From: an uncultured bacterium
GTDB taxonomy: Bacteria > Planctomycetota > Phycisphaerae > Phycisphaerales > SM1A02
Assembly (NCBI GenBank): GCA_903919715.1
Contig: CAIXJC010000015.1
Span: forward strand, 1 to 64,000
Direction of reading: 5' to 3'
DNA: 64,000 nt
Shown here piece by piece: positions 1-64,000 of this stretch. Numbering within the stretch: the stretch's first letter is position 1; each line of letters begins with the position of its first letter. The notes under the pieces are model-generated. The model saw nothing but the letters and a program-made list of their open reading frames with translations. It was not told the DNA's origin and ran no database searches. Both the position numbers and the translations under genes were made by a program.

Positions 1-52
1 CCCGTAAACCTTGCCCGTAAACCTTGCCCGTAAACCTTGCCCGTAAACCTTG
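1..52. repeat. 13-bp tandem repeat, four copies
   Basis: Four perfect head-to-tail copies of CCCGTAAACCTTG occupy bases 1-52 and stop abruptly at base 53. The array may continue to the left of the window. It lies beyond the 3' end of the DUF1501 gene. Bases 53-184 hold no gene I can support. A 13-bp unit is not a CRISPR repeat and there are no spacers. Function is unknown; replication slippage of an intergenic word is the simplest explanation. Confidence 0.9.
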
Positions 53-184
53 CCTGCCAATCTCACCAAAGAAACCTGTTGTCGTAAGTGTCATAGGCCT
101 TCGCATCGAGCAACATTCGCATCGCCTCATCTGCGGCGCTAGTCACGATCCCGTGAATTCGATCATGCGGCCGCGCTTCCCCTC

Positions 185-1477
185 TCACCCCCGCAAGAAC
201 TTCAAACTCGGATACGCCTGCCCCAACACTTTGCTTGAAAGTTTCTTTGACGGTTCGCTCATCCACTGGTCCAGAATGGTCGCATAGACACTGCGGAAAT
301 CCGTGGTGAATTTTAGATCACCATTATCAAGATCGGTCATCGACGGATGGGTTCCATGGACTCCGGCATTCACTCCAGCTCCGATGACAAACATTGGCGC
401 CGCCGTCCCGTGATCGGTTCCGCCGGAAGCATTCTGCTTCACGCGGCGTCCAAATTCGCTGAACACCATCGTCACAACATTGCCGTCATTTCCTTGTGCT
501 TTCAGGTCATTTTGGAATGCAAGTATTGAATCGCCAAGTTCGCGCATCAGATTTCCGTGGCTGCCAGCTTGTCCGCCGTGTGTATCGAATCCACTGATCG
601 AAACGTAGTACACGCGCGTCTTCATCTGATCGCGAATCATTGCGCCAACAGACTTCAACTGCGTCGCCAATTTTGTGCTGGGATATCCCACAAGCGGTGT
701 CTTTGCCATCGCTGCTCGGATGCGATCGCTTGAAAGTTGTGCATCGAGTGCGGTCCGCATCAAGAATGCTGATTGCGACCCAGGGGTGACTCCTTCGAGC
801 GCGCCCGCGCGGTTGATCGCTTCGTACGGGTCGGCCATTGCACTTGGAAGGTCCTTGCCCATCCACTGGAAGAGCTTCGCATTCTCAAATGAAACTGGCT
901 TGCTGACTGATCCAATCATTGCCAGTGGCGCAGTTCGACCAATCGAAATCTCTGCGTCGGCTTGTGGCGATCCATTGCACGAGCAGTCCACATAGCGTCC
1001 GATCCAACCATCGCCACGACCTTTGGATGATCCCGTATGCCAAATATCCATCGAGGCAAAGTGCGAACGATTTGGATTGGGATATCCCACTCCCTGAATG
1101 ACCGCAAGTTGGCCTCGATCAAATAACTGCTTAAATCCTGTCAGATTTGGGTGTAATCCGATTCCGATTTTTTTGTCAAGTTCGATCGCTCCGTTGTTCT
1201 TTCCAGGAGCCACGATTCCTAACTGTGGCCGCGCTCTGTAGTACTCGTCGCTCGCATATGGAATCACTGTGTTGAGGCCGTCATTCCCACCGCCTAATTG
1301 CACGACGACAAGAATCTTGTCTTCGGGAACGCCAGCATGACTGGTGACACGGCTATTGGCAGGAAGCACGCCAAGCGCAGAATGTTGAAGAAACCATGGA
1401 ATCGTCGCGACCATCGAAGCAAGGGTGACACCTTGTTGCAGGAAGATTCGACGCGAGAATGGTGTGGTTGGTTCCAT
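185..1477 (-). CDS. DUF1501 family secreted protein (Tat signal)
   Basis: This 430-residue protein starts with a twin-arginine-type leader (SRRIFLQQG, residues 8-16, then a hydrophobic stretch), so export of a folded protein is likely. The body has the DUF1501 pattern: VVVQLGGGNDGLNTVIPY near residue 58, FDTHGGQ, FSEFGRR and GTDHGTAAPMFVIG. The family belongs to the alkaline-phosphatase/sulfatase-like fold and has no proven substrate. It lies 17 bases after a DUF1800 gene, the usual planctomycete pairing, and is the last gene of a five-gene minus-strand operon. The ATG start places the Tat motif at the expected distance. The family call is strong; the biochemical role is unknown. Confidence 0.93.
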   Translation of the reverse strand: MEPTTPFSRRIFLQQGVTLASMVATIPWFLQHSALGVLPANSRVTSHAGVPEDKILVVVQLGGGNDGLNTVIPYASDEYYRARPQLGIVAPGKNNGAIELDKKIGIGLHPNLTGFKQLFDRGQLAVIQGVGYPNPNRSHFASMDIWHTGSSKGRGDGWIGRYVDCSCNGSPQADAEISIGRTAPLAMIGSVSKPVSFENAKLFQWMGKDLPSAMADPYEAINRAGALEGVTPGSQSAFLMRTALDAQLSSDRIRAAMAKTPLVGYPSTKLATQLKSVGAMIRDQMKTRVYYVSISGFDTHGGQAGSHGNLMRELGDSILAFQNDLKAQGNDGNVVTMVFSEFGRRVKQNASGGTDHGTAAPMFVIGAGVNAGVHGTHPSMTDLDNGDLKFTTDFRSVYATILDQWMSEPSKKLSSKVLGQAYPSLKFLRG

Positions 1478-1494
1478 AGTTATCTTTCAGTTGG

Positions 1495-2988
1495 TCAGCA
1501 GAGTTGATACTCGGGCATCGCGGTCACGAGACAGAGCGCAGCGACGAGTCGTTCGCCCTTCAATGGTCCGCCGAGGGTTTGTACATACGATTTGAATTGT
1601 TGGCGACGCATCGCTGATCCATCAATTGCTAAAACAATATCCATCAGCGCATCTGACTCTTTCGTGGCATCGCCGTTTGTTCGTGCAGTGATCGCAGTTT
1701 CGAGCGCTGTGGTGTCCCAGTGAGCCAAGTTTTCGTCCCAGTCGAATGCCTCGGGTCGCTTGCCAGTAATCAGATAGACAGCGAGATTCTGTCGCACGAA
1801 GAAGGTGCTTGTATTGATCCACGTCTGGCCGCACTCCCAACCCTTGACATTGGGAGGCATAAAGAGACTCTGGCCCATCAAGTCCGTTGCTGAGTTGAGA
1901 GTCGATAGGTCACGGGGCGGTACTCCCAGTTCACGAATCGTTTGAACCGTCAGTTGCACTGGGCTCTTGATTGTCGCGCCGAGATTGGAAGTGTCATAAA
2001 AATGTTGACTTCGAAAAAGCATTCGAAGGACTGGTTTCAATTCGTATTGCTTCTTGCGAAGTTCAGACGCCAATGCTTCGCACACCACCTTTGTCTTGGA
2101 GTTTGGCATCTCTGGTCCGTCATTGACGAAGAATCGATAGAGTTTTCGGCAGAGGAATTCTGACGATTCTTTTCGTGACAGAATGATGCGCGCAAAGTCA
2201 TCGCCATCCCAAGCGCCTGTCTGGCCCAAGATGGTCTTGGATTCGCCGTCATGCTGGCTCGCATTGAACTTGAACGCATCGTCCTCGAACGTGAAGCCAG
2301 TCAGTGCACGCGCACCTTCTTTGATGTCATTTTCCGTGTACGCATTGCCCTCGCCAAGCACGAAGAGTTCCATCAACTCGCGTGCGAGATTTTCGTTGGG
2401 GCGGCCTTTTCGACTCTCGTCGCTATCCAGATATTTCAGCATCGCAGGATCGCGCAGGATGCGCATGACCAACTGGGCGAAATTGCCGACTGCATACTTC
2501 CGAAAGAGTTGGTTCTGCAGAAACATGTGATAACTATCTTCGATCGTGCGATAGCCCGTCGCAAAGTGTCCATGCCAAAAGAGCGTCATCTTTTCTTCAA
2601 ATGGTCGACCCGTTTCGATCATGCGTCGAAGCCACCATTTCTGAACTTCCTGCGCCTGCTTGCGATCTAATCCATCGTGCTCATTTTTCAGCTTCTGGAA
2701 TTGCGCAAGCGCGTTTTCGTCATTGGATTTACGCGCTTGTAGAAGCAACTGGCGTTCTTCATCGTTGAGCGGTCGTCGAATGTCTCGATCGAACTGGGTG
2801 GCGGAAATCTCCTCCGAGGGAAGAGTTTCGTAGTTCAGTAAATAGTCCACCGCACCATCGGGCCCCATCGCGACGAGTGCGTCGACTTGTGCGCTTGTTC
2901 CGCCAAAGCCAGCGCGGTTGAGCAAGTGCCGCGCCGTCGTTGCATTCCACTGAGACTTGCTGATGGGACTCATTGAAACATTGGTCAT
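1495..2988 (-). CDS. DUF1800 family protein
   Basis: This is a 497-residue DUF1800 protein. Characteristic pieces are HLLNRAGFGGT near the N-terminus, KMTLFWHGHFATG, NENLARELMELFVLGEGNAYTE, ARALTGFTF and MPPNVKGWECGQTWIN. I placed the start at 2988 because that ATG overlaps the upstream stop as ATGA, indicating translational coupling; an in-frame ATG at 3009 is also possible. No clear signal peptide is visible. DUF1800 and DUF1501 proteins are nearly always encoded together in planctomycetes, and the pair is conserved here. Their joint function is not established. Confidence 0.92.
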   Translation of the reverse strand: MTNVSMSPISKSQWNATTARHLLNRAGFGGTSAQVDALVAMGPDGAVDYLLNYETLPSEEISATQFDRDIRRPLNDEERQLLLQARKSNDENALAQFQKLKNEHDGLDRKQAQEVQKWWLRRMIETGRPFEEKMTLFWHGHFATGYRTIEDSYHMFLQNQLFRKYAVGNFAQLVMRILRDPAMLKYLDSDESRKGRPNENLARELMELFVLGEGNAYTENDIKEGARALTGFTFEDDAFKFNASQHDGESKTILGQTGAWDGDDFARIILSRKESSEFLCRKLYRFFVNDGPEMPNSKTKVVCEALASELRKKQYELKPVLRMLFRSQHFYDTSNLGATIKSPVQLTVQTIRELGVPPRDLSTLNSATDLMGQSLFMPPNVKGWECGQTWINTSTFFVRQNLAVYLITGKRPEAFDWDENLAHWDTTALETAITARTNGDATKESDALMDIVLAIDGSAMRRQQFKSYVQTLGGPLKGERLVAALCLVTAMPEYQLC

Positions 2989-4055
2989 GGTTTCGCTCGA
3001 TCCTTCCATCGTGCCTTATCCAATGATGCCATCAGCAGGACACAAAGCAAACAAATTGGAATGAAAAGCATGTCCGTTCGGTTCTGCATGAACCCCATTT
3101 CGTAGAACGGCATGCTGGCAACGATCGCAAGCCATCCGAGCCAATCGGGCACCCTGCGAAGTCGAAAGAGCAGAAAGAATGGGAAAACAAGCCCATAAAG
3201 GACCAATATTCGTAGATACATCGCCTCGCCGCCGCCGAGCCAATCGGCGGCTGCGACCCTGGTCATCCAGCCGAGAGCCAGGCCAAGCAGAAGAACCCAA
3301 ATTGCAGCAAGTCGCCACCGAAGTCGAACTTCTCGGGCATGAGCGCCGACGGTGAAGGTCAGTTGAATCGTCCAGAGTGATACGAGAGCGATTCCGAGTT
3401 GGGGTCCATTTGCTGTGGAATTCCAAAATGAAGCGACTCCAAATAGCGTCGCGCCAAAGACCACGCCAAAGATTAGAAAGGCATGTCGGCTTGGCGATTT
3501 TTCAAGCGCACGGTGGAATGTCAGGTCCAAGTATGGACAGGTCAAGAATCCAAGGGCAATGACTGGAATGAGTCCAAGAAGCGTTGCAGGAGGATTGGTC
3601 CCGCCTGCGGGCAATTGAATGAGCGAAGTGGGGTGGTCTGTAAAGAACTGATCCCATCCGACGCACACTCCACTCGCAATCGTTGCGATCACCGCAAGTA
3701 TCAACCATCCGCGGTCCTCAATCGATCGAGCCAGCAAGAGCCCAATCACAACCACTGCCAGAGCGATCGGCGGTGCGAGCATCCATCCTGCGAAGAATGC
3801 TTGATATCCAAGTGTCGCGAGTGAGAACCAGAGGCAGACTCCGCCACACCGTTCGCGCACGACTTGCCGACGAGCTGGAGTCAGCACGTATCCAAACGCT
3901 GCGCAGCCGATCACATTTGGAATGAGGAAAGCCAAGAATCCTGGCCATCCGAATTGCCGTAGCAGTACGAACGGAAGAAACATTCCGATACACCATGTCC
4001 AACTGGCAGCGCAGAAGACTCCCCAGCCAACAGTGGCGAATGTGCGCCTAGTCAT
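2985..4055 (-). CDS. Multi-pass membrane protein, unknown function
   Basis: The 356-residue product is mostly hydrophobic helices, about nine or ten of them, for example CAASWTWCIGMFLPFVLL, FLAFLIPNVIGCAAFGYVL and LGWLAIVASMPFYEMGF. It ends in a short basic tail. I do not recognise a family. I chose the ATG at 4055, which overlaps the end of the FmdB-like gene by 8 bases; the longer reading frame to 4211 would bury that gene. It sits between the FmdB-like gene and DUF1800, with ATGA coupling to the latter, so it is probably co-translated with the DUF1800/DUF1501 pair. A transporter or a membrane anchor are both possible. Confidence 0.75.
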   Translation of the reverse strand: MTRRTFATVGWGVFCAASWTWCIGMFLPFVLLRQFGWPGFLAFLIPNVIGCAAFGYVLTPARRQVVRERCGGVCLWFSLATLGYQAFFAGWMLAPPIALAVVVIGLLLARSIEDRGWLILAVIATIASGVCVGWDQFFTDHPTSLIQLPAGGTNPPATLLGLIPVIALGFLTCPYLDLTFHRALEKSPSRHAFLIFGVVFGATLFGVASFWNSTANGPQLGIALVSLWTIQLTFTVGAHAREVRLRWRLAAIWVLLLGLALGWMTRVAAADWLGGGEAMYLRILVLYGLVFPFFLLFRLRRVPDWLGWLAIVASMPFYEMGFMQNRTDMLFIPICLLCVLLMASLDKARWKDRAKP

Positions 4056-4335
4056 CGTCGCGCTGAATGCTTGGCGGGCCTTTTCCCGCTTTCTTTTCCC
4101 AAGTTCCATTGCCAGCGCGTTCGTATTTCGTGAATCCCAATCGGTCGAGATTCTTGTTCGAGAGTCGTTGGCTGTCACTGCCGAATTGAATTTGACTCGC
4201 GACCGGCACACGCCGAACTGGAAGACCGCTTTCTGGATGTGTCGTCAATGCGGATTCAGACATGCTCTGAAAGACTTCAAAGTGTTCTCCATCGCCACCA
4301 TCGGGCAGTACAACGCAGTAGACGTAGGTCGGCAT
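4048..4335 (-). CDS. FmdB-like small protein with zinc ribbon lost
   Basis: This is a 95-residue protein. The beginning MPTYVYCVV, then EHFEVFQSMSESALTTHPES and PVRRVP, follows the FmdB/CxxC-CxxC family pattern, where the usual text is MPTYEYRC-x2-C, FEVFQSM and CP-x-CG. Only one cysteine (Cys7) remains and the positions of the zinc-binding pairs are filled by other residues, so the fold is probably metal-free. It ends in a charged tail. It is encoded 3 bases after the sugar isomerase-like gene and overlaps the membrane-protein gene by 8 bases. FmdB proteins were named as amide/formamidase regulators, but the general role is not known. Confidence 0.8.
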   Translation of the reverse strand: MPTYVYCVVLPDGGDGEHFEVFQSMSESALTTHPESGLPVRRVPVASQIQFGSDSQRLSNKNLDRLGFTKYERAGNGTWEKKAGKGPPSIQRDDD

Positions 4336-4338
4336 GTG

Positions 4339-5172
4339 CTAGTCGATTGTAGGAACAAGCTTGCGCACGAGGTCGCGCGCAAGCACGATGTCCTCGTCGC
4401 GGCAAGCGCCCGATTCACGTTCAATGATGAGGTTGATTCCCTCGCCGCCGATTCGGATGCGATTCACGCTTGCGAGAAATGAAGCCCATGGGACGCTCCC
4501 TTCGCCGACGGGTACTTCCGTACCCCACGTTCCAGGGTTCTTGGTCGCAATTGCATCTTTGATGTGCACTTGTCGTAGCCACGGAGCGAGTGATTCAACC
4601 GCTTCAAGTGGATCGCCCATTCCGTACAGAATCATGTTCGCAGGATCGAAATTCACTCCCACCGAAGGCCGATCAAGTTCGTGAAGTGCCTGCGCCAAGG
4701 TCGCAGCGCTCTCTTGACCTGTTTCCAGTGCAATTCCGATGCCACGCTGTCCGAAGATGTCGGCGATCGTTCGAAGTCGATCGAGCATGGTTCTTCGAAC
4801 TGGATCGTCGGATGCGTGTGGAAGAAAGCCTCCATGCAACGTGACGAGAGGGAGACCAGTGCGCTCTGCCAAGTCAGCGACGCGAAATGCGCGGTCAAGA
4901 TTTTCGCCCCACCTGAGGTCGCTTCGAACTCCACCAGTTTGGGCGATTGATTCAAGGGTTGAGTAATCCTCCCCAGCCGTTGCAAGCATGCCGCTGATAA
5001 CTTCGACTCCCTCGCCTCGCAGAACGTCGATTGCGCCACGCCAAGTTGGTTGATCAAGACATGGGATGAGCGCGAGCTGCACTCGAGGGATGCCCAAGGC
5101 AATAACCCTGCGTGCCAAATCCATCGCATCCAGCGGTCTCAAACTCCACGAACAAACGCCCAATTTCGACAT
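4339..5172 (-). CDS. Sugar phosphate isomerase/epimerase-like TIM barrel
   Basis: The 277-residue protein belongs to the xylose isomerase-like TIM-barrel family (AP endonuclease 2 superfamily). Visible strand and ligand segments are LGVCSWSLRP at the start, LVTLHGGFLPH, GIALETGQE, VGVNFDPANMILYGMGDP, VHIKDA and a C-terminal LIIERESG. The Glu, Asp, His and Glu in these motifs are the usual metal ligands. The start at 5172 (MSKLGVCSW) fits the barrel; a longer frame to 5250 would run into the divergent gene. It heads the five-gene minus-strand operon. The substrate cannot be told from sequence; inosose or keto-sugar isomerisation is typical of relatives. Confidence 0.88.
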   Translation of the reverse strand: MSKLGVCSWSLRPLDAMDLARRVIALGIPRVQLALIPCLDQPTWRGAIDVLRGEGVEVISGMLATAGEDYSTLESIAQTGGVRSDLRWGENLDRAFRVADLAERTGLPLVTLHGGFLPHASDDPVRRTMLDRLRTIADIFGQRGIGIALETGQESAATLAQALHELDRPSVGVNFDPANMILYGMGDPLEAVESLAPWLRQVHIKDAIATKNPGTWGTEVPVGEGSVPWASFLASVNRIRIGGEGINLIIERESGACRDEDIVLARDLVRKLVPTID

Positions 5173-5205
5173 AGAAGTGATCTCGTAAGAGGGAATGCTA
5201 TCATC

Positions 5206-5784
5206 ATGGTTCAAAGAAGTTTTCACGTGACAACGATCAAATCCGAGCATCCTCCGTTAACTCTCGCCGAAAGAATCGAGGCGTATGTCTCACGTCTGTC
5301 GACGCGTAATAATTTCTGGCACCGAGTCTGCTCACTCATTTGGTTGCCGTATGCCTTCCGCTCCGGCATCTCGATGAAGAGTCTCGCGGCAGATCGATTC
5401 GTCGCCATTCTTCCCTTTCGTCGGATCAACCGTAATTGGTACAACGCAATGGCGGGTGCGGCTCTTCTGGCGAATAGCGAAGTTGCAGGTGGCATGTATC
5501 TCTTCTCGCGCTGCGGTGGGGAGTACATCGTTGTCTGCAAGAAGTTGAGTTACAAATTTCTCCGGCCGTGCGTTGGCCCAGCTGTCTATCACGTTGTTTG
5601 TAAAGAAGAGTTGGCCGACAAGATTGCAGTGGGCCGCGAATTTAATATTGACATCGAACTCGAAATCCTGCAGCAAGTTCCCGGAATCGGTGCGGGCAAG
5701 GAAAAGCGTGTTGGTCGCTGCGATGCGACATTCCACTGCGCTCCCAAGGCAATGTTGAAGGCGCGGCGCCTCGCGCGACGCTGA
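5206..5784 (+). CDS. DUF4442-like hotdog (thioesterase-fold) protein
   Basis: The 192-residue protein has a hotdog-fold pattern: FRSGISMKSLAADRFVAILP, then NWYNAMAGAALLANSEVAGG as the central helix region, followed by strands VCKKLSYKFLRPCVGP. This resembles the DUF4442/YiiD-C group of putative acyl-CoA thioesterases. I chose the ATG at 5206, 33 bases from the divergent isomerase-like gene, because the upstream extension to 5050 lies antisense to that gene. ligA follows 12 bases downstream, so the two are probably cotranscribed. No substrate can be assigned. Confidence 0.78.
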   Translation: MVQRSFHVTTIKSEHPPLTLAERIEAYVSRLSTRNNFWHRVCSLIWLPYAFRSGISMKSLAADRFVAILPFRRINRNWYNAMAGAALLANSEVAGGMYLFSRCGGEYIVVCKKLSYKFLRPCVGPAVYHVVCKEELADKIAVGREFNIDIELEILQQVPGIGAGKEKRVGRCDATFHCAPKAMLKARRLARR

Positions 5785-5796
5785 TCAATTCATTTC

Positions 5797-7884
5797 ATGG
5801 AGAAGATGGCCGAGTCGAAGATTGCGCATCTTTGCGATCTGCTTGATCGTGCGAATATTGCGTACTACGTAGACGCGGAACCACTGATGGCGGATTCGGA
5901 GTATGACCGATTGCTGCGTGAACTCGCAGTACTCGAAGAAAAGTTCCCTGCGCTTGCGGATCCTGCGAGCCCGACCCAACGTGTCGGCGGCAAGCCGATC
6001 GCTGGATTCAAACAGATCACACACAGTCGGCCGATGCAGTCGATTGACAATACGTATGAAATCGAGACATTTCGCGATTGGGCTGCGCGGTGCGAAAAAA
6101 CGCTCGGTCATCCCTGCGACTTGGTCGCAGATCCCAAGATCGACGGCGTTGCAGTGAGCTTGCGCTACGTTCATGGTGCCCTTGAATTCGCCGTCACCCG
6201 CGGTGATGGCGCAGTGGGCGATGATGTGACTGAAAATGTCCGTGCGATTCGCGCTGTACCGCTGCGACTTTCGTTGGGACGGAAGCACTCCTTCGCGATT
6301 CCTGATGTGCTCGAAGTTCGCGGCGAGATTTATATGCCCAATGCGGAGTTTGATCGGATCAATATCGAACGAGCAGAGCGCAGTGAACCGTTGCTCGCGA
6401 ACGCGCGAAATGCGACGGCGGGGACGCTGAAGAGCCTTGATCCTGCTGTTGCGGCATCGCGTCGACTCGCCTTCATTGCGCATGGTCGCGGTGAAATCGT
6501 CGGTGGTCCTCATATTGAGAGTCACTGGGATTTTCTCGCCGCACTGCGCGATTGGGGAATTCCAGTCAACACTCTTGCGGTCAAGTGCAAGACAGCAGAT
6601 GAAGCGATCGTCGCAATTGAATCCTTCGCGCAGCAGCGGGGCGGACTGCCATTCGGTGTGGATGGAATGGTCGTGCGAGTGAATAATTTCGCGGAGCAGG
6701 AATTACTTGGCGTCACGGGCAAGAGTCCGCGTTGGATCACAGCCTTTAAGTATCCCGCTCAACGCGAGGTGACCACGTTGGTGCGCGTCGAGTGGCAAGT
6801 GGGAAAGGGTGGAACCCTGACGCCCAGGGCAACGATGGAGCCAGTCGTCGTCTCGGGCTCGACGGTGCGCCATGCGACTTTGCACAACATCGAAGAAATC
6901 CGCAGAAAAGACATTCGAATTGGAGATCGCGTCCAGGTTGAAAAAGCTGGTGAGGTCATACCTCAAGTCATCGGGCCCGTCCTGAGCGCACGAGTTGGGA
7001 CGGAACGTTCGATCGAACCACCGACCGAGTGCCCATCGTGCGGTGAACCGATTATTCAAGAGGGGCCGAAACTTTTCTGCGCGAATCCCAATTGCCCAGC
7101 GCAATTTCGTGAGCGTCTGAAATGGTTCGTGGGTCGTGATCAAATGGCAATTGATGGTTTGGGCGAGCGATTGATCGATCAACTTGTTGACGCGAAGATT
7201 GTGACTCAGTTCGCGGATCTCTTTCGATTGCCACGCGAGGCAATGGCGAAACTCGAATCCGAGAGCGTCAACAAATCTGGGAAAGTCGTCCAGCGCCGTG
7301 TTGGCGAAAAGACAGTCGATGCGATTATCGCAAGTGCGAACGAGGCACGCGGTCGTGGACTCGCTCGCGTGCTTGCATCACTGGGCATTCGACATCTAGG
7401 AACGAGTGCGTCGAAGACGCTTGCGCGCAAGTATCCAAATGTTGACGCACTCATGGCGGCGACGTCTCAAGACCTTGAGGGCCTGGAAGATATTGGGCAG
7501 ATCACGGCGACTGCGCTCGCGCATGACTTTGCCGATCCTGCAGTGAAAGAGACTTTTCGGCAGCTTGCGGAGTGCGGCGTTGTGCTCGACAGCAAGGAAT
7601 TTGGTCACGATGCAGCGACGGCGGGATCGCCGAATGATCCGAATCCGTTTCGTGGAAAAACCATCGTATTGACTGGGACCCTTGCGACATTCGACCGCCG
7701 TGTGCTGACAGAATTGCTCGAACAACGCGGTGCCAAGATCAGCGGCAGTGTGTCGGCAAAGACCCACATCGTGATCGCAGGTGCCGAAGCGGGATCAAAG
7801 CTTGCGCGTGCTCAAGAGTTGGGCGTCGAAGTATGGGATGAAAATCGTCTTCGCGCAGAACTTGATTCGTCCACGCACTCTTGA
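5797..7884 (+). CDS. ligA: NAD-dependent DNA ligase LigA
   Basis: This is a complete 695-residue bacterial DNA ligase, which seals nicks in replication and repair using NAD+. Domains in order: Ia and adenylation with the catalytic KIDG at residues 114-117 (Lys114 is adenylated), OB fold (VGKGGTLTPRA), a four-cysteine zinc finger (CPSC and CANPNC around residues 410-430), helix-hairpin-helix repeats (LASLGIRHLGTSAS, LEDIGQITA), and a C-terminal BRCT domain (GKTIVLTGTLATFDRR). The ATG at 5797 gives the normal N-terminus; a second in-frame ATG is 9 bases later. Length and domain order are standard. Confidence 0.98.
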   Translation: MEKMAESKIAHLCDLLDRANIAYYVDAEPLMADSEYDRLLRELAVLEEKFPALADPASPTQRVGGKPIAGFKQITHSRPMQSIDNTYEIETFRDWAARCEKTLGHPCDLVADPKIDGVAVSLRYVHGALEFAVTRGDGAVGDDVTENVRAIRAVPLRLSLGRKHSFAIPDVLEVRGEIYMPNAEFDRINIERAERSEPLLANARNATAGTLKSLDPAVAASRRLAFIAHGRGEIVGGPHIESHWDFLAALRDWGIPVNTLAVKCKTADEAIVAIESFAQQRGGLPFGVDGMVVRVNNFAEQELLGVTGKSPRWITAFKYPAQREVTTLVRVEWQVGKGGTLTPRATMEPVVVSGSTVRHATLHNIEEIRRKDIRIGDRVQVEKAGEVIPQVIGPVLSARVGTERSIEPPTECPSCGEPIIQEGPKLFCANPNCPAQFRERLKWFVGRDQMAIDGLGERLIDQLVDAKIVTQFADLFRLPREAMAKLESESVNKSGKVVQRRVGEKTVDAIIASANEARGRGLARVLASLGIRHLGTSASKTLARKYPNVDALMAATSQDLEGLEDIGQITATALAHDFADPAVKETFRQLAECGVVLDSKEFGHDAATAGSPNDPNPFRGKTIVLTGTLATFDRRVLTELLEQRGAKISGSVSAKTHIVIAGAEAGSKLARAQELGVEVWDENRLRAELDSSTHS

Positions 7885-7925
7885 TCTTGAGGCTTCGATT
7901 ACTTCGGCGACGCAGTGGACGAAGT

Positions 7926-8408
7926 TCAAGGCGAAGCGGGTGCTGCAGCGGTGGTGGAGGTGCCGAGTGCAGTAAAAAGTTCGTTGGGATTATTCCATTG
8001 ATGCGTGGCAACCCTTCCCTGAGAGTCGATCTGCGCAGTCCACCAAGTTTGTAGGCCTTTCTGTTCGCTTTGGATGCCGAACATCATTACGCCAGTTTGA
8101 AAATGCGGCCCCTGAAGATTTCGCCACGTTCCTGCAACGCTGAGGTCCGCCACGGTTTCATCGCCGTGTTCGTCGATGCGAACGAGACACCACTGCACTG
8201 GAGCAGGAGCCCGACCATTGCCAGTGACTTGCGCATGCCACTTCGAGCCTTGCCATTCGAATTCGGGGGAATTGACCACTTGCGATCCTGGAAAAAGAGA
8301 CCCGCCAATGAACCATGCAAATGCAGCTGCGAGCACGACAAAAACAACAATCTTTATCGCGAGGCTTCTCAAGCCAAGAACAAGTTGAACGTAGGAGGAC
8401 GATGACAC
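7926..8408 (-). CDS. Hypothetical protein with one membrane anchor
   Basis: This 160-residue protein has one hydrophobic segment (IVVFVVLAAAFAWFIGGSLF, about residues 20-39). It is followed by a soluble part rich in Trp that reads like a small beta domain, then an Ala/Pro/Thr-rich tail. The start codon is GTG. I do not recognise a family. The orientation of the anchor suggests the C-terminal domain is outside the cytoplasm. It is convergent with ligA, 41 bases away, and lies 54 bases downstream of uppP on the same strand. Confidence 0.65.
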   Translation of the reverse strand: MSSSSYVQLVLGLRSLAIKIVVFVVLAAAFAWFIGGSLFPGSQVVNSPEFEWQGSKWHAQVTGNGRAPAPVQWCLVRIDEHGDETVADLSVAGTWRNLQGPHFQTGVMMFGIQSEQKGLQTWWTAQIDSQGRVATHQWNNPNELFTALGTSTTAAAPASP

Positions 8409-8462
8409 GCTCGCAGAATAGGCGATCTGTGTTTCCTTGCGCTTGCGTTCAACAACGTCAGG

Positions 8463-9344
8463 CTAGAAGTGAATCCAGCCTTGGTAGAGCCCCGCACTGA
8501 CGATCGCCGCAAGGGAAATTCGCCACCATCCAAAGAGTGCGAATCCTCCGCGACCGAGATAGCCGACGAGCCAATACACACTCAGCGCTGCACTGACGAA
8601 CGCAGCGACCAAGCCAATGGTGAGGGGCATCCAGCCGCCGAGCTGTTCGATCATTCCGCCCGACTTGATGAGGCCGAGCGATTTGTATCCGCACGCAGCG
8701 CCAAGTGTTGGGAGCGCTAAGAGAAAGGAATACTTCGCAGCTTCACGGGGCGCCATACCAGTGCCGAGTGCTCCAAGAATTGTCACCATTGATCTGCTCG
8801 TCCCAGGAAAGAGTGCCAAGCATTGCATGATTCCGATTCCAAGTGCAGCAGGGATCGAGAGTGTCGAGCCATCTCGCCCAGTGTCGGATGCGTTTCGCGC
8901 GCGGTCGCGCACCCATGGAGCGAGTGCAATCATTGCAACCCCACCGAGTGCGAGTGCGGCAATGACGGGACCAGGAGCGAAGAAGTGCGCTTCAAACCAG
9001 TCACCCAGAGTTTTTCCAATGATCGCAGCGGGTAGAAATGACAGAAAGAGATTGCGAACGAGTCGCAGATCACGCCGATGCGTTTCGATTGGTCTTCTGA
9101 CTCGAACGCAAGCGAGAATCGCACGGATCATCCGCATCACATCATGTCGATAGAGTCCAATCACCGCTAGGACGGCGGCTCCCTGCACGACGATGTTGAA
9201 TGTGTCAATGGATCTCTTCGCCTCTTCGGTTCCGGCGAGTCCAAGCCACCGCGAAACGAGGATGAGATGACCTGTCGAACTGACTGGCAAATATTCGGTG
9301 ACCCCCTCAACGATTCCAAGAATAAGTGCGTCAAGGGGAGTCAT
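8463..9344 (-). CDS. uppP: Undecaprenyl-diphosphatase UppP (BacA)
   Basis: The 293-residue integral membrane enzyme removes a phosphate from undecaprenyl diphosphate, recycling the lipid carrier for peptidoglycan and surface polysaccharides. Both family signatures are present: GIVEGVTEYLPVSSTGHL at residues 10-27 with the catalytic Glu residues, and FPGTSRSMVTILGAL with the Arg that binds diphosphate. About eight membrane helices can be seen and the length is usual. It follows ilvC by 18 bases on the same strand. The presence of uppP and anmK supports a peptidoglycan-containing planctomycete. Confidence 0.96.
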   Translation of the reverse strand: MTPLDALILGIVEGVTEYLPVSSTGHLILVSRWLGLAGTEEAKRSIDTFNIVVQGAAVLAVIGLYRHDVMRMIRAILACVRVRRPIETHRRDLRLVRNLFLSFLPAAIIGKTLGDWFEAHFFAPGPVIAALALGGVAMIALAPWVRDRARNASDTGRDGSTLSIPAALGIGIMQCLALFPGTSRSMVTILGALGTGMAPREAAKYSFLLALPTLGAACGYKSLGLIKSGGMIEQLGGWMPLTIGLVAAFVSAALSVYWLVGYLGRGGFALFGWWRISLAAIVSAGLYQGWIHF

Positions 9345-9362
9345 CGGAACTCTATCGGCTAT

Positions 9363-10394
9363 TTACTGTGACTTTGTCCCGTGATCATTGGACTTCAGCC
9401 ACGGCAACATCGCACGCAGTTGGCGACCCGTATCTTCCATCGGATGATTCGTGGCGGCTGCACGATCCGCTTTCATTCTGGGAGCACCAGCACTTGCGTC
9501 AGAGATCATTCGACGAGCAAATGTTCCATCTTGAATATCTCGCAGCACATCTTTCATTCGCGCACGCACGGTTGGGTCGATCAACCGCGGCCCCGCATCG
9601 ATTGCACCGAATCGCGCGGTATTCGAGATTGCGTTACTCATCCCAGCGATTCCTCGGTCGCAGATCAAATCCGCAATCTGCTTGACCTCATGGCAACACT
9701 CGGTGTACGCCAAAAGTGGCGGGTATCCCGCGTCCACCAAGATTTCGTACGCCGCACGAATCAGTTCAGTCAATCCACCGCAGAGAACGGTCTGTTCTCC
9801 GAAGAGGTCGGTTTCGGTCTCATCGCGAAAAGTCGTTCGGATAATTCCAGCTCGGCCGCTTCCGATTCCATGCGCCCAACCAATCGCGAGCCCTTCGGTC
9901 CGCGCGGGGTCGGAGCCTCCTTGGTGAACTGCTAGAAGGCTTGGAATCCCCATTCCTTGCAAGAATCTTTCTCTTAGCGCTGTTCCAGGACCTTTTGGTG
10001 CAACCAGTACGACCGCGCGATCTTTATCGACAGCGAGTTGACCGAAGTGCACCGAAAAACCATGAAGAAAACCTATGACTGCTGCTGGTTTCATTCTTTC
10101 AAGCAGCGGTGGGCACACTTGTCCGTGAACCTCATCTGGAAGCGACACGATGACAAGGTCTGCTTCAGCAACGGCTTGCAAAGAATCGAAAGTTGAAAAT
10201 CCGTCGGCAGTTGCTTGCGCACGTGAAACAGAACTTGCGCGACCTCCGATGACGACCGAAAGCCCTGTCTCCCGCAGATTGAGTGCGTGTGCCCGCCCTT
10301 GATTTCCGTACCCGATGACGGCAATTCTCTTGTCTGAAATTAATTCTGCGCCCGAATCTATCAAGTATTTCTCAATAATATGACTTTCGGACAC
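9363..10394 (-). CDS. ilvC: Ketol-acid reductoisomerase IlvC
   Basis: The 343-residue class I enzyme converts acetolactate and acetohydroxybutyrate to dihydroxy acids in valine, leucine and isoleucine synthesis. The NADP-binding motif is VIGYGNQGRAHALNLRETG at about residue 27, followed by LVIVSLPDEVHGQV and APKGPGTALRERF. The C-terminal knotted domain has ETDLFGEQTVLCGG, where Asp and Glu bind Mg2+, and YECCHEVKQIADLI-type helices (TECCHEVKQIADLICDRG). The start is GTG at 10394 with AGGA about 8 bases upstream. No other ilv biosynthetic gene is adjacent; ilvA lies 29 kb away. Confidence 0.97.
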   Translation of the reverse strand: MSESHIIEKYLIDSGAELISDKRIAVIGYGNQGRAHALNLRETGLSVVIGGRASSVSRAQATADGFSTFDSLQAVAEADLVIVSLPDEVHGQVCPPLLERMKPAAVIGFLHGFSVHFGQLAVDKDRAVVLVAPKGPGTALRERFLQGMGIPSLLAVHQGGSDPARTEGLAIGWAHGIGSGRAGIIRTTFRDETETDLFGEQTVLCGGLTELIRAAYEILVDAGYPPLLAYTECCHEVKQIADLICDRGIAGMSNAISNTARFGAIDAGPRLIDPTVRARMKDVLRDIQDGTFARRMISDASAGAPRMKADRAAATNHPMEDTGRQLRAMLPWLKSNDHGTKSQ

Positions 10395-10423
10395 AAAAAA
10401 ATCCTATCAGAGAACCCTCCGAC

Positions 10424-10453
10424 TTGCAGAGTCGTAAATCTATGACATATTTA
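10424..10453 (+). promoter_or_regulatory. Candidate promoter for the PilZ gene
   Basis: TTGCAG at 10424-10429 and TATTTA at 10448-10453 are separated by 18 bases, resembling a sigma-70 promoter. They point to the PilZ gene, whose start would be about 60 bases downstream. The site lies in the divergent space next to ilvC. The match is moderate. Confidence 0.4.
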
Positions 10454-10518
10454 AGGCGTGTATTCGTTGGGTTCATGAATTCAAGATTCACTACTGATTG
10501 GACGATAACAAATTGAGC

Positions 10519-10908
10519 ATGGTCGGAACAATAATCAACGAAGACAACCGACGCGCTGCGGATAGATTCGCTCCGAAGGCTGGATACACGAGAGTTGTTA
10601 TCGCCCCTGCTCCACAAAATTCAGAACCGCTGGAATTTGAAGGTCATGCCTATGACGTTTCGGTCAACGGTTTGCGCTTTGAGCTTGATGAACCACTCGA
10701 AGAAGGATCGAGCGTTGGGATTGAGATTCACTTGCCTGGACTTCTTGGTTCGATTCGAACAAGAGGTCGAGTGGTTCGAATTTTCGACGAAGATGGCGAT
10801 CACGGTCCACGCCGAATGGCAGCAACTTTTCAGAGCTTTGACACGCCGCTCGATGCGTCACGTCTGACAACTCATCTGGGAAGCGGCTACTTCGGTCCAG
10901 AGAAGTAA
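10519..10908 (+). CDS. PilZ domain protein (c-di-GMP receptor candidate)
   Basis: This is a single-domain protein of about 129 residues. RRAADRF supplies the RxxxR motif and YDVSVNGLRFEL supplies the (D/N)xSxxG motif, which together form the c-di-GMP site of PilZ domains. The following beta strands (GIEIHLPGLLGSIRTRGRVVRI) are typical. I placed the start at the ATG (10519); an in-frame TTG at 10498 is an alternative and neither has a strong ribosome site. No effector domain is attached, so it probably signals through a partner. A standalone MshEN-type domain elsewhere in the window (35816-36331) also points to c-di-GMP signalling. Confidence 0.82.
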   Translation: MVGTIINEDNRRAADRFAPKAGYTRVVIAPAPQNSEPLEFEGHAYDVSVNGLRFELDEPLEEGSSVGIEIHLPGLLGSIRTRGRVVRIFDEDGDHGPRRMAATFQSFDTPLDASRLTTHLGSGYFGPEK

Positions 10909-10991
10909 TCTCGACCTTTGTAATCGGCTCCATGAACTCTATTGTCCATGAACATGTGTGAACAATTCTGCGTTGAATTGCGGGGATCTCA

Positions 10992-11813
10992 TTGATACTC
11001 GATGACGCTGTGCGTCAGCAGGTGGAGAGTGCGGTCGGTCATGTCTTTCTTGATCCATCGTTGATCGCATGCGCATTGACGCATTCATCCTTCGTGTCGC
11101 ACCGTATTCAGAGCAACGAGCGCTTGGAATTACTGGGTGACAGCGTGCTGAGTTTGGTCGTGTGCGAGCATTTGTATTCGCGATATCCAGATGCTGACGA
11201 GGGCGCATTGACCAAGATCAAGTCGTACTTGGTCAGTCGGGTGAAATGCGCTGAGTATGCAAACGAGGCGGGGTTCGTACCACTCATGGTGCTCGGCAAA
11301 GGATTTGCAGGATCTGCGATTCCATCCTCGATTGCGGGCTCTGTCTTTGAAGCGCTCATCGCTGCGGTCTACCTCGACGGAGGTATGGAACGTGCGCGAA
11401 GTTTCATTCTTCGATTCGTCGAGCCCCATGTCGACTTGACCGAACGTATGGGCCATCAGATGAATTTCAAGAGCGTTCTTCAACAGGTTGCGCAGTCGAT
11501 GGAGTCGGGAACGCCCAACTATCTCGTGGTCGATCAGAAGGGGCCAGATCACGCGAAAGCCTTTGAAATATGCGTGGAAGTTGGACAACGAAGATTCGCG
11601 AGTTGTTGGGGGATGAATAAAAAGACCGCTGAACAAGCCGCAGCACTGCTCGCACTTCGAGCACTCGGCTTCGCTGACGGCGATGAGCCGCATGTCCGAA
11701 TCACGTGGGGAATTTCGCTCGTGAATCAGGCAAAGGCGAGCGCCACAACCGCATCGCAGACCGTCGAAGGATCGGCTGATCCATCGACCTCGGCATCAGC
11801 CAAAGTCGAATAG
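10992..11813 (+). CDS. rnc: Ribonuclease III
   Basis: The 273-residue double-strand-specific endoribonuclease processes rRNA and structured RNAs. The catalytic signature NERLELLGDSVL lies at residues 42-53. The second acidic cluster SVFEALIAAVYLDGG follows, and a dsRNA-binding domain (FKSVLQQVAQSM, then KKTAEQAAALLALRALG) occupies the C-terminal third. The start is TTG at 10992 with GGGG a few bases upstream; no ATG is available before the catalytic motif. The last 25 residues form a Ser/Thr/Ala-rich tail that overlaps aroK on the other strand by 88 bases, so this tail is probably not conserved. Confidence 0.95.
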   Translation: MILDDAVRQQVESAVGHVFLDPSLIACALTHSSFVSHRIQSNERLELLGDSVLSLVVCEHLYSRYPDADEGALTKIKSYLVSRVKCAEYANEAGFVPLMVLGKGFAGSAIPSSIAGSVFEALIAAVYLDGGMERARSFILRFVEPHVDLTERMGHQMNFKSVLQQVAQSMESGTPNYLVVDQKGPDHAKAFEICVEVGQRRFASCWGMNKKTAEQAAALLALRALGFADGDEPHVRITWGISLVNQAKASATTASQTVEGSADPSTSASAKVE

Positions 11814-12310
11814 AACTCCGCACGCTCGCAGGAGAGTTGGGAGAGTTCCTCAGCAAGTGAGCGTTCGGTCAAGTGGGCACGGTCTCCCATGTCCGCTGTC
11901 AATCGTTGCACGAGCAAGTCGATCGGTGCAGTCAATAGAACGGTGCGCCATCCTGCCGCTCGAGAATCGATGAGGAGTTGCCGGCAGCTGGGATTCGATG
12001 GGGCTCCTCCGCCAACGGAAAGCACGGGAAGCCCTTGAGTCTGCGAGTGCACTCGCGGCAATCCTTGGGCTGATACTTCGAAATATTTTTTTAGCGCCGC
12101 AGATTCGGCATTGCGCCAAACAGCTTCACCACGTTGTTTGAAGACATCGCGGACGGACGATGCGCCAAGATGAATCAATGCCAAATCATCGAGGTCGTTA
12201 AAGGATGAATTGAAGCGTTCTGCAACCAGCTCTCCGACGGTGCTCTTTCCGACACCGCGCATTCCGATGAGGATGATTCCTCTCAGGGGCGCAGCGGGAG
12301 AGGGACTCAC
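11726..12310 (-). CDS. aroK: Shikimate kinase
   Basis: The 194-residue kinase phosphorylates shikimate in aromatic amino acid synthesis. The P-loop GMRGVGKSTVG is at residues 16-26, the shikimate-binding DLDD motif near residue 38, RGEAVWRNAE follows, and VLSVGGGAPSN is the GGG substrate site. A lid arginine lies in ADMGDRAHLTERSL. The start is GTG at 12310, which overlaps the rpmH stop as GTGA, so the two are translationally coupled. The C-terminal 29 codons overlap rnc. Pairing with rpmH, where rnpA is usually found, is unusual. Confidence 0.93.
   Translation of the reverse strand: MSPSPAAPLRGIILIGMRGVGKSTVGELVAERFNSSFNDLDDLALIHLGASSVRDVFKQRGEAVWRNAESAALKKYFEVSAQGLPRVHSQTQGLPVLSVGGGAPSNPSCRQLLIDSRAAGWRTVLLTAPIDLLVQRLTADMGDRAHLTERSLAEELSQLSCERAEFYSTLADAEVDGSADPSTVCDAVVALAFA
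11763..11788. terminator. Inverted repeat in the rnc/aroK convergent overlap
   Basis: Arms GTCGAAGGATC (11763-11773) and GATCCATCGAC (11778-11788) pair over 11 bases with one mismatch and a 4-base loop. The element lies inside both reading frames and encodes GSADPST in each direction. It could act as a bidirectional hairpin terminator between the convergent genes. There is no T tract on either side, so the role is inferred from position only. Confidence 0.4.
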
Positions 12311-12441
12311 CGCGGATTAATGCGGCGACCAAGCCGTCGCTTGCGGTTGATGATCTTTCGACCAGCGCTCGTCTTCATGCGTGCGAGAAATCCAATTGCT
12401 CGGACTTTCTTTCTTCGGCTGACTTTATGTGGGTAATGCAT
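12307..12441 (-). CDS. rpmH: Ribosomal protein L34
   Basis: This short gene encodes 44 residues: it begins MHYPHKVSRRKKVRAIGFLA and ends RKIINRKRRLGRRINPR. GFLARMKTSAGRKIINRKR matches the L34 core (GFRARMATKNGRKVLARRR in other bacteria). L34 is a basic protein of the 50S subunit that binds 23S rRNA. The family start MKRTYQPSK is replaced by MHYPHKVS. The stop overlaps the GTG start of aroK. No rnpA follows. A candidate promoter lies at 12468-12496. Confidence 0.93.
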   Translation of the reverse strand: MHYPHKVSRRKKVRAIGFLARMKTSAGRKIINRKRRLGRRINPR

Positions 12442-12467
12442 GGCGAGTCGCAAAGTCTAGACGAAAT

Positions 12468-12496
12468 CCTATAAATCGCAACCCCCTTACAAACAA
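12468..12496 (-). promoter_or_regulatory. Candidate promoter for rpmH-aroK
   Basis: On the minus strand TTGTTT (12491-12496) and TATAGG (12468-12473) are 17 bases apart, 27 bases before the rpmH start. It lies in the 135-base gap after phoU. The -10 box is fair and the -35 box weak. Confidence 0.4.
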
Positions 12497-12576
12497 ACTC
12501 AAAATCGGCTTTCGTAACGGTCGTCGGACTGCCAGAGGCTTACATTGGGACAGGCAAAATGGGGTGAAAATCCCAG

Positions 12577-13233
12577 TCAGTCTGGTTGGTGCCGCACGAC
12601 CCGCCCCTCGATCAGGAAGATCACATCGTCGGCAACATGTGCCGCCAAGTCTGCAATCCGCTCAAATCGCTGGGCGATGCTCAAAAATTCAATCGCCATC
12701 GATGCTGAATCCGAACTCTTTGGGATTTCTTCTCGAGCCCAGACCAAGACCGTCTTATGGATGTCATCAATGCGCTGATCAGACCGTCGGACTTGACGGC
12801 AGAGTTGTGCATCTTCGCTCGCCATCGCGGAAAGAACGTCAGAGAGCATTGTTCGCGAACCGAATGCGAGATCGATCAGCGAGGAAGGCAATTCGACGGC
12901 GTCGACCTGACTGAGCTTGATGATCCGTTTGGCGATGCCCCGTGCGAGATCGCCGATACGTTCCAATTCCCCACTGATTCGAATGACCGCAAGTACGAAT
13001 CGCAGGTCTGTTGCAACGGGATGAGCGAGCGCCAAGAGTCGCATGCATTGGGCTTCGATCGATAACTCCATCTGGTCGATTTCGTCGTCACCTCTGCGAA
13101 CCGCTTCGGCGGTTTCTAGATCCGAGTCAATCAGCGCATCGACAATGTCGTTGACTCGCTGTTCGACGAGCGCTCCCATGCTTAAGAGCGATCTGCGCAA
13201 TTCAATAATGTCATTTTGTAGATTGACTGCCAT
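12577..13233 (-). CDS. phoU: Phosphate signalling protein PhoU
   Basis: This is a 218-residue PhoU with two three-helix repeats. The metal-binding motifs are present: the first repeat has EIDQMELSIEAQCMRLLALAHPVATDLR-type helices and ISGELERIGDLARGIAKR, and the second has RIDDIHK and RFERIADLAAHVADDVIFL. PhoU links the Pst transporter to PhoR, repressing the regulon when phosphate is plentiful. The start at 13233 (MAVNLQND) fits the family; the longer open frame to 13488 lies inside pstB sequence. It is the last gene of the pho operon, 20 bases after pstB. Confidence 0.95.
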   Translation of the reverse strand: MAVNLQNDIIELRRSLLSMGALVEQRVNDIVDALIDSDLETAEAVRRGDDEIDQMELSIEAQCMRLLALAHPVATDLRFVLAVIRISGELERIGDLARGIAKRIIKLSQVDAVELPSSLIDLAFGSRTMLSDVLSAMASEDAQLCRQVRRSDQRIDDIHKTVLVWAREEIPKSSDSASMAIEFLSIAQRFERIADLAAHVADDVIFLIEGRVVRHQPD

Positions 13234-13253
13234 CGTGTTCTCCGTTGTATGGA

Positions 13254-14105
13254 TCAGCCAAATCGGCCGGTGACATAGTCCTCGGTCCGACGTTCTCGGG
13301 GGGTGGTGAAAAGCAGATCTGTTGCGCCAGTCTCGACGAGTTTTCCTTCGTAGAAAAAGGCGGTGGTATCTGAAACACGCGACGCTTGCTGCATATTGTG
13401 CGTGACGATGACAATTGTGTAAGTCGTACGCAATTCGCGAATGAGTTCTTCGATCGATGCAGTCGACCGAGGATCCAGGGCTGAACAAGGTTCGTCCATC
13501 AGCAGGAGTTCTGGGCCGACCGCGATTGCACGCGCAATGCAGAGGCGTTGTTGTTGGCCGCCAGAAAGTCCAAGCGCAGAACTTGAGAGTCGGTCTTTCA
13601 CTTCCTCCCAGAGTGCGGATGCGCGCAAAGACTGTTCGACCAATTCCTCAAGATCTGTTCGCGAATAAATGCGGTGCAAGCGAGGCCCGAAAGCCACGTT
13701 GTCGAAAATCGACTTTGGAAATGGGTTTGGTTTTTGAAAGACCATCCCGACTCGGCGGCGCAGATCGACAACATCGAGCGCAGCATCGAGGAGTGAGACG
13801 CCGTGGAGCGAAATCTTTCCAGTCGCTCGTGCTCCTGGAATCGTGTCGTTCATTCGGTTGAGCCAGCGCAAGAGGGTGCTCTTGCCACAGCCAGACGGAC
13901 CGATGAATGCACAGACTTGTTTGGCGGCGATGTCTAAATCGATTGCGTGCAGAACTTGATTCTTGGCATACCACGCCGACAGCGAATTCATTTCGATCGC
14001 ACTCGGCGGTCGTAGCGCGACTGGCACCGTTGGCGCGCTTGTTGAAGAAGTCGGAGTCGTTGTGGATTGGTCCATATTCGTCTTGGGTAAGGGTATGGTC
14101 TTCAT
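13254..14105 (-). CDS. pstB: Phosphate ABC transporter ATP-binding protein PstB
   Basis: The 283-residue ATPase energises phosphate import. Walker A is GPSGCGKST, the signature is [16 protein letters not shown], and Walker B is [12 protein letters not shown], with the PstB-typical LRWLNRMND after Walker A. About 35 extra residues rich in Thr, Ser and Pro precede the domain. The ATG at 14105 overlaps the pstA stop as ATGA, which supports the long N-terminus. It forms one operon with pstS, pstC, pstA and phoU. Confidence 0.97.
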
Positions 14106-15040
14106 GACTGCAGTGGTCGCTGTAGTTTCTGCCGAATGACGATTGCAATCGAATTGAATGCGAGTAAGACGACGAGCTGAACAATGATGGCAGCCGCTGC
14201 GATTTTGTGGAATTCAGCTTGTGGTCGCCCCGCCCAGTTGTAAATCTGCAGGGGAAGAACCGTAAAATCGCTCATGAGATTTGTTGGTGTTTGGAAGACA
14301 AGCAGGAATCCACCGATGACCAAGAGCGGCGCCGCTTCCCCAATGGCGCGGCTCATCGAAAGGATGGCTCCAGTCATGATGGTGGGCAGGGCAGCGGGTA
14401 GGGTCACATGCCAGACCACCTGCCACTGGGTCGATCCAAGGGCGAGTGCAGCTTGTCGCAACGACTGCGGAACCGATCGCAGCGCTTCTTGGCTCGCGAT
14501 GATCATGATCGGCAGCACGACGAGGGATAAGGTCAATCCTCCTGCGATCACGCTGGGGCCGAATGGAATTTGCAGATACATGAAACTCTCCGGACTTCCG
14601 AATGTCAATGGATCGTCGTTGGATCGAATGCCGAAGAATCGAACGAATGCAACGAGCGCCAGAATTCCATAGACGATGCTCGGCACACCAGAAAGATTTG
14701 AGATGTTCAACTGAATGAGACTCTTCAGTCGAGACCGCCGCGCATATTCCTCAAGATAAATCGCCGTTGCAATGCCAACTGGAATCGCGACGATTGCACA
14801 AATGGCGCAGACCCATACTGAACCCATGAGCGGAGCGAGAATCCCAGCTTGGGATGCCTTACGCGACGCGAAGGAGGTCAAGAACGACCACGAGAGCGCA
14901 CTCGTTCCTTCGATCGCAATCGAAATCAAGAGGGCGGAGAGGACGAGCACGGCGATCGTCGTTGCAGCAAGGCAACTGGCCAACATGAGCCGGTTGGAAA
15001 GGATTCTCCTCGAGGGAGTGATGGGGCGTCCGGTGATCAA
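14102..15040 (-). CDS. pstA: Phosphate ABC transporter permease PstA
   Basis: The 312-residue permease has six membrane helices. The binding-protein-dependent transport motif is [25 protein letters not shown] with the EAA loop, and the family segments [10 protein letters not shown] and [11 protein letters not shown] are present. It pairs with PstC to form the channel. Start and stop overlap both neighbours as ATGA, so pstC, pstA and pstB are tightly coupled. Confidence 0.96.
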
Positions 15041-16002
15041 TCGTATTCCTCGCGGTACCGCTTTAAGATGATCGCACCCGTCCAGGTCATGAGGAAGGTG
15101 ATGAGAAAGAGTGTGAAGGCAACGGCATAACTTGAACGATATTCCACGCCGGCCGCAGGGGCATCACCAAGAAAGATTTGAACCATGTATGCGGTCATCG
15201 TCTGCACTTGCTGGCTTGGATTGGCAGTCAATTGCGCCAAGCCTCCTGCAGCGAGGGCGACGATCATTGTTTCCCCAATCGCACGAGTGAGCGCCAGCAG
15301 AAATGCGGCGACGACGCCGGAAAGTCCCGCAGGAATCACGACTTTCGCCGTCACGTCAAATTTTGTTGCCCCAAGCGCATACGCCCCATCACGGAGCGAA
15401 TGTGGCACGGCTCGAAGAGCGTCTTCCGAGAGCGAACAGACGATCGGCAGAATCATGATTCCAACTGCGATCCCTGCACCCATCGCGTTGTATGTCCCGA
15501 AGGATTCGGAAAGTGGCTGCAAGAGATAGGGCGTTATGAATGTGAGCGCAAAGAAACCGTAGACGACGGTTGGTACGCCTGCAAGCACTTCGAGTACGGA
15601 CTTGAGAATTGTTCGCGTCCTCGGTGATGCGTATTCGCTGAGGAATACCGCAGTCAGAAGTCCGACAGGCATCGCGAAGATGCCGGCGATTGCGGTCACG
15701 AGGAGCGTGCCCGAGATCAGAGGGAGTACCCCGAAAAGAGGTTGCGCTCCGAGTAGTGGACTCCATTCCGTCCCAGTGAAGAAATTCCAAACAGAAATTT
15801 CTGGATGATCTGCCATCGTGAAGAACCCAACGGTTTCTTCAATCAGAACGGCGATGATCGCAACCGTTGTGAGCACGCTGAGCAGCGTGAGCCCGACGAG
15901 CGTGAACTTAATAGAGCCCTCGAACAGCATTTGGGCTGAAGCAGAACGCAGTCGTCCCCGCTGGGAAATTTCGGCTGCATTTCGAGCTGCGATCGAGGTC
16001 AT
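15037..16002 (-). CDS. pstC: Phosphate ABC transporter permease PstC
   Basis: This is a 321-residue permease with about six helices. Typical segments are VLEVLAGVPTVVYGFFAL, SEDALRAVPHSLRDGAYALGATKFDV (EAA loop) and ALTRAIGETMIVALAAGG. I chose the ATG at 16002 (MTSIAARNAAE), because the longer frame to 16107 would overlap the pstS end by 44 bases; no clear ribosome site marks either start. It couples to pstA by an ATGA overlap. Confidence 0.93.
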   Translation of the reverse strand: MTSIAARNAAEISQRGRLRSASAQMLFEGSIKFTLVGLTLLSVLTTVAIIAVLIEETVGFFTMADHPEISVWNFFTGTEWSPLLGAQPLFGVLPLISGTLLVTAIAGIFAMPVGLLTAVFLSEYASPRTRTILKSVLEVLAGVPTVVYGFFALTFITPYLLQPLSESFGTYNAMGAGIAVGIMILPIVCSLSEDALRAVPHSLRDGAYALGATKFDVTAKVVIPAGLSGVVAAFLLALTRAIGETMIVALAAGGLAQLTANPSQQVQTMTAYMVQIFLGDAPAAGVEYRSSYAVAFTLFLITFLMTWTGAIILKRYREEYD

Positions 16003-16063
16003 TTGGAATTGGTGAAAGGGGTATCCGATGGCTTGAGTCCATCGAACACCCCGATCAATTTCA

Positions 16064-17104
16064 TCACTTATAGATTTTTGAGAACGATCCGTCGACCTTG
16101 TTGCCATCCTTCACGAATTGAGTGCCCACTTTTCGGGCTTTCCAATTCGCGCTGGACTTGGCAAGAATGTCGGTCGGCAACATGACATAGCCGACCTCGC
16201 TGACCAAGGCATCAGCCTTGTTCATGTAGAAGTCAACAAATGCAACCACTTCAGGTTTTCCTGCACTTTTGGCGTTCACGTAAATGAACAGAGGGCGGGA
16301 GAGCGGATACGTTCCATCATTGACTGTCGAAGCTTGTGGTGCAACAGGCGAGCCTGCGGATCCGACAACTGGCACTGCGCGAAGTTTGTCCTTGTTTTCT
16401 TCAAAGTATGCCATGCCGAAAAAACCGATCGCATCCTGGTCGCCGCTGACTCCAAGAACGAGAACATTGTCATCCTCGGAAACGCTCATATCGGAGCGAA
16501 CTTTTCCTTCTTTGCCGACAACGGCTTCTTTGAAATAGTCGAAGGTTCCAGAGTCGGTCCCAGGTGAGTAGATCTTCATTGTCCGGTCTGGCCACGATGG
16601 ATCAATTTCCTTCCACGTCTTTGGCCCGCCGGCGGAATAGATTTTTTTGAGCTGGGCGATCGTTACGCTTTTCATCCAATCATTCTTGGGATTCACGACG
16701 ATGGAAAGGGCGTCGTACGCAATTGGAATTTCAATGAATTCGACTTTGTTTGTTGCGGCGAGGGCGACTTCGCTCGGAGTGATCGGGCGCGATGCGTCGG
16801 AGATCGCAGTCTCGCCAACACAGAAGCGCTTGAAGCCTCCGCCAGTTCCAGAGATGCCGACGGTGACGTTGACCTTCGGGGCAACTTTGGAAAACTCTTC
16901 AGAAACCGCTTCGGTGATCGGATAGACGGTCGATGATCCGTCAATGCGAATCGCACCTTTCATCGTTGCAAGATTCGCTGGCGCATCTTGATTCGCTGCG
17001 ACGAGAATCGAGAATGTGATGGCGAGCGCCGTGCTGGCAGAAATTTTCGTAAACGCGTTCAGTGAATGGAAACGAGCGGTCAGAAAGTTTTTGGTTGGTT
17101 TCAT
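16064..17104 (-). CDS. pstS: Phosphate-binding protein PstS
   Basis: The 346-residue substrate-binding protein has an N-terminal signal (basic start, hydrophobic ISASTALAITFSILVAA, about residues 21-37). Phosphate-site segments are RIDGSSTVYPITEAV, VGISGTGGGFKRFC, ISDASRPI and YSPGTDSGTFDYF. No lipobox cysteine is visible after the hydrophobic stretch, so it may be a free periplasmic protein. It is the first transport gene, 36 bases after phoR and 61 bases before pstC. Confidence 0.96.
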   Translation of the reverse strand: MKPTKNFLTARFHSLNAFTKISASTALAITFSILVAANQDAPANLATMKGAIRIDGSSTVYPITEAVSEEFSKVAPKVNVTVGISGTGGGFKRFCVGETAISDASRPITPSEVALAATNKVEFIEIPIAYDALSIVVNPKNDWMKSVTIAQLKKIYSAGGPKTWKEIDPSWPDRTMKIYSPGTDSGTFDYFKEAVVGKEGKVRSDMSVSEDDNVLVLGVSGDQDAIGFFGMAYFEENKDKLRAVPVVGSAGSPVAPQASTVNDGTYPLSRPLFIYVNAKSAGKPEVVAFVDFYMNKADALVSEVGYVMLPTDILAKSSANWKARKVGTQFVKDGNKVDGSFSKIYK

Positions 17105-17140
17105 GGGTGGCAGTATCCGTTGCGATTGTTCACTTTGTGT

Positions 17141-18523
17141 TCAGAGAGTGTGAAGGGCTCGATATCCTTGCGGAATTCGCATAGAAAAGACGGTTCCGCC
17201 CTCCTTTGGGCAGCGGACGTCGACGCTTCCGCCGTGAACCATCGCGATATGTTTGACAATCGATAGGCCCAAGCCTGTTCCGCCAAGCTCGCGACTGCGG
17301 GCCGCATCGACACGGTAAAACCTCTCGAATAGTCGCGGCAGGTGGAGGGCATCAATGCCGGGACCTTCGTCGCGGACAAACAGTTCGATGTGTCCGTCGG
17401 TCAGTTGGGCGGAAATGACAACGCGTGTCTTCGCTGGCGAATATTTGAGAGCGTTCGAGATGAGATTGACGAGCGCTTGCGACATCAGCCCCGCATTGAC
17501 GATGAAATGCAGGTCAGGAGCGATCTTCATTTCGATCGTCATTTGTTTCGCCGCAGAAACAACTTCGAGTTGCTCGGTCGCGTCGCATGCAACGCCAAGG
17601 GCGTCAACGTTTGCAAATGCCAATTGCGAAAACGCTTTCGGTTGATCCAAAAATGCAAGGAGCAGGATGTCTTCGACCAGTGTCGAGAGGCGGATCGTAT
17701 TGCGATGCATGACGGCGAGGAAATGAGCGACCTGCTCAGGATCCTCCGCTCCGATCTGCATCAACGTCTCGAGATATCCCTTGATGTTTGTGATAGGCGT
17801 ACGGAGCTCATGAGAGACATTCGCAGCAAAGTCCGTTCGGACATTTTCGAGGCGGCGGATTTTGGTGACATCGTCGATTGCAAGGAGCAGTCCGTTGACG
17901 ACGCCCGAGGAGTCTTTCAGCGGATCAGCAGCGACGATGATTGATTCGACCGATCCGCCAGACAACTTGATTTCACGGGTCATCGCTGTCGTCGCATGAA
18001 GCGATTCCTCGGCAAATCGCAAGAGTTCTGGTTGCCGAATCACTTCTGCTAACAGGCGTCCGCGGTATTCGCGCGAGTCGAGTCCGAGCATCTTCTCTGC
18101 GACAGCGTTGGCGTTTCGAAAGCGAAGATGACCATCGAGGGAAACTAATCCAGTTTGAATCGCTTCCAAGAGCAGTTGAAGTTCGTCCCGTTCAATTTCT
18201 GCGCGCGCAAGCGCCTCGGCGTAACCGCGCTGCGCACGAGCGACTCCTCGTTGCAGGCGGAGTGTCAGTTCGTCGCTGGAATCCGAAAGCGATGCGCCAA
18301 ATTCGCCGTCGCTGATTCGAGCGAGTAGGGCGTAAATCTGGTCCACCCGTCGGCGGTTGATCGTTTGAGTCGCGAAAGCCCATCCGACTCCCGAGAGCAC
18401 AAGAACGATCACGGATGGAGTCACTGTGATCCCACAAAGCGCCAGGACGATTCCTGCTCCGCACAAAATCATGGCTGAAGTGCGGATGACTCGGGGAAGC
18501 GTGTTGGAATTCTGTGGAGCCAT
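17141..18523 (-). CDS. phoR: Phosphate sensor histidine kinase PhoR
   Basis: The 460-residue kinase has two hydrophobic helices near the N-terminus (SAMILCGAGIVLALCG and VIVLVLSGVGWAF). These are followed by a short linker, a PAS-like segment (LLEAIQTGLVSLDG, NANAVAEKMLGLDS), and the H box FAANVSHELRTPITNIKGYL. The ATPase domain has N box LVNLISNALKYSP, G1 DEGPGIDALHLPRLFERFYR and G2 GTGLGLSIVKHI. The ATG at 18523 has GGAG 7 bases upstream; GTG at 18529 is an alternative. Its position between phoB and pstS makes the phosphate role very likely. Confidence 0.95.
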   Translation of the reverse strand: MAPQNSNTLPRVIRTSAMILCGAGIVLALCGITVTPSVIVLVLSGVGWAFATQTINRRRVDQIYALLARISDGEFGASLSDSSDELTLRLQRGVARAQRGYAEALARAEIERDELQLLLEAIQTGLVSLDGHLRFRNANAVAEKMLGLDSREYRGRLLAEVIRQPELLRFAEESLHATTAMTREIKLSGGSVESIIVAADPLKDSSGVVNGLLLAIDDVTKIRRLENVRTDFAANVSHELRTPITNIKGYLETLMQIGAEDPEQVAHFLAVMHRNTIRLSTLVEDILLLAFLDQPKAFSQLAFANVDALGVACDATEQLEVVSAAKQMTIEMKIAPDLHFIVNAGLMSQALVNLISNALKYSPAKTRVVISAQLTDGHIELFVRDEGPGIDALHLPRLFERFYRVDAARSRELGGTGLGLSIVKHIAMVHGGSVDVRCPKEGGTVFSMRIPQGYRALHTL

Positions 18524-18566
18524 GAACACGCTCCAAGGTATCCGCTACAGAAAGATGTCGGGGGCG

Positions 18567-19277
18567 CTATTCCCGTTCGCCTTCTGTAAATCGATACCCA
18601 ACTCCACGCACGGTCTCGATTGATTCGCCAAATTCTTCCATTTTTCTGCGGATCGCAGTGATGTGGACATCAATTGTTCGCTGCGAGAGAACAGTGAGCG
18701 GACCATGCACGCTTGAGATGATTTGGTCGCGCGTACGAACGAAGCCTGGTCGTTTGGCAAGCATAAAGAGCATTTCAAATTCTGTGATCGTCAATGAGAG
18801 CGTCTTGCCATCGCACATGACGACATGCCGTTCCCGGTCAATGATCAGTTTGCCTGCGCATCGAATGAGCACATTGTCCTGCTGCTCAACTCCTTGGACG
18901 TTGCGCTTTCGCATTGCATTTTGAAGTCGTGCCATCAAGACGCGTGGGCTGAATGGTTTCGTGACATAGTCATCTGCTCCCATTTCGATTCCTGCCACGA
19001 TGTCCGCTTCGCTGCCACGTGCAGTCAGCATCACAACGGGAATTTCTTTCGTTTCGTCGTGCTCTTTCAAACGACGGCATACTTCAAGGCCATCCAAGTC
19101 GGGCAGCATCAAATCGAGCACCATGAGGTCCGGAATCGATTGTCGGGCAAGTTCTAAAGCACGTCGCCCAGAGCGAGTTGTCGTGACATCAACACCTTCT
19201 CGTTGAAGATGAAACTTCACGAGGTCTGCAATCTCCGGTTCATCCTCCACAACAAGCGCTGTTCTATTTGTAGTCAT
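18567..19277 (-). CDS. phoB: Phosphate response regulator PhoB
   Basis: This 236-residue OmpR-family regulator has a receiver domain (EDEPEIADLV, phospho-acceptor Asp in LMVLDLMLPDLDGLEV, the Thr of VVMLTARG, the Lys of YVTKPFSP). A winged-helix DNA-binding domain follows (LTITEFEMLFMLAKRPGFVRTRDQI, then RTIDVHITAIRRKM and ETVRGVGYRF). It is the first gene of the pho operon, 43 bases before phoR. A candidate PHO box is found about 60-87 bases upstream. Confidence 0.95.
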   Translation of the reverse strand: MTTNRTALVVEDEPEIADLVKFHLQREGVDVTTTRSGRRALELARQSIPDLMVLDLMLPDLDGLEVCRRLKEHDETKEIPVVMLTARGSEADIVAGIEMGADDYVTKPFSPRVLMARLQNAMRKRNVQGVEQQDNVLIRCAGKLIIDRERHVVMCDGKTLSLTITEFEMLFMLAKRPGFVRTRDQIISSVHGPLTVLSQRTIDVHITAIRRKMEEFGESIETVRGVGYRFTEGERE

Positions 19278-19336
19278 ACTCGGTTCGTTCCTTCCTTGGG
19301 TTCTAGGACCATTATGGGTCGAGGGCGGCTTTGGCG

Positions 19337-19364
19337 GATCGAATTTGTGTGAAGATTGGGTGAA
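19337..19364 (-). promoter_or_regulatory. Candidate PHO box upstream of phoB
   Basis: Read on the minus strand, TTCACC (19359-19364) and TTCACA (19348-19353) repeat with an 11-base period, followed by a weaker third unit TTCGAT (19337-19342). This 6-N5-6 layout is that of PhoP/PhoB operators. A CATAAT -10-like box (19311-19316) lies 20 bases beyond the last unit. Autoregulation of the whole phoBR-pstSCAB-phoU operon is the natural inference. Confidence 0.5.
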
Positions 19365-19370
19365 TTGCTG

Positions 19371-20561
19371 TCACGGAATTCGCAGAAACGAACCATCCGT
19401 CGCGCGAATTGCTTGGCGCCCTGTCACCGCAGGAAGGGTGATTGGTACGCCGTCTGACGCCAGGACTCCCAAGAGAGCCATCGCCATCGTTTCCCGCGCA
19501 TCTCCCGGAACGCCGTATTCGTCGGTCGTTTGTACGGTTGCGTTGATTGTTCTGCGTAGGGCAGCCATCAGGCCAGCATTGCGAACTCCGCCACCAGCGA
19601 CAAGCACCTTCATGCGATTCGCGATACAGGTGTCAGGAAGCGCCTGTGAGATTGCACGCGCAATGGTTCGAGCGATTGCTTCTGCCGCACTCGCAAGTGC
19701 ATCCTGCGGTGATAAGCCAGCGAGGTGCCCAGTCGCTCGTGAGACGATTTCGTCGTTTGTTCCGAGTGATCGTTTCGCAAGCCGCTGTTGTTCGAGAAGT
19801 TCGTGTACTGGTCCAAGACTCGATTCGATGGGATGGCCAGCATGTGTGAGTCGCCCGTCACTATCAAATGGAGTTCCGAGCATCGTCCGAGAAATGTGAT
19901 CGAGCAGTTGGTTACATAAGCAGAGATCGAAACCGCGCACGCCGTCGATCCACAACGATTGCAGTTCATCGATTTGAGATCGTGTATTCGAATGGGATGC
20001 TGCGTGCTCGGCGGCGATCGTTGGTGCGGGAGGAAGAATGGTGGCGTTGGAGAATCCACCAAGGTTGACGATCGCTCGCCAAGATTTCTTCGCGCGGAAC
20101 ATCATCCAATCTGAGAGCGGAGTGATTGGTGCGCCTTGTCCGCCGGCGGCGAGATCGGCAGCACGGAGATTGCTGACAACGGGACATCCAAGATCTTGTG
20201 CGACAACTGATGCGTCGATGAGTTGGAGCGAAAGTGGGGGCTGATGAAAGAGCGTTTGCCCATGAAGAACGACGAGCCATGGCGCCCCATGCAGGCGCGC
20301 CAATTCGCGCAGCGGCGGCAGATGCCCGAGCGCTAAATCTCTTGCAAGCGCTGTGAATGCGCCGGCGGTGAGTGGTTCTTGCCTTTGAGCAGCGCGAAGT
20401 CGCGTGGTCAATTCACCCATCGGCGCGCTGGCTTGTCCAACGAGCTCTGCGCGCGCTCGCAGTCCGCGGCCAGAGACTTGCACTGCTGCGATATCAATTC
20501 CGTCAATACTCGTGCCGGTCATCGCGGCGAAAATCAGACGTGTCTTTGCGCGAGCGGTCAT
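19371..20561 (-). CDS. anmK: Anhydro-N-acetylmuramic acid kinase AnmK
   Basis: The 396-residue enzyme phosphorylates 1,6-anhydro-MurNAc released by lytic transglycosylases and so recycles cell wall. The family start MTGTSIDGIDIAAV, the central VVLHGQTLFHQPP and RAADLAAGGQGAPITP, and the C-terminal VLVAGGGVRNAGLMAALR are all present. I chose the ATG at 20561; the same frame stays open to 21179 but that part lies antisense to the UDP-glucuronate decarboxylase gene and has no family match. It is divergent from that gene with a 36-base gap. Confidence 0.95.
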   Translation of the reverse strand: MTARAKTRLIFAAMTGTSIDGIDIAAVQVSGRGLRARAELVGQASAPMGELTTRLRAAQRQEPLTAGAFTALARDLALGHLPPLRELARLHGAPWLVVLHGQTLFHQPPLSLQLIDASVVAQDLGCPVVSNLRAADLAAGGQGAPITPLSDWMMFRAKKSWRAIVNLGGFSNATILPPAPTIAAEHAASHSNTRSQIDELQSLWIDGVRGFDLCLCNQLLDHISRTMLGTPFDSDGRLTHAGHPIESSLGPVHELLEQQRLAKRSLGTNDEIVSRATGHLAGLSPQDALASAAEAIARTIARAISQALPDTCIANRMKVLVAGGGVRNAGLMAALRRTINATVQTTDEYGVPGDARETMAMALLGVLASDGVPITLPAVTGRQAIRATDGSFLRIP

Positions 20562-20597
20562 TGGGGGCAGTATCGCATTTGCTAGACTCAAGCGCCA

Positions 20598-21569
20598 ATG
20601 ATCAAACGTATTCTCGTTACAGGCGGGGCAGGATTTCTCGGATCGCATCTCTGCGAGCGATTGGTGAACCAAGGTCATGAAGTCACCTGTTTGGACAACC
20701 TGTTTACGAGCCAGAAAAACAATATTGAGCATCTTGAAGTGAAGCCAAACTTCAAGTTTGTTCGCCATGATGTGACGGAAAGTTATAAGTTTGAAATCGA
20801 TGAGATTTACAACCTTGCGTGTCCCGCCGCACCTGGTCACTATCAATACAACCCAATCAAGACGTTGAAGACGAGCGTGCTGGGAACCATGCACGCACTG
20901 GGACTTGGGAAGCGATTGGATGCGCGCGTGCTTCAAGCTTCGACAAGTGAGGTCTATGGCGATCCCGATGTGCATCCCCAGCCAGAAAGTTATCGCGGCA
21001 ATGTGAATCCGATTGGTCCGCGTTCGTGCTATGACGAAGGCAAACGTGCGGCAGAAACGCTGATGTTTGACTATCGCCGCATGCATAATTCCCGCATCAA
21101 GGTTGTGCGAATTTTTAATACGTACGGGCCAAGGATGCATCCGTTTGACGGTCGCGTTGTGAGCAACTTTATTCGTCAAGCAGTTGCAGGCGAACCCCTG
21201 ACGATTTATGGTGATGGCAAGCAGAGTCGTTCATTTTGCTATGTCGATGACTTGATCGACGGCTTAATCCTTGCGATGAATACGCCAGATGATTTCACTG
21301 GGCCAGTGAATATCGGGAATCCTGTTGAGTTCACGATTCGCGAATTGGCCGAGCGTGTGGTTCGATTGGTTGGGGGTGCGACGAAGATCGAATTGGCACG
21401 GCCATTGCCGCAGGATGATCCAAAGCAACGTTGCCCAGACATCACGCTCGCGCGAAGCGTGTTGAAGTGGGAGCCAACGGTTCAGTTGGAAGATGGATTG
21501 AAGCGGACGATTGATTGGTTTCGTTCGGTCGATATGACTCAGTACCGAGCGCCAACGCCAAATTATTAA
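20598..21569 (+). CDS. UDP-glucuronate decarboxylase (UDP-xylose synthase)
   Basis: This 323-residue short-chain dehydrogenase-type enzyme converts UDP-glucuronate to UDP-xylose for surface polysaccharides. The NAD motif is [18 protein letters not shown] at residues 5-22. The family-specific [20 protein letters not shown], the catalytic Ser/Tyr/Lys in STSEVYGD and [10 protein letters not shown], and [21 protein letters not shown] are all present. Length matches the bacterial UXS family. It is the only clear polysaccharide gene here and stands alone between anmK and a zinc-ribbon gene. Confidence 0.95.
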
Positions 21570-21570
21570 T

Positions 21571-21813
21571 TTAGAGTTTTCGCCACTGACTGCTTGTTGA
21601 CAGTTTGGCGCGATTTTCTGCAGGCGTAAAGAACTGCGTGAGGCCGCAATTTGCGCAGACGACGACCTCGAATTTCGGCGATATCCACCACTTTGTCGAG
21701 AGCTGTGGCAAGTAATTTGGGGCATAGCCGCCGCCGCTGCTCACAGAAGTGGTAAACATTTCCGATGACTTGCATTTCTCGCAGGAGCGGGGCAGTTCGT
21801 TCGTGTTGTTCAT
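21571..21813 (-). CDS. Small zinc-ribbon protein
   Basis: The 80-residue protein has two CxxC pairs, CEKC near residue 11 and CANC near residue 53. Between them lie GGGYAPNYLPQL and a hydrophobic WISPKFEVVV strand, then LTQFFTPAE. This is the layout of a zinc ribbon, with the two knuckles forming one metal site. I recognise no specific family. It ends 1 base from the end of the convergent UDP-glucuronate decarboxylase gene. Confidence 0.7.
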   Translation of the reverse strand: MNNTNELPRSCEKCKSSEMFTTSVSSGGGYAPNYLPQLSTKWWISPKFEVVVCANCGLTQFFTPAENRAKLSTSSQWRKL

Positions 21814-22136
21814 GAGATTTGTTTCGAAGGTGATGTCTGCGATTCGTTGCTGATGTCCGTTCCCGATATGCCGAAAAGCGTACAGTTTCGCTTTGGAGTC
21901 GGTTTTGTAATTATCGGACTATTTCGACAAGAAAAAAGGTCCCCCTTTAAAAAGTTGTTCGGGAGGTGGTTATTGTGTTGGTTGAGCGGTATCGCATAAA
22001 TCAACCCTAAAAAAATCCAAACAAACCTTGACTGCAACCGATACTCTCTGTACCGTACAAACACCAAACGAAGCAAGGATGCCTCGATCAGACTTATCCT
22101 GCGTTGGATAACTGAGTGAGGCGGAAAGGAATCCAA
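21814..22136. other. 323-base intergenic region upstream of recA
   Basis: This divergent gap between the zinc-ribbon gene and recA holds the likely recA promoter (below), several A tracts, and short inverted repeats such as GGTTGA/TCAACC around 21983-22009. A 108-codon minus-strand frame covers it but has no recognisable features and is unlikely to be a gene. Nothing else is visible. Confidence 0.5.
22028..22059 (+). promoter_or_regulatory. Candidate recA promoter with palindromic operator
   Basis: TTGACT (22028-22033) is followed after 17 bases by TACCGT (22051-22056), a poor -10 box in the right place, about 75 bases before the recA ATG. The -10 sits in the palindrome TGTACCGTACA (22049-22059; arms TGTAC and GTACA). 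A repressor such as LexA could bind here, but the word is not an established LexA site. Confidence 0.4.
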
Positions 22137-23471
22137 ATGATTTCAAACGGAAGCATCGCAGCAAAGTCCCCCGTCAGCACCTCTACCACTCCCGCAGGAC
22201 GGACCGTGTCAATGGCGCCATCCGCCGCCGTTGGGAAGCCGACCGAAACCCAAGCGACGGATGCGAAATCCGCCAAGCTTGACTCGAGAAGCTCAGATAC
22301 AAATACACCCATGAACACAAGCTCTACTGGTCCATCGGCTGGTTCGCAGCAAACCACACCGGCGAAAGCGAGTACGACTGAAGCGAAGCCAGTGTCGTCG
22401 GCGAAGCCAACAGCGGCCGCAGCGAAAGCGACTGCTGCAGAATCTGCTGGTCGTACGCGAGCGCTTGAGGCTGCGGTCGGGCAGATTGAAAAGGCGTTCG
22501 GTAAAGGATCGATCATGCGATTTGTTGGCGACAACATTCCAGATATCGCAGGTATCAGCACCGGGACATTGAGTCTCGATCTGGCTCTGGGAGGTCGTGG
22601 ACTTCCAAAGGGACGCATCGTTGAAATCTTTGGACCAGAATCTTCAGGAAAGACAACCCTTGCACTGACCGTGATCGCCAATGCACAGAAGAACGGCGGG
22701 AACGCAGCGTTCATCGATGCCGAGCACGCACTCGATCCGTCTTGGGCGAAGCGCCTCGGGGTCGATTTGGAAGAGATGCTGATCTCACAGCCAGATACTG
22801 GTGAACAGGCGTTGGAAATCTGCGAGCTTCTTGTGCGATCAAATGCGGTCGATGTGATCGTCATTGATTCGGTCGCTGCGCTGATTCCACGTGCTGAAAT
22901 TGAAGGAGAAATGGGCGACAGTCACGTTGGTTTGCAAGCTCGATTGATGAGTCAGGCGATGCGGAAATTGACTGGAGCAATCGCGAAGAGTGAAGTGATC
23001 GTGATCTTCATCAATCAGTTGCGCGAAAAGATCGGCGTGATGTTTGGAAGTCCTGAAACAACGACAGGTGGACGAGCGTTGAAGTTTTATTCGACAATTC
23101 GAATCGATATTCGACGCATTGGTGCGATCAAAGATGGCGAGAACAATGTCGGTAATCGCGTGCGTGCAAAGGTCGTCAAGAACAAGATCGCACCGCCATT
23201 CCGCGAAGCTGAATTCGACATTATGTTCAACGAAGGAATCAGCGTCTCTGGCGATCTAATTGATCTTGCCGTGAATCACGGAGTCGTCGACAAGGCTGGT
23301 TCATGGTTCAGTTACGGAGAGGTCCGATTGGGCCAAGGACGCGAAGCTTCCAAGCAATTCATCCGAGAGAACCCTGATCTCGCCGCCGAGATTCGTTCAG
23401 GAATTATCGCCAAGCGTGCGTTGAATCCAGATGCGGTGATTACTCCGCGGACGGCTCGCGGCAGCGAGTGA
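22137..23471 (+). CDS. recA: Recombinase RecA with long N-terminal extension
   Basis: The 444-residue product is a RecA recombinase. Its core starts near residue 107 ([20 protein letters not shown]). Walker A is GPESSGKTT, Walker B is [12 protein letters not shown], loop L1 is [15 protein letters not shown], and loop L2 carries [22 protein letters not shown]. The C-terminal domain ends without the long acidic tail of E. coli. About 105 residues rich in Ala, Ser, Thr, Pro and Lys precede the core. The ATG at 22137 has AAAGGA 6-7 bases upstream; a GTG at 22116 is less likely. Internal ATGs at 22212 and 22311 have no ribosome site. Confidence 0.96.
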
Positions 23472-23502
23472 TTTGAAAGTGATTTAAAAATAGCGAGTGG
23501 TT

Positions 23503-23588
23503 CCCGCTCGGAGGTCTTACGGCATCGACAGTTGCATGCGATCAATATGATCCATGCGCCCATGATGTCGTCTGACCTCCGAGGCGGG
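23503..23588 (+). ncRNA. Long imperfect RNA hairpin after recA
   Basis: An 86-base segment folds into one long stem. CCCGC (23503) pairs with GCGGG (to 23588). After one bulge, TCGGAGGTC (23508-23516) pairs with GACCTCCGA (23574-23582). ACGGCATC (23519-23526) pairs with GATGTCGT (23564-23571). The tip is GCATG-c-GATC, loop AATAT, GATC-CATGC (23534-23557). About 31 pairs form in total. There is no T tract, so it may be a processed 3' UTR element, an RNase III target or a small RNA rather than a plain terminator. The strand is assumed to follow recA. Confidence 0.55.
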
Positions 23589-23613
23589 TGATTATGCGGG
23601 GTGATTTTTAACC

Positions 23614-23643
23614 CGGTCGACGCACGGGCCAGTGCGTCGACCG
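23614..23643. terminator. Perfect 12-bp hairpin before tRNA-Leu
   Basis: CGGTCGACGCAC (23614-23625) and GTGCGTCGACCG (23632-23643) pair perfectly around the loop GGGCCA. It separates the recA transcript from tRNA-Leu. No T run follows on the plus strand. Its right arm overlaps the -35 region proposed for the tRNA promoter. Confidence 0.5.
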
Positions 23644-23665
23644 AGTGGTTATTGCGTGATACAAT
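23637..23665 (+). promoter_or_regulatory. Candidate tRNA-Leu promoter
   Basis: TCGACC (23637-23642) and TACAAT (23660-23665) are 17 bases apart. The -10 box lies 11 bases before the tRNA 5' end. The -35 box is embedded in the right arm of the preceding hairpin. Confidence 0.45.
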
Positions 23666-23676
23666 GCCGAACCGTC

Positions 23677-23760
23677 GCGGGCGTGGCGGAATTGGCAGAC
23701 GCGCAAGATTCAGGTTCTTGTGGGGTAAAACCCGTGGAGGTTCGATTCCTCTCGCCCGCA
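23677..23760 (+). tRNA. tRNA-Leu (CAG)
   Basis: This 84-base tRNA has acceptor arms GCGGGCG (23677-23683) and CGCCCGC (23753-23759), with discriminator A. The anticodon loop reads TTCAGGT, giving CAG. A long variable arm (TGTGGGGTAAAACCCGT) and the T loop TTCGATT fit a class II leucine tRNA. CCA is not encoded. Confidence 0.97.
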
Positions 23761-23849
23761 TTCGGTCGTTTTCTCTGGCAGCGCATTGAGATGCACAATA
23801 AAAATCCTGATCGTTGCCGACAGTGTGCGCGATGCTTGGAGGAGATCTG

Positions 23850-25094
23850 GTGATTTATCTCGACAATAATGCGACCACCCAACCAGCGGATGAGGTCGTG
23901 TCGGCGATTGAGGACTCGCTACGCAACAATTGGGCGAACCCATCGAGTCTCTACCCAGACGGATTGCGTGCGCGTGGTTCAGTCGATCGCGCGCGTGAGC
24001 AAATCGCCGCGCTCGTCGGTTGTTCGGCACGCGAGATCATCCTCACTTCGGGCGGGACCGAGTCTTGCAATCTTGCGCTTGGCGGTTCTCTCAGTGATCC
24101 ACTCGACTCGACCTTGGGTTCGGCTCTGGTTTCCAAAGGGCGTCGTTGCGTCATCGTGACGACGCGGTTTGAACATAGTGCAGTTCGCGAGAGCGCGGCA
24201 TATTTTGCGGATCGAGGTGGTGAGGTTGTGTGGCTTGAGGGCGGCCCCGACGGCGTGATTGATCCGGCGACACTTGAACAAATACTCAAAACGCGAGCAC
24301 ATGAGATTGCGATTGTCTCTGTGATGTGGGCGAACAATGAAACAGGAGTTCTGCAACCGATTGCGAAATTAGGGTCGATCTGTCGTCAGTACGGCGTGCG
24401 CTTTCATTCTGACGCAACTCAGTGGGTCGGCAGAATGCCGACGGATTTATCGTCGATAGAAGTTGACTTGCTCACTTTTTCGGCGCACAAATTTCATGGT
24501 CCAAAGGGTGTTGGCGCTCTCTATTGCCGCCGCGGCGTTGTGATTCGTCCTGCAATAATTGGTGGGCCTCAGGAGCGCGATCGACGCGGCGGAACGGAAA
24601 ACGTTTCGGGAATCGTTGGGATGGGAGTTGCAGCAGAGATGGCTACACGTTGGTTGTCGAGCGGGTCAGACCTTTCGGCCAACGTTTCTTCAGCCACTGG
24701 AACTGTGTCGATCGGTGCGTGGTCGAAAGGGGAGACCCTTCGTAATCAATTCGAAGAACTCGTGTGCGCAGGTAGTCCGATCGCAATTGTTCAAGCTCGC
24801 GGGAGTTCTCGCGTCTGGAACACGAGCAATATTGCATTTCCACACTTGGAAGCAGAAGCGATACTGATCAATCTAGCGAAGCGTGGAGTGGCTGCTTCGG
24901 CGGGTGCAGCATGTTCGTCTGGCTCACTTGACCCATCTCCAGTTCTGCTGGCGATGGGGGTTGCGCCAGCAGTTGCTCACGGCGCCATTCGATTTTCGCT
25001 CTCGCGCAACACGACTGAAGCAGAAATGATCGAAGGCGCTCGAGCGGTAAACGAATCCGTTCGACTCCTCTCGCAGTCGATGCCCTCGGCGTAA
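23850..25094 (+). CDS. Cysteine desulfurase (NifS/IscS type)
   Basis: The 414-residue PLP enzyme removes sulfur from cysteine for Fe-S clusters or tRNA thiolation. The start VIYLDNNATTQPADEV, HSDATQWVGR and the PLP lysine in LTFSAHKFHGPKGVGALYCR are clear. The catalytic cysteine lies in SAGAACSSGSLDPSPVLLAMG. The chosen GTG (23850) is preceded by GGAGGAG with 5 bases of spacing, the best ribosome site in the window; a TTG at 23814 is less likely. No isc or suf scaffold gene is adjacent, so NifS, IscS and SufS roles cannot be separated. Confidence 0.94.
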   Translation: MIYLDNNATTQPADEVVSAIEDSLRNNWANPSSLYPDGLRARGSVDRAREQIAALVGCSAREIILTSGGTESCNLALGGSLSDPLDSTLGSALVSKGRRCVIVTTRFEHSAVRESAAYFADRGGEVVWLEGGPDGVIDPATLEQILKTRAHEIAIVSVMWANNETGVLQPIAKLGSICRQYGVRFHSDATQWVGRMPTDLSSIEVDLLTFSAHKFHGPKGVGALYCRRGVVIRPAIIGGPQERDRRGGTENVSGIVGMGVAAEMATRWLSSGSDLSANVSSATGTVSIGAWSKGETLRNQFEELVCAGSPIAIVQARGSSRVWNTSNIAFPHLEAEAILINLAKRGVAASAGAACSSGSLDPSPVLLAMGVAPAVAHGAIRFSLSRNTTEAEMIEGARAVNESVRLLSQSMPSA

Positions 25095-25108
25095 TGCCTC
25101 AGGGATCT

Positions 25109-26773
25109 CTACCGACCACGACCCGCACGATATCGTCCAATCAACTGCTGAGTGCTCGAATCATGCGCAGGCTTTGGTGCTGCTCCAGAAAGTTCCGGGA
25201 TGATTCGCTGCGCCAAGACCTTGCCGAGTTCGACGCCCCACTGATCGAAGGAGTTGATTCCCCAAATTGTTCCTTGCACGAAAACTTTGTGCTCATAGAG
25301 CGCAATGAGTCGCCCGAGAGCCGCAGGCGTCAACTTTGGGCACAAGATTGTGGTTGACGGTCGATTGCCATCAAACTCGCGGTGCTGCGCAAGCCACGGA
25401 GCAGAGCCTTCGGCTTCGACTTCACTCAGGGTCTTGCCGAATGCCAATGCTTCCGCCTGCGCAAGCACATTGGCGATCAGTAAATCTTGATGCTTGCCGA
25501 TTGGATTGAGCGGTTCGCAGAAGGCAATAAAGTCACAAGGAACAAGTGGCGTTCCTTGGTGAATCATTTGATAGAAAGCGTGCTGCCCGTTCGTTCCAGG
25601 CTGGCCCCACACGGCGGGACACGTCGCCCATTGGACTCGCGTTCCATCGAGTGCGACATGCTTGCCGTTGGACTCCATTTCAAGCTGCTGCAAATACGCA
25701 CTGAATCGGTCGAGGTATTGGTCATAGGGAAGCACTGCGAGCGTTTGCGCTCCTAGGAAATTCGTATTCCAAATTCCAACCAGTGCCATCAGGACTGGCA
25801 GATTCTTAGCAAACGGCGTTGTTCGGAAGTGCTCATCCATTTCGTGGAAGCCGCCGAGCATCTCCTTGAAGGCCGCCGGTCCAACAGCGACCATGGTCGA
25901 AAGTCCGATGGCAGAATCCATCGAGTATCGACCGCCGACCCAGTCCCAGAATCCGAACATGTTGGCAGTGTCGATGCCAAATGCCGTTACTTTTTCGGCG
26001 TTCGTGGAGACCGCAACAAAGTGCTTGGCGACCGCAGCAACATCGCCGCCGAGTGCTTTGAGCGCCCAGTCGCGTGCCGTGTTCGCATTGGTCATTGTCT
26101 CGAGTGTGGTAAATGTTTTCGAACAAACGATGAAGAGTGTCTCTGCAGGATCGCAGTCGCGAGTCTTCTCCGCAAAGTCTGTTGCATCAACATTCGATAC
26201 GAATCGGCAGGAAATGTCGCGAGAGGTGTATGCACGCAGCGCGTCGTAAGCCATCGCAGGTCCAAGGTCGCTGCCGCCAATTCCAATATTGATGACATTG
26301 CGAATCCGTTTGCCGGTGTGACCTTTCCACGCACCGCTGCGAATGGAATCAGCGAACGCACTCATTCGGTCGAGAACTTCGTGGACGGCTGGGACAACAT
26401 CGACACCATCGACCATGATGCGGCTTGTTCGCGGAGCGCGAAGAGCGACATGCAGCACGGCGCGATCTTCGGTCACATTGATTTTGTCTCCACGAAACAT
26501 CGCATCGATTCGTGCGCGCAGTCCGCTCGCATCGGCGAGGCTGAGGAGCAGTTCCATCGTCGGCGCTGTAACACGCTGCTTGGAATAATCCATAAACATC
26601 TTGCCAGGTCCTTCGATGCTGAGCGTTTGAGCACGCGAGGCGTCACTTTTAAACATGTCCCGCAAGTGCGCCGATGCGTTCTGAGTGCAATGTGCTTGCA
26701 AGGCTTTCCACTGTGAAAGGCTATTGAGAGGTGCGTGGACGGCGCGGGTGGGGGCGGTTGGTGCTGGTGTCAT
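25109..26773 (-). CDS. pgi: Glucose-6-phosphate isomerase
   Basis: The 554-residue glycolytic enzyme interconverts glucose 6-phosphate and fructose 6-phosphate. Landmarks are [48 protein letters not shown] with the family pattern, [14 protein letters not shown], and a C-terminal [16 protein letters not shown]. It is the long, eukaryote/E. coli-like type. I chose the ATG at 26773; the frame extends to 26854 but overlaps the divergent promoter space. The last gene end is 14 bases from the convergent cysteine desulfurase. Confidence 0.96.
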
Positions 26774-26890
26774 GTGCTCAAGATAGCAGTGCCCAATGGG
26801 AGCGATATGCGGTCCATGGTTCTTGACGAAAACTTCAATGTTCCAAAAGTGCATTTTCGTTATGCTTCCGACCTAAGGAGATTCTTCAAT

Positions 26891-27973
26891 ATGCGCTCAA
26901 CTGCTCTGCTGGCTATGACCGGTCAATCCATCTGGCTCGACAACATCACTCGAAAGCTGCTCGATTCTGGACAGTTGGCGACATGGATTCAGGAACTCTC
27001 CGTGGTTGGACTGACGTCCAATCCGTCTATTTTCGAAAAAGCCATTGTCGGGAGTAGCGATTACGACGCACAGATTCGCCCGTTGATGGCGAAGGGAATG
27101 AAGTCTGAACAGATTTTCTTCGAATGCGCCCTGACGGATCTCGGACGCGCATGTGATTTGTTCAAACCGATCTATGACCGCACTGGCGGGGTCGATGGTT
27201 GGGTCTCACTGGAAGTCTCGCCGCTCTTGGCAAACGACACAAAGGCGACCGTTGCGCAGGCGCGCGACTTGCATGCACGGGCGAAGCGCCCAAACTTGTT
27301 TATCAAAGTCCCTGGCACACCAGAAGGAATTCCTGCGATCGAAGAACTCATCGCCGACGGCATCTCCGTCAATGTCACTTTGCTCTTTGCGAAGGCTCAC
27401 TTCGATGCTGCATCAGAGGCGTATCTGCGCGGACTTGAACGCCGAGCAGCAGCGGGGCTTCCGCTTGGTGAAGTATCAAGCGTTGCAAGTCTCTTCGTCT
27501 CGCGATGGGATCGCAAGACAGCACCAAAATTGCCGGCGGAATTGAAGAACAAAGTCGGGATTGCAGTCAGTCGTCAGTGCTACAACGCATACTGCGCGTT
27601 GTACGCATCCGATCGTTGGCTCCGGCTCGAAGCGAAGGGCGGACGACCACAGCGCTTGCTTTACGCCAGTACGAGTACGAAGGATCCAACCCTTCCACAG
27701 ACGATGTATGTCGAAGGTCTCGCTTCACCTCGCACAGTCAACACGATGCCCGAAGAAACACTCATTGCGCTCAGCAAGGGTGCGGCGATCAAGAATGTGC
27801 TTGCCCCAGGTGATACTTCATGGCAGACCACACTCGATGCGGTCAAGAAGGCTGGCGTCGATTTGGATGTGTGCGGTCAGGAACTTCAAATCGAAGGGCG
27901 CGATTCGTTCGATGCGAGTTGGAATGAACTCATCGCAAAGATCGAAGCGAAGGCAACGGTTCTCGCGAGTTGA
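26891..27973 (+). CDS. tal: Transaldolase
   Basis: The 360-residue pentose phosphate enzyme transfers a dihydroxyacetone unit from sedoheptulose 7-phosphate. ELSVVGLTSNPSIFEKAI near the start, FIKVPGTPEGIPAIEELIADG with the Schiff-base lysine, VNVTLLFAKAHF and ATSVASLFVSRWD-like text (VSSVASLFVSRWDRK) mark the long Tal type that accompanies Pgi in some bacteria. The ATG at 26891 follows AAGGAG by 10 bases. It is divergent from pgi, with 117 bases between the starts, so shared control is plausible. Confidence 0.95.
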   Translation: MRSTALLAMTGQSIWLDNITRKLLDSGQLATWIQELSVVGLTSNPSIFEKAIVGSSDYDAQIRPLMAKGMKSEQIFFECALTDLGRACDLFKPIYDRTGGVDGWVSLEVSPLLANDTKATVAQARDLHARAKRPNLFIKVPGTPEGIPAIEELIADGISVNVTLLFAKAHFDAASEAYLRGLERRAAAGLPLGEVSSVASLFVSRWDRKTAPKLPAELKNKVGIAVSRQCYNAYCALYASDRWLRLEAKGGRPQRLLYASTSTKDPTLPQTMYVEGLASPRTVNTMPEETLIALSKGAAIKNVLAPGDTSWQTTLDAVKKAGVDLDVCGQELQIEGRDSFDASWNELIAKIEAKATVLAS

Positions 27974-28036
27974 TCGCGAGTTGCTCTTCGGTTGTTCTTC
28001 AGTACCAGTACCAAGCACAAGGCTCGAAACCTGTTG

Positions 28037-28074
28037 GTTACGACTCACAGCGTTGATTCGCTGTGAGTGGTAAC
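28037..28074. terminator. Bidirectional hairpin between tal and the protease gene
   Basis: GTTAC-g-ACTCACAGCG (28037-28052) pairs with CGCTGTGAGT-g-GTAAC (28059-28074) around the loop TTGATT: 15 pairs with a single G-G mismatch. It abuts the TGA of the minus-strand protease gene at 28075 and lies 63 bases after tal. Neither side has a T tract. Confidence 0.65.
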
Positions 28075-30354
28075 TCAGTTCGACCAACCTGCGAGCAAAG
28101 CTGTCATGTCGGTTCCGTTGATGGTTCCGTCCTGATTGATGTCTGCATTGGCATCATTCGTTCCCCATGCTGACAACAGCGCAGTTAAATCTGCACCGTC
28201 AACGCTGCCGTCGCGGTTGATGTCGGCGCGATTGATTGTGCCGCCTTTGCTGAGTGCGGCCGCTGGGATGAGAGCCTTCGAGGTATTCGGCCCCGACCAT
28301 GAGACGAGCAGTCCGGCGCCACCACCATTTTCGAAGAACTCAACACGCACGGCATGTTTGCCAGGCGCAAGATCAATCGTTCCGTTTTTTTCAACCATCG
28401 CATGCAGCCCATCGTTCGCGACGACTTGGGTTGTCCCGATGAGCAAGCGTGAGCCGTCGTCTGAATTCGTATACAGCGTCCACGTTCCCGCACTGGGGAC
28501 ATTCAACCAACCTGTGAAGACTGCGCCGACTTCGTCGGATCGATTACTCGTAGCAAAGTTGCCGCTCGTACTGTCAAAATTCATTTGTGGAACACTTGTT
28601 GTGTTGTAAGGAGTCAACGCAACAAAATTTGGCAGGGCAGAAGGTGCGCTTAGGACGTAGTACTGAGTCGTGATTCCTGGCGTATCACCCGTGGGATTTT
28701 CCGGCAACCTCATCGGTGTGAGATCCATGGTTACTGCTGCTGTTGACTGCGATCCGCTCAATTCAGCAATTGTGTAGTTGAACGAAACAGTCGTCGCTGC
28801 AATTGTTGGAGATGTAAAACGCACGATGCTTCGACCATTTGGGCCTGCGCCCACAACAATCACCGCCGAGCAACCCTGGCTGGGCTGCGTGACTCCGACC
28901 AATGAAATAGTTTCGCAGTTGAATCTCACGTCATTTCCCATCACATCGATATCGATCGTGGTTCCGGGAATTGCACTCATGCGCTCTGGCATCGCGAGTG
29001 CAGGTTGCGCTGCTGCGGAGAAGGGGCAGGCAGCTGATTGGAGGTATGTCATGATCGATCCAACATTCAACGCATGAAAATAGAGATTGATATTGGCCAT
29101 GCCACCTGGACAGGTATGGCAGTAACTCATGATCGTCCCTAAGTCATTCGTTGCTGCGGAACAATCTTGTGGGCTTGATCCGCAACCGTCAGCGGGCGGC
29201 GTGTAATTGTGCGTATGAGGCGCACCAAAATTGTGGCCGAGTTCGTGAGCGATCACCATGATGTCCCAGTTCGAATTATTGTTGTCGACCAACGGATATG
29301 GAAACGAACCTGCGAGATTTGCAGAGACGGAGTAGGCATACGAACCGCATCCGGCGTTCAGCCATGCGATTCCGCCGCCAAGTCCACGGCCGGAAAACAA
29401 TGCTGCAGATTCTCGTGGAGATGTCACTGGTTGGGCTTCCCAGTAGTCACGAAATTCTGGGAGCTGACTTGAAGTCGTTGTCGCATTCCACGGGTCAGTG
29501 CCGTCAGTCCAAAGTCGCAACGATGCCAAGCCTGGTCGCAAGAATGTGTCGCGAGGATAAATGTCCGATAGTGCGGCGAAGAGTGTCCCCACATATCCAA
29601 TCGCGGCCGCTTGATTATTTCCAAAGAGAGCAAGAAACTCCACGTCAGTATCGATCGCGATTCGCGATTGCCAGCATGGTTGCGTTGAGTCAGCAATGCC
29701 ACCTTCGGATTCGCCTCCTGCAATCCAATCTGGTGATATCAGTGTTTCGCAGTTCCACTTTGGAACGTCAAATGTTCCTGGTGGCACATCGTTCATTCCG
29801 TATGAGACGATCGGGCCGTTGCCGCCGGCTCGTTCGTTGGACACGATCCATGTCTTTCCATTGACTTGGACGTACCCAACAAGGAAGCCGTCGCCGCGCG
29901 ACAGTAGCACTCGCGACTCTGGATCATTGAGCACGGAGCCGACATAACAGTCGATCATGGGAATTGCGAGGGGTGTTTCAACCACCGAACCATCCGCAGC
30001 AATCGTCGCACCAACGATTCGCGGTTGATTCTCGAATGGATCGGTTCGATGCACGACCAAGGAGTGAGTTTGGAATGGTCCAAATGGGACGGCCTCGATG
30101 AGCAGATCACGATGCGCACTCATCGTCGCCCACTTTGTTTCGTCAACGGATATTACGCTGACAGAATCACGAAGATGCTTTGGAATGATCGTTTGATCTT
30201 GATTGCGCACAAGTGGCGAATCGACTCGAACGATGGAACGAATTTCGGCTGGAGCGGAATTCGCAGGTTGGGTCTGCGCCGCTGCTGAAGCAACGCCCGT
30301 CGAATTCAATTGAACGACGGCGAGAGAGAGTGTCAGAAGGATGCGAATGTTCAT
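28075..30354 (-). CDS. Secreted reprolysin-like metalloprotease with PA14 and dockerin-like domains
   Basis: This is a 759-residue exported protein. A signal peptide (MNIRILLTLSLAVVQ) is followed by a propeptide-like region and a zincin domain whose zinc site HELGHNFGAPH is at residues 370-380; the Met-turn is GTIMSYCHTC. This is the metzincin M12B/reprolysin-like type. A PA14 domain (FTGWLNVPSAGTWTLYTNSD, SDDGSRLLIG) follows, then two dockerin-like calcium repeats (DINRDGSVDGADLTALLSAW and DINQDGTINGTDMTALLAGW) at the C-terminus. The longer ORF start at 30390 adds 12 residues before the signal. The substrate is unknown; no cohesin gene is visible. Confidence 0.9.
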   Translation of the reverse strand: MNIRILLTLSLAVVQLNSTGVASAAAQTQPANSAPAEIRSIVRVDSPLVRNQDQTIIPKHLRDSVSVISVDETKWATMSAHRDLLIEAVPFGPFQTHSLVVHRTDPFENQPRIVGATIAADGSVVETPLAIPMIDCYVGSVLNDPESRVLLSRGDGFLVGYVQVNGKTWIVSNERAGGNGPIVSYGMNDVPPGTFDVPKWNCETLISPDWIAGGESEGGIADSTQPCWQSRIAIDTDVEFLALFGNNQAAAIGYVGTLFAALSDIYPRDTFLRPGLASLRLWTDGTDPWNATTTSSQLPEFRDYWEAQPVTSPRESAALFSGRGLGGGIAWLNAGCGSYAYSVSANLAGSFPYPLVDNNNSNWDIMVIAHELGHNFGAPHTHNYTPPADGCGSSPQDCSAATNDLGTIMSYCHTCPGGMANINLYFHALNVGSIMTYLQSAACPFSAAAQPALAMPERMSAIPGTTIDIDVMGNDVRFNCETISLVGVTQPSQGCSAVIVVGAGPNGRSIVRFTSPTIAATTVSFNYTIAELSGSQSTAAVTMDLTPMRLPENPTGDTPGITTQYYVLSAPSALPNFVALTPYNTTSVPQMNFDSTSGNFATSNRSDEVGAVFTGWLNVPSAGTWTLYTNSDDGSRLLIGTTQVVANDGLHAMVEKNGTIDLAPGKHAVRVEFFENGGGAGLLVSWSGPNTSKALIPAAALSKGGTINRADINRDGSVDGADLTALLSAWGTNDANADINQDGTINGTDMTALLAGWSN

Positions 30355-30440
30355 ACGTCTTGTAATTCCAATATTTGGGGTTTGAAACACAACGAACCCT
30401 TGAATTAGAACTCGAAAAACAAGAAATCCAATTTAAATCC

Positions 30441-31634
30441 TCAAGATTCCGAAAGTGCAACTCGGCAGAAGGCTTCAATCCCGGTTGCGATCGCATCGTC
30501 GTTGAAATTAAAGGATGGATGGTGCAGAGCGGGCATGCTCGGACGAGTTGGATCTTGGATCCCAAGGAGGAAAAAACTTGCGGGGATCTTCTGGCCATAG
30601 AAGGCGAAGTCCTCTCCGCCCATGAATGGATTATCCACTTCCACGAGTTGCGCTGCTGGAATCTGGTTCGCTGCACGCCGAACAACATCAGTTGCTGTGG
30701 GATGATTGACGGTTGGTGGACATCCGGAAGAAATCGTCACCTTTGCGGTGCAGCCATGCATTCTCGCAGCATGACCGGCAACTTCTTCGATTCGCTTGAC
30801 GGTGTTCGTTCGGACCTGAGCGTTGAGTGTTCGAATCGTTCCTTCGAGCGCTCCATCTTGAGGAATCACATTGAACGCATGTCCCGCCTTCACGACGCAG
30901 ACAGAGATCACGACGGCATCATTGGGATCAGTGTTGCGGCTGACGATCGTCTGCAACGCAGTGATGATCGCAGCCATGGCGATGATCGGGTCGTTCGACA
31001 AATGTGGCCACGCTGCATGCGATCCGACTCCGTGCACAGCGATCGAAAAATAATCCGTCGAAGCGAGGAGAGGTCCATTTCGAACTCCAACCGAATTGAC
31101 TGGAAGCCACGGCCAGCAATGCAAGCCATAAATCTCGCTGATCGCAGGTCCGAGCAGACCAGTCAAACAACCATCAGCGATCATGCGCGTTGCTCCGCCC
31201 AGATTTTCTTCGGCAGGTTGAAAAAGCAGTGTCACTGGACGGGGCAGCGGAGCGATCGCGGCCAACTTCGCAAGCACTCGAGCAACGCCAATGAGAATCG
31301 TTGTATGTCCATCGTGGCCACAGGCATGCATAACGCCAGGAGTTTGTGATGCGTAAGGCAGTCCCGTCTCTTCGGTGATTGGTAGCGCATCGATATCGGC
31401 ACGTAATCCGATCGATTTATCGCCCGTCCCAGGCAGATGTGCAATCACTCCAGTTCCGCTGACCAATCCACCTTTAAATTCGACACCGACTGCATGTAGC
31501 TCTCGTTGAATTACTTGCGAAGTTCTCGTTTCGACGAGTCCGATCTCTGGATGCGTATGCAAGTCATGTCGGAGGGCGATCAGCGTGGGAAGCTCGTTCT
31601 GGATGAGCTGCGAAAGTTGTGCGCTGTGATTCAT
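30441..31634 (-). CDS. M20 family amidohydrolase (hippurate hydrolase/IAA-amidase type)
   Basis: The 397-residue metallopeptidase-fold enzyme cleaves N-acyl amino acids or similar amides. Signature segments are LRHDLHTHPEIGLVETRT, GLRADIDALPITEETGLPY, HACGHDGHTTILIGVA with the metal His and Asp, LLFQPAEEN, and a C-terminal NPFMGGEDFAFYGQKIP. This is the M20D subfamily. I chose the ATG at 31634 (MNHSAQLSQ); an upstream frame to 31694 overlaps the RF-1-like gene end. The precise acyl substrate is unknown. Confidence 0.93.
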   Translation of the reverse strand: MNHSAQLSQLIQNELPTLIALRHDLHTHPEIGLVETRTSQVIQRELHAVGVEFKGGLVSGTGVIAHLPGTGDKSIGLRADIDALPITEETGLPYASQTPGVMHACGHDGHTTILIGVARVLAKLAAIAPLPRPVTLLFQPAEENLGGATRMIADGCLTGLLGPAISEIYGLHCWPWLPVNSVGVRNGPLLASTDYFSIAVHGVGSHAAWPHLSNDPIIAMAAIITALQTIVSRNTDPNDAVVISVCVVKAGHAFNVIPQDGALEGTIRTLNAQVRTNTVKRIEEVAGHAARMHGCTAKVTISSGCPPTVNHPTATDVVRRAANQIPAAQLVEVDNPFMGGEDFAFYGQKIPASFFLLGIQDPTRPSMPALHHPSFNFNDDAIATGIEAFCRVALSES

Positions 31635-31690
31635 GAAAAGAAGGTTAGCGCACGCTCGCCACATGGGCCGATTTGCGCAATCCACACGAG

Positions 31691-32242
31691 TCAATCGCGC
31701 AGGGGACCCAGTCCGACGGATTTTCGCCCAGCATTCAGCTGCGCAGCGGCGAATTTGTCCTGTCGAATCAATCGAGTCAATTGACTCATCGATACCCCCA
31801 GAGTGGCGGCCGCAGCAGTCACATCGAAACGCGAAGCAGTCACGAGATCAAGAGCTTCAGCGAGCACCACTGGATAGTCCCAGTGGTCGATGTTGATTTG
31901 AATCTTCCGATCTCGGCGTCGGCTCTGCCACAGCGCACTCGGTTGATGTTGATCGGCGCTTGGAGTTGTTCGTACGAGAATCGCAAGTCGAATGCGAAGG
32001 CGGCGAATTGCAACGTGGCGATTCTCGACTTGACTCCGTCGTTCGGTTCCCTGTGCATCGACGCCCGTGGAAGTATGTGTGACAAAGACGGCGGTTTCGA
32101 CTCGGTTGCGATGTTGTCCCCCAGGCCCCGAGACGCGGCCCGTTTTGAATTCGCATTCGCGCACGAGATGTTCTTCGTCAAGAGAAACTGGATGTCTCCC
32201 CGAAACATAAATTGACCCAGATTCGCGGGGAGGATCGTTCAA
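31691..32242 (-). CDS. Release-factor-like protein with GGQ domain
   Basis: The 183-residue protein carries the peptidyl-tRNA hydrolysis motif SGPGGQHRNRVETAVFVTH near residue 40, where SGPGGQHVNKV is usual. It therefore has an RF-1 class catalytic domain without codon-recognition domains, like ArfB and the mitochondrial MTRFR group, which rescue stalled ribosomes. The C-terminal half has a helix-turn-helix-like stretch (TAAAATLGVSMSQLTRLIRQ) and a basic end. I placed the start at TTG 32242, which overlaps the tsaD stop as TTGA. Without it, an upstream ATG at 32320 would overlap tsaD by 82 bases. Confidence 0.75.
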   Translation of the reverse strand: MNDPPRESGSIYVSGRHPVSLDEEHLVRECEFKTGRVSGPGGQHRNRVETAVFVTHTSTGVDAQGTERRSQVENRHVAIRRLRIRLAILVRTTPSADQHQPSALWQSRRRDRKIQINIDHWDYPVVLAEALDLVTASRFDVTAAAATLGVSMSQLTRLIRQDKFAAAQLNAGRKSVGLGPLRD

Positions 32243-33279
32243 CTCGTTCGTCTCCGAGCACCACGATCGCCGCGCGCAAGCTCGGAGAGTGGATGAGCGA
32301 CGAGGTCCCATCCATCGCATTCACCGTGAGCAATTCTGAGTGCTCCTGCGCCAGCGATCATCGCAGCATTGTCTGTACACCAGCGAAGTTCAGCGACACG
32401 AAGTGAAACTCCGCGTTCGGTGCAGACCGATGCGACTTCGCGCCGAAGTAGCGCATTTGCGGCAACACCGCCGCCGACGAGGCAGGAGGGGGCCGCATGT
32501 TCTTCAAGAGCGAGCGCAAGGTTGCGAGTGATCTGAGCCACCACGACTTTTCGAAATGAAGCTGCGAGGTCGGCAGATCGTCCTGCATATCGAGGATCTC
32601 TCGTGGCGAGTGCGAATGCGGTCTTGATTCCACTGAATGAAAAATCTCCGCCTTTGAGTCGCGTCATCGGCAACGGCACTATCGAAGCGTCACCTGATTC
32701 GGCAAGCGCATCGAGTTTCGCGCCGCCGGGGTACCCAAGTTCCAAGATGGATGCTGCTTTATCAAACGCCTCGCCCGCAGCGTCGTCGATCGTTGCACCG
32801 ATCAATTGCACTTCCATGGGAGAGCGCATAAGAAAAAGACTTGTATGGCCACCAGATGCGACCAGCCCAATGGCGGGCCATTGCAGCGGAGGTTGGTCAA
32901 GCAAACCAGCGACAAGATGTGCAATCACATGATCGACTCCAACGAATGGGATGTCGAGCGACCATGCCAATGCCTTCGCTGTGCTGGTGCCAACGAGAAG
33001 CGAACCGATCAGTCCTGGTCGATTCCCTGCAGCAACTCCGTTGATCTCTTTCAGCGTGATGCCAGCTTCGGCGCATGCGCCTCGAACAACCGGAATGATT
33101 CGGTCTAAGTGGGCACGGCTCGCGATTTCGGGAACAACGCCGCGATATTCCGCATGCAAATCGTCCTGTCCTGCAGTTCGACAAGAGAGAACGCGCAGTT
33201 GATCGCCATCGATGCTGACAATCGCCGCGGACGTTTCGTCGCAACTACTTTCGATTCCGAGGATGATTCGTACCGCCAT
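32239..33279 (-). CDS. tsaD: tRNA N6-adenosine threonylcarbamoyltransferase TsaD
   Basis: This 346-residue enzyme makes the essential t6A37 modification of ANN-decoding tRNAs. LGIESSCDETSAAIV opens the fold, HVIAH supplies the two metal histidines, and VASGGHTSLFLM, AGEAFDKAASILELGYPGG, GGDFSFSGIKTAF, LVGGGVAANALLR and RWCTDNAAMIA are all family segments. The ATG at 33279 (MAVRIILGIES) fits relatives; an ATG at 33303 adds eight residues. It is divergent from hflX and couples with the RF-1-like gene downstream, a pairing of two translation-quality functions. Confidence 0.95.
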   Translation of the reverse strand: MAVRIILGIESSCDETSAAIVSIDGDQLRVLSCRTAGQDDLHAEYRGVVPEIASRAHLDRIIPVVRGACAEAGITLKEINGVAAGNRPGLIGSLLVGTSTAKALAWSLDIPFVGVDHVIAHLVAGLLDQPPLQWPAIGLVASGGHTSLFLMRSPMEVQLIGATIDDAAGEAFDKAASILELGYPGGAKLDALAESGDASIVPLPMTRLKGGDFSFSGIKTAFALATRDPRYAGRSADLAASFRKVVVAQITRNLALALEEHAAPSCLVGGGVAANALLRREVASVCTERGVSLRVAELRWCTDNAAMIAGAGALRIAHGECDGWDLVAHPLSELARGDRGARRRTS

Positions 33280-33321
33280 ATGCGTCAGCGTATCGCCGTT
33301 CATGCGTAGACTTGTTGCTCT

Positions 33322-34749
33322 ATGGAGACTGGACTGCGAAGCGCATCAATTCAGGCTGAGCGAGCCATTCTGGCTGCAGTGATCCTGAGTTCTGACGATG
33401 CTGCGCTGAACAATCCCGATCCGCTGAGCGAACTTCGTGCCCTTGCTGAGACAGCGGGGGTGCAGACGGTGGGGCAACTGATCCAGAATCGCCACGGGAT
33501 GGATGGTCGGACCTGCCTTGGCAAGGGCAAGATTCAGGAGTTGAACGCAGCGGTCAAGGAACTGCGCGCGGGAGTTGTTGTGTTTGACCACGATCTCAGT
33601 CCGAGCCAGCTTCGAAATATCGAGAAAGAACTCTCCTGCAAAGTCATCGATCGAAGCGAATTGATCTTGGATATCTTTGCGAATCGAGCGACGTCTCGTG
33701 CCGCACAATTGCAGGTTGAGATCGCTCAACTTGAATACACCGCGCCACGATTGCGTGCAATGTGGTCGCACTTAGGACAAGTCACGGGTGGTTCCCCAAT
33801 GGGAGTTGGAACGCGCGGGCCGGGCGAGCAACAATTGGAAATTGATCGTCGTCTTGTTTCGCGGCGGATTGTCGCTCTCAAACGCGAACTCTCGGAAGTG
33901 CAAGCACGCAAGACACGCGAGGTGCAGACACGCCGCGCCGAGCATTTCACGGTTGGCATTGTTGGATACACGAATGCGGGCAAAAGCACGCTCTTTAACG
34001 CACTGACGAACGGTGGCGCCTTTGCGAACGATCAACTCTTCGCCACGCTTCAGACTCGAACGGAGTCTTGGAATCTCGGTGGCGGAAACATCGTCATGCT
34101 CTCGGATACGGTCGGATTTATCCAACGTCTTCCTCATCATCTCGTTGCCAGTTTTCGCGCGACGTTGGAGGAGACCGTTCATTCGCATCTTCTGCTGCTG
34201 ATCGTTGATGCCGCCGATCCCAATGCGCCCGCTCAGCTTGCGACAGTTCGGGAAGTGCTCGATGGAATTGGCGCGAAGAACCAGCCCCGAATTGTGGTGT
34301 TGAACAAGATCGACAAGATGAGCACGGTCTCGGGATCAACCGCAGAACGACCTGCGACGCTTGAAGAGTGGCGCAAGCGCGAGCCGTCCGCAGTCGCAGT
34401 TTCAGCATTGACATCGGAAGGTTTTGATGAGTTGCGGATGCAGGTCCGTGGCAGTTTGCTCGGTGATATGCGCGAGGCCATCCTGCGAATTCCGCTGCGC
34501 GATGGACGTGCGGTGGATTTCCTTGAGTCACGAGCGACTGTGACGAACCGCGACTATGACGAAACGAACTGCATCATGACTGTCACGTTGGCGCGGCGTC
34601 ATATTGAACAGCTCATTGCGATGGGTTCTCGTTTTACGGTGAATGGGCTTCCAGTTCACGAAGGGCTTGTCGCACTTTGGCCACCGCCAAAGGAAAAATT
34701 TGTGGCACGAATCCCGCCGCATGAACGTCTCGTCGGAGACGGCACATAA
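33322..34749 (+). CDS. hflX: GTPase HflX
   Basis: This 475-residue ribosome-associated GTPase splits stalled 70S ribosomes under stress. The HflX-specific N-domain has QNRHGMDGRTCLGKGKIQEL and VFDHDLSPSQLRNIEKEL, then the linker SHLGQVTGGSPMGVGTRGPGEQQLEIDRR. The G domain has Walker A GYTNAGKSTLFNAL, switch II LSDTVGFIQRLPHHLVASF and the NKIDK specificity motif. A small C-terminal domain follows. The ORF begins close to the divergent tsaD start, so the two share a short intergenic promoter region. Confidence 0.95.
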   Translation: METGLRSASIQAERAILAAVILSSDDAALNNPDPLSELRALAETAGVQTVGQLIQNRHGMDGRTCLGKGKIQELNAAVKELRAGVVVFDHDLSPSQLRNIEKELSCKVIDRSELILDIFANRATSRAAQLQVEIAQLEYTAPRLRAMWSHLGQVTGGSPMGVGTRGPGEQQLEIDRRLVSRRIVALKRELSEVQARKTREVQTRRAEHFTVGIVGYTNAGKSTLFNALTNGGAFANDQLFATLQTRTESWNLGGGNIVMLSDTVGFIQRLPHHLVASFRATLEETVHSHLLLLIVDAADPNAPAQLATVREVLDGIGAKNQPRIVVLNKIDKMSTVSGSTAERPATLEEWRKREPSAVAVSALTSEGFDELRMQVRGSLLGDMREAILRIPLRDGRAVDFLESRATVTNRDYDETNCIMTVTLARRHIEQLIAMGSRFTVNGLPVHEGLVALWPPPKEKFVARIPPHERLVGDGT

Positions 34750-34758
34750 TCAAGTTCA

Positions 34759-35691
34759 TCATCGATTGGTCAAAGTGACCTGGCGAAAGAGTTCGCTGCA
34801 TGCGCTACGAACACCAGTTGCAACTCCAGGCCGAATCCAGACAGCCGAATCATCGCGAACCGAGTCGAGCGATTCCCATGCCGCAATTCGGCTGAGATTT
34901 CCGCTGCCAGCGCTCGCCCAGAAACCGTCATCCGCATATCCCAGAGCGACTCGTTCACCTTTGCGCGGATATTCATCCCAGCGTTCAACTGGGGTACCCA
35001 AGAGGGCTTGAGAGAAAATCCATTTCGCCGACTTCGGTCCAAAGACAACGATGATGTTTTCTGCTCCAGGCAAAAACTGGTCTCGTGCTCTGCGAAGAAG
35101 TCGACGCACACGATCGACTGCAAGTCGATGGTCGGTCGTGACTCCACTCGTCAATGAGATGCCGCCGCTCTCACGTGGCGATCGCACTCGGCATCGTCCG
35201 CGGATCTTCCCGCGAAGGCTTCGCACAACGCACTCATCACCGATCGCAGCACGCACGAGAAAATTTCGCATGGCATCGGCGGTCGTTTGGAGCGCACGTC
35301 CGCTCAACCCAGTTTCCCATTCCACTTCAATGAGGAGTCGTCGATCAACATTTTCGAGTGCTCGAAGCGCAGCTGGAATTCGTGGCGATCGTGGCTGCGT
35401 TAAGTCATCATCCGCATCCATGCATTTGACATGCAGATGCAGTTCGAGTGAGCCTCGTACTGCGACGAGGTCACACGATCGTCCCGCTGGTGTCGCGATT
35501 TCACTGCCAACCGAAAATCCCGCTTTGCTGAGGCGCCGAGCGAGCAGCACTTCTCGAAGCAGTGATGTGTGAAGCCGAGAATTTGGAATCGACCGAGTCA
35601 GCCGCTTCGACATCTGCCCCATTCCAGCGGCGGCGGGGGTCTTAAGCCAATTTTTGGCCTGGTTGGAGAGCGATTTGAGACGCACATTCAT
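34759..35691 (-). CDS. Uncharacterised protein, possible PD-(D/E)XK-like fold
   Basis: This 310-residue protein is basic. Residues 46-90 read LREVLLARRLSKAGF, then CDLVAVRG (Asp74) and LELHLHVKC (Lys89). This helix-strand-Asp-strand-xxK pattern resembles the PD-(D/E)XK nuclease core, but the middle Glu is a His (HVK), so catalysis is uncertain. The C-terminal half (GAENIIVVFGPKSAKWIF) is unlike anything I know. It is convergent with hflX and stands alone. No methyltransferase or other defence gene is nearby. The fold call is an inference. Confidence 0.6.
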   Translation of the reverse strand: MNVRLKSLSNQAKNWLKTPAAAGMGQMSKRLTRSIPNSRLHTSLLREVLLARRLSKAGFSVGSEIATPAGRSCDLVAVRGSLELHLHVKCMDADDDLTQPRSPRIPAALRALENVDRRLLIEVEWETGLSGRALQTTADAMRNFLVRAAIGDECVVRSLRGKIRGRCRVRSPRESGGISLTSGVTTDHRLAVDRVRRLLRRARDQFLPGAENIIVVFGPKSAKWIFSQALLGTPVERWDEYPRKGERVALGYADDGFWASAGSGNLSRIAAWESLDSVRDDSAVWIRPGVATGVRSACSELFRQVTLTNR

Positions 35692-35815
35692 GGAGTTATT
35701 GGGTCAAATTCCAGTGTATTCGCTAGGGCGGGAATTGATTGCGAGAAAAGATGAAAGTAGGCGAAAGTAGGGCGCAGACCCATCCGATGAGTCGTGTGGA
35801 GAAAGAACCCAACTT

Positions 35816-36331
35816 ATGAAACGAATCAATATTCATCCGCGCATCCCACGACTTGGAGAACTGCTCGTTGCCCAAGGACTCTTACGGCAAAGCGAAGTGG
35901 ACGCAGTCTTGGCCCGCCAAGCGCAGGTCGGCCGACCATTCGGAGCACTGTGCGAAGAAATGTTCGGCGTCGATCCTGAGTTAATCGAAGGAGCGTGGGT
36001 CGATCAATATCGTGCGCTTTCAGCATCGTTCGATGCCGATTTCACGCGCGTTCATCCCGCAGCGATCGCGCTGATCAGCGCACGACAAGCGTGGCAGTTT
36101 CGAATTTTCCCACTGCGAATCGAGCATGGTGCTTTGGTCGCAGCGACAACACCAGGTCATCTTGCGCGAGCTTCGCGATTTTGTAGCAGCGTTTTAGGAT
36201 TGCCTGCGCTCTTCGTTGTCGTCGATACACATGAACTGACCGACGCACTCGATTCCCATTATCCGATCGACGGAATGAATGTGGACACCGTGCGAGCGAT
36301 ACACATGGTGAATGGCAACACCCGGACTTGA
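35816..36331 (+). CDS. Standalone MshEN/GspE N-terminal domain protein
   Basis: The 171-residue protein contains RLGELLVAQGLLRQSEVDAVLARQ at residues 12-35, which matches the RLGxxL-x2-G-x-Lx4-Lx4Q motif that binds c-di-GMP in MshEN domains of type II secretion and pilus ATPases. The following FGALCEEMFGVDPELIEGAW and PAAIALISARQAWQFRIFPL fit the rest of the domain. The ATPase part is absent, so it is a stand-alone receptor or a partner subunit. Its last 19 bases overlap the 3' end of the convergent tRNA-Phe. Confidence 0.75.
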   Translation: MKRINIHPRIPRLGELLVAQGLLRQSEVDAVLARQAQVGRPFGALCEEMFGVDPELIEGAWVDQYRALSASFDADFTRVHPAAIALISARQAWQFRIFPLRIEHGALVAATTPGHLARASRFCSSVLGLPALFVVVDTHELTDALDSHYPIDGMNVDTVRAIHMVNGNTRT

Positions 36332-36385
36332 ACCGGGGACAGCCGCATTTTCAATGCGGTGCTCTACCAACTGAGCTATGTTGCC
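36313..36385 (-). tRNA. tRNA-Phe (GAA)
   Basis: This 73-base tRNA has acceptor pairs GGCAACA (5') and TGTTGCC (3') with discriminator A. The anticodon loop TTGAAAA reads GAA, D arm AGCTCAGTTGGTAGAGC, T loop TTCAAGT. CCA is not encoded. Both flanking reading frames overlap it: the MshEN-type gene by 19 bases at the 3' end and the sigma-like gene by 10 bases at the 5' end. Confidence 0.97.
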
Positions 36386-36954
36386 TGCGGCACACGTTGG
36401 GAAACGGATGCTTCACAAGCGAGAGTACGCAATCGTGGCATCGTGTCAAGAATGGAATCGACTGTGGCCCCCATTGGGAGCGACTCCGTTCGCGTAAGAA
36501 TCTGAGAAAGCAACCAACGCCCAAGCGTTTGGCAGCCCTGGTATTCCTGAATTCGTGGGGTTTTGGCCGAACTGTTTGACCGTTCCTGGGTGTTTCCCAG
36601 CAACTCGCGCCAGAATCTCTCGACTAAAAGGCTCGCATGCTCTGGATTCAGTCGCAATTCAGCCGCCTCGCGCAGGTGCCATGTATTGACAAAGCGAATG
36701 TGGTGCCATGCTTGCTGTTCACCGCGAACGCAGGCACAAGCGATGACGACATCTTCGATCCATTGCTCTGGTCGACTGTCCCATTTCGCATCTTTCCAGT
36801 TCACGCAGGAAATCACTGATTCAATGTCGACATTCCAGCGGCCGTGGGAGATCGCACTCGCGAAGTATGCACGTCGAAGAGCGTTCGTTCGATCCGCCTG
36901 TGATGGAGTTGTTCGCTTCTTGAGCGCTGGCGATGTCAAGACAAGAGTGTTCAT
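36376..36954 (-). CDS. Sigma-70 region 2-like protein, lacking region 4
   Basis: This 192-residue frame starts at ATG 36954. Its middle, RGEQQAWHHIRFVNTWHLREAA through ERFWRELLG and TPRIQEYQGCQTLGRWLLSQ, resembles region 2 of gmx1-type (myxobacterial/planctomycete) sigma factors: a helix with an RFxxELLG-like strand, then an RIxEYxGxxxLxxW motif. There is no recognisable region 4 helix-turn-helix afterwards. The stop (TAG) lies inside tRNA-Phe. It may be a decayed sigma factor, an anti-sigma-like protein, or a false gene. The match is by pattern only. Confidence 0.5.
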   Translation of the reverse strand: MNTLVLTSPALKKRTTPSQADRTNALRRAYFASAISHGRWNVDIESVISCVNWKDAKWDSRPEQWIEDVVIACACVRGEQQAWHHIRFVNTWHLREAAELRLNPEHASLLVERFWRELLGNTQERSNSSAKTPRIQEYQGCQTLGRWLLSQILTRTESLPMGATVDSILDTMPRLRTLACEASVSQRVPQAT

Positions 36955-37055
36955 GTTTTTCGGTTGATCTACGGAATATCTTTCTCGACCGTCCAAGTAA
37001 AACGAGGTTGAAGTCTACGAAGTATGACGGACTCGTCAATGCGATTCGGCGGAAT

Positions 37056-37826
37056 TCATCGCCCGAGAAATTTCAATTTGATGTCCGATATGGCTCTGGA
37101 CTTTTCGCGAAAATTTCGCAGTTCTTGCAAGTCGATTTCGTGACTGATAAAACTTGGATCACTTCCGCAGAGAGCCTTCGTCGTTCCACCGAAGTCGACG
37201 ATCGATGATCCTCCAGAGTATTTGTTATCAGGCTCGTTTCCCGTTCGATTGGCGGCGATAACCCACGCGAGATTTTCAATCGCACGCGATGCGATCATCG
37301 CATGCATTTGACGCAATCGCACAGTTGGCCAGCATGCACTCATCGTAAAAACTTCTGCGCCTCCAAGAAGCGCGTGTCGCCATAACTCTGGGAATCGCAA
37401 GTCGTAACAAATCATCGGCGCCACTGCGACGCCGTCGCAATTGATGACGATTGGACCAGTTCCAGGTGAGTAAGAGCGATCTTCTCCACTAGGAGAAAAA
37501 AGAAAAGATTTGCGATATTGCCCAGCCTCACTGCCGTCTGGAGAAAAAATGGTCGCAGTATTGGCAACGCTTCCATCAGGTTGCCTCCTCGCGAGTCCAC
37601 ATTGAAGCCAAATTTTGTGGGATTTCGCAACTCGAGAACCCCATTCCACGGAATCAGGCGTTACGGCGAGTTCGCTCCGCATCGTAAAGCCAGTTTCGCA
37701 GAGTTCTGGAAGAACAACAAAATCTCCCGTCTGCGGCGCACACTGCTCCAAAGCACGCACGATTTCCGCACGATTTGGGATCGGTTGTTCCCAAATGGGG
37801 TTCGTTTGAATCGAATGAAAACGCAT
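37056..37826 (-). CDS. Nitrilase-superfamily omega-amidase-like hydrolase
   Basis: The 256-residue enzyme is a carbon-nitrogen hydrolase. The catalytic triad is visible: Glu41 in LPELCETGFTM, Lys106 in YRKSFLFSP, and Cys140 in MICYDLRFPELWR. The sequence fits the YafV/Nit2 omega-amidase branch, which hydrolyses alpha-ketoglutaramate and ketosuccinamate. I chose the ATG at 37826; the TTG at 37841 adds five residues and abuts tRNA-His. The gene lies between the sigma-like gene and tRNA-His, all on the minus strand. Confidence 0.88.
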   Translation of the reverse strand: MRFHSIQTNPIWEQPIPNRAEIVRALEQCAPQTGDFVVLPELCETGFTMRSELAVTPDSVEWGSRVAKSHKIWLQCGLARRQPDGSVANTATIFSPDGSEAGQYRKSFLFSPSGEDRSYSPGTGPIVINCDGVAVAPMICYDLRFPELWRHALLGGAEVFTMSACWPTVRLRQMHAMIASRAIENLAWVIAANRTGNEPDNKYSGGSSIVDFGGTTKALCGSDPSFISHEIDLQELRNFREKSRAISDIKLKFLGR

Positions 37827-37842
37827 ATTGAAACTCGACAAG

Positions 37843-37916
37843 GGCGGCCGACGGGATTTGAACCCGCGACATCCAGGATCACAACCCGGCGCTCTACCAA
37901 CTGAGCTACGGTCGCC
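37843..37916 (-). tRNA. tRNA-His (GTG)
   Basis: The acceptor arms are GCGACCG and CGGCCGC with G-1 (37916) pairing to discriminator C73 (37843), as expected for histidine tRNAs. The anticodon loop TTGTGAT reads GTG. D arm AGCTCAGTTGGTAGAGC and T loop TTCAAAT are normal. Position 4-69 is an A-C mismatch. CCA is not encoded. Confidence 0.95.
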
Positions 37917-37931
37917 AACTGATGAAGGAAG

Positions 37932-37960
37932 ATAGTAGGAAACTTATGCCGACTCCGCAA
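37932..37960 (-). promoter_or_regulatory. Candidate tRNA-His promoter
   Basis: On the minus strand TTGCGG (37955-37960) and TACTAT (37932-37937) are separated by 17 bases, ending 15 bases before the tRNA 5' end. The -10 box is good; the -35 box is weak. Confidence 0.45.
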
Positions 37961-38016
37961 AGGAGCGAAGGGCGATCCCGTGCTAACCTGTACGGCTTAC
38001 CCCAAAGGAGTCCAAT

Positions 38017-39612
38017 ATGAGCACTATGACAGCCGTTTCGTCATCCCAACGCCACGCATTTGGCACCGCCAAAATTCTGAACAACCTTTCTACTGCGATT
38101 CTTGTCGAGCATGCTCTCGCCCGAGGCGAAGGAACCCTCGCCGCCAATGGAGCGCTCGCATGCGACACTGGAGATCGAACTGGGCGCAGTCCCAATGACA
38201 AGTTCTTGGAAGATTCGGCTGGAATTCACGACAACATCGACTGGGGCAAAGTGAATCAACCGATGTCACCTGAACATTTCGACGCGCTCGAAAAATTGGT
38301 GATGGCGACACTGAGTCGACGTGAACACTTGTATCGATTCGACGGATATGCCGGAGCGGATCCCGCATTCCGACTAAAAGTTTCAGTTTTCACGGAAGAA
38401 GCGTGGCACAGTCTCTTCGCTAGAACGCTGTTCATCAACGCAGCGGCGAGTGATTTGAACAATTGGAAACAGGACTGGACGATCATCGATGCGGGAAGTC
38501 TTCGGCTTGATGATCCTGCGAAGTATGGGGCGAAGGGTCCAGTTTGCATCGCACAGAGTCTCGAAAAGCGGACGGTGCTGATCATCGGAACGCGTTATGC
38601 GGGAGAGATTAAGAAGTCTATTTTTTATGCAATGAATTACGACCTTCCAGACATGAAGGTCTTCCCAATGCACTGCTCATGTAATGTGGATCGCAAAGAT
38701 CCGTCCAATGTGGCGCTCTTTTTTGGGCTTTCGGGAACGGGAAAGACCACGCTCTCAGCGGATCCGAATCGTGATCTCGTTGGAGACGACGAGCACGGCT
38801 GGAGCGAAAAAGGTGTTTTCAATATGGAAGGCGGCTGTTACGCAAAGTGCATCAAACTGTCGCATGAAGGCGAGCCAGAAATTTGGGATGCGATCCGATT
38901 TGGAAGCGTCCTTGAAAACACGGTCATCGATCCGACAACTCGCGTGCCCGACTACGACAGTTCTGCGAAGACCGAAAACACGCGCGTGACATATCCAGTC
39001 TCGTACATCAAGAACGCCCGAATGCCGAGTGTTGCATCGCATCCACGCAATGTGATCTTCTTGACGGCGGACGCCTTTGGTGTGTTGCCGCCAGTTTCGC
39101 GACTCAGCCCTGAGCAAGCGATGTATTACTTCCTCAACGGATACACCTCGAAACTTGCGGGAACCGAAGCGGGCGTGACCGAGCCTCAACCGAATTTCTC
39201 CGCATGCTTTGGTGGTCCATTTATGCCGCGCCCTCCTATGCGATACGCGGAAATGCTTCGCGATCGAATCGCCACGCACAAGTCTGATGTCTGGTTGTTG
39301 AATACGGGATGGACGGGAGGTCCATACGGAACGGGTTCCAGATTTAAGTTGGCATACACCCGGGCATTTGTTACCGCCATCTTGAATGGATCGCTTCGTT
39401 CGGCACAATTCGTGAAGCATCCGATCTTTGGACTTCAGATGCCGACGGCGGTCGTTGGAGTTCCCGCCGAAGTTCTTGACCCGCGAAACACGTGGGCTGA
39501 CAAATCCGCATACGACGTGAAAGCAAAGGATTTGGCGTCCCGATTCCGAGCCAACGATGCGAAATTCGCGATCACCGACGTGGTTCGTGCGGCTGGTCCG
39601 ATCATCGGATAG
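38017..39612 (+). CDS. pckA: Phosphoenolpyruvate carboxykinase (ATP)
   Basis: This is a 531-residue gluconeogenic enzyme, oxaloacetate plus ATP to PEP. The kinase P-loop GLSGTGKT is at residues 237-244, followed by LSADPNRDLVGDDEHGW with metal ligands. RTGRSPNDKF, NYDLPDMKVFPMHCS and NTGWTGGPYGTGSRFKLAYTRAF complete the ATP-type signature. The ATG is preceded by AAAGGAG 8 bases upstream. ilvA starts 8 bases after its stop. Confidence 0.97.
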   Translation: MSTMTAVSSSQRHAFGTAKILNNLSTAILVEHALARGEGTLAANGALACDTGDRTGRSPNDKFLEDSAGIHDNIDWGKVNQPMSPEHFDALEKLVMATLSRREHLYRFDGYAGADPAFRLKVSVFTEEAWHSLFARTLFINAAASDLNNWKQDWTIIDAGSLRLDDPAKYGAKGPVCIAQSLEKRTVLIIGTRYAGEIKKSIFYAMNYDLPDMKVFPMHCSCNVDRKDPSNVALFFGLSGTGKTTLSADPNRDLVGDDEHGWSEKGVFNMEGGCYAKCIKLSHEGEPEIWDAIRFGSVLENTVIDPTTRVPDYDSSAKTENTRVTYPVSYIKNARMPSVASHPRNVIFLTADAFGVLPPVSRLSPEQAMYYFLNGYTSKLAGTEAGVTEPQPNFSACFGGPFMPRPPMRYAEMLRDRIATHKSDVWLLNTGWTGGPYGTGSRFKLAYTRAFVTAILNGSLRSAQFVKHPIFGLQMPTAVVGVPAEVLDPRNTWADKSAYDVKAKDLASRFRANDAKFAITDVVRAAGPIIG

Positions 39613-39620
39613 GAAATCTG

Positions 39621-40877
39621 ATGTCAGTCACGATGACCGCGACTCCAACATTTGATCAAGTCGTCGAAGCGGCGAGGCGAATCGAAGGCGGAATTATTCG
39701 CACTCCATGCGTGCGAAGTGCGGCTCTTTCAGAATTGTGTCGTTCTGAAGTCTGGTGCAAACTGGACTATCAGCAGTCGACTGGTTCCTTCAAGGAGCGC
39801 GGCGGCCGAAACGCATTGATGCAGTTGGATGCGGCGACGCGTGCGAAAGGTGTCATCGCCGCCAGCGCGGGAAATCACGCACTTGCGTTGGGGTATCACG
39901 GCAGAGCATTGGGTATTCCAGTCACAGTGGTGATGCCGCGATTCGCACCGCTTGTCAAGCAAGTTCGATGTCGTGAATTTGGCGCACGAGTCCTCGTGCA
40001 TGGAGAAAACATTGCTGATGCGCGCCACCGCGCCGATGAACTCGTCGGGATCGAAGGGCTGACTTACATTAATGGATTCAACGATCCGCACATCATTAGC
40101 GGAGCGGGTACATGCGGTCTTGAAATCTTTGAACAGTGCCCAGATCCAGATGCGATTATTGTTCCCGTTGGCGGCGGCGGATTGATCGCGGGAATCAGTC
40201 TCGTCGCTAAAACGCTGCGGCCAACGACGAAGGTGATCGGTGTGGAGTCATCGCGCTGTCCGAGCATGAGCGCTGCCCTCGCGGCGGGTCATCCAGTTCG
40301 AGTGATGTCGGAGTCATCCTTGGCAGATGGATTGGCAGTTCCTGAAGTCGGTCCGCTTTCTTTCGAAATCGCACGCAGCCGAATCGAGCAGGTGGTGACG
40401 GTTTCCGAGGAATCGATCACCCGCGCGATTCTTCGCATTGCTGAATTGGAGAAGGGTGTCGTTGAAGGCGCAGGAGCGACCCCACTGGCAGCACTTCTGG
40501 AAGGAAAATTACCGCAACTCGTTGGCCGCAAGATCGTCCTCGTGCTCTGCGGTGGCAACATCGATCCGACAACGCTCTCGAGGGTCATCGAACACGGTTT
40601 GATGCTCGATGGTCGACTCGTGCAATTTCTTGCGGTGATACGAGATCGTCCAGGAGGCTTGGCAGATCTTGCGACCGCGATTGCTTCGACCGGCGCAAGT
40701 ATCAAACAAGTCTCGCATGAACGTGCCTTCGGCGAGGCTGATGTTTCCAAGGTTCAAGTTCTGTGCCAGATTGAAGTTCGAGGTTCAGATCACTGTGAAG
40801 AGGTTTTTCAGGCTCTTCGAGCCCGCGAAATCGAAGTCGTCGCACGAGGCGGACTTCGTGATATCGCCGCCATCTGA
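39621..40877 (+). CDS. ilvA: Threonine ammonia-lyase with C-terminal ACT domain
   Basis: The 418-residue PLP enzyme deaminates threonine to 2-oxobutyrate. The PLP lysine lies in STGSFKERGGRNAL, followed by SAGNHALALGYHGRALG, the phosphate loop PVGGGGLIAGISL, and VGVESSRC-type text. After residue 330 comes a single ACT domain (FLAVIRDRPGGLADLATAIAST), matching the catabolic or short biosynthetic type that has one regulatory ACT. It follows pckA by 8 bases and precedes nadE by 6 bases. It may feed isoleucine synthesis with the distant ilvC. Confidence 0.95.
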   Translation: MSVTMTATPTFDQVVEAARRIEGGIIRTPCVRSAALSELCRSEVWCKLDYQQSTGSFKERGGRNALMQLDAATRAKGVIAASAGNHALALGYHGRALGIPVTVVMPRFAPLVKQVRCREFGARVLVHGENIADARHRADELVGIEGLTYINGFNDPHIISGAGTCGLEIFEQCPDPDAIIVPVGGGGLIAGISLVAKTLRPTTKVIGVESSRCPSMSAALAAGHPVRVMSESSLADGLAVPEVGPLSFEIARSRIEQVVTVSEESITRAILRIAELEKGVVEGAGATPLAALLEGKLPQLVGRKIVLVLCGGNIDPTTLSRVIEHGLMLDGRLVQFLAVIRDRPGGLADLATAIASTGASIKQVSHERAFGEADVSKVQVLCQIEVRGSDHCEEVFQALRAREIEVVARGGLRDIAAI

Positions 40878-40883
40878 ACCATC

Positions 40884-42572
40884 ATGCGCATCGCGCTCAT
40901 TCAAACAGATTCGGTTGTCGGGGATCTCGAGCACAATGTCGAATCGATCCGCACACATGCGGTGGAAGCGGCAAATCGCGGCGCACAGATTGCAGTGACT
41001 TCTGAGTTGTCGCTCGTTGGCTATCCACCTCGCGACCTTTTGCTGCGGAATGGCTTCGCAGATGCGTGCCAGATTGCCGCAGAAGAATTGGCGAAGCGAC
41101 TCGCTCGGGATGGTGCGGGGGAACTTGCAGTCGTCGTCGGATTGCCATGGCCGGTCACCAATCAATCCCCACCAATCTTCAATGCGTGCGCAGTTCTGCG
41201 CGGCGGAAAGATTGAGCGTGTGTATGCGAAACGTCTGATGCCGCAGTATGACGTCTTCGATGAAGGACGATATTTTGTGGCTGGATCTGAAACCGCACTC
41301 GTCGAAGTTGCGGGCGAGAAGGTGGGAATACTTATCTGCGAAGACTTTTGGCGTGGTGCCGATGTTGGCGAAAGTCAGGCATACCACAGTGACCCGCTCG
41401 CACAGGCGGTTCGAGCTGGAGCGACTGTTGTGGTCGTTCCAAGTGCGTCGCCATTTGTTCTCGGCAAACAGGCGTGCCGATTGGATTTGATCGCGCGTGC
41501 GGCGGCGCTTCACAAGGTGTCGATCGCAAGCGTGAATGCTGTTGGATCGAACGACGACTTTGTGTTTGATGGCGGATCTTGCGTCATTCACCCTGATGGA
41601 ACTGGCTCCTTTGCCAGTCGATTCACCGAAGAATTGCTCATCGCAGATCGCAGTGCAACCTCTGTGCAACCCGCAACCATGACGGATGCGGAAGAACTCG
41701 CGCGCGCGATCACGAGCGCAATCCGCGGTTATGTCCGCAAGTCCGGCCATCGCAACGTGCTCTTGGGACTTTCTGGCGGAATTGATAGTGCGCTCGTTGC
41801 GGCTCTTGCGGTGGCGGCACTCGGACCTGAACATGTGCGCGGTGTTTCGATGCCAGGTCCATTTTCATCTGTTGAATCTCGCACGGATGCTTTCGAGTGT
41901 GCGAAACGACTTGGAATGAGTCCTCCTGATGTTCTTTCAATCACCGACGCATATAGCTTGATCGGGACGAACATCAGCCGTGTGGAGCAAGTCGTCGGGG
42001 TCACTGACGAGAACCTGCAAAGCCGCTTGCGCGGATTGACGTTGATGGCACTCTCGAATGCGCAAGGTGCGCTTGTGCTCTCGACGGGCAACAAAAGCGA
42101 ATTTGCAGTCGGATATGCAACGCTTTATGGCGACATGTGTGGAGGGTTGGCTCCGCTGGGCGATCTCTTGAAGACGCAAGTTTATTTGGTCGCACAGTGG
42201 CTGAATGAACATCCAAACGCACTTGGATTTTCTTCGCCGCCAATTCCGCCCTCGAGTTTGACGAAGTTGCCTTCGGCTGAACTCCGTCCCAATCAGACCG
42301 ATCAAGATTCGCTGCCTCCATATGAAGTACTCGATCGCATCATCGCAGGATGGATTGATGAGGAAAAATCCGTTGCAGGAATCGCACGAATCACGGGATT
42401 TGATTACGAGTTAGTCGCGCGCTGGACATCTGCGATCGATCGTGCTCAATACAAACGAAATCAAGCGCCCGTGATTCCCAAACTCAGCGCAAGAGCTTTC
42501 GGGCCGGGGCGGCGGATGCCGCTCGCCATGCGCTGTCGTTCGGTCGTCGACTCGTTCGCCGACGGAAATTGA
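40884..42572 (+). CDS. nadE: Glutamine-dependent NAD+ synthetase
   Basis: The 562-residue fusion has an N-terminal nitrilase-type glutaminase and a C-terminal NAD synthetase. The glutaminase triad lies in SELSLVGYPPRDLLL (Glu), KRLMPQYDVFDEGRYF (Lys) and GILICEDFW (Cys). The synthetase has the PP-loop LLGLSGGIDSALVAALA, ALVLSTGNKSEFAVGYATLYGDMCGGLAP, and the conserved end PVIPKLSARAFGPGRRMPLAM. It converts deamido-NAD to NAD. The last 89 bases overlap the convergent phosphatase gene; nadE residues there are conserved. Confidence 0.96.
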   Translation: MRIALIQTDSVVGDLEHNVESIRTHAVEAANRGAQIAVTSELSLVGYPPRDLLLRNGFADACQIAAEELAKRLARDGAGELAVVVGLPWPVTNQSPPIFNACAVLRGGKIERVYAKRLMPQYDVFDEGRYFVAGSETALVEVAGEKVGILICEDFWRGADVGESQAYHSDPLAQAVRAGATVVVVPSASPFVLGKQACRLDLIARAAALHKVSIASVNAVGSNDDFVFDGGSCVIHPDGTGSFASRFTEELLIADRSATSVQPATMTDAEELARAITSAIRGYVRKSGHRNVLLGLSGGIDSALVAALAVAALGPEHVRGVSMPGPFSSVESRTDAFECAKRLGMSPPDVLSITDAYSLIGTNISRVEQVVGVTDENLQSRLRGLTLMALSNAQGALVLSTGNKSEFAVGYATLYGDMCGGLAPLGDLLKTQVYLVAQWLNEHPNALGFSSPPIPPSSLTKLPSAELRPNQTDQDSLPPYEVLDRIIAGWIDEEKSVAGIARITGFDYELVARWTSAIDRAQYKRNQAPVIPKLSARAFGPGRRMPLAMRCRSVVDSFADGN

Positions 42573-43260
42573 ACTGACGTCGCTGCTTGCTCGGAACCAT
42601 CAGTAATCGATCCGCGCCGATTCGGTAGGCGGTCAAAAATCCACCATAGACGCATCCCGTGTCGATCGCTGCGACGACGGCTCGTCCATCGGGCCGGCGA
42701 AGGATGAGCGGGCGAGAGAGTGGTTTATGGCCGACGACGAGAAGCCCGTCCTTGCCGTCATAGTTCCACCACCAATCATCTTCGCCTGGTGCGGACTTGA
42801 TTGTCATTCGAACTTTTTGCGGTGTGCGTTTAAAACCAATTTCTGGATCGACACCCGCATGGACTGTGGTCCATGTGGGATTGCGTCCTCTCAGAAATGG
42901 AGTTCGCATTGCACGCCGCAACAATTCTTGAGCATCATCGAGAAGATCTGCGTCCGCCAGAATGTCGACCATCTCAGCGAGTCGAGGGGGAAGTTCGTTT
43001 GTCCTTCCATCTGGACCTGCACGGCGCAGTGCGGCGAGTGCGCGTGGCTCATGATTCCCGCAAACAAGGTCGATCCGCCAGCCGAGCCGCTGTCGAGCGA
43101 GAATCTCTTCGATCACGAGATCAGGACGAGGCCCCTTTGTCAGTAGATCACCGATGAGAATGATTCTGGAATCCCGCGCCCAAGTACGAAGTCGATCGAA
43201 CATGCTTTGGAGTTCTTCGCCACATCCGTGGATATCTCCAATCACGACGGTGTCACGCAT
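42484..43260 (-). CDS. Calcineurin-like metallophosphatase
   Basis: The 258-residue phosphoesterase has the two-metal signature TVVIGDIHGCGEEL, IILIGDLLTKGP, LVCGNHEPRAL, and the later His residues WTTVHAGV and VVGHKPLSRP. It belongs to the PrpA/ApaH-like serine/threonine phosphatase and diadenosine tetraphosphatase group. The arginine-rich last 30 residues lie antisense to the nadE end and look like an extension forced by the missing stop rather than part of the fold. It is divergent from mutL with 20 bases between starts. Confidence 0.9.
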   Translation of the reverse strand: MRDTVVIGDIHGCGEELQSMFDRLRTWARDSRIILIGDLLTKGPRPDLVIEEILARQRLGWRIDLVCGNHEPRALAALRRAGPDGRTNELPPRLAEMVDILADADLLDDAQELLRRAMRTPFLRGRNPTWTTVHAGVDPEIGFKRTPQKVRMTIKSAPGEDDWWWNYDGKDGLLVVGHKPLSRPLILRRPDGRAVVAAIDTGCVYGGFLTAYRIGADRLLMVPSKQRRQFNFRRRTSRRPNDSAWRAASAAPARKLLR

Positions 43261-43280
43261 CGCCGTACCATACTTTCACA

Positions 43281-45119
43281 ATGACGATTCGGACTCTTCC
43301 AAGTGCGCTTGTAAATCAAATTGCCGCAGGTGAGGTCGTGGAGCGCCCTGCGAGCGTTGCCAAGGAGTTGATCGAAAACGCTCTTGATGCGGGCGCAACG
43401 AGCATCATCGTCAGAATCGACGGCGGCGGGCGTGAGCGATTGGAAGTCATCGACGACGGTGGCGGCATCCCAGAAGGGGAGTTGGCGCTCGCACTCGCGC
43501 CCCACGCAACTAGCAAGATCGCTACCAGCGACGACCTGAACCGAATCAACACGTTTGGATTTCGCGGCGAGGCGCTCTGCGCAATTTCGTCTGTCGCTCA
43601 TGTGCGGATTACTTCTGCGGTCAAGAATGCGGCGCAAGCTTGGATGATTGAATCTCGATTCGGCCAGTTGAGTGAAACGAAACCGGCCGCAGGCAGAGTT
43701 GGAACGACCATCGAAGTCTTGGGTCTTTTTAATAATGTTCCCGCACGGCGAAAGTTTCTGCGCGGCGATCCAGCAGAAGCGGCGCGCGTGACAGAAGTCG
43801 TTTGCAATGCGGCGCTCGCACATCCATTGGTCGCATTTCGTTTCGAGAGCGGTGGGCGAAAAGTTTTGGACTTTGCTGCGGCGAAGGATGTCTTTGGCCG
43901 AGTCGCAGATGTCTTCGGTGATGCGCTTGGCGAAAGCCCATTGACAGTTGCAGGCGAGGCCGAGGGTGATGGACTCAAGAGCCGAATCGTCGGTGTCATG
44001 TGCCGACCAGAAAATATGCGGTCGGTTAGTCGTACCCAGCGCATCTTGGTCAACGGCCGTCCAATCGTGGACCGATCGCTCATTCATGCGGTACGCGAGG
44101 CGTATCGTGGGCTCGCAGAACCGTCATTGCAGCCAGTTTTCGCGATCTTTCTGCACGTTGATCCCGAGATGGTTGATGTCAATGTCCATCCACAAAAGAC
44201 GGAGGTTCGCTGGCGCAATCCAACATGGATGTACCGTCTCGTCTATCGATCCGTGCAAGATGCACTGCGCGCAACAGATCTGACTGCAGGTGGTTCAAGT
44301 TTGCTTTCCAATACGGAATTCGATCCGCCTACGACAATTCAGATGAGTTCGACTCAGCATGTGCGGCAGTCGAAGTGGCCGATGCGTACGGCAACGTCTG
44401 GTTCAAGCGGTTTCAGCGAGAGTCGACCTGCGTCGATGGCATCATTCGTTCGAGAGCAGAGCGACTTCCGTTCGCTGGCGCCAGAAAGCGCGCAAGAAAG
44501 ATTGATACCCACTCCCCAGATCACGGTCCGCGAAGTGTTGCAGGTCGATGACACGTGGTTGATTCTGGCTGAGGGCGATTCGCTGGTCATTGTGGATCAG
44601 CATGCTTTGCACGAGCGGGTGATGTTCGAAGAGATTCGCACGCGCATTTGCAGTGGAGATCTCATGTCTCAACGTCTCTTGGTTCCAGCAACGGCGGATG
44701 TTCCTCCCGAAGCGCTTGCGCATCTGGAAACATTCGCGCCTCTTTTCGCACGCTTGGGGATCGAGGCGACTGCGGCAGGCCCAAGAACTCTTGCAGTGCA
44801 CGCTTTTCCAGGGTTTTTAACGGGGCGCAAAGTCGATGCAGCAACGTTCGTGGCACGCGCTCTCACAAGTGATGCGCTCATCAGCGCGAGTGAATCGACC
44901 GACGATTCCGCACTGCGCGAAGGTGCGCTCGCTGATGTACTTGACATGATGGCATGCAAGGCGGCCGTAAAGGGTGGCGATCGACTTTCGGTTTCTGAAA
45001 TCACACGACTGCTCGATGCACGTGCGACGACAGATCGCTCGACCAACTGTCCTCATGGAAGACCGACATCAATTCGTATCCCGATCAGCGATATCGAGAA
45101 GCGCTTCGGTCGACGCTGA
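43281..45119 (+). CDS. mutL: DNA mismatch repair protein MutL
   Basis: The 612-residue protein has a GHKL ATPase (VERPASVAKELIENALDAGA, VIDDGGGIP, TFGFRGEALCAISSVA, VGTTIEVLGLFNNVPAR), a Ser/Thr/Pro-rich linker at about residues 340-420, and a dimerisation domain. The latter contains DQHALHERVMFEE, the DQHAx2Ex4E metal motif of nicking MutL, and NCPHGRPTSI near the end. It therefore should nick the error strand itself. No mutS is nearby. Confidence 0.95.
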   Translation: MTIRTLPSALVNQIAAGEVVERPASVAKELIENALDAGATSIIVRIDGGGRERLEVIDDGGGIPEGELALALAPHATSKIATSDDLNRINTFGFRGEALCAISSVAHVRITSAVKNAAQAWMIESRFGQLSETKPAAGRVGTTIEVLGLFNNVPARRKFLRGDPAEAARVTEVVCNAALAHPLVAFRFESGGRKVLDFAAAKDVFGRVADVFGDALGESPLTVAGEAEGDGLKSRIVGVMCRPENMRSVSRTQRILVNGRPIVDRSLIHAVREAYRGLAEPSLQPVFAIFLHVDPEMVDVNVHPQKTEVRWRNPTWMYRLVYRSVQDALRATDLTAGGSSLLSNTEFDPPTTIQMSSTQHVRQSKWPMRTATSGSSGFSESRPASMASFVREQSDFRSLAPESAQERLIPTPQITVREVLQVDDTWLILAEGDSLVIVDQHALHERVMFEEIRTRICSGDLMSQRLLVPATADVPPEALAHLETFAPLFARLGIEATAAGPRTLAVHAFPGFLTGRKVDAATFVARALTSDALISASESTDDSALREGALADVLDMMACKAAVKGGDRLSVSEITRLLDARATTDRSTNCPHGRPTSIRIPISDIEKRFGRR

Positions 45120-45142
45120 GTACGCCGAGTCCGCGGTGCGTT

Positions 45143-45364
45143 TTATTCGTCTTCTTCTTCCAACAGGATTTCGTGAAACACGACTTGGCCGGTTCGAAGT
45201 GTGCATGTGATGTATGGCTGACAAAGTTTGCACCCTCCACCGCACCCGAATTCGATTTGAACGTCACTCCGCGTGATGGGCTTTGGCTGAGTAATCGCCC
45301 AAGCCTTGATTGCTGCGAAAGTCGTCTCGTAGCAAACGCATCTGTCGATGTTGATGGGGGGCAT
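45143..45364 (-). CDS. BFD-like [2Fe-2S]-binding protein
   Basis: The 73-residue product has four cysteines in the bacterioferritin-associated-ferredoxin layout: RCVCYETTFAAI then FGCGGGCKLCQPYI, which bind one [2Fe-2S] cluster. The C-terminus is acidic. The ATG at 45364 sits 25 bases after the pseudopilin-like gene; a longer frame overlaps it. It could be the third gene of the riboswitch transcript or an unrelated small redox gene. Its partner is not known. Confidence 0.75.
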   Translation of the reverse strand: MPPINIDRCVCYETTFAAIKAWAITQPKPITRSDVQIEFGCGGGCKLCQPYITCTLRTGQVVFHEILLEEEDE

Positions 45365-45389
45365 GAGTTGTGTGGCCCTGAAACCTTTC

Positions 45390-46193
45390 CTATCTCGGGT
45401 CGTATGCAGAATCATCGTCGCTGAGAAAGCCATTTGCGGGCCATGCGAGGGGCGATGTCAGATATGTAAAAGACTGCCCAGAGTTTTCGAGCGCATGTAC
45501 GCCTTTGCATTGTTGGCATACGCCGTGAACATGCCCATCTAACCAAGCGACATTCGTGCATCCTTGATGGCGAAACGCTTGGGCGCCGGCGTACACGATG
45601 CCGAGATCCATCTCGACTGTTGCGCTGGGAGCCCGCATGAATTTGTTTGCGCCCGATTGCCAACCGCCATCACCGAAGAGTGCCGTTTCGGCGGGGCGAC
45701 GTTGTTGACTCATTGTCATTCCTCGCCGCGCATTCTGCCATCCGCTCAACACTCGACCATCGCTGCCGATCGTTGGCCACGCCCCTTCGGCTCCGATGAA
45801 CGTTGTGTTGTAGTTAAAGCCCGTGTAGGGGTCCGCGCCAAATGTGCTTGCTCCAACAAATGCGGGACATTGTTGGACTTCAAATGGATGATCTGTAAAT
45901 GACCAAAGCGGTCCAGGTTGCACATCGCCAGAAGGAGTATGGACGAAGTCCCAAGCCACCGTGCGAACACCCGATGGCGTTAACTCGAAAAGGACCGCTG
46001 GCGGAAAAACTTCGCGAAAGACATTCGCATACGACTGCGCAGCAATGGAAAGTTGGCGGAGCCTTGATGCGCATTCGCCGCTGCGGCTGCTCTCGCGAAC
46101 GCTCTTGATCCCCGGCACTGCAAGTGAAAGGAGCAGCGTGATAATCCCCATCGTGACAAGCATTTCAATCAGTGTGAATGCGCGTCGCAACAT
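45390..46193 (-). CDS. Type II pseudopilin/DUF1559-like exported protein
   Basis: The 267-residue protein has a prepilin leader (MLRRAFTLIEMLVTMGIITLLLSLAVP) with the usual Glu5 and an Ala where Gly is more common before the cleavage site. The rest is not a pilin body but a planctomycete H-x9-DG-type domain (VAWLDGHV near the end, GSDGRVLSGW, FGDGGW). The start at 46193 overlaps the upstream stop as TGATG; an ATG at 46205 would give four more residues. Such proteins are abundant in planctomycetes, and their function is not established. Coupling to the riboswitch-controlled gene suggests a shared surface role. Confidence 0.85.
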   Translation of the reverse strand: MLRRAFTLIEMLVTMGIITLLLSLAVPGIKSVRESSRSGECASRLRQLSIAAQSYANVFREVFPPAVLFELTPSGVRTVAWDFVHTPSGDVQPGPLWSFTDHPFEVQQCPAFVGASTFGADPYTGFNYNTTFIGAEGAWPTIGSDGRVLSGWQNARRGMTMSQQRRPAETALFGDGGWQSGANKFMRAPSATVEMDLGIVYAGAQAFRHQGCTNVAWLDGHVHGVCQQCKGVHALENSGQSFTYLTSPLAWPANGFLSDDDSAYDPR

Positions 46194-47113
46194 CAGATCG
46201 TCCATCCTGCGAGTACAGCCGCAAGATCCGAGCCGTCAACAAGCCCACTCTGGTTGATATCCGCTGCAGGGGAATCGGTTCCAAATGCGGAGAGGACGGC
46301 AGCAAGGTCAGCGCCATCTACGAATCCATTGTGGTCAATATCTGCGGCTGATCCAGTTGATCGAACACGTGCGACTGAATCGATTTCGACATTCGGATGG
46401 ATTCCTGATGGAACAAGTATTCGAACTGCGATGACTTCGGTCAATCCAACTGTTGCTAAATCGACTCCTGCGCCGCCAGCCGAACCTGCGTAGATCTCGA
46501 CGAGTTCGGCAAATGATTTCCCTGCGAGTGTTGCCGCAGTCCACGATGGATCGACTGGTTTGTTTGGGTCAGTCGCAATCGCGCCGACCGTTGGGGAATA
46601 TGGTGCCGCATCGACTGAGCCCATCGTCGGGAAAAGTCCATCGGCCAAAGTGTTCGCAACGGTAACCCATGTGATCCCATCCGCCGAAACTTGAATCGTT
46701 CCACCATCCCAAGCGAGAGCCGCGACCGTTCCGGTGGGATATGCGGCGTCTGTAAAAAACGAATTCCCAAAGACAATAAAGTCGATGCCGAAGGGATTAT
46801 TCGGTTGATTGCGTAGCGGGGGATCGAATGCAAGAGTCAGTTGCCCGCCGGCTCCAATCGACACGATCTCATCGTTGCTGAAACACGGATGGAATGGAGT
46901 CACGGCCCCAGGAGTAAATCCTTCCCCAGTCATTCGTTCCGGCGGTCCGAGCGCAACGAGTGGATTCGTAAAACCACTCGCAGGATTTGAACCTGGGACA
47001 TACGAAAGAACGGCGCTCGCAAAGTCGCTCGCGGTGGTGGTGGATGCGATCATCGCGATCGGCGCAATCACCACAATGACCAAATGAAATTTGATGCGCC
47101 GCATGATTCGCAT
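46193..47113 (-). CDS. Secreted protein with dockerin-like repeats, under B12 riboswitch
   Basis: The 306-residue protein has a signal peptide (basic MRRIKFHLVIVVIAPIAMIA). Next is a domain with VLSYVPGSNPASGF, VALGPPERM, IGAGGQLTLAFDPPL, IDFIVFGNSFFTDAAY, and a second half containing PSGIHPNVEIDSVARV. It ends in two dockerin-like calcium motifs (DIDHNGFVDGADLAAVLSAF, DINQSGLVDGSDLAAVLAGW). I do not recognise the middle domain securely; similar proteins are often labelled cell-surface proteins. ATGs at 47113 and 47104 are both possible. The cobalamin riboswitch directly upstream implies expression when B12 is scarce. Confidence 0.85.
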   Translation of the reverse strand: MRIMRRIKFHLVIVVIAPIAMIASTTTASDFASAVLSYVPGSNPASGFTNPLVALGPPERMTGEGFTPGAVTPFHPCFSNDEIVSIGAGGQLTLAFDPPLRNQPNNPFGIDFIVFGNSFFTDAAYPTGTVAALAWDGGTIQVSADGITWVTVANTLADGLFPTMGSVDAAPYSPTVGAIATDPNKPVDPSWTAATLAGKSFAELVEIYAGSAGGAGVDLATVGLTEVIAVRILVPSGIHPNVEIDSVARVRSTGSAADIDHNGFVDGADLAAVLSAFGTDSPAADINQSGLVDGSDLAAVLAGWTI

Positions 47114-47139
47114 GACGAGATGTGTGACGTCGGCGTGAC

Positions 47140-47391
47140 GCACCGTGTTCCCTAGTCGCGAGGGGACGGCGCAAAGTGATCGCAGGTCTTCCGACTTCGG
47201 GCGACCGAACCTGCCTTCCCAGATCTGCAATTGCAAGATCCAGTGGCGTCTCTGGTTCGGGCTGGGGAGGATGATCCTCCACCCGTTACGGCGGCGCGTC
47301 CGCGGCGGATTTTCACCGCCTTCCCTCGCAGAATGGGTGGCGCCAGCCAACCACGCTACGCCTCGGCTCACGAGTGCCGAGGATCAATCAC
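47140..47391 (-). promoter_or_regulatory. Cobalamin riboswitch
   Basis: Read on the minus strand, the RNA carries the conserved cobalamin aptamer parts in order: P1 GTGAT/ATCAC (47387-47391 and 47176-47180), a perfect P2-like hairpin CCTCGGC/GCCGAGG, GAGGGAA then CGGTGAAAATCC, GCCACTGG, GGGAAGGCAGG, and the B12 box AAGTCGGAAGACCTGC at 47182-47197. An expression-platform hairpin follows (GCGCCGT with ACGGTGC, inner CCCT with AGGG, 47140-47172), 27 bases before the start of the secreted gene. There is no T tract, so translational control is more likely than termination. Confidence 0.95.
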
Positions 47392-47483
47392 AAGGGAAAC
47401 ATACCAAATCCATGGACCGAGATCGTTGCGTAGTGAGAGCGATTGCGCTACTTTTACCCATTCCACAGTTTCGATCGAGCGCA

Positions 47484-49835
47484 ATGCTCGGATCATCTCA
47501 GACCGCCAGGAGCAGAATTCAATTGTTCGACCAAATCATTCGACCGTACTCCATTTTTTCCGCCCTCGTTGCGATCTCTGTTTTCGGTGCTTCGGCGCCA
47601 GCACAGAACTCGCCGGATACGCCACCAGAGGAACCCGCCGCAACCGAAACAACGGCTCCGCCAGCTACCGAGAGCGGATCCGATGCGACGAATGCAAGTA
47701 CTCCGCCAGCAGCAGAATCGCCTGCGAAGCAACCTGAAGTCGAGGCCACTGCTGCGCAGTCACATGATCTTGACATGGCGCTGCATTACATCTTGATCGG
47801 AAATCCTGACTTGGCGAAGGCGTCGATCGCATCTCTCTTTGATTCTGGGATTTCTGACGAACAGATCGCTCGGTTGGTTGATCAACGGGGGATCCGAGAG
47901 AAATTAGAGCGCTCGTTGACGCGCGGACGTGGAATGGAAGGGGCGGCTGAGTTAGTCGCACAGCTTGAGTCGAGATTTCTTGCGGGTACTCGTGCAACGA
48001 GTCGAAATGCGCTGCGCATCGAAGAGGCCGTTGCCGATCTCGGCGGATCCATGCGCCAAGAGATGGTGGGTCGGGAACGATTGTTGGCGGCGGGATCATT
48101 CGCCGTTCCTGCGCTGCTCACGGCGATGGGAGACGGACGCAATCCAAAATTGGCGAATTCTGCTCGGTCGACGCTCGTAGAAATCAAACGGCTCGCAGTT
48201 GCTCCGCTCTGCGCAGCGCTACCAAATCTGGATCCCGACATGCAGCGCAAGGTCTGCGAAGTTCTTGGTGAAATTGGTTATCCCAGTAGTCAGGCATACT
48301 TGTTGGGGCTTGCATCAGACAAGGCAACAGCAGCCGATGTTCGAACCGCTGCGCTTCGTGCATACACACGACTCGGCGGAACGTCGCAAGATGCAGCGAG
48401 TCAGTACACAGCACTCGCACGTCGATACTTCGATCAAGCTCCATCGTTGATTCCGTATCCAGCTGATTCCAACAATGTGGTTTGGCATTTCGACAGCATG
48501 AACGGGTTGGCGGGAATTGCGATCCCTACGACTTTGTACTGCGAGACGATGGCGATTCAGGCCGCAACGCAAGCACTTGCTCGTGACCCAAGTTCCGAAC
48601 TTGCGCTTGCGATCTACGTTGCAGCTGACCTTCGCCGTTCAGTCTTCATGCGCCTATTGAATATTGATGGCTCATCAGAATCGAGCGAAGGCGCACTCCT
48701 TGCGAGCCGATATAGCGCAGAGTTTTTCGGTACGGCAAGCGGAGCTCGCATCGCTCAAATGGCGCTGGGATTCGCAATCGATGCAGGCGATGTACTTCTC
48801 GCACGAGAATGCATTCGGGTGCTCGCAGCGAACGGCGGAGCATCGACACTCATTACTCCAATGAGTGGAAGGTCGCCGATTATCGAATGCATGTTGTTCG
48901 CAGATCGTCGAGTTCGCTTCGAGGCCGCACTGGTGTTGGCGCAAGCGCTTCCAACGGCTTCGTTCCAACAGGATTCCTTGGTCGTTCCTGTTCTGGCTTC
49001 GATGATTCAAACGGGCGCAATGACGGGAGCAGTTATCGCTTCTACAGAAGAGGATCGCCAAGCGCTTTCAAGTCGTATCAATGCAGCAGGAGTGAGTGCT
49101 GCTGTGACGGGTGGATCGATCAGCGAGATCGAAGGAAATCTGCCAGCTGGTCAGACGCTCGACTTGGTCGTCATTCAGGGCTCGCATACTTCGGTCAATG
49201 ACGCAATTCGAACCATTCGCCTTTCTCGTTCTGGCGCAACGTCTCCAATTGTGATTATTGCCAACGGAAACGATGCTGCGACTTTCTCGGTCGAGTTTGA
49301 AAAAGACCCTCGGGTATCTGTTTTCTTGGCGATCGCAACCGACAAGCAGTTTGTCGCGGCGATTGAATCAGCCGTCGGGGCAGCGGGCGGAATCGCCATC
49401 CCTGAGGCTGATTCGGCAAAGTATGTGGATGATTCGCTCGCAGCTTTGCGCAAGATTGCGGAAACATCAAACGCAGTTTTCAATGTGCGTGACGCACAGT
49501 CGACATTGATCGGAGCGCTTGCGCCATCGTCAGGATCGGTGAAGGCGTCTATTGCCGGCGTTCTTGCGCTTCTGCCAACAGAAGAGAGCCAGCGCGCATT
49601 GATGGATGCAGCACTCAGTGCAACTGGAGATGACCAAGTCATGCTCTTGTCGAGTGTCGCAGCAAGCGCACGAAAGTTTGGAAATATGCTGCAGGCGAGT
49701 CAAATTGAATCGCTGCGATCGCTGATCCAAAGTTCAGCCGGACCAACGGCGGATGCGGCGGGGCACGCATTTGGCGCGCTGGGACTTCCGACTGCCGAGG
49801 TGGTCAAGTTGATCCTCACTCCCCACACGAAGTGA
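47484..49835 (+). CDS. Secreted HEAT-repeat protein with receiver-like insert
   Basis: This is a 783-residue exported protein. The signal region is YSIFSALVAISVFGASAPAQ, then a Pro/Ala/Thr/Glu-rich linker, then alpha-helical HEAT-like repeats. Residues about 512-635 read like a receiver fold (VIASTEEDRQALSSRI, LDLVVIQGSHTS, SPIVIIANGNDAATF) but the phospho-Asp position is Gln, so it cannot be phosphorylated in the usual way. HEAT-like repeats resume after it. The ATG at 47484 leaves room for the divergent riboswitch; a TTG at 47523 has AGGAG upstream and is a strong rival start. The role is unknown. Confidence 0.8.
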   Translation: MLGSSQTARSRIQLFDQIIRPYSIFSALVAISVFGASAPAQNSPDTPPEEPAATETTAPPATESGSDATNASTPPAAESPAKQPEVEATAAQSHDLDMALHYILIGNPDLAKASIASLFDSGISDEQIARLVDQRGIREKLERSLTRGRGMEGAAELVAQLESRFLAGTRATSRNALRIEEAVADLGGSMRQEMVGRERLLAAGSFAVPALLTAMGDGRNPKLANSARSTLVEIKRLAVAPLCAALPNLDPDMQRKVCEVLGEIGYPSSQAYLLGLASDKATAADVRTAALRAYTRLGGTSQDAASQYTALARRYFDQAPSLIPYPADSNNVVWHFDSMNGLAGIAIPTTLYCETMAIQAATQALARDPSSELALAIYVAADLRRSVFMRLLNIDGSSESSEGALLASRYSAEFFGTASGARIAQMALGFAIDAGDVLLARECIRVLAANGGASTLITPMSGRSPIIECMLFADRRVRFEAALVLAQALPTASFQQDSLVVPVLASMIQTGAMTGAVIASTEEDRQALSSRINAAGVSAAVTGGSISEIEGNLPAGQTLDLVVIQGSHTSVNDAIRTIRLSRSGATSPIVIIANGNDAATFSVEFEKDPRVSVFLAIATDKQFVAAIESAVGAAGGIAIPEADSAKYVDDSLAALRKIAETSNAVFNVRDAQSTLIGALAPSSGSVKASIAGVLALLPTEESQRALMDAALSATGDDQVMLLSSVAASARKFGNMLQASQIESLRSLIQSSAGPTADAAGHAFGALGLPTAEVVKLILTPHTK

Positions 49836-49958
49836 TGTTCAAGTGATTGTCAGAGGTCAGGCGGATTGAATCTTTCTGACGACTTGCTTGGTGGTCTTTC
49901 GTCCCCGACTTTCGTGCCAGACTTGGTTACACTTCCGCTCGGTTTGATTTGGCGTAAC

Positions 49959-50030
49959 GCCACCCTAGCTCAGTGGTAGAGCAATGCTTTCGTAAAGCAT
50001 AGGTCGTGGGTTCGAGTCCCATGGGTGGCT
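49959..50030 (+). tRNA. tRNA-Thr (CGT)
   Basis: This 72-base tRNA has acceptor GCCACCC/GGGTGGC, D arm AGCTCAGTGGTAGAGC, anticodon loop TTCGTAA reading CGT, and T loop TTCGAGT. The discriminator is T. CCA is not encoded. Confidence 0.97.
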
Positions 50031-50063
50031 TTCTTTTCGTTCGAGCGATTCAGAGCAAGCGAA

Positions 50064-51236
50064 TCACGAGGATCGATCGATGCCCGCGCGCGAAAGGACA
50101 ATCTCCAACGCTTGACAGACTTGGCCGACTTCGCGAGCTCGCATTGACGTGTACATCGGCAGCGTCAACATTCGGTCTCCGATGGATTCAGCCGCAGGGC
50201 AATCTCCAACTTTCGTCCCGAACATTTTCTGGACATGCGGCAATAGATGCGACGGGGGATAGTGATTCCCTGCACCGATATCGTGCCGATGCAATCCGTC
50301 GATGAGTGAATCTCGATCATGGACGCCAAATCGGTCGGAGAGTCGCACCCAAAAGAGTGGCCAGCAGACCTGAGAATTTTCCAACACATTGGGGAGAATT
50401 AAGTCGCGATGTCCGCCGAGCGCGCGTGTGTATGCGGCTGCGATCTCCTCGCGACGTGAACGAATTTCATCCAAGCGGCTCAATTGACTCGAGGCGAGCG
50501 CCGCAAGTGGCTCAGCGAGCCGAGCGTCGTAGCCCATCCCAGAGAACGCCATAAGCATTCCAAGGTCTTGAGATTGATTTGGGAAGCTCTGGCGATCGAC
50601 TCGCCCCTGATTCCGCAGTGCTCGGCATGAAGCCGCAAGTCGATCGTCATGGGTCACGATTGCTCCGCCTTCGCCAGCGTTGATTGGCCGATTAGGACCA
50701 AACCCAAATACGCTCAATCGACCGAACTTGCCAACGTTATCGCTGCCAATGGTTGAGCCGAGTCCTTCGGCCGCATGTTCGACCATTGGGATTTCAAAGC
50801 GAGAGCAGAATCCAATCAGCTCTGGCAGTCCCGCTGGATTACCAAGAACTGGCACGCCGATGACAGCGCGTGTCTTGGATGTCACTTTCGATTCGGCGTC
50901 CGTCACACTCATGTTGAGTGTTCTTGGATCGCAGTCGACGAAGATTGGTGTTGCTCCGATGGCAATGACCGAATTCACGTTCGAAGAGAATGAGAGCGTC
51001 GGCACGAGAACCTCGTCGCCGATTCCGATGCCAAGCGCACGAAGGCAAATTTCCAGCCCAGCCCCCGCGCTCGATACGCCAATGGCAAATGGTCGGCGAA
51101 CGACGGTCGCCAAATGGGCCTCGAATTCCAAGAGCGCGCTCCCCATTGTCAGGCGTGAACCTTGCAGCGTGGCGAGCACGGCGTCGCGGTCAGCATCAGT
51201 GAGATCTGGTTTACTTAATGGAATTTCGTATTTCAT
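50064..51236 (-). CDS. DegT/DnrJ/EryC1-like enzyme lacking the PLP lysine
   Basis: The 390-residue protein has the sugar-aminotransferase fold: IPLSKPDLTDADRDAVLATL, SSAGAGLEICLRALGIG, VLVPTLSFSSNVNSVIAIGATPIFVDCDP and VEHAAEGLGS. At the PLP site the text is FGFGPNRPINAGEGG, where GPNK or HPTK precedes GEGG in active aminotransferases. So Arg183 (codon 50688-50690) replaces the Schiff-base lysine. It may be a dehydratase-like (ColD has His) or non-catalytic homologue. The ATG at 51236 overlaps the stop of the upstream HEAT gene as ATGA. Confidence 0.88.
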   Translation of the reverse strand: MKYEIPLSKPDLTDADRDAVLATLQGSRLTMGSALLEFEAHLATVVRRPFAIGVSSAGAGLEICLRALGIGIGDEVLVPTLSFSSNVNSVIAIGATPIFVDCDPRTLNMSVTDAESKVTSKTRAVIGVPVLGNPAGLPELIGFCSRFEIPMVEHAAEGLGSTIGSDNVGKFGRLSVFGFGPNRPINAGEGGAIVTHDDRLAASCRALRNQGRVDRQSFPNQSQDLGMLMAFSGMGYDARLAEPLAALASSQLSRLDEIRSRREEIAAAYTRALGGHRDLILPNVLENSQVCWPLFWVRLSDRFGVHDRDSLIDGLHRHDIGAGNHYPPSHLLPHVQKMFGTKVGDCPAAESIGDRMLTLPMYTSMRAREVGQVCQALEIVLSRAGIDRSS

Positions 51237-52726
51237 TTTATTTTGAGTTGTGAGAGTGCTTGATCCCCGCGTCCGCTGTGTCGAGCGAAGAGCCACGCAG
51301 CTTGCACGAGCAGCGTCGGGTCAAGATCGCCTCCGCCTGCTGCGACGATTCCGAGTTCTTGCAGAAGAGCCGGTGAGAGATTTGGTTTGCCCCGCGCAAC
51401 AGCAAGGATGGCCAATGCATCGCCTCGCCGTGTCAGCGTTCCACGAACTCGTTCAGCCACCGTTGCCGCTTCAGGTGTCGCTGCATTGCAGAGCGCAAGA
51501 ATTAAGATCTCTTGAAATTGCCGTTCTCCCTCAGCAGCCTTGATGAGTGATTCGATTGCGCCAGCGTCAACCAACGCCAATCGACTCGCGCAATCAAGTA
51601 CGACCGTTGAAAGGGCGGATGTATTGGTCGGCGCAGACAAGAACAGCGTCAGCAGATGTCGCCAGACTTGCGCGCCGAGTGCTGGTGGCAATCCGGCGGC
51701 ACGCCTCACAGCCCACTCTGCGCTGGGACGATTCGCCCGATCGATTACAACTTCAAGCGCAGAGGCGAATGCTTTGGGATCACCCGACGCATTTGCTTCG
51801 ATCGCATCAGCGATCGCTTCGACGAGTGGCTCGCCATTTCGTAGCGCCGAACCCATGCCTGCTTCAACGTTCTTTTCTTGCGACATGAGTTGCAACCCAG
51901 CTCGGACGAGTGCTGATTGACCTCGCTCATGCGTCGTGAATTTCCGCCATTCCTGCTGTCCAATCGGTGGATCCAGTACAAGAGCGGATCCATTGACAAT
52001 CATGCGCGTGGGCCACGTGTACGAATCATCTTGCACGATGTCCACGACTGATTTGATTGGTGCTTTGACTCCGTACAACAGGAGGGCGCGCGCCAATTCT
52101 TGAATAACTGCGTTTCGAATCTCTGGTGATCGCGTCGCAACTCGAGCTACGAATTGCTTCCACGCAGCGTCATCGCCCGCCTCAAGCAACAATGCTGCGG
52201 CGAGTCCAGAGACTTCATCAGACGGATCAGTCGCAGCTTCACGAAGCCCAATGTCTGTCATTTTTTCACTCTGCCGATGCAACTCCGCATTGAGAACAAC
52301 TTGGTCAAGGAGCGGAAGATCTTTCAGTTTCAGGAGTTCGCGAATCGTCGCTGGGCTGACAAGACGGAAGCCAACGGCATTGCGGATTGTGGTCGAACGA
52401 TCTTCGACTGCAGAGAGTTGAACGACTCGAAGCGGATCGATGTCCCGAGGCTTCGAGAGTTCGGCGAGTCCGAGGATCCCATCGACGCGCGAACTCCAGT
52501 TGGATGATTGCGACAGGGACTCAAAGAAAGGACGTAATGCTTCATCGTTGAGTGCACGAAGCGAGACGATCAGCGCATGATTCTCGCCAGTGCTCGAAGG
52601 TGATGCGCAGCGCTGCAACGTTGAGACTGCGCCGTCGAAGTGATCTGTTCGCGTGTACTGAGCCGTCGCCGATGATCCTCCAACGAGTGCTGCGCAAAGC
52701 AACACGGCGTGGGTCAGTTTCGACAT
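51233..52726 (-). CDS. Secreted HEAT-like repeat protein
   Basis: The 497-residue product starts with a clear signal peptide (MSKLTHAVLLCAALVGGSSATAQ) and continues with repeated pairs of helices like HEAT/armadillo repeats (VDGILGLAELSKPRDIDPL, AAALLLEAGDDAAWKQFV, IRNAVIQELARALLLYG). No catalytic motif is visible. The shorter start at 52726 gives the signal peptide; the frame to 52783 adds a non-signal prefix. It is translationally coupled to the DegT-like gene. It may be a scaffold or binding protein. Confidence 0.78.
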   Translation of the reverse strand: MSKLTHAVLLCAALVGGSSATAQYTRTDHFDGAVSTLQRCASPSSTGENHALIVSLRALNDEALRPFFESLSQSSNWSSRVDGILGLAELSKPRDIDPLRVVQLSAVEDRSTTIRNAVGFRLVSPATIRELLKLKDLPLLDQVVLNAELHRQSEKMTDIGLREAATDPSDEVSGLAAALLLEAGDDAAWKQFVARVATRSPEIRNAVIQELARALLLYGVKAPIKSVVDIVQDDSYTWPTRMIVNGSALVLDPPIGQQEWRKFTTHERGQSALVRAGLQLMSQEKNVEAGMGSALRNGEPLVEAIADAIEANASGDPKAFASALEVVIDRANRPSAEWAVRRAAGLPPALGAQVWRHLLTLFLSAPTNTSALSTVVLDCASRLALVDAGAIESLIKAAEGERQFQEILILALCNAATPEAATVAERVRGTLTRRGDALAILAVARGKPNLSPALLQELGIVAAGGGDLDPTLLVQAAWLFARHSGRGDQALSQLKIK

Positions 52727-52818
52727 AACCCGCGGGCCAGAGGGTCGGAGAATTCGAGGAGCTTGTGAACGAATGTCGGGCACAAGTCGAAGTGTAACGA
52801 AAGGATGAGAAGATCCGA

Positions 52819-54294
52819 TTAAGTCCGCACGCGGAGGACTTCGCGGCGGGTGCGTTCGCTGAGATCGGCGGCTGATAGGTGGTCGTTTCGTGCCGTGAGC
52901 ATCTCGGATCGGTCGATCATGGATCGATATCTCGCTGCGGCAGCATGAATGGTGGAATGGCTCGAACGACCAAGCGCCGTGGCGATTTCAGGGAACGACA
53001 ATGTCGTCATTTCACGAGCGAGGTGAGCTGCAAGTCCTCGCGCTGTGACCACTCGTCGATGCCGTCCGATTCCGACAAGATCGTCTCGTTCGACCCCAGT
53101 GGTCACGCAAACCGCTTGCAGAATCTCAGCGACTCGGACTGGTCGGCCTACATGCGATATGGTCGACCGCCCGAGTGCCCGTTCGACCAAAATCTGTCCG
53201 TTGCCCATTTCGATTCCGCCAAGAGAATTCACGGCGGCGACAGTCATGACGGCGCCCTCAATTTCTCGGACGCTCGTTCCAGCACGATCCACCAACGTCT
53301 CAATGGCTGCCGCGGGGAGCGCAAGCCCACGTCGCAGAGCAAACTGATTTGCCAGTGCAATACGAGTTGCGCGATCTGGATCGTCGACCTTGACCACCAT
53401 GCCAGAGAGAAATCTGCTCACCAGTGCTGCGCTAAATTTGGCAATCTGCCGAGGGTGCGCATCGGACGCCATGACGATTCGGGCTCCGTGAAATCCCATC
53501 GCATCGATCGTGTGAAGGCATTCGGATTGAGTCGCAGTTTTGTTGCCAAGGAAATGGACGTCGTCGATGACAAGAAGATCGAGCCTTCTCGTCCGCCGAC
53601 GGAACTGTTCAATGTTGTCCTCGCGAATGGCCGCGATGAATTCGTTGGTGAATTGTTCGCCCGTTGCGTATCGCACTTTGGCATTTGGTTGACGCTCTCG
53701 AAAACGTCGACAAATTGATTGCAATAAATGGCTTTTCCCAACGCCACATGATCCATGGAGAAACAGAAGTCGCAGTGGATCCTTTTCGACCTCCGCAACC
53801 TGTCGAGCGCTTTCGAAGGCCAGACGATTGGGGGGAGCAATGAGAAAATCTTCAAATCTCTTCCAACCCGCTCCCGACTCTTCACGGGGCGAAGCGGAAA
53901 CCGCCTTGCGTGTAGTTGAATTCGCTACGTTTCTTGGAGTGATCACATTGGAATTGATCCGCTCGCCAGCGATCGACGATGGCTGTGACTTTGCCGGAGT
54001 CGCATCTGATCGGACGCAGATGGTGACGGAGGAGTCGTCAGTCACAACCGTTCGAGCGATCTCGACAACCTCGCAACGAAAGTGTCGTTCAATCCAGTCG
54101 GCAGCGAACTGATTCTGAGCGGTAATTCGCACCTCGCCCGGGAAAAGATCGACCTGCGCATTGTCTTGAAACCATAACTCATACTTGCGTGCGCCCAACC
54201 GGTGTCGAAGTCCCTCTTGAAGCGCCTCGAGGGGGGTGGCAGAAGAGTTTGTGGAACTCGACTCGCATTCGGTTGCCGTTGATCTGTGCATCAT
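52819..54294 (-). CDS. dnaA: Chromosomal replication initiator DnaA
   Basis: The 491-residue AAA+ protein opens the replication origin. Domain I has LQEGLRHRLGARKYELWFQD, domain II is a short variable linker, and domain III has Walker A LFLHGSCGVGKSHLLQSICR, Walker B LLVIDDVHFLG and sensor RIVMASDAHP. Domain IV is the DNA-binding helix-turn-helix with VTARGLAAHLAREMTTLSFPEIATALGRSSHSTI. The usual KT of the signature is RVVTARG. The start at 54294 (MMHRSTATE) fits domain I. dnaN and recF are not adjacent. A possible origin lies upstream. Confidence 0.97.
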   Translation of the reverse strand: MMHRSTATECESSSTNSSATPLEALQEGLRHRLGARKYELWFQDNAQVDLFPGEVRITAQNQFAADWIERHFRCEVVEIARTVVTDDSSVTICVRSDATPAKSQPSSIAGERINSNVITPRNVANSTTRKAVSASPREESGAGWKRFEDFLIAPPNRLAFESARQVAEVEKDPLRLLFLHGSCGVGKSHLLQSICRRFRERQPNAKVRYATGEQFTNEFIAAIREDNIEQFRRRTRRLDLLVIDDVHFLGNKTATQSECLHTIDAMGFHGARIVMASDAHPRQIAKFSAALVSRFLSGMVVKVDDPDRATRIALANQFALRRGLALPAAAIETLVDRAGTSVREIEGAVMTVAAVNSLGGIEMGNGQILVERALGRSTISHVGRPVRVAEILQAVCVTTGVERDDLVGIGRHRRVVTARGLAAHLAREMTTLSFPEIATALGRSSHSTIHAAAARYRSMIDRSEMLTARNDHLSAADLSERTRREVLRVRT

Positions 54295-54540
54295 GCAAAC
54301 TCCAGACAAGGAGACCACTGCGCTCGAATGAATCGAACAGCGATCCCAGTTCACCCAAGTTTCTTGTGACGGATCCTTCCACGCCAACGGTCGGTGCTTT
54401 GCGCTCTGAGTCACTCGTGGGACTTGCAGAAGGCGATCGAGCCACCAAACGGTTCGCACGCTCATCCATGAGTTGCGGCTGGAAAAATATATCCGATCTC
54501 ACATCCCTTTCGCCTCACTCGACAGGAAGTTTTTCGCCGG

Positions 54541-54632
54541 CGTGCGCTAAATCTCGATATTAGAAAGCGATATGAGAGCAAAAAAAATATCTCAAACATG
54601 CCTGCGGAGAGTTGTCCACGGAAGGTGGATAA
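54541..54632. other. Possible oriC: AT-rich tract and paired DnaA boxes
   Basis: In the 358-base gap between dnaA and the GNAT gene, TTGTCCACG (54612-54620) and, on the other strand, TTATCCACC (rc of 54624-54632) form an inverted pair of DnaA boxes with 7/9 and 8/9 matches to TTATCCACA. Just upstream is an AT-rich tract (about 54551-54595) suited to unwinding. Bases 54295-54540 show no other strong box and no gene. Two boxes are few for a typical origin, so this may be only a DnaA autoregulation site. Confidence 0.45.
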
Positions 54633-54652
54633 GTCGTGGGAATCCGTTGTGA

Positions 54653-55567
54653 CTAGGTCGCAGCCCGCCCGATGAGCGCTGTCCGGCGGAGCCGAGTTGC
54701 AAATCCACGCGATTGATAGAGCCTCATTGCTGGGCCATTCAACTCGTCACACGCAAGTGCGACTGGCTGGTCGCTCGATTTTTGAATAACTCCCAGTGCA
54801 TGATCGAGCAAATGGCCGCCGAGACCTCGCCCACGCGCATTTGGTGCGAGACCAAAGTAGACAACTTCGACGCAATTCGAAGTTGGAATTTCGCTCATCA
54901 GTGAGACGCCTGATGGCGTGCCATCCACTTCGAGAATCAACCACCTTTGCGGATCGAGTGGCCCCGTATTGATGTGCCCATCCAAGATGTCCGAGGTGCG
55001 TCGCATTTGCGCAAGTCCTGGGCAATCGAGTGAGTCGATATAAGTTGCCGCGAGCAGTTGTTCCAGTTGGTCACGATTTTCTGTTTTCCATGGTCGTATT
55101 GTCACTCCCGCAGGAATGGAGTCAGTCGTACGTGATTGTCGAATGCGGACGAGTTCGAGGTACGCGAGGGTTCCAATGGAATTCATCCCGCCAGCAGCGA
55201 GCATCGAAAGTTCATCGCTGCGCAGCGGTTCGATGAGCGCCTGCACGATGACTGCGTCAAGTTTGGCGGCGGCAGAGAGTGCGGTTCGAATCAACGCAGC
55301 ACCTCGATCCTGATCCGCCTTTGTTCGTGGCGGAGTAACGAAAAGCATGGCTGTCCGACCAGGAGAGCGGGTCAAGAGGGCGGCGTTGGCGATGTTCCCA
55401 CCGATGTCAGAGATCGCAAAGAGTAATTCTTCATGCGGATCAGCAGCGCGTTTGGTGTATCGGGCGGCGCGTTGATGGGATCCCCCAAAGACTGCGATCA
55501 TTGCTTGTGATCGCCGATCTGAGTGAGGCGAGAAAATCTCAAATGATTCGCTCGAGGCGCTGCTCAT
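54653..55567 (-). CDS. GNAT family N-acetyltransferase
   Basis: The 304-residue protein carries a C-terminal GNAT domain: VEVVYFGLAPNARGRGLGGHLLDHAL provides the acetyl-CoA loop RxxGxGxxL, followed by LACDELNGPAMRLYQSRGF. The N-terminal half (AMIAVFGGSHQRAARYT, ALIRTALSAAAKLDAVIVQALIEP) may be a degenerate second GNAT repeat. I chose ATG 55567; an ATG at 55591 adds eight residues. It faces away from the secreted hypothetical gene. The substrate is unknown. Confidence 0.85.
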   Translation of the reverse strand: MSSASSESFEIFSPHSDRRSQAMIAVFGGSHQRAARYTKRAADPHEELLFAISDIGGNIANAALLTRSPGRTAMLFVTPPRTKADQDRGAALIRTALSAAAKLDAVIVQALIEPLRSDELSMLAAGGMNSIGTLAYLELVRIRQSRTTDSIPAGVTIRPWKTENRDQLEQLLAATYIDSLDCPGLAQMRRTSDILDGHINTGPLDPQRWLILEVDGTPSGVSLMSEIPTSNCVEVVYFGLAPNARGRGLGGHLLDHALGVIQKSSDQPVALACDELNGPAMRLYQSRGFATRLRRTALIGRAAT

Positions 55568-55610
55568 TGGCAAGAGGGTAGCAACCACCAACTACGCTAC
55601 AATCGAAAAC

Positions 55611-56306
55611 ATGAGCTCTTCGACACGGAACCTTTTCTGCATGTTCGCCCTCGGCGCTTCGGCGTTTGCTCTCACGGCTGCCCAAGATTCGGGCGCAGGA
55701 TCCGCACCGAAGGCTCCCAAGCAGTCGGTGCCTCAGGCTGCGAAGCCACTTCAGACAGATCCTTCGTTGACACTGCCACCAGAACCGAGTGCAGGAAACT
55801 GGCAACTTGATTTTTACCCAGGTGATCTTCGTGTGTATTCCGATCCAGAGACGCACAAGAATTACTGGTACTTCACTTATAAGGTTGTGAATCGAACGGG
55901 GCAAGATCGTTGGTGGGCTCCAACCATGGAACTTCTCGAGGATCACGGTGGGCTTCGTCGATCTGGCAAAGATGTTTCGGCAATCACGTCCAAGCGCATT
56001 GAGGCGCTCATTGGAAACAAATTGATCGAAGATCAATACCAAGTTCTTGGCGAGATTCGCCAAGGCGAGGCGAATGCGAAGGAAGGCTTCGTCGTTTGGA
56101 GCGAGGATTCATTGCTCGCAACGGAACTCCATCTCTTCATTCGTGGGATGTCGAGTGAGTTCAAGAAAATCCCCAACCCAAGCGGTAGCGGCGAGGATGT
56201 GACGATGCATAAAACGATGAAAAGGGATTATCGAGTATCAGGAGATGCAGAAGCTCGCGGGTCGACTCCGGTTGAATGTGAGCAAACCGAGTGGATTCTT
56301 CGCTAA
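55611..56306 (+). CDS. Secreted protein of unknown function
   Basis: The 231-residue product has a signal peptide (MSSSTRNLFCMFALGASAFALTAAQ) and an Ala/Pro-rich stretch. A soluble domain follows with DFYPGDLRVYSDPETHKNYW, YFTYKVVNRTGQDRWWAP and ELLEDHGGLRR, which looks like a beta-sandwich. I do not recognise the family, but similar secreted proteins are common in planctomycetes. Its end is 138 bases from rpmA. Confidence 0.65.
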   Translation: MSSSTRNLFCMFALGASAFALTAAQDSGAGSAPKAPKQSVPQAAKPLQTDPSLTLPPEPSAGNWQLDFYPGDLRVYSDPETHKNYWYFTYKVVNRTGQDRWWAPTMELLEDHGGLRRSGKDVSAITSKRIEALIGNKLIEDQYQVLGEIRQGEANAKEGFVVWSEDSLLATELHLFIRGMSSEFKKIPNPSGSGEDVTMHKTMKRDYRVSGDAEARGSTPVECEQTEWILR

Positions 56307-56443
56307 GAAGCCTTGATTGAAGGAGGGCTGGTCCGAGGCCCGCCCAATTTTTCCCTGTGAATTCGGCGCGAAGGGGGTTGCTCGATAAGGCATTTGGCTT
56401 TATGATGGGGGGCTCGATCAGATCACCCGCGGAGTATCAAACT

Positions 56444-56716
56444 ATGGCGCACAAAAAAGGACAAGGTTCAACTCAAAACGGTCGCGACTCAAACGCGCAG
56501 TTTCGAGGAATCAAACTATTCGGCGGACAACTGGCACAAGCTGGAGCCGTCTTGGTCAGCCAGTGCGGAACGAAGTGGAAGGCTGGCTATCTCGTCCATC
56601 AAGGGCGGGATTACACGCTGACTGCGCTTGTCAACGGTACGGTTCGCTTTCGCGGGCGCTCCGTCGACATTATCCCTGCGGACCCAAACACTCCGCGAAT
56701 GGCGATCGATCGCTGA
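56444..56716 (+). CDS. rpmA: Ribosomal protein L27
   Basis: The 90-residue protein begins [20 protein letters not shown], the classical L27 start, and continues [26 protein letters not shown]27 reaches into the peptidyl-transferase centre. The ATG at 56444 fixes the family N-terminus; a longer frame to 56357 is not used. rplU, which usually precedes rpmA, is absent here, although obg follows 75 bases downstream as is normal. Confidence 0.96.
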
Positions 56717-56791
56717 CGATTTCTGATCGACATCCGCCACGAAACAGTTTCGACTTGTTTCGTGGGTGAGTCGTAGAGGATCTCTCCAATC

Positions 56792-57841
56792 ATGTTCATC
56801 GATACCGCAATCATCCTGATTCGCTCGGGAAAAGGCGGGGATGGCTGTATGCACATGTTGCGGCTGAAGGGCAACGCCAAGGGCGGGCCAGATGGCGGCG
56901 ATGGAGGAAAGGGCGGCGACATCATTGTGACGGCCAATTCACACATCGACACTTTGGTCGAGTTCGGTTTTCGTCCGCACTGGTTCGCACAGGAAGGCGA
57001 GTCTGGTTCCAAGAAAAAATGCGCTGGCAAGGCGGGGGTTGATTGCATTCTTCCTGTGCCTCTTGGAACGCAGATCTTCGACGCAGAAACCAATGAGCTT
57101 CTCGTCGATATCACCTCGCCGGACCAGTCCGTGATTTTGGCGCATGGCGGCCACGGCGGTATTGGTAACGATCGCTTCAAAACCGCCGTTCACCAAACTC
57201 CAACCGAATTCACGCCAGGTGGACCATCGATCGAGCGTCAACTGAGGATGGAACTTCGGCTCATTGCAGACGTGGGATTCGTTGGGCTTCCCAATGCGGG
57301 AAAGAGCACGTTCCTTCGTGCGACGACGCGAGCACAGCCCAAGATCGCTGCATATCCATTCACCACACTCGCCCCGCAGCTTGGAATCGCGGAACTTTCT
57401 GATGAACGCCGTTTGGTCCTCGCGGATCTTCCGGGTTTGATCGAAGGCGCATCGCAAGGAGTCGGGCTTGGGCACGATTTTTTACGGCATATCGAGCGCA
57501 CGCGTGTCATTCTCCATGTATTGGATGTTGCACCGCCGGATGGGAGCGATCCGCTGGAGAATCACCGAACGATTCGCCGTGAACTCGCAGAGTTTAGCGA
57601 ACAACTTGCTCGTACGCCAGAGATCGTTGTGCTGAACAAGGTTGATCTGATTCCCGAATCCGATCGTGCGGAATTTCTTCGCGATCTTGTTGATCGCTTC
57701 GAACGTGACCGCGGAGTTCGTCCACTCGTTGCTAGTGGCGCGAGCGGTGAAGGAGTTCGGGCAGTCTTGGAATCGGTCTGGGAATTGACCAGGCGGGTGC
57801 GCGAGCAGTCGCCTGTCACTCTTCGTCAAACTTCTGATTGA
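56792..57841 (+). CDS. obg: GTPase Obg
   Basis: The 349-residue essential GTPase acts in 50S ribosome assembly and cell-cycle control. The glycine-rich Obg fold (GPDGGDGGKGGDIIVTAN, LAHGGHGGIGNDRFKT) is followed by the G domain: Walker A VGLPNAGKSTFLRATTRA, switch II VLADLPGLIEGASQGVGLGHDFLRHIERT, and NKVDL. The C-terminal OCT domain is short. Its end overlaps the convergent HPr gene by 26 bases. Confidence 0.97.
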   Translation: MFIDTAIILIRSGKGGDGCMHMLRLKGNAKGGPDGGDGGKGGDIIVTANSHIDTLVEFGFRPHWFAQEGESGSKKKCAGKAGVDCILPVPLGTQIFDAETNELLVDITSPDQSVILAHGGHGGIGNDRFKTAVHQTPTEFTPGGPSIERQLRMELRLIADVGFVGLPNAGKSTFLRATTRAQPKIAAYPFTTLAPQLGIAELSDERRLVLADLPGLIEGASQGVGLGHDFLRHIERTRVILHVLDVAPPDGSDPLENHRTIRRELAEFSEQLARTPEIVVLNKVDLIPESDRAEFLRDLVDRFERDRGVRPLVASGASGEGVRAVLESVWELTRRVREQSPVTLRQTSD

Positions 57842-58088
57842 CGAGTTGAATGATTTGGGCGAGCGCGTTCGCTTCGTCTTGGCCGTCACACGAAATTTCT
57901 AAAGCGGTCCCTGCAGTCGCTGCAAGTAAAAGCATTTGCATGATGCTCTTGCCGTCGATCCACTCAGATGAATCTATTCGTCGAACTCGAATGGTTGCTT
58001 CAAAACCGTTTGCCAACTGGACAAAGCTCATAGCAGGTCGAGCATGCAGGCCGAGTTGGTTGAGAATCTTGGCTTCGCCGTTGACCAC
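57816..58088 (-). CDS. Phosphocarrier protein HPr
   Basis: This is a 90-residue HPr with the active His15 in LGLHARPAMSFVQ and the regulatory serine region DGKSIMQMLLLAATAG (Ser48). The start codon is GTG. It follows the ptsN gene by 9 bases. With an EIIA-Ntr but no sugar-specific EII in view, it may serve a regulatory PTS rather than sugar transport. Enzyme I is not in the window. Confidence 0.92.
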   Translation of the reverse strand: MVNGEAKILNQLGLHARPAMSFVQLANGFEATIRVRRIDSSEWIDGKSIMQMLLLAATAGTALEISCDGQDEANALAQIIQLVNQKFDEE

Positions 58089-58097
58089 GGAGTCGTC

Positions 58098-58574
58098 TCA
58101 GCTTCCAGACGGTGCGGAATCCGTTTCATCGATGAGCAAGGTCACATCATCAACGTTGCGTGCTTGGCGCAAGAAGCGTCGAAAGCCTTCTTGACTCAGC
58201 GCGCCGAACACAGTCTCCATCGCATTCAAGTGCGATTCTGGATCGCTCAGTGGGCTCAACATAAAGACGATGGCATGGACCGGCTGGCGATCGAGGGAGT
58301 TGAAGTCCACGCCACTCGAAGAAACGCCGATTGCCGCATGCGGCTTCGTAACTAAAGTTGTTTTCGCATGAGGAACGGCGACTCCGTGTCCAAAGCCAGT
58401 CGAACCTTTTTTCTCCCGTGCAATCGCTTCCTTGAGAAGCGCTGCTCGCGAATCAGTTGTTACCACGCCGCTAGCGATGAGTGCGTCGAGCAGTTCTCCG
58501 ATCGCCAAATCACGCTTGGTGTTTTGTAACGACGGGAGGACGGCTGTGGTCACGACGATGTCACGGAGCTTCAT
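58098..58574 (-). CDS. ptsN: PTS EIIA-Ntr protein PtsN
   Basis: The 158-residue protein fits the nitrogen-regulatory EIIA family. The phosphorylated His69 lies in GVAVPHAKTTLVTKP, with IAREKKGSTGFGHG before it and the C-terminal SPLSDPESHLNAMETVFGALS-like region. PtsN senses PEP and nitrogen/potassium state through protein contacts. It lies directly after hpf and before HPr, a layout similar to the rpoN-hpf-ptsN cluster of proteobacteria but without rpoN. Confidence 0.94.
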   Translation of the reverse strand: MKLRDIVVTTAVLPSLQNTKRDLAIGELLDALIASGVVTTDSRAALLKEAIAREKKGSTGFGHGVAVPHAKTTLVTKPHAAIGVSSSGVDFNSLDRQPVHAIVFMLSPLSDPESHLNAMETVFGALSQEGFRRFLRQARNVDDVTLLIDETDSAPSGS

Positions 58575-58610
58575 CGTTGGTGATCATAGCGCCTTGCATC
58601 CAAAGGGGGT

Positions 58611-58910
58611 TCAGTACCGATGGTGATGTCGAACTCGGTCTTTGTAATGCGACAGTTGTCGTGCGCTTCGATCGACGGCAAGATCAACGCATGCATAGAG
58701 ATCATTGTGGCGATAGTTGCATACAAAGTCCTCGTGTCGTTCGACATCGGAGCGGATTTCGACATGGAAACCTCGCGGAGCCCGCTCGATCGTGACAGCA
58801 AGTTGTTGCAACCCATTGAAGAAACGTGGGAGTTTTCCGACCTTCGACTCGATGTATTTCGTGACGGCTTCAGTCAGTTCCATGTGTTTTGCGCAAATTG
58901 TGATGAGCAC
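58611..58910 (-). CDS. hpf: Ribosome hibernation promoting factor HPF
   Basis: The 99-residue short-type HPF/RaiA binds idle 30S subunits. LITICAKHMELTEAVTKYIESKVGKLPRFF, VTIERAPRGFHVEI and YACVDLAVDRSARQLSHYKDRV define the family. The chosen GTG at 58910 gives MLITICAKHMELT after initiation and is preceded by GGAGG with 8 bases of spacing; the ATG at 58925 adds five residues and has no such site. It is followed by ptsN after 36 bases. Confidence 0.94.
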   Translation of the reverse strand: MLITICAKHMELTEAVTKYIESKVGKLPRFFNGLQQLAVTIERAPRGFHVEIRSDVERHEDFVCNYRHNDLYACVDLAVDRSARQLSHYKDRVRHHHRY

Positions 58911-58914
58911 GTTT

Positions 58915-59151
58915 CTATCCTCCATATCTGGTGGACAATCGGCCGTGCATCGGCAACCGCTGCCGCAAGGATTCCGTCGTCTGGCGCCAAGGTGTGGCGC
59001 TTGGGGCGGCGAGATCACGCACGACCATCTTCAAGAATCCACTCCCAGATCGACCATCTCGAATCACTTCCATCAACAATCGAACGAACGAGTTTTTCTC
59101 GTTGATGTCCTGTTGGCTCTTCCTTGGAAATGTTTCGGAAATAATTTTCAC
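58915..59151 (-). CDS. Small ORF coupled between metallopeptidase and hpf
   Basis: A 78-residue frame runs from GTG at 59151, overlapping the metallopeptidase stop as GTGA, to TAG at 58915, which contains the GGAGG used by hpf. It begins MKIISETFPRKSQQDINEKN and is rich in basic and polar residues. I recognise no family. The tight fit at both ends supports a real, translationally coupled gene, but its length and composition do not prove it. Confidence 0.5.
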   Translation of the reverse strand: MKIISETFPRKSQQDINEKNSFVRLLMEVIRDGRSGSGFLKMVVRDLAAPSATPWRQTTESLRQRLPMHGRLSTRYGG

Positions 59152-60602
59152 GGGGTGAGGGAATGTCCTGATACCAAGTTCACCTCAACTATCGAATAGA
59201 AACTGCCCCGACGAAAACGAACTTTGACATTTTCTCCTGATCTCCGATCGGCCATCGCGAGCAGATAGTCGCCCACGGAGCGGATTTCAACTGCGCCGAT
59301 ATTGGTGATGACATCTCCAGCGCGAATCCCTGCTCGAAGTGCGGGTCCGCTGGGTTGGACAGAGTCAATACGAACACCGTCTGGCAGATTTGAGATTGTC
59401 GTTCCCATGACGCCATCGCCTGGGTCGATCGTCGAATCTTGACGTCCTCGGTCGTGAACCCACTCTTTCCACTGAGCTTCGATCTTTCCAATTGGAGCGC
59501 CGAAACTCGCCTCAATCGCGCGACGTCCAGTGGAATCATCTTTCCAACTGGCGGTGTAAAGCCGATACCAACTCGTCAACTTCCCTTGGGATGCGAAGTA
59601 CATCAACATTGATCTTGCCTGCGCATAATTCCACTGAGGTTGAGCCATGAATGATTCAGAATCAAGCGCAAGGAAGTCGACCCATGGCATGGTTTGATGC
59701 TGTCGCACACGGTCGAAGGCATCGTTCGTGCGGAGATTTGGAAGGATGACGAGCTCACCACTGGGACCCAACTTCCAATCTTCGAAGAGCGTTGCGAGTC
59801 CCTCTTGAATCCAGATGGGATGGCGTTGATTCAATTGTTGCATTTGGCCATAGTGGCGGACGTGCGTGTACTCGTGCCGCAATGTCGCGCCAGTATCGCG
59901 TGTCACCAAGCGACGGTCTTCATGGACATAGAGGCCGCCATGTTGGGGATCATGCAGAAACTTGTTGGCGTCGGCAGGAGTTGCGACGATAAGCAGGACT
60001 GTGTCGGGCTGAATTTCGCTGAAGAAATTCTTGGTGAGAGTTGCAGAGAGCGTCTCGATTGTGTTCATCGCTCGGCGAAATCCTTCGGGTTCCACCGCAG
60101 ATGCCAGTATGAGATTCAGTGATGCGTTCTCTTCAATTCGATATCGCCCACCGCCAAATTCGGCGAGCCATGACTGCAGCGACCGCCGAGCGATGGCATC
60201 GTTGCCAGTGATTGCGAGTTTGGGAGCGGAGTCGCGCATTTGATGACGAACCGCACGAACTTGTTCCCATGATTCATGAGCGCGCAATCGACTCAAGTCT
60301 GGGTGCTCGTCGAGTGCCTTGTCGTCGGTCCATCCAGCGCGTAAGGCGCGTATTGCATACATCGCTGCTCCCCGAGAATCGCCAAGTCGAGAAGCGATCC
60401 TCGAGGCATCGAAAAGTACTTGGGGATCTGCGGGATGAATCGTCAGATACGACTCGATCAGTGCAAGTGCTTCGGTGCCGCGATCTGCGGCGACTAGGCG
60501 AGGCACGGCCAGTTCAAGCTCTCCTCTCGACGGCGCAGGTGGAACGGCATGCGCACACTCTGCAAGTGACGCAACTGCCAACACAATCAACCAGTGGCGC
60601 AT
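59148..60602 (-). CDS. Secreted MA-like metallopeptidase with PDZ domain
   Basis: The 484-residue protein has a signal peptide (MRHWLIVLAVASLAECAHA) and TPR-like helices (LALIESYLTIHPADPQVLF). A gluzincin domain follows, with HEYTH at residues 243-247 and third ligand Glu267 in WIQEGLATLFED, as in DUF1570 and peptidase-MA-like proteins. The last 85 residues form a PDZ domain (GVRIDSVQPSGPALRAGIRAGDVITNIGAVEI). It is likely a periplasmic or surface protease. It precedes hpf in the transcript. Confidence 0.85.
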   Translation of the reverse strand: MRHWLIVLAVASLAECAHAVPPAPSRGELELAVPRLVAADRGTEALALIESYLTIHPADPQVLFDASRIASRLGDSRGAAMYAIRALRAGWTDDKALDEHPDLSRLRAHESWEQVRAVRHQMRDSAPKLAITGNDAIARRSLQSWLAEFGGGRYRIEENASLNLILASAVEPEGFRRAMNTIETLSATLTKNFFSEIQPDTVLLIVATPADANKFLHDPQHGGLYVHEDRRLVTRDTGATLRHEYTHVRHYGQMQQLNQRHPIWIQEGLATLFEDWKLGPSGELVILPNLRTNDAFDRVRQHQTMPWVDFLALDSESFMAQPQWNYAQARSMLMYFASQGKLTSWYRLYTASWKDDSTGRRAIEASFGAPIGKIEAQWKEWVHDRGRQDSTIDPGDGVMGTTISNLPDGVRIDSVQPSGPALRAGIRAGDVITNIGAVEIRSVGDYLLAMADRRSGENVKVRFRRGSFYSIVEVNLVSGHSLTP

Positions 60603-60611
60603 TCCAACATA

Positions 60612-61199
60612 TTAGTGCTGACGCGCGGCCCAGAGTCGGATCGCCTGGGGATATGCGATACGTTCTTCGGCAATGACGCGCTTCGACAACGACTCGGCAT
60701 CATCATTCGGCAGCACCTCGACTCGGCGCTGGATGAGTGTTTCGCCGTGGTCATATCGATCATCGACGAGATGGACTGTGCATCCTGACTCGCATGCGCC
60801 GCTTGCGATGACCGCTTCGTGGACGCGGCGTCCGTACATGCCTTGGCCACCAAATGCAGGTAAGAGAGCAGGGTGAACGTTGAGTGCTCGCCCCTCCCAT
60901 GATTTGACTCGAAGGGGTCGCAGATACCCACCGAGGAGAATCAATTCGATGCCGTGTGCATGCAAGAGTTCGTCAAGTTGATCGCTTGCGGCGGGGGATG
61001 GTTGACCTGGGAGAACGACCACGTGCCGATTTGATCCTGTGCAACGAGTGACAGCTGGAATGTCGTAGCGGTGTGCGACAACAAGTGCGATGTGAACTGG
61101 AATTTCGCCTCGCTGTTCGCATTCAATCAGATTGAGAGCGGTTGAACCGCTGCCAGAGACGAGAACTGCTGCAGTGAATGTGCGAGGAACGGTCGTCAC
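60612..61199 (-). CDS. purN: Phosphoribosylglycinamide formyltransferase
   Basis: The 195-residue folate-dependent enzyme transfers a formyl group in purine synthesis. VLVSGSGSTALNLIE binds the substrate phosphate, LLGGYLRPL precedes ALNVHPALLPAFGGQGMYG with the catalytic Asn and His, and TVHLVDDRYDHGETLIQRRV has the catalytic Asp. The start overlaps the upstream thioesterase stop as ATGA. Confidence 0.95.
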   Translation of the reverse strand: MTTVPRTFTAAVLVSGSGSTALNLIECEQRGEIPVHIALVVAHRYDIPAVTRCTGSNRHVVVLPGQPSPAASDQLDELLHAHGIELILLGGYLRPLRVKSWEGRALNVHPALLPAFGGQGMYGRRVHEAVIASGACESGCTVHLVDDRYDHGETLIQRRVEVLPNDDAESLSKRVIAEERIAYPQAIRLWAARQH

Positions 61200-61609
61200 G
61201 AGATCGCGTGTCCGTCGTCGGAATTCAGCGTCGCAGGATTGGTGTATGGAATCGGCTTGTGATTCGCATCAAGTGCAACCATCTTGATCGTTGAATCCGT
61301 GACGCGCACATTCTTCCCTGTGGAATAGCGCTCGGCTTCGACGAGAATTCGAATTGTGATGGAGGTCCGCCCAGTCGTGATGGTCGTAGCGCGCAGCGTG
61401 ACTAATTCGCCAACATAGACAGGAGCGACGAATTCAATTCGCTCAACCATCACGGTGACCCAGCGGTGCAGCCCGAGCGATCTCGCATGTACATAGGCCG
61501 CCTGATCGATATAGCTCATGATGACTCCGCCAAAGACGGTTCCACTGTGATTGGTGTCACGTGGCATCGTCATCACACGAAGTACTAGCTCGCCATCTGG
61601 ATGCGACAT
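61196..61609 (-). CDS. Acyl-CoA thioesterase (YciA-like hotdog)
   Basis: The 137-residue hotdog protein carries MPRDTNHSGTVFGGVIMSYIDQAA, the typical N/D-G-x-FGG-x-hm..D motif of acyl-CoA thioesterases, and WVTVMVERIEFVAPVYVGELV. It hydrolyses acyl-CoA thioesters, probably short to medium chain. It is translationally coupled to purN and follows uvrA by 32 bases. Substrate range cannot be told. Confidence 0.9.
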   Translation of the reverse strand: MSHPDGELVLRVMTMPRDTNHSGTVFGGVIMSYIDQAAYVHARSLGLHRWVTVMVERIEFVAPVYVGELVTLRATTITTGRTSITIRILVEAERYSTGKNVRVTDSTIKMVALDANHKPIPYTNPATLNSDDGHAIS

Positions 61610-61641
61610 AGAGGCGATCCTAACCGCTGTTCTTGCAAGAG

Positions 61642-64000
61642 TCAGGTGTTACGAATCGTCGCTGTTTTCGCACTCTTGCGAGGAGGCTTCTTTGCAATCG
61701 TGGGGTTCTTTGAGGGCGCCCCAACGAGGCGGCGGAGATAATGGCCCGTGCTGCTGGTCTCGTGCGCTGCGACATCTTCTGGCGTTCCAGCGGTGATGAG
61801 CGAACCGCCAGCATCCCCGCCTTCGGGGCCAAGATCGATAATCCAATCGGCCGATTTGACAACATCCAAATTGTGTTCAATCACCACCAATGTGTGCCCA
61901 GCATCTCGCAATCGGAGCAGAACGGTCAGCAGTCGAGCGACGTCTGCGAAGTGCAATCCGGTCGTGGGCTCATCAAGGATGTACAGGGTGTGCCCGTTTG
62001 CTTGGCTTCCAAGTTCGGTTGCCAACTTGATCCGCTGCGCCTCACCGCCGGACATTGTGGTTGATGCTTGGCCAAGCTGAAGGTATCCCAAGCCAACGTC
62101 GCGCAGACACGCAAGCATGCGTGCGATCTTGGTATTCGCCTCGAAGAATGAGCACGCATCATCGACGGTCATGCTCAATACGTCTGCGATTGATTTGCCG
62201 CGATATCGAATCTCCAGAGTTTCACGATTGAATCGCGTGCCACGACATGCCTCGCATTCGACGAACACATCTGGAAGGAAATGCATTTCGATGCGGCGCA
62301 CTCCTTGGCCTTGGCACGTTTCACATCGACCTCCTTTTACGTTGAAGGAAAATCGTCCGATTGGATAACCGCGAATTTTCGCTTCAGGAACACGGGCGTA
62401 GACCTGTCGAATATGGTCAAAAATCCCTGTGTATGTAGCGGGATTTGACCGCGGAGTTCTCCCGATGGGGGATTGGTCCACCTCGATAACGCGATCGACT
62501 TGATCCATTCCGCGCACCGAGTCATGTTGGCCAGGAGTTACACGCATACCCGAAACATCTCGTTGCGCAGTGCGCAGAAGAATGTCGCCGACGAGTGTGC
62601 TTTTACCGCTTCCCGAAACTCCAGTCACGCAGATGAATCCGCCGAGGGGGAATGAGACATCAATCCCTTTCAAGTTGTTCGCTCGTGCTCCCTTGACCAC
62701 AATCGCGCGTTTGGCACTCAGCGGAGTGCGCGTGGTGGGAAGTGGTATCGAAAGCGTCCCGTTGAGATATTGCCCCGTCAGACTGGTTGGTGCGGCGCAA
62801 ATATCTTTGAATGATCCTTGCGCGACAATCATTCCGCCGTGGCGTCCTGGTCCAGGTCCAACATCGATCAGATGATCGGCGGCGCGAATCGTGTCCTCGT
62901 CATGTTCGACGACGAGCACGGTGTTGCCAATCGTCGTCAGTCGGCGAAGTGTTGCAACCAGTCGATCATTGTCGCGTTGATGGAGGCCGATCGTTGGTTC
63001 ATCAAGTACGTAGCACACTCCGACCAATCCAGAGCCAACCTGTGTCGCCAGACGAATGCGCTGCGCTTCACCTCCCGAAAGTGTGGAAGACGTGCGATCC
63101 AGAGTGAGATAGTTCAGGCCGACAGAATTCAGAAAACCTAAACGGGCGTCGATCTCCTTCAGGACGGGCTCGGAAATGGATTTTCCGGCGGCGCTCAATT
63201 TCAATTCGGCAAGGAATTGTCGGGCGAATTCGATGGAAAGCGCAGAAATCTGTGCGATGTTCAGCGTCTGCTCTCGTCCGTGCAAGACAACCGATCGGGC
63301 CTCTGGGCGCAGTCGACTGCCTTGGCAAGATGTGCAAGGTTTATTGCTGGTGTATGCATGAAGTCGTTCTCGGACAAATGCACTTTCAGTTTCGAGGTAT
63401 CGACGTCGCAAGTTCGGTAGGACGCCTTCGAATGTAAAGCCCAACTTTGTTTGATCTTCATCCGTCGTTCCATGCATCAACATTTGCCGAATGCGTGCGG
63501 AAAGTTTCGCAAAGGGAGTCGCGGGATCCGTCTGGGTATCTGCGCAGAATCTCTTGAGCGTCCGTGAATACCAAATATTCATTCTGCGGCCGTTCTTACG
63601 CCACGGCTCTATTGCCCCCTCCGCAACGCCACGTGATGGGTCGGCAACAACTAAGCCTTCGTCGAATTCGTCGACGCATCCCAGTCCAGCGCATGCGGGG
63701 CAGGCACCATGCGGCGAGTTGAACGAGAACAGTCGAGGCTCCATCTCTTCAATCGAGCATTCTGGATGGTCGGGGCATGCAAATCGTTCGCTGTATCGAA
63801 TCTCTTTCCATGCATCGTCGACCTCGACGAGAATCATCAACGCTCCTGAACCAGTGCGCAGGGCTGTTTCGACGCTTTCAGAAAGTCTTTGACGCTCGGT
63901 CGCCGTGGGGACCAAACGGTCGACGACCGCTTCGATGTCGTGCATCTCATACCGCTTGAGTTTCAGCGGATTTTCGCCTCCAGACTTCATTGCATCGCGA
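61642..64000 (-). CDS. uvrA: Excinuclease ABC subunit A (5' end cut by the window)
   Basis: The minus-strand frame is open to the end of the window, so the N-terminal part (about 170 residues, including the first Walker A) is missing. Present are the first zinc module (CPDHPEC...CPAC), the signature TLDRTSSTLSGGEAQRIRLATQV and Walker B YVLDEPTIGLHQRDN. The second ATPase follows (GVSGSGKSTLVGDI, zinc module CETCQGQG...CEAC, TTMSGGEAQRIKLATELG, YILDEPTTGLHF). UvrA recognises damaged DNA in nucleotide excision repair. The C-terminal Lys/Pro-rich tail is extra. The ATG at 63990 is not the true start. Confidence 0.96.
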   Translation of the reverse strand, partial: RDAMKSGGENPLKLKRYEMHDIEAVVDRLVPTATERQRLSESVETALRTGSGALMILVEVDDAWKEIRYSERFACPDHPECSIEEMEPRLFSFNSPHGACPACAGLGCVDEFDEGLVVADPSRGVAEGAIEPWRKNGRRMNIWYSRTLKRFCADTQTDPATPFAKLSARIRQMLMHGTTDEDQTKLGFTFEGVLPNLRRRYLETESAFVRERLHAYTSNKPCTSCQGSRLRPEARSVVLHGREQTLNIAQISALSIEFARQFLAELKLSAAGKSISEPVLKEIDARLGFLNSVGLNYLTLDRTSSTLSGGEAQRIRLATQVGSGLVGVCYVLDEPTIGLHQRDNDRLVATLRRLTTIGNTVLVVEHDEDTIRAADHLIDVGPGPGRHGGMIVAQGSFKDICAAPTSLTGQYLNGTLSIPLPTTRTPLSAKRAIVVKGARANNLKGIDVSFPLGGFICVTGVSGSGKSTLVGDILLRTAQRDVSGMRVTPGQHDSVRGMDQVDRVIEVDQSPIGRTPRSNPATYTGIFDHIRQVYARVPEAKIRGYPIGRFSFNVKGGRCETCQGQGVRRIEMHFLPDVFVECEACRGTRFNRETLEIRYRGKSIADVLSMTVDDACSFFEANTKIARMLACLRDVGLGYLQLGQASTTMSGGEAQRIKLATELGSQANGHTLYILDEPTTGLHFADVARLLTVLLRLRDAGHTLVVIEHNLDVVKSADWIIDLGPEGGDAGGSLITAGTPEDVAAHETSSTGHYLRRLVGAPSKNPTIAKKPPRKSAKTATIRNT

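Follow-up and report, generated by a model that had tools for sequence, protein, structure and literature searches.

A cobalamin riboswitch operon of a planctomycete encoding a probable BtuH-type B12-capture protein and its pilin partner

A leader with a cobalamin riboswitch and the genes behind it form what is, in our judgement, quite probably an operon that serves to capture cobamides at the cell surface during B12 starvation. This operon lies on the minus strand of the window, that is, the whole stretch of 64,000 nucleotides that was analysed; its first gene encodes the exported protein that would do the capturing (SEC), and its second a prepilin-type protein (PIL). The original prediction for the first gene was a surface protein, produced under B12 scarcity and perhaps serving to bind or scavenge corrinoids. 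The riboswitch, the homology of SEC to the Bacteroides protein BtuH, and the riboswitch and btu contexts of its relatives make this view of SEC, a B12-capture surface protein under B12-riboswitch control, a well supported one at the level of sequence comparison and structural modelling.

The regulatory part of the operon agrees with what had been predicted, namely a cobalamin riboswitch in the leader, a B12 box at 47182-47197 and a platform hairpin. When the leader was run against the Rfam cobalamin covariance model with cmscan, a strong match to the RF00174 aptamer was obtained at 47164-47374 (minus strand), covering the full model (1-189) with a score of 70.3 bits (E 2.7e-15) against a gathering score of 31.5 bits, and the position of the B12 box is consistent with it. 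This aptamer is the one RF00174 match in the whole source genome (2.9 Mb, 94% complete). Folding of the leader together with its relatives places a P13-like hairpin with a UCGCG loop 3' of the aptamer, at 47140-47172 (minus strand), which is probably the expression platform. This loop and the aptamer L5 loop (GGACGCGCC) both contain a CGCG through which they can pair, a pairable CGCG is kept in the relatives, and the hairpin recurs in most of the 21 folded sequences with differing stem sequences. The energy z-scores of the P13 segments are unremarkable; the argument for this hairpin is that it recurs together with its loop, not that it folds with exceptional energy. No terminator-like site was found on the minus strand of the leader, and translational control is therefore the likelier mode.

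Riboswitch and SEC are conserved together. The riboswitch precedes SEC at 27 of the 28 testable planctomycete loci (L003-L031, with L018 left out because it lies at a contig end); the exception is L023, where none was found above threshold. SEC homologues span the order, and the riboswitch is also located upstream at loci from further families of it (L088-L090, L092 and L108). In Verrucomicrobiota, the phylum of a Kiritimatiellae genome, strong SEC homologues (E 1e-41 or better) are present in 8 of 145 genomes, and seven of these eight loci carry the riboswitch. SEC homologues thus do recur behind B12 riboswitches, in both phyla.

SEC itself (46193-47113, minus strand; 306 aa) is a BtuH-type protein with homologues in 56 of 61 relatives, some of them matched by the tail only. 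The predicted architecture of an exported protein with a beta-rich domain and a dockerin-like tail is present: a hydrophobic signal at the N-terminus, the domain at residues 28-252 (46358-47032, minus strand) and a C-terminal repeat at residues 253-306 (46196-46357, minus strand). The two dockerin-like motifs described at the outset are thus there as a repeat, with scores below the cut-offs of both Pfam Dockerin_1 (E 0.0037) and NCBIfam dockerin_GC (E 1.8e-5), and it is their meaning that had to be corrected. The tail matches NF041540 in 29 of 41 relatives, and the same repeat is found in dozens of open reading frames of the source genome; it is therefore a general tail of this genome and gives no hint of a cellulosome, and a role of SEC as a cellulosome component was set aside on this ground. 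The tail is probably a sorting or anchoring domain. Pfam and NCBIfam recognise the tail and leave the beta-rich domain without a family name. An identity with DUF4465/BtuJ was considered and rejected, as no Pfam DUF4465 match was obtained at E values up to 1. Separately, residues 104-151 show a weak NCBIfam match to the LIC_13355 lipoproteins of Leptospira (E 0.004; in 5 of 41 relatives), which from sequence might be another BtuH-like family.

The identity of the beta-rich domain comes from its predicted fold and from bridging sequences. The AlphaFold2 model, built with 41 sequences, has a pLDDT of 92. When the model was compared with the PDB by VIA-align, BtuH2 (7biz; Z 13.4 over 143 residues, rmsd 3.2) ranked first and BtuG1/H (8blw; Z 13.2 over 152 residues) second. 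PAPP-A came next at Z 9.8, and no CBM32 domain exceeded 9.4; in its core, the fold is like that of the large CBM32/discoidin group (Z 8-9.4). Foldseek returned a single match under E 0.001, which is again 8blw (E 2.1e-7). A direct search of the SEC domain profile against PDB sequences gave no match, and the homology to BtuH therefore rests on the fold and on the bridging sequences. The bridge is L108, a sequence of the same order, which matches 8blw at 1.9e-22, 7biz at 4.5e-19 and SEC at 4e-14; profile-profile comparison of SEC with relatives from the Bacteroidota phylum gave 99.9% (E 6e-32). By the modelled fold and this sequence bridge, we regard the domain as homologous to the B12-binding domain of BtuH2 and BtuG1H.

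The relatives in Bacteroidota are found within BtuB/propeller loci, and the search for homologues beside btuB genes that had been suggested at the outset thus gave a positive result. With a SEC profile derived exclusively from PVC sequences, matches were obtained in 21 of 148 genomes of this phylum, that of a MAG labelled Christiangramia. At 10 of the 11 loci fetched, the SEC homologue adjoins a TonB receptor and/or BtuG-like propellers (L165 being the exception), seven of the 11 carry a cobalamin riboswitch, and at one locus CobO follows the SEC homologue (PF02572, E 2.3e-46). Both of the Bacteroidota homologues scanned with Pfam (n=2) end in T9SS sorting tails. The SEC-type domain is thus found with a dockerin, a PEP-CTERM or a T9SS tail, all three of which, from their sequences, point to a place outside the cell. 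A separate observation is a truncated SEC frame with 56% identity to the window protein (L067:785-1063), located beside flavobacterial TonB genes on a 3.9 kb contig of the Christiangramia MAG; this contig is possibly chimeric or a contaminant.

Turning to the need for B12, CobS was absent in 15 of 15 genomes examined, and 10 of 14 control genomes were positive. With CobS, the synthesis gene searched, missing, these organisms probably need external cobamides, and the source planctomycete, judged by this marker, is apparently unable to make vitamin B12. It had been remarked that no gene for B12 transport or synthesis is visible nearby, and indeed, inspection of the larger open reading frames of the window turned up no recognisable btu, cob or cbi gene. 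Proteins which would use the vitamin are common: B12-binding domains (PF02310) are present in 21 of 21 relatives searched, and those of the source genome include a 1208-aa frame of MetH size. The source genome also encodes, side by side at G000:C80, a periplasmic binding protein, a FecCD permease and an ABC ATPase, a set which is BtuFCD-like in sequence, an assignment that is not unique.

The passage of cobamides through the outer membrane is the step with the strongest alternative: SEC may pass cobamides on to an ordinary TonB-dependent receptor whose gene lies at another place in the genome, in which case PIL would be incidental to transport. The operon has no gene for outer-membrane passage, the Bacteroidota homologues stand beside TonB receptors, and a single TonB receptor that could serve (1012 aa, G000:C22) is encoded in the source genome. 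However, this lone receptor is TonB-Xanth-Caul-like rather than BtuB-like and has no riboswitch. Moreover, no TonB barrel was detected in 10 SEC-carrying genomes, all within the 15 lacking CobS, and these include four at 98-100% completeness (G037, G042, G046 and G050); PF07715 was likewise absent in those of the ten that were searched for it. We consider such a handover possible but doubtful.

The second gene, PIL (45390-46193, minus strand; 267 aa), starts with an ATG at 46193 within the predicted TGATG overlap, and its description as a pseudopilin-like protein with a prepilin leader holds: the class III leader scores 21.8 bits against the N_methyl cut-off of 21.2, and PF07596/DUF1559 is also matched above cut-off. 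The protein carries the motifs GANKFMRAP and H-x9-DG, and its predicted model has a long N-terminal pilin helix (residues 2-58); in VIA-align, type IV pilins come closest to it in fold, with weak matches (best PilA4 with Z 5.8), and Foldseek gave no useful match. Considering that pilin-like genes occur by the dozen in planctomycete genomes (from 12 to 124 matches in each), the SEC-PIL linkage could be mere co-transcription of two envelope genes which answer to B12 for different reasons. Against this, PIL has one ortholog per genome, with E <1e-105 in most genomes of the same genus, and its next paralog matches at only about 1e-18 and at the N-terminus only. Its gene follows SEC immediately at nearly all planctomycete loci with sufficient flank and at 8 of 8 strong Verrucomicrobiota loci, the two frames usually overlapping or abutting. 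Mere co-transcription is thus rather improbable, and PIL, on these sequence relationships, is a distinct single-copy subfamily and apparently a dedicated partner of SEC.

The third gene (45143-45364, minus strand) encodes a small BFD-like [2Fe-2S] protein. The prediction of a BFD-type gene 25 bases after gene 2 stands for its position (ATG at 45364) and for its cysteine pattern, C-x-C-x33-C-x2-C in the translation, while the Pfam Fer2_BFD match (E 0.068, 14 bits) remains below the cut-off of 26. A BFD homologue adjoins PIL in about half of the related loci, a frequent companion and not a constant one. Other neighbours vary. MoeA and MoaD-like genes follow PIL in some relatives (L071:7493-9756, L076:7408-8864 and L106:7058-8496), a molybdopterin cluster that is apparently unrelated, and alpha/beta hydrolase genes also lie behind PIL in some relatives, again not constantly. 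In family f2, SEC and a diverged pilin are separated by a gene for a PQQ-type beta-propeller that has a dockerin-type tail (L089:7116-8543, G037); this propeller recalls the BtuG propellers of Bacteroides.

Another exported family without a Pfam name, here called 'WGYRW' (about 195 aa, with a VPxP or PEP-CTERM tail), was met in the course of the locus comparison. In many Phycisphaerales its genes stand alone behind their own cobalamin riboswitch. In Verrucomicrobiota, the family is found either ahead of SEC or joined to it in one protein, as at L068:1187-3343 of a Kiritimatiellae MAG, where the gene for a 'WGYRW'-SEC fusion stands between a cobalamin riboswitch and PIL. Further examples are L070:7422-8012, L037:1749-2333, L078:10253-11026, L104:3332-3985, L107:3358-3885, L077:6172-6846, L092:3541-4578 and L171:165-812. 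Searched against PDB sequences, the family gave no match; from its sequence contexts it is a candidate for a second B12-related surface protein. In the genus of the window, RF00174 matches below threshold lie directly before 'WGYRW' genes (L096:6081-6205, 24.8 bits; L098:6155-6283, 23.2 bits), and a second B12 riboswitch, too diverged to reach the Rfam threshold, may therefore exist in this genus.

Homology to a B12-binding domain raises the matter of binding by SEC. BtuH2 of B. theta binds B12 via its C-terminal domain and is required for efficient B12 transport and fitness; its Asn399 touches the B12 phosphate, and the neighbourhood of the phosphate is among the few conserved surface regions (PMC8941943). 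By comparison through L108 and by the family alignment, Asn399 corresponds to Asn117 of SEC (codon 46763-46765), which is invariant in all 41 aligned relatives. Phe401 corresponds to Phe119, which varies among relatives, Gln333 and Trp577 have no conservation in the SEC family, and the loops carrying His476, Tyr510 and Trp511 do not align with SEC at the sequence level; among the eight named contacts of BtuH2 (Asn399, Gln333, Phe401, His476, Tyr510, Trp511, Trp577 and Leu578), Asn399 is the only one invariant in the family. As most of the contacts are not conserved or not alignable, binding of a corrinoid by SEC, from sequence and model, is no more than likely.

The same residues leave room for the view that SEC belongs to the B12-starvation response without binding B12, having a structural or vesicle-release role like BtuL and reusing the BtuH fold. 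BtuL of B. theta is a riboswitch-controlled Btu lipoprotein that did not show B12 binding (PMC12751083), and regulation is therefore no proof of binding. However, the folds closest to SEC belong to the two B12-binding BtuH/BtuGH domains of solved structure and not to just any jelly roll, and the Asn that contacts the phosphate is invariant; we thus consider a non-binding SEC quite unlikely. Finally, a CBM32-like adhesin or glycan binder, induced in B12 scarcity for attachment to B12-supplying cells, would agree with the co-encoded pilin and with the CBM32 and other lectin domains that make up the bulk of the structural matches (Z 8-9.4), but it is very improbable, since the BtuH-type matches exceed the CBMs by about 4 Z units and since the Bacteroidota homologues lie within BtuB/propeller loci, once with CobO, where an adhesin is unexpected.

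For the B12-starvation operon that we favour, we propose the following sequence of events. When cytoplasmic B12 drops, the L5-P13 interaction would stay open and translation of the operon would rise. SEC would be exported and kept outside by its dockerin-type tail, and its BtuH-type domain would bind cobamides, chiefly via the corrin and the nucleotide loop, as suggested by homology. PIL would be a minor pilin or pseudopilin dedicated to SEC and produced along with it; speculatively, it may help to display or export SEC, or connect the captured cobamide with a machine resembling a type IV pilus. From the periplasm, the cobamide would probably be imported by the BtuF/C/D-like ABC transporter, whose genes lie away from the operon, and then be used by B12-binding enzymes, for example, the MetH-sized protein.

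The SEC-PIL pair, which is also found in relatives without the usual B12 receptor, may belong to a mode of B12 uptake that has gone unrecognised. A pilin-assisted, BtuB-independent route through the outer membrane is speculation. In its full form, a TonB-independent cobamide route in Planctomycetota and Verrucomicrobiota lacking BtuB, SEC would capture the cobamide and a pilus-like machine containing PIL would carry it through the outer membrane to BtuF, which we hold to be unlikely. Pili-like fibres of other planctomycetes bind dextran, and a role of such fibres in uptake has been proposed (PMC5394234). A link from PIL to a machine of this kind, speculative as it is, agrees with these fibres, with the missing TonB barrels and with the size limit of porins.

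These findings extend the BtuH-type domain to Planctomycetota and Verrucomicrobiota, in an operon with a pilin instead of BtuB, and a family without a Pfam name is identified, by sequence and model, as a probable B12 binder. Beyond the published lipid anchor, the same capture domain occurs with three surface-sorting tails, namely dockerin, PEP-CTERM and T9SS. A gap is exposed at the same time, as there are apparent B12 auxotrophs which have a riboswitch-controlled capture protein and BtuC-like permeases, and no detectable TonB receptor. Porins pass molecules of up to about 600 Da and cobalamin is larger than that; thus, how B12 enters these abundant aquatic bacteria becomes a concrete question. 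BtuH-type B12-binding proteins have been described from gut Bacteroidetes and a few Firmicutes. Our literature search found no paper linking BtuH to Planctomycetes, and none linking a cobalamin riboswitch to a B12-related pilin.

Among known systems, the closest to SEC are BtuH2 (BT_1956) and BtuG1/BtuGH (BT_1490) of B. theta (PDB 7biz and 8blw). They share with SEC the domain fold, the bridging homology and the Asn at the position of Asn399, and both they and SEC are exported and controlled by a cobalamin riboswitch. In contrast to them, SEC has neither the N-terminal Ig/PKD domain nor a propeller domain, it has a Sec signal and a dockerin tail with no evident lipobox instead of a lipid anchor, its operon contains a pilin and no btuB, and most contact residues differ. 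As no lipobox was found in the signal region, no PKD match with Pfam and no btuB neighbour, an assignment of SEC as a BtuH ortholog was rejected, and we call it a BtuH-type domain protein only. The T9SS-tailed BtuH-like proteins of Bacteroidota btuB loci (L156 and L157) are likewise exported, are related to SEC by the profile-profile match given above, and have a riboswitch/btu context and a C-terminal sorting tail; they differ in that this tail is Por_Secre_tail rather than dockerin, and in that a TonB receptor and propellers adjoin them and no pilin does. The B12 binders of the BtuJ/DUF4465 group, one of them from the planctomycete Mucisphaera, are like SEC exported, beta-rich and from B12-scavenging systems, but SEC is a different family by sequence. 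PIL, for its part, shares the prepilin leader, the PF07596 start and H-x9-DG with the H-x9-DG/DUF1559-type pseudopilins of Planctomycetes and Verrucomicrobia, and it differs from them as a single-copy GANKFMRAP subfamily of its own that is tied to SEC and the riboswitch.
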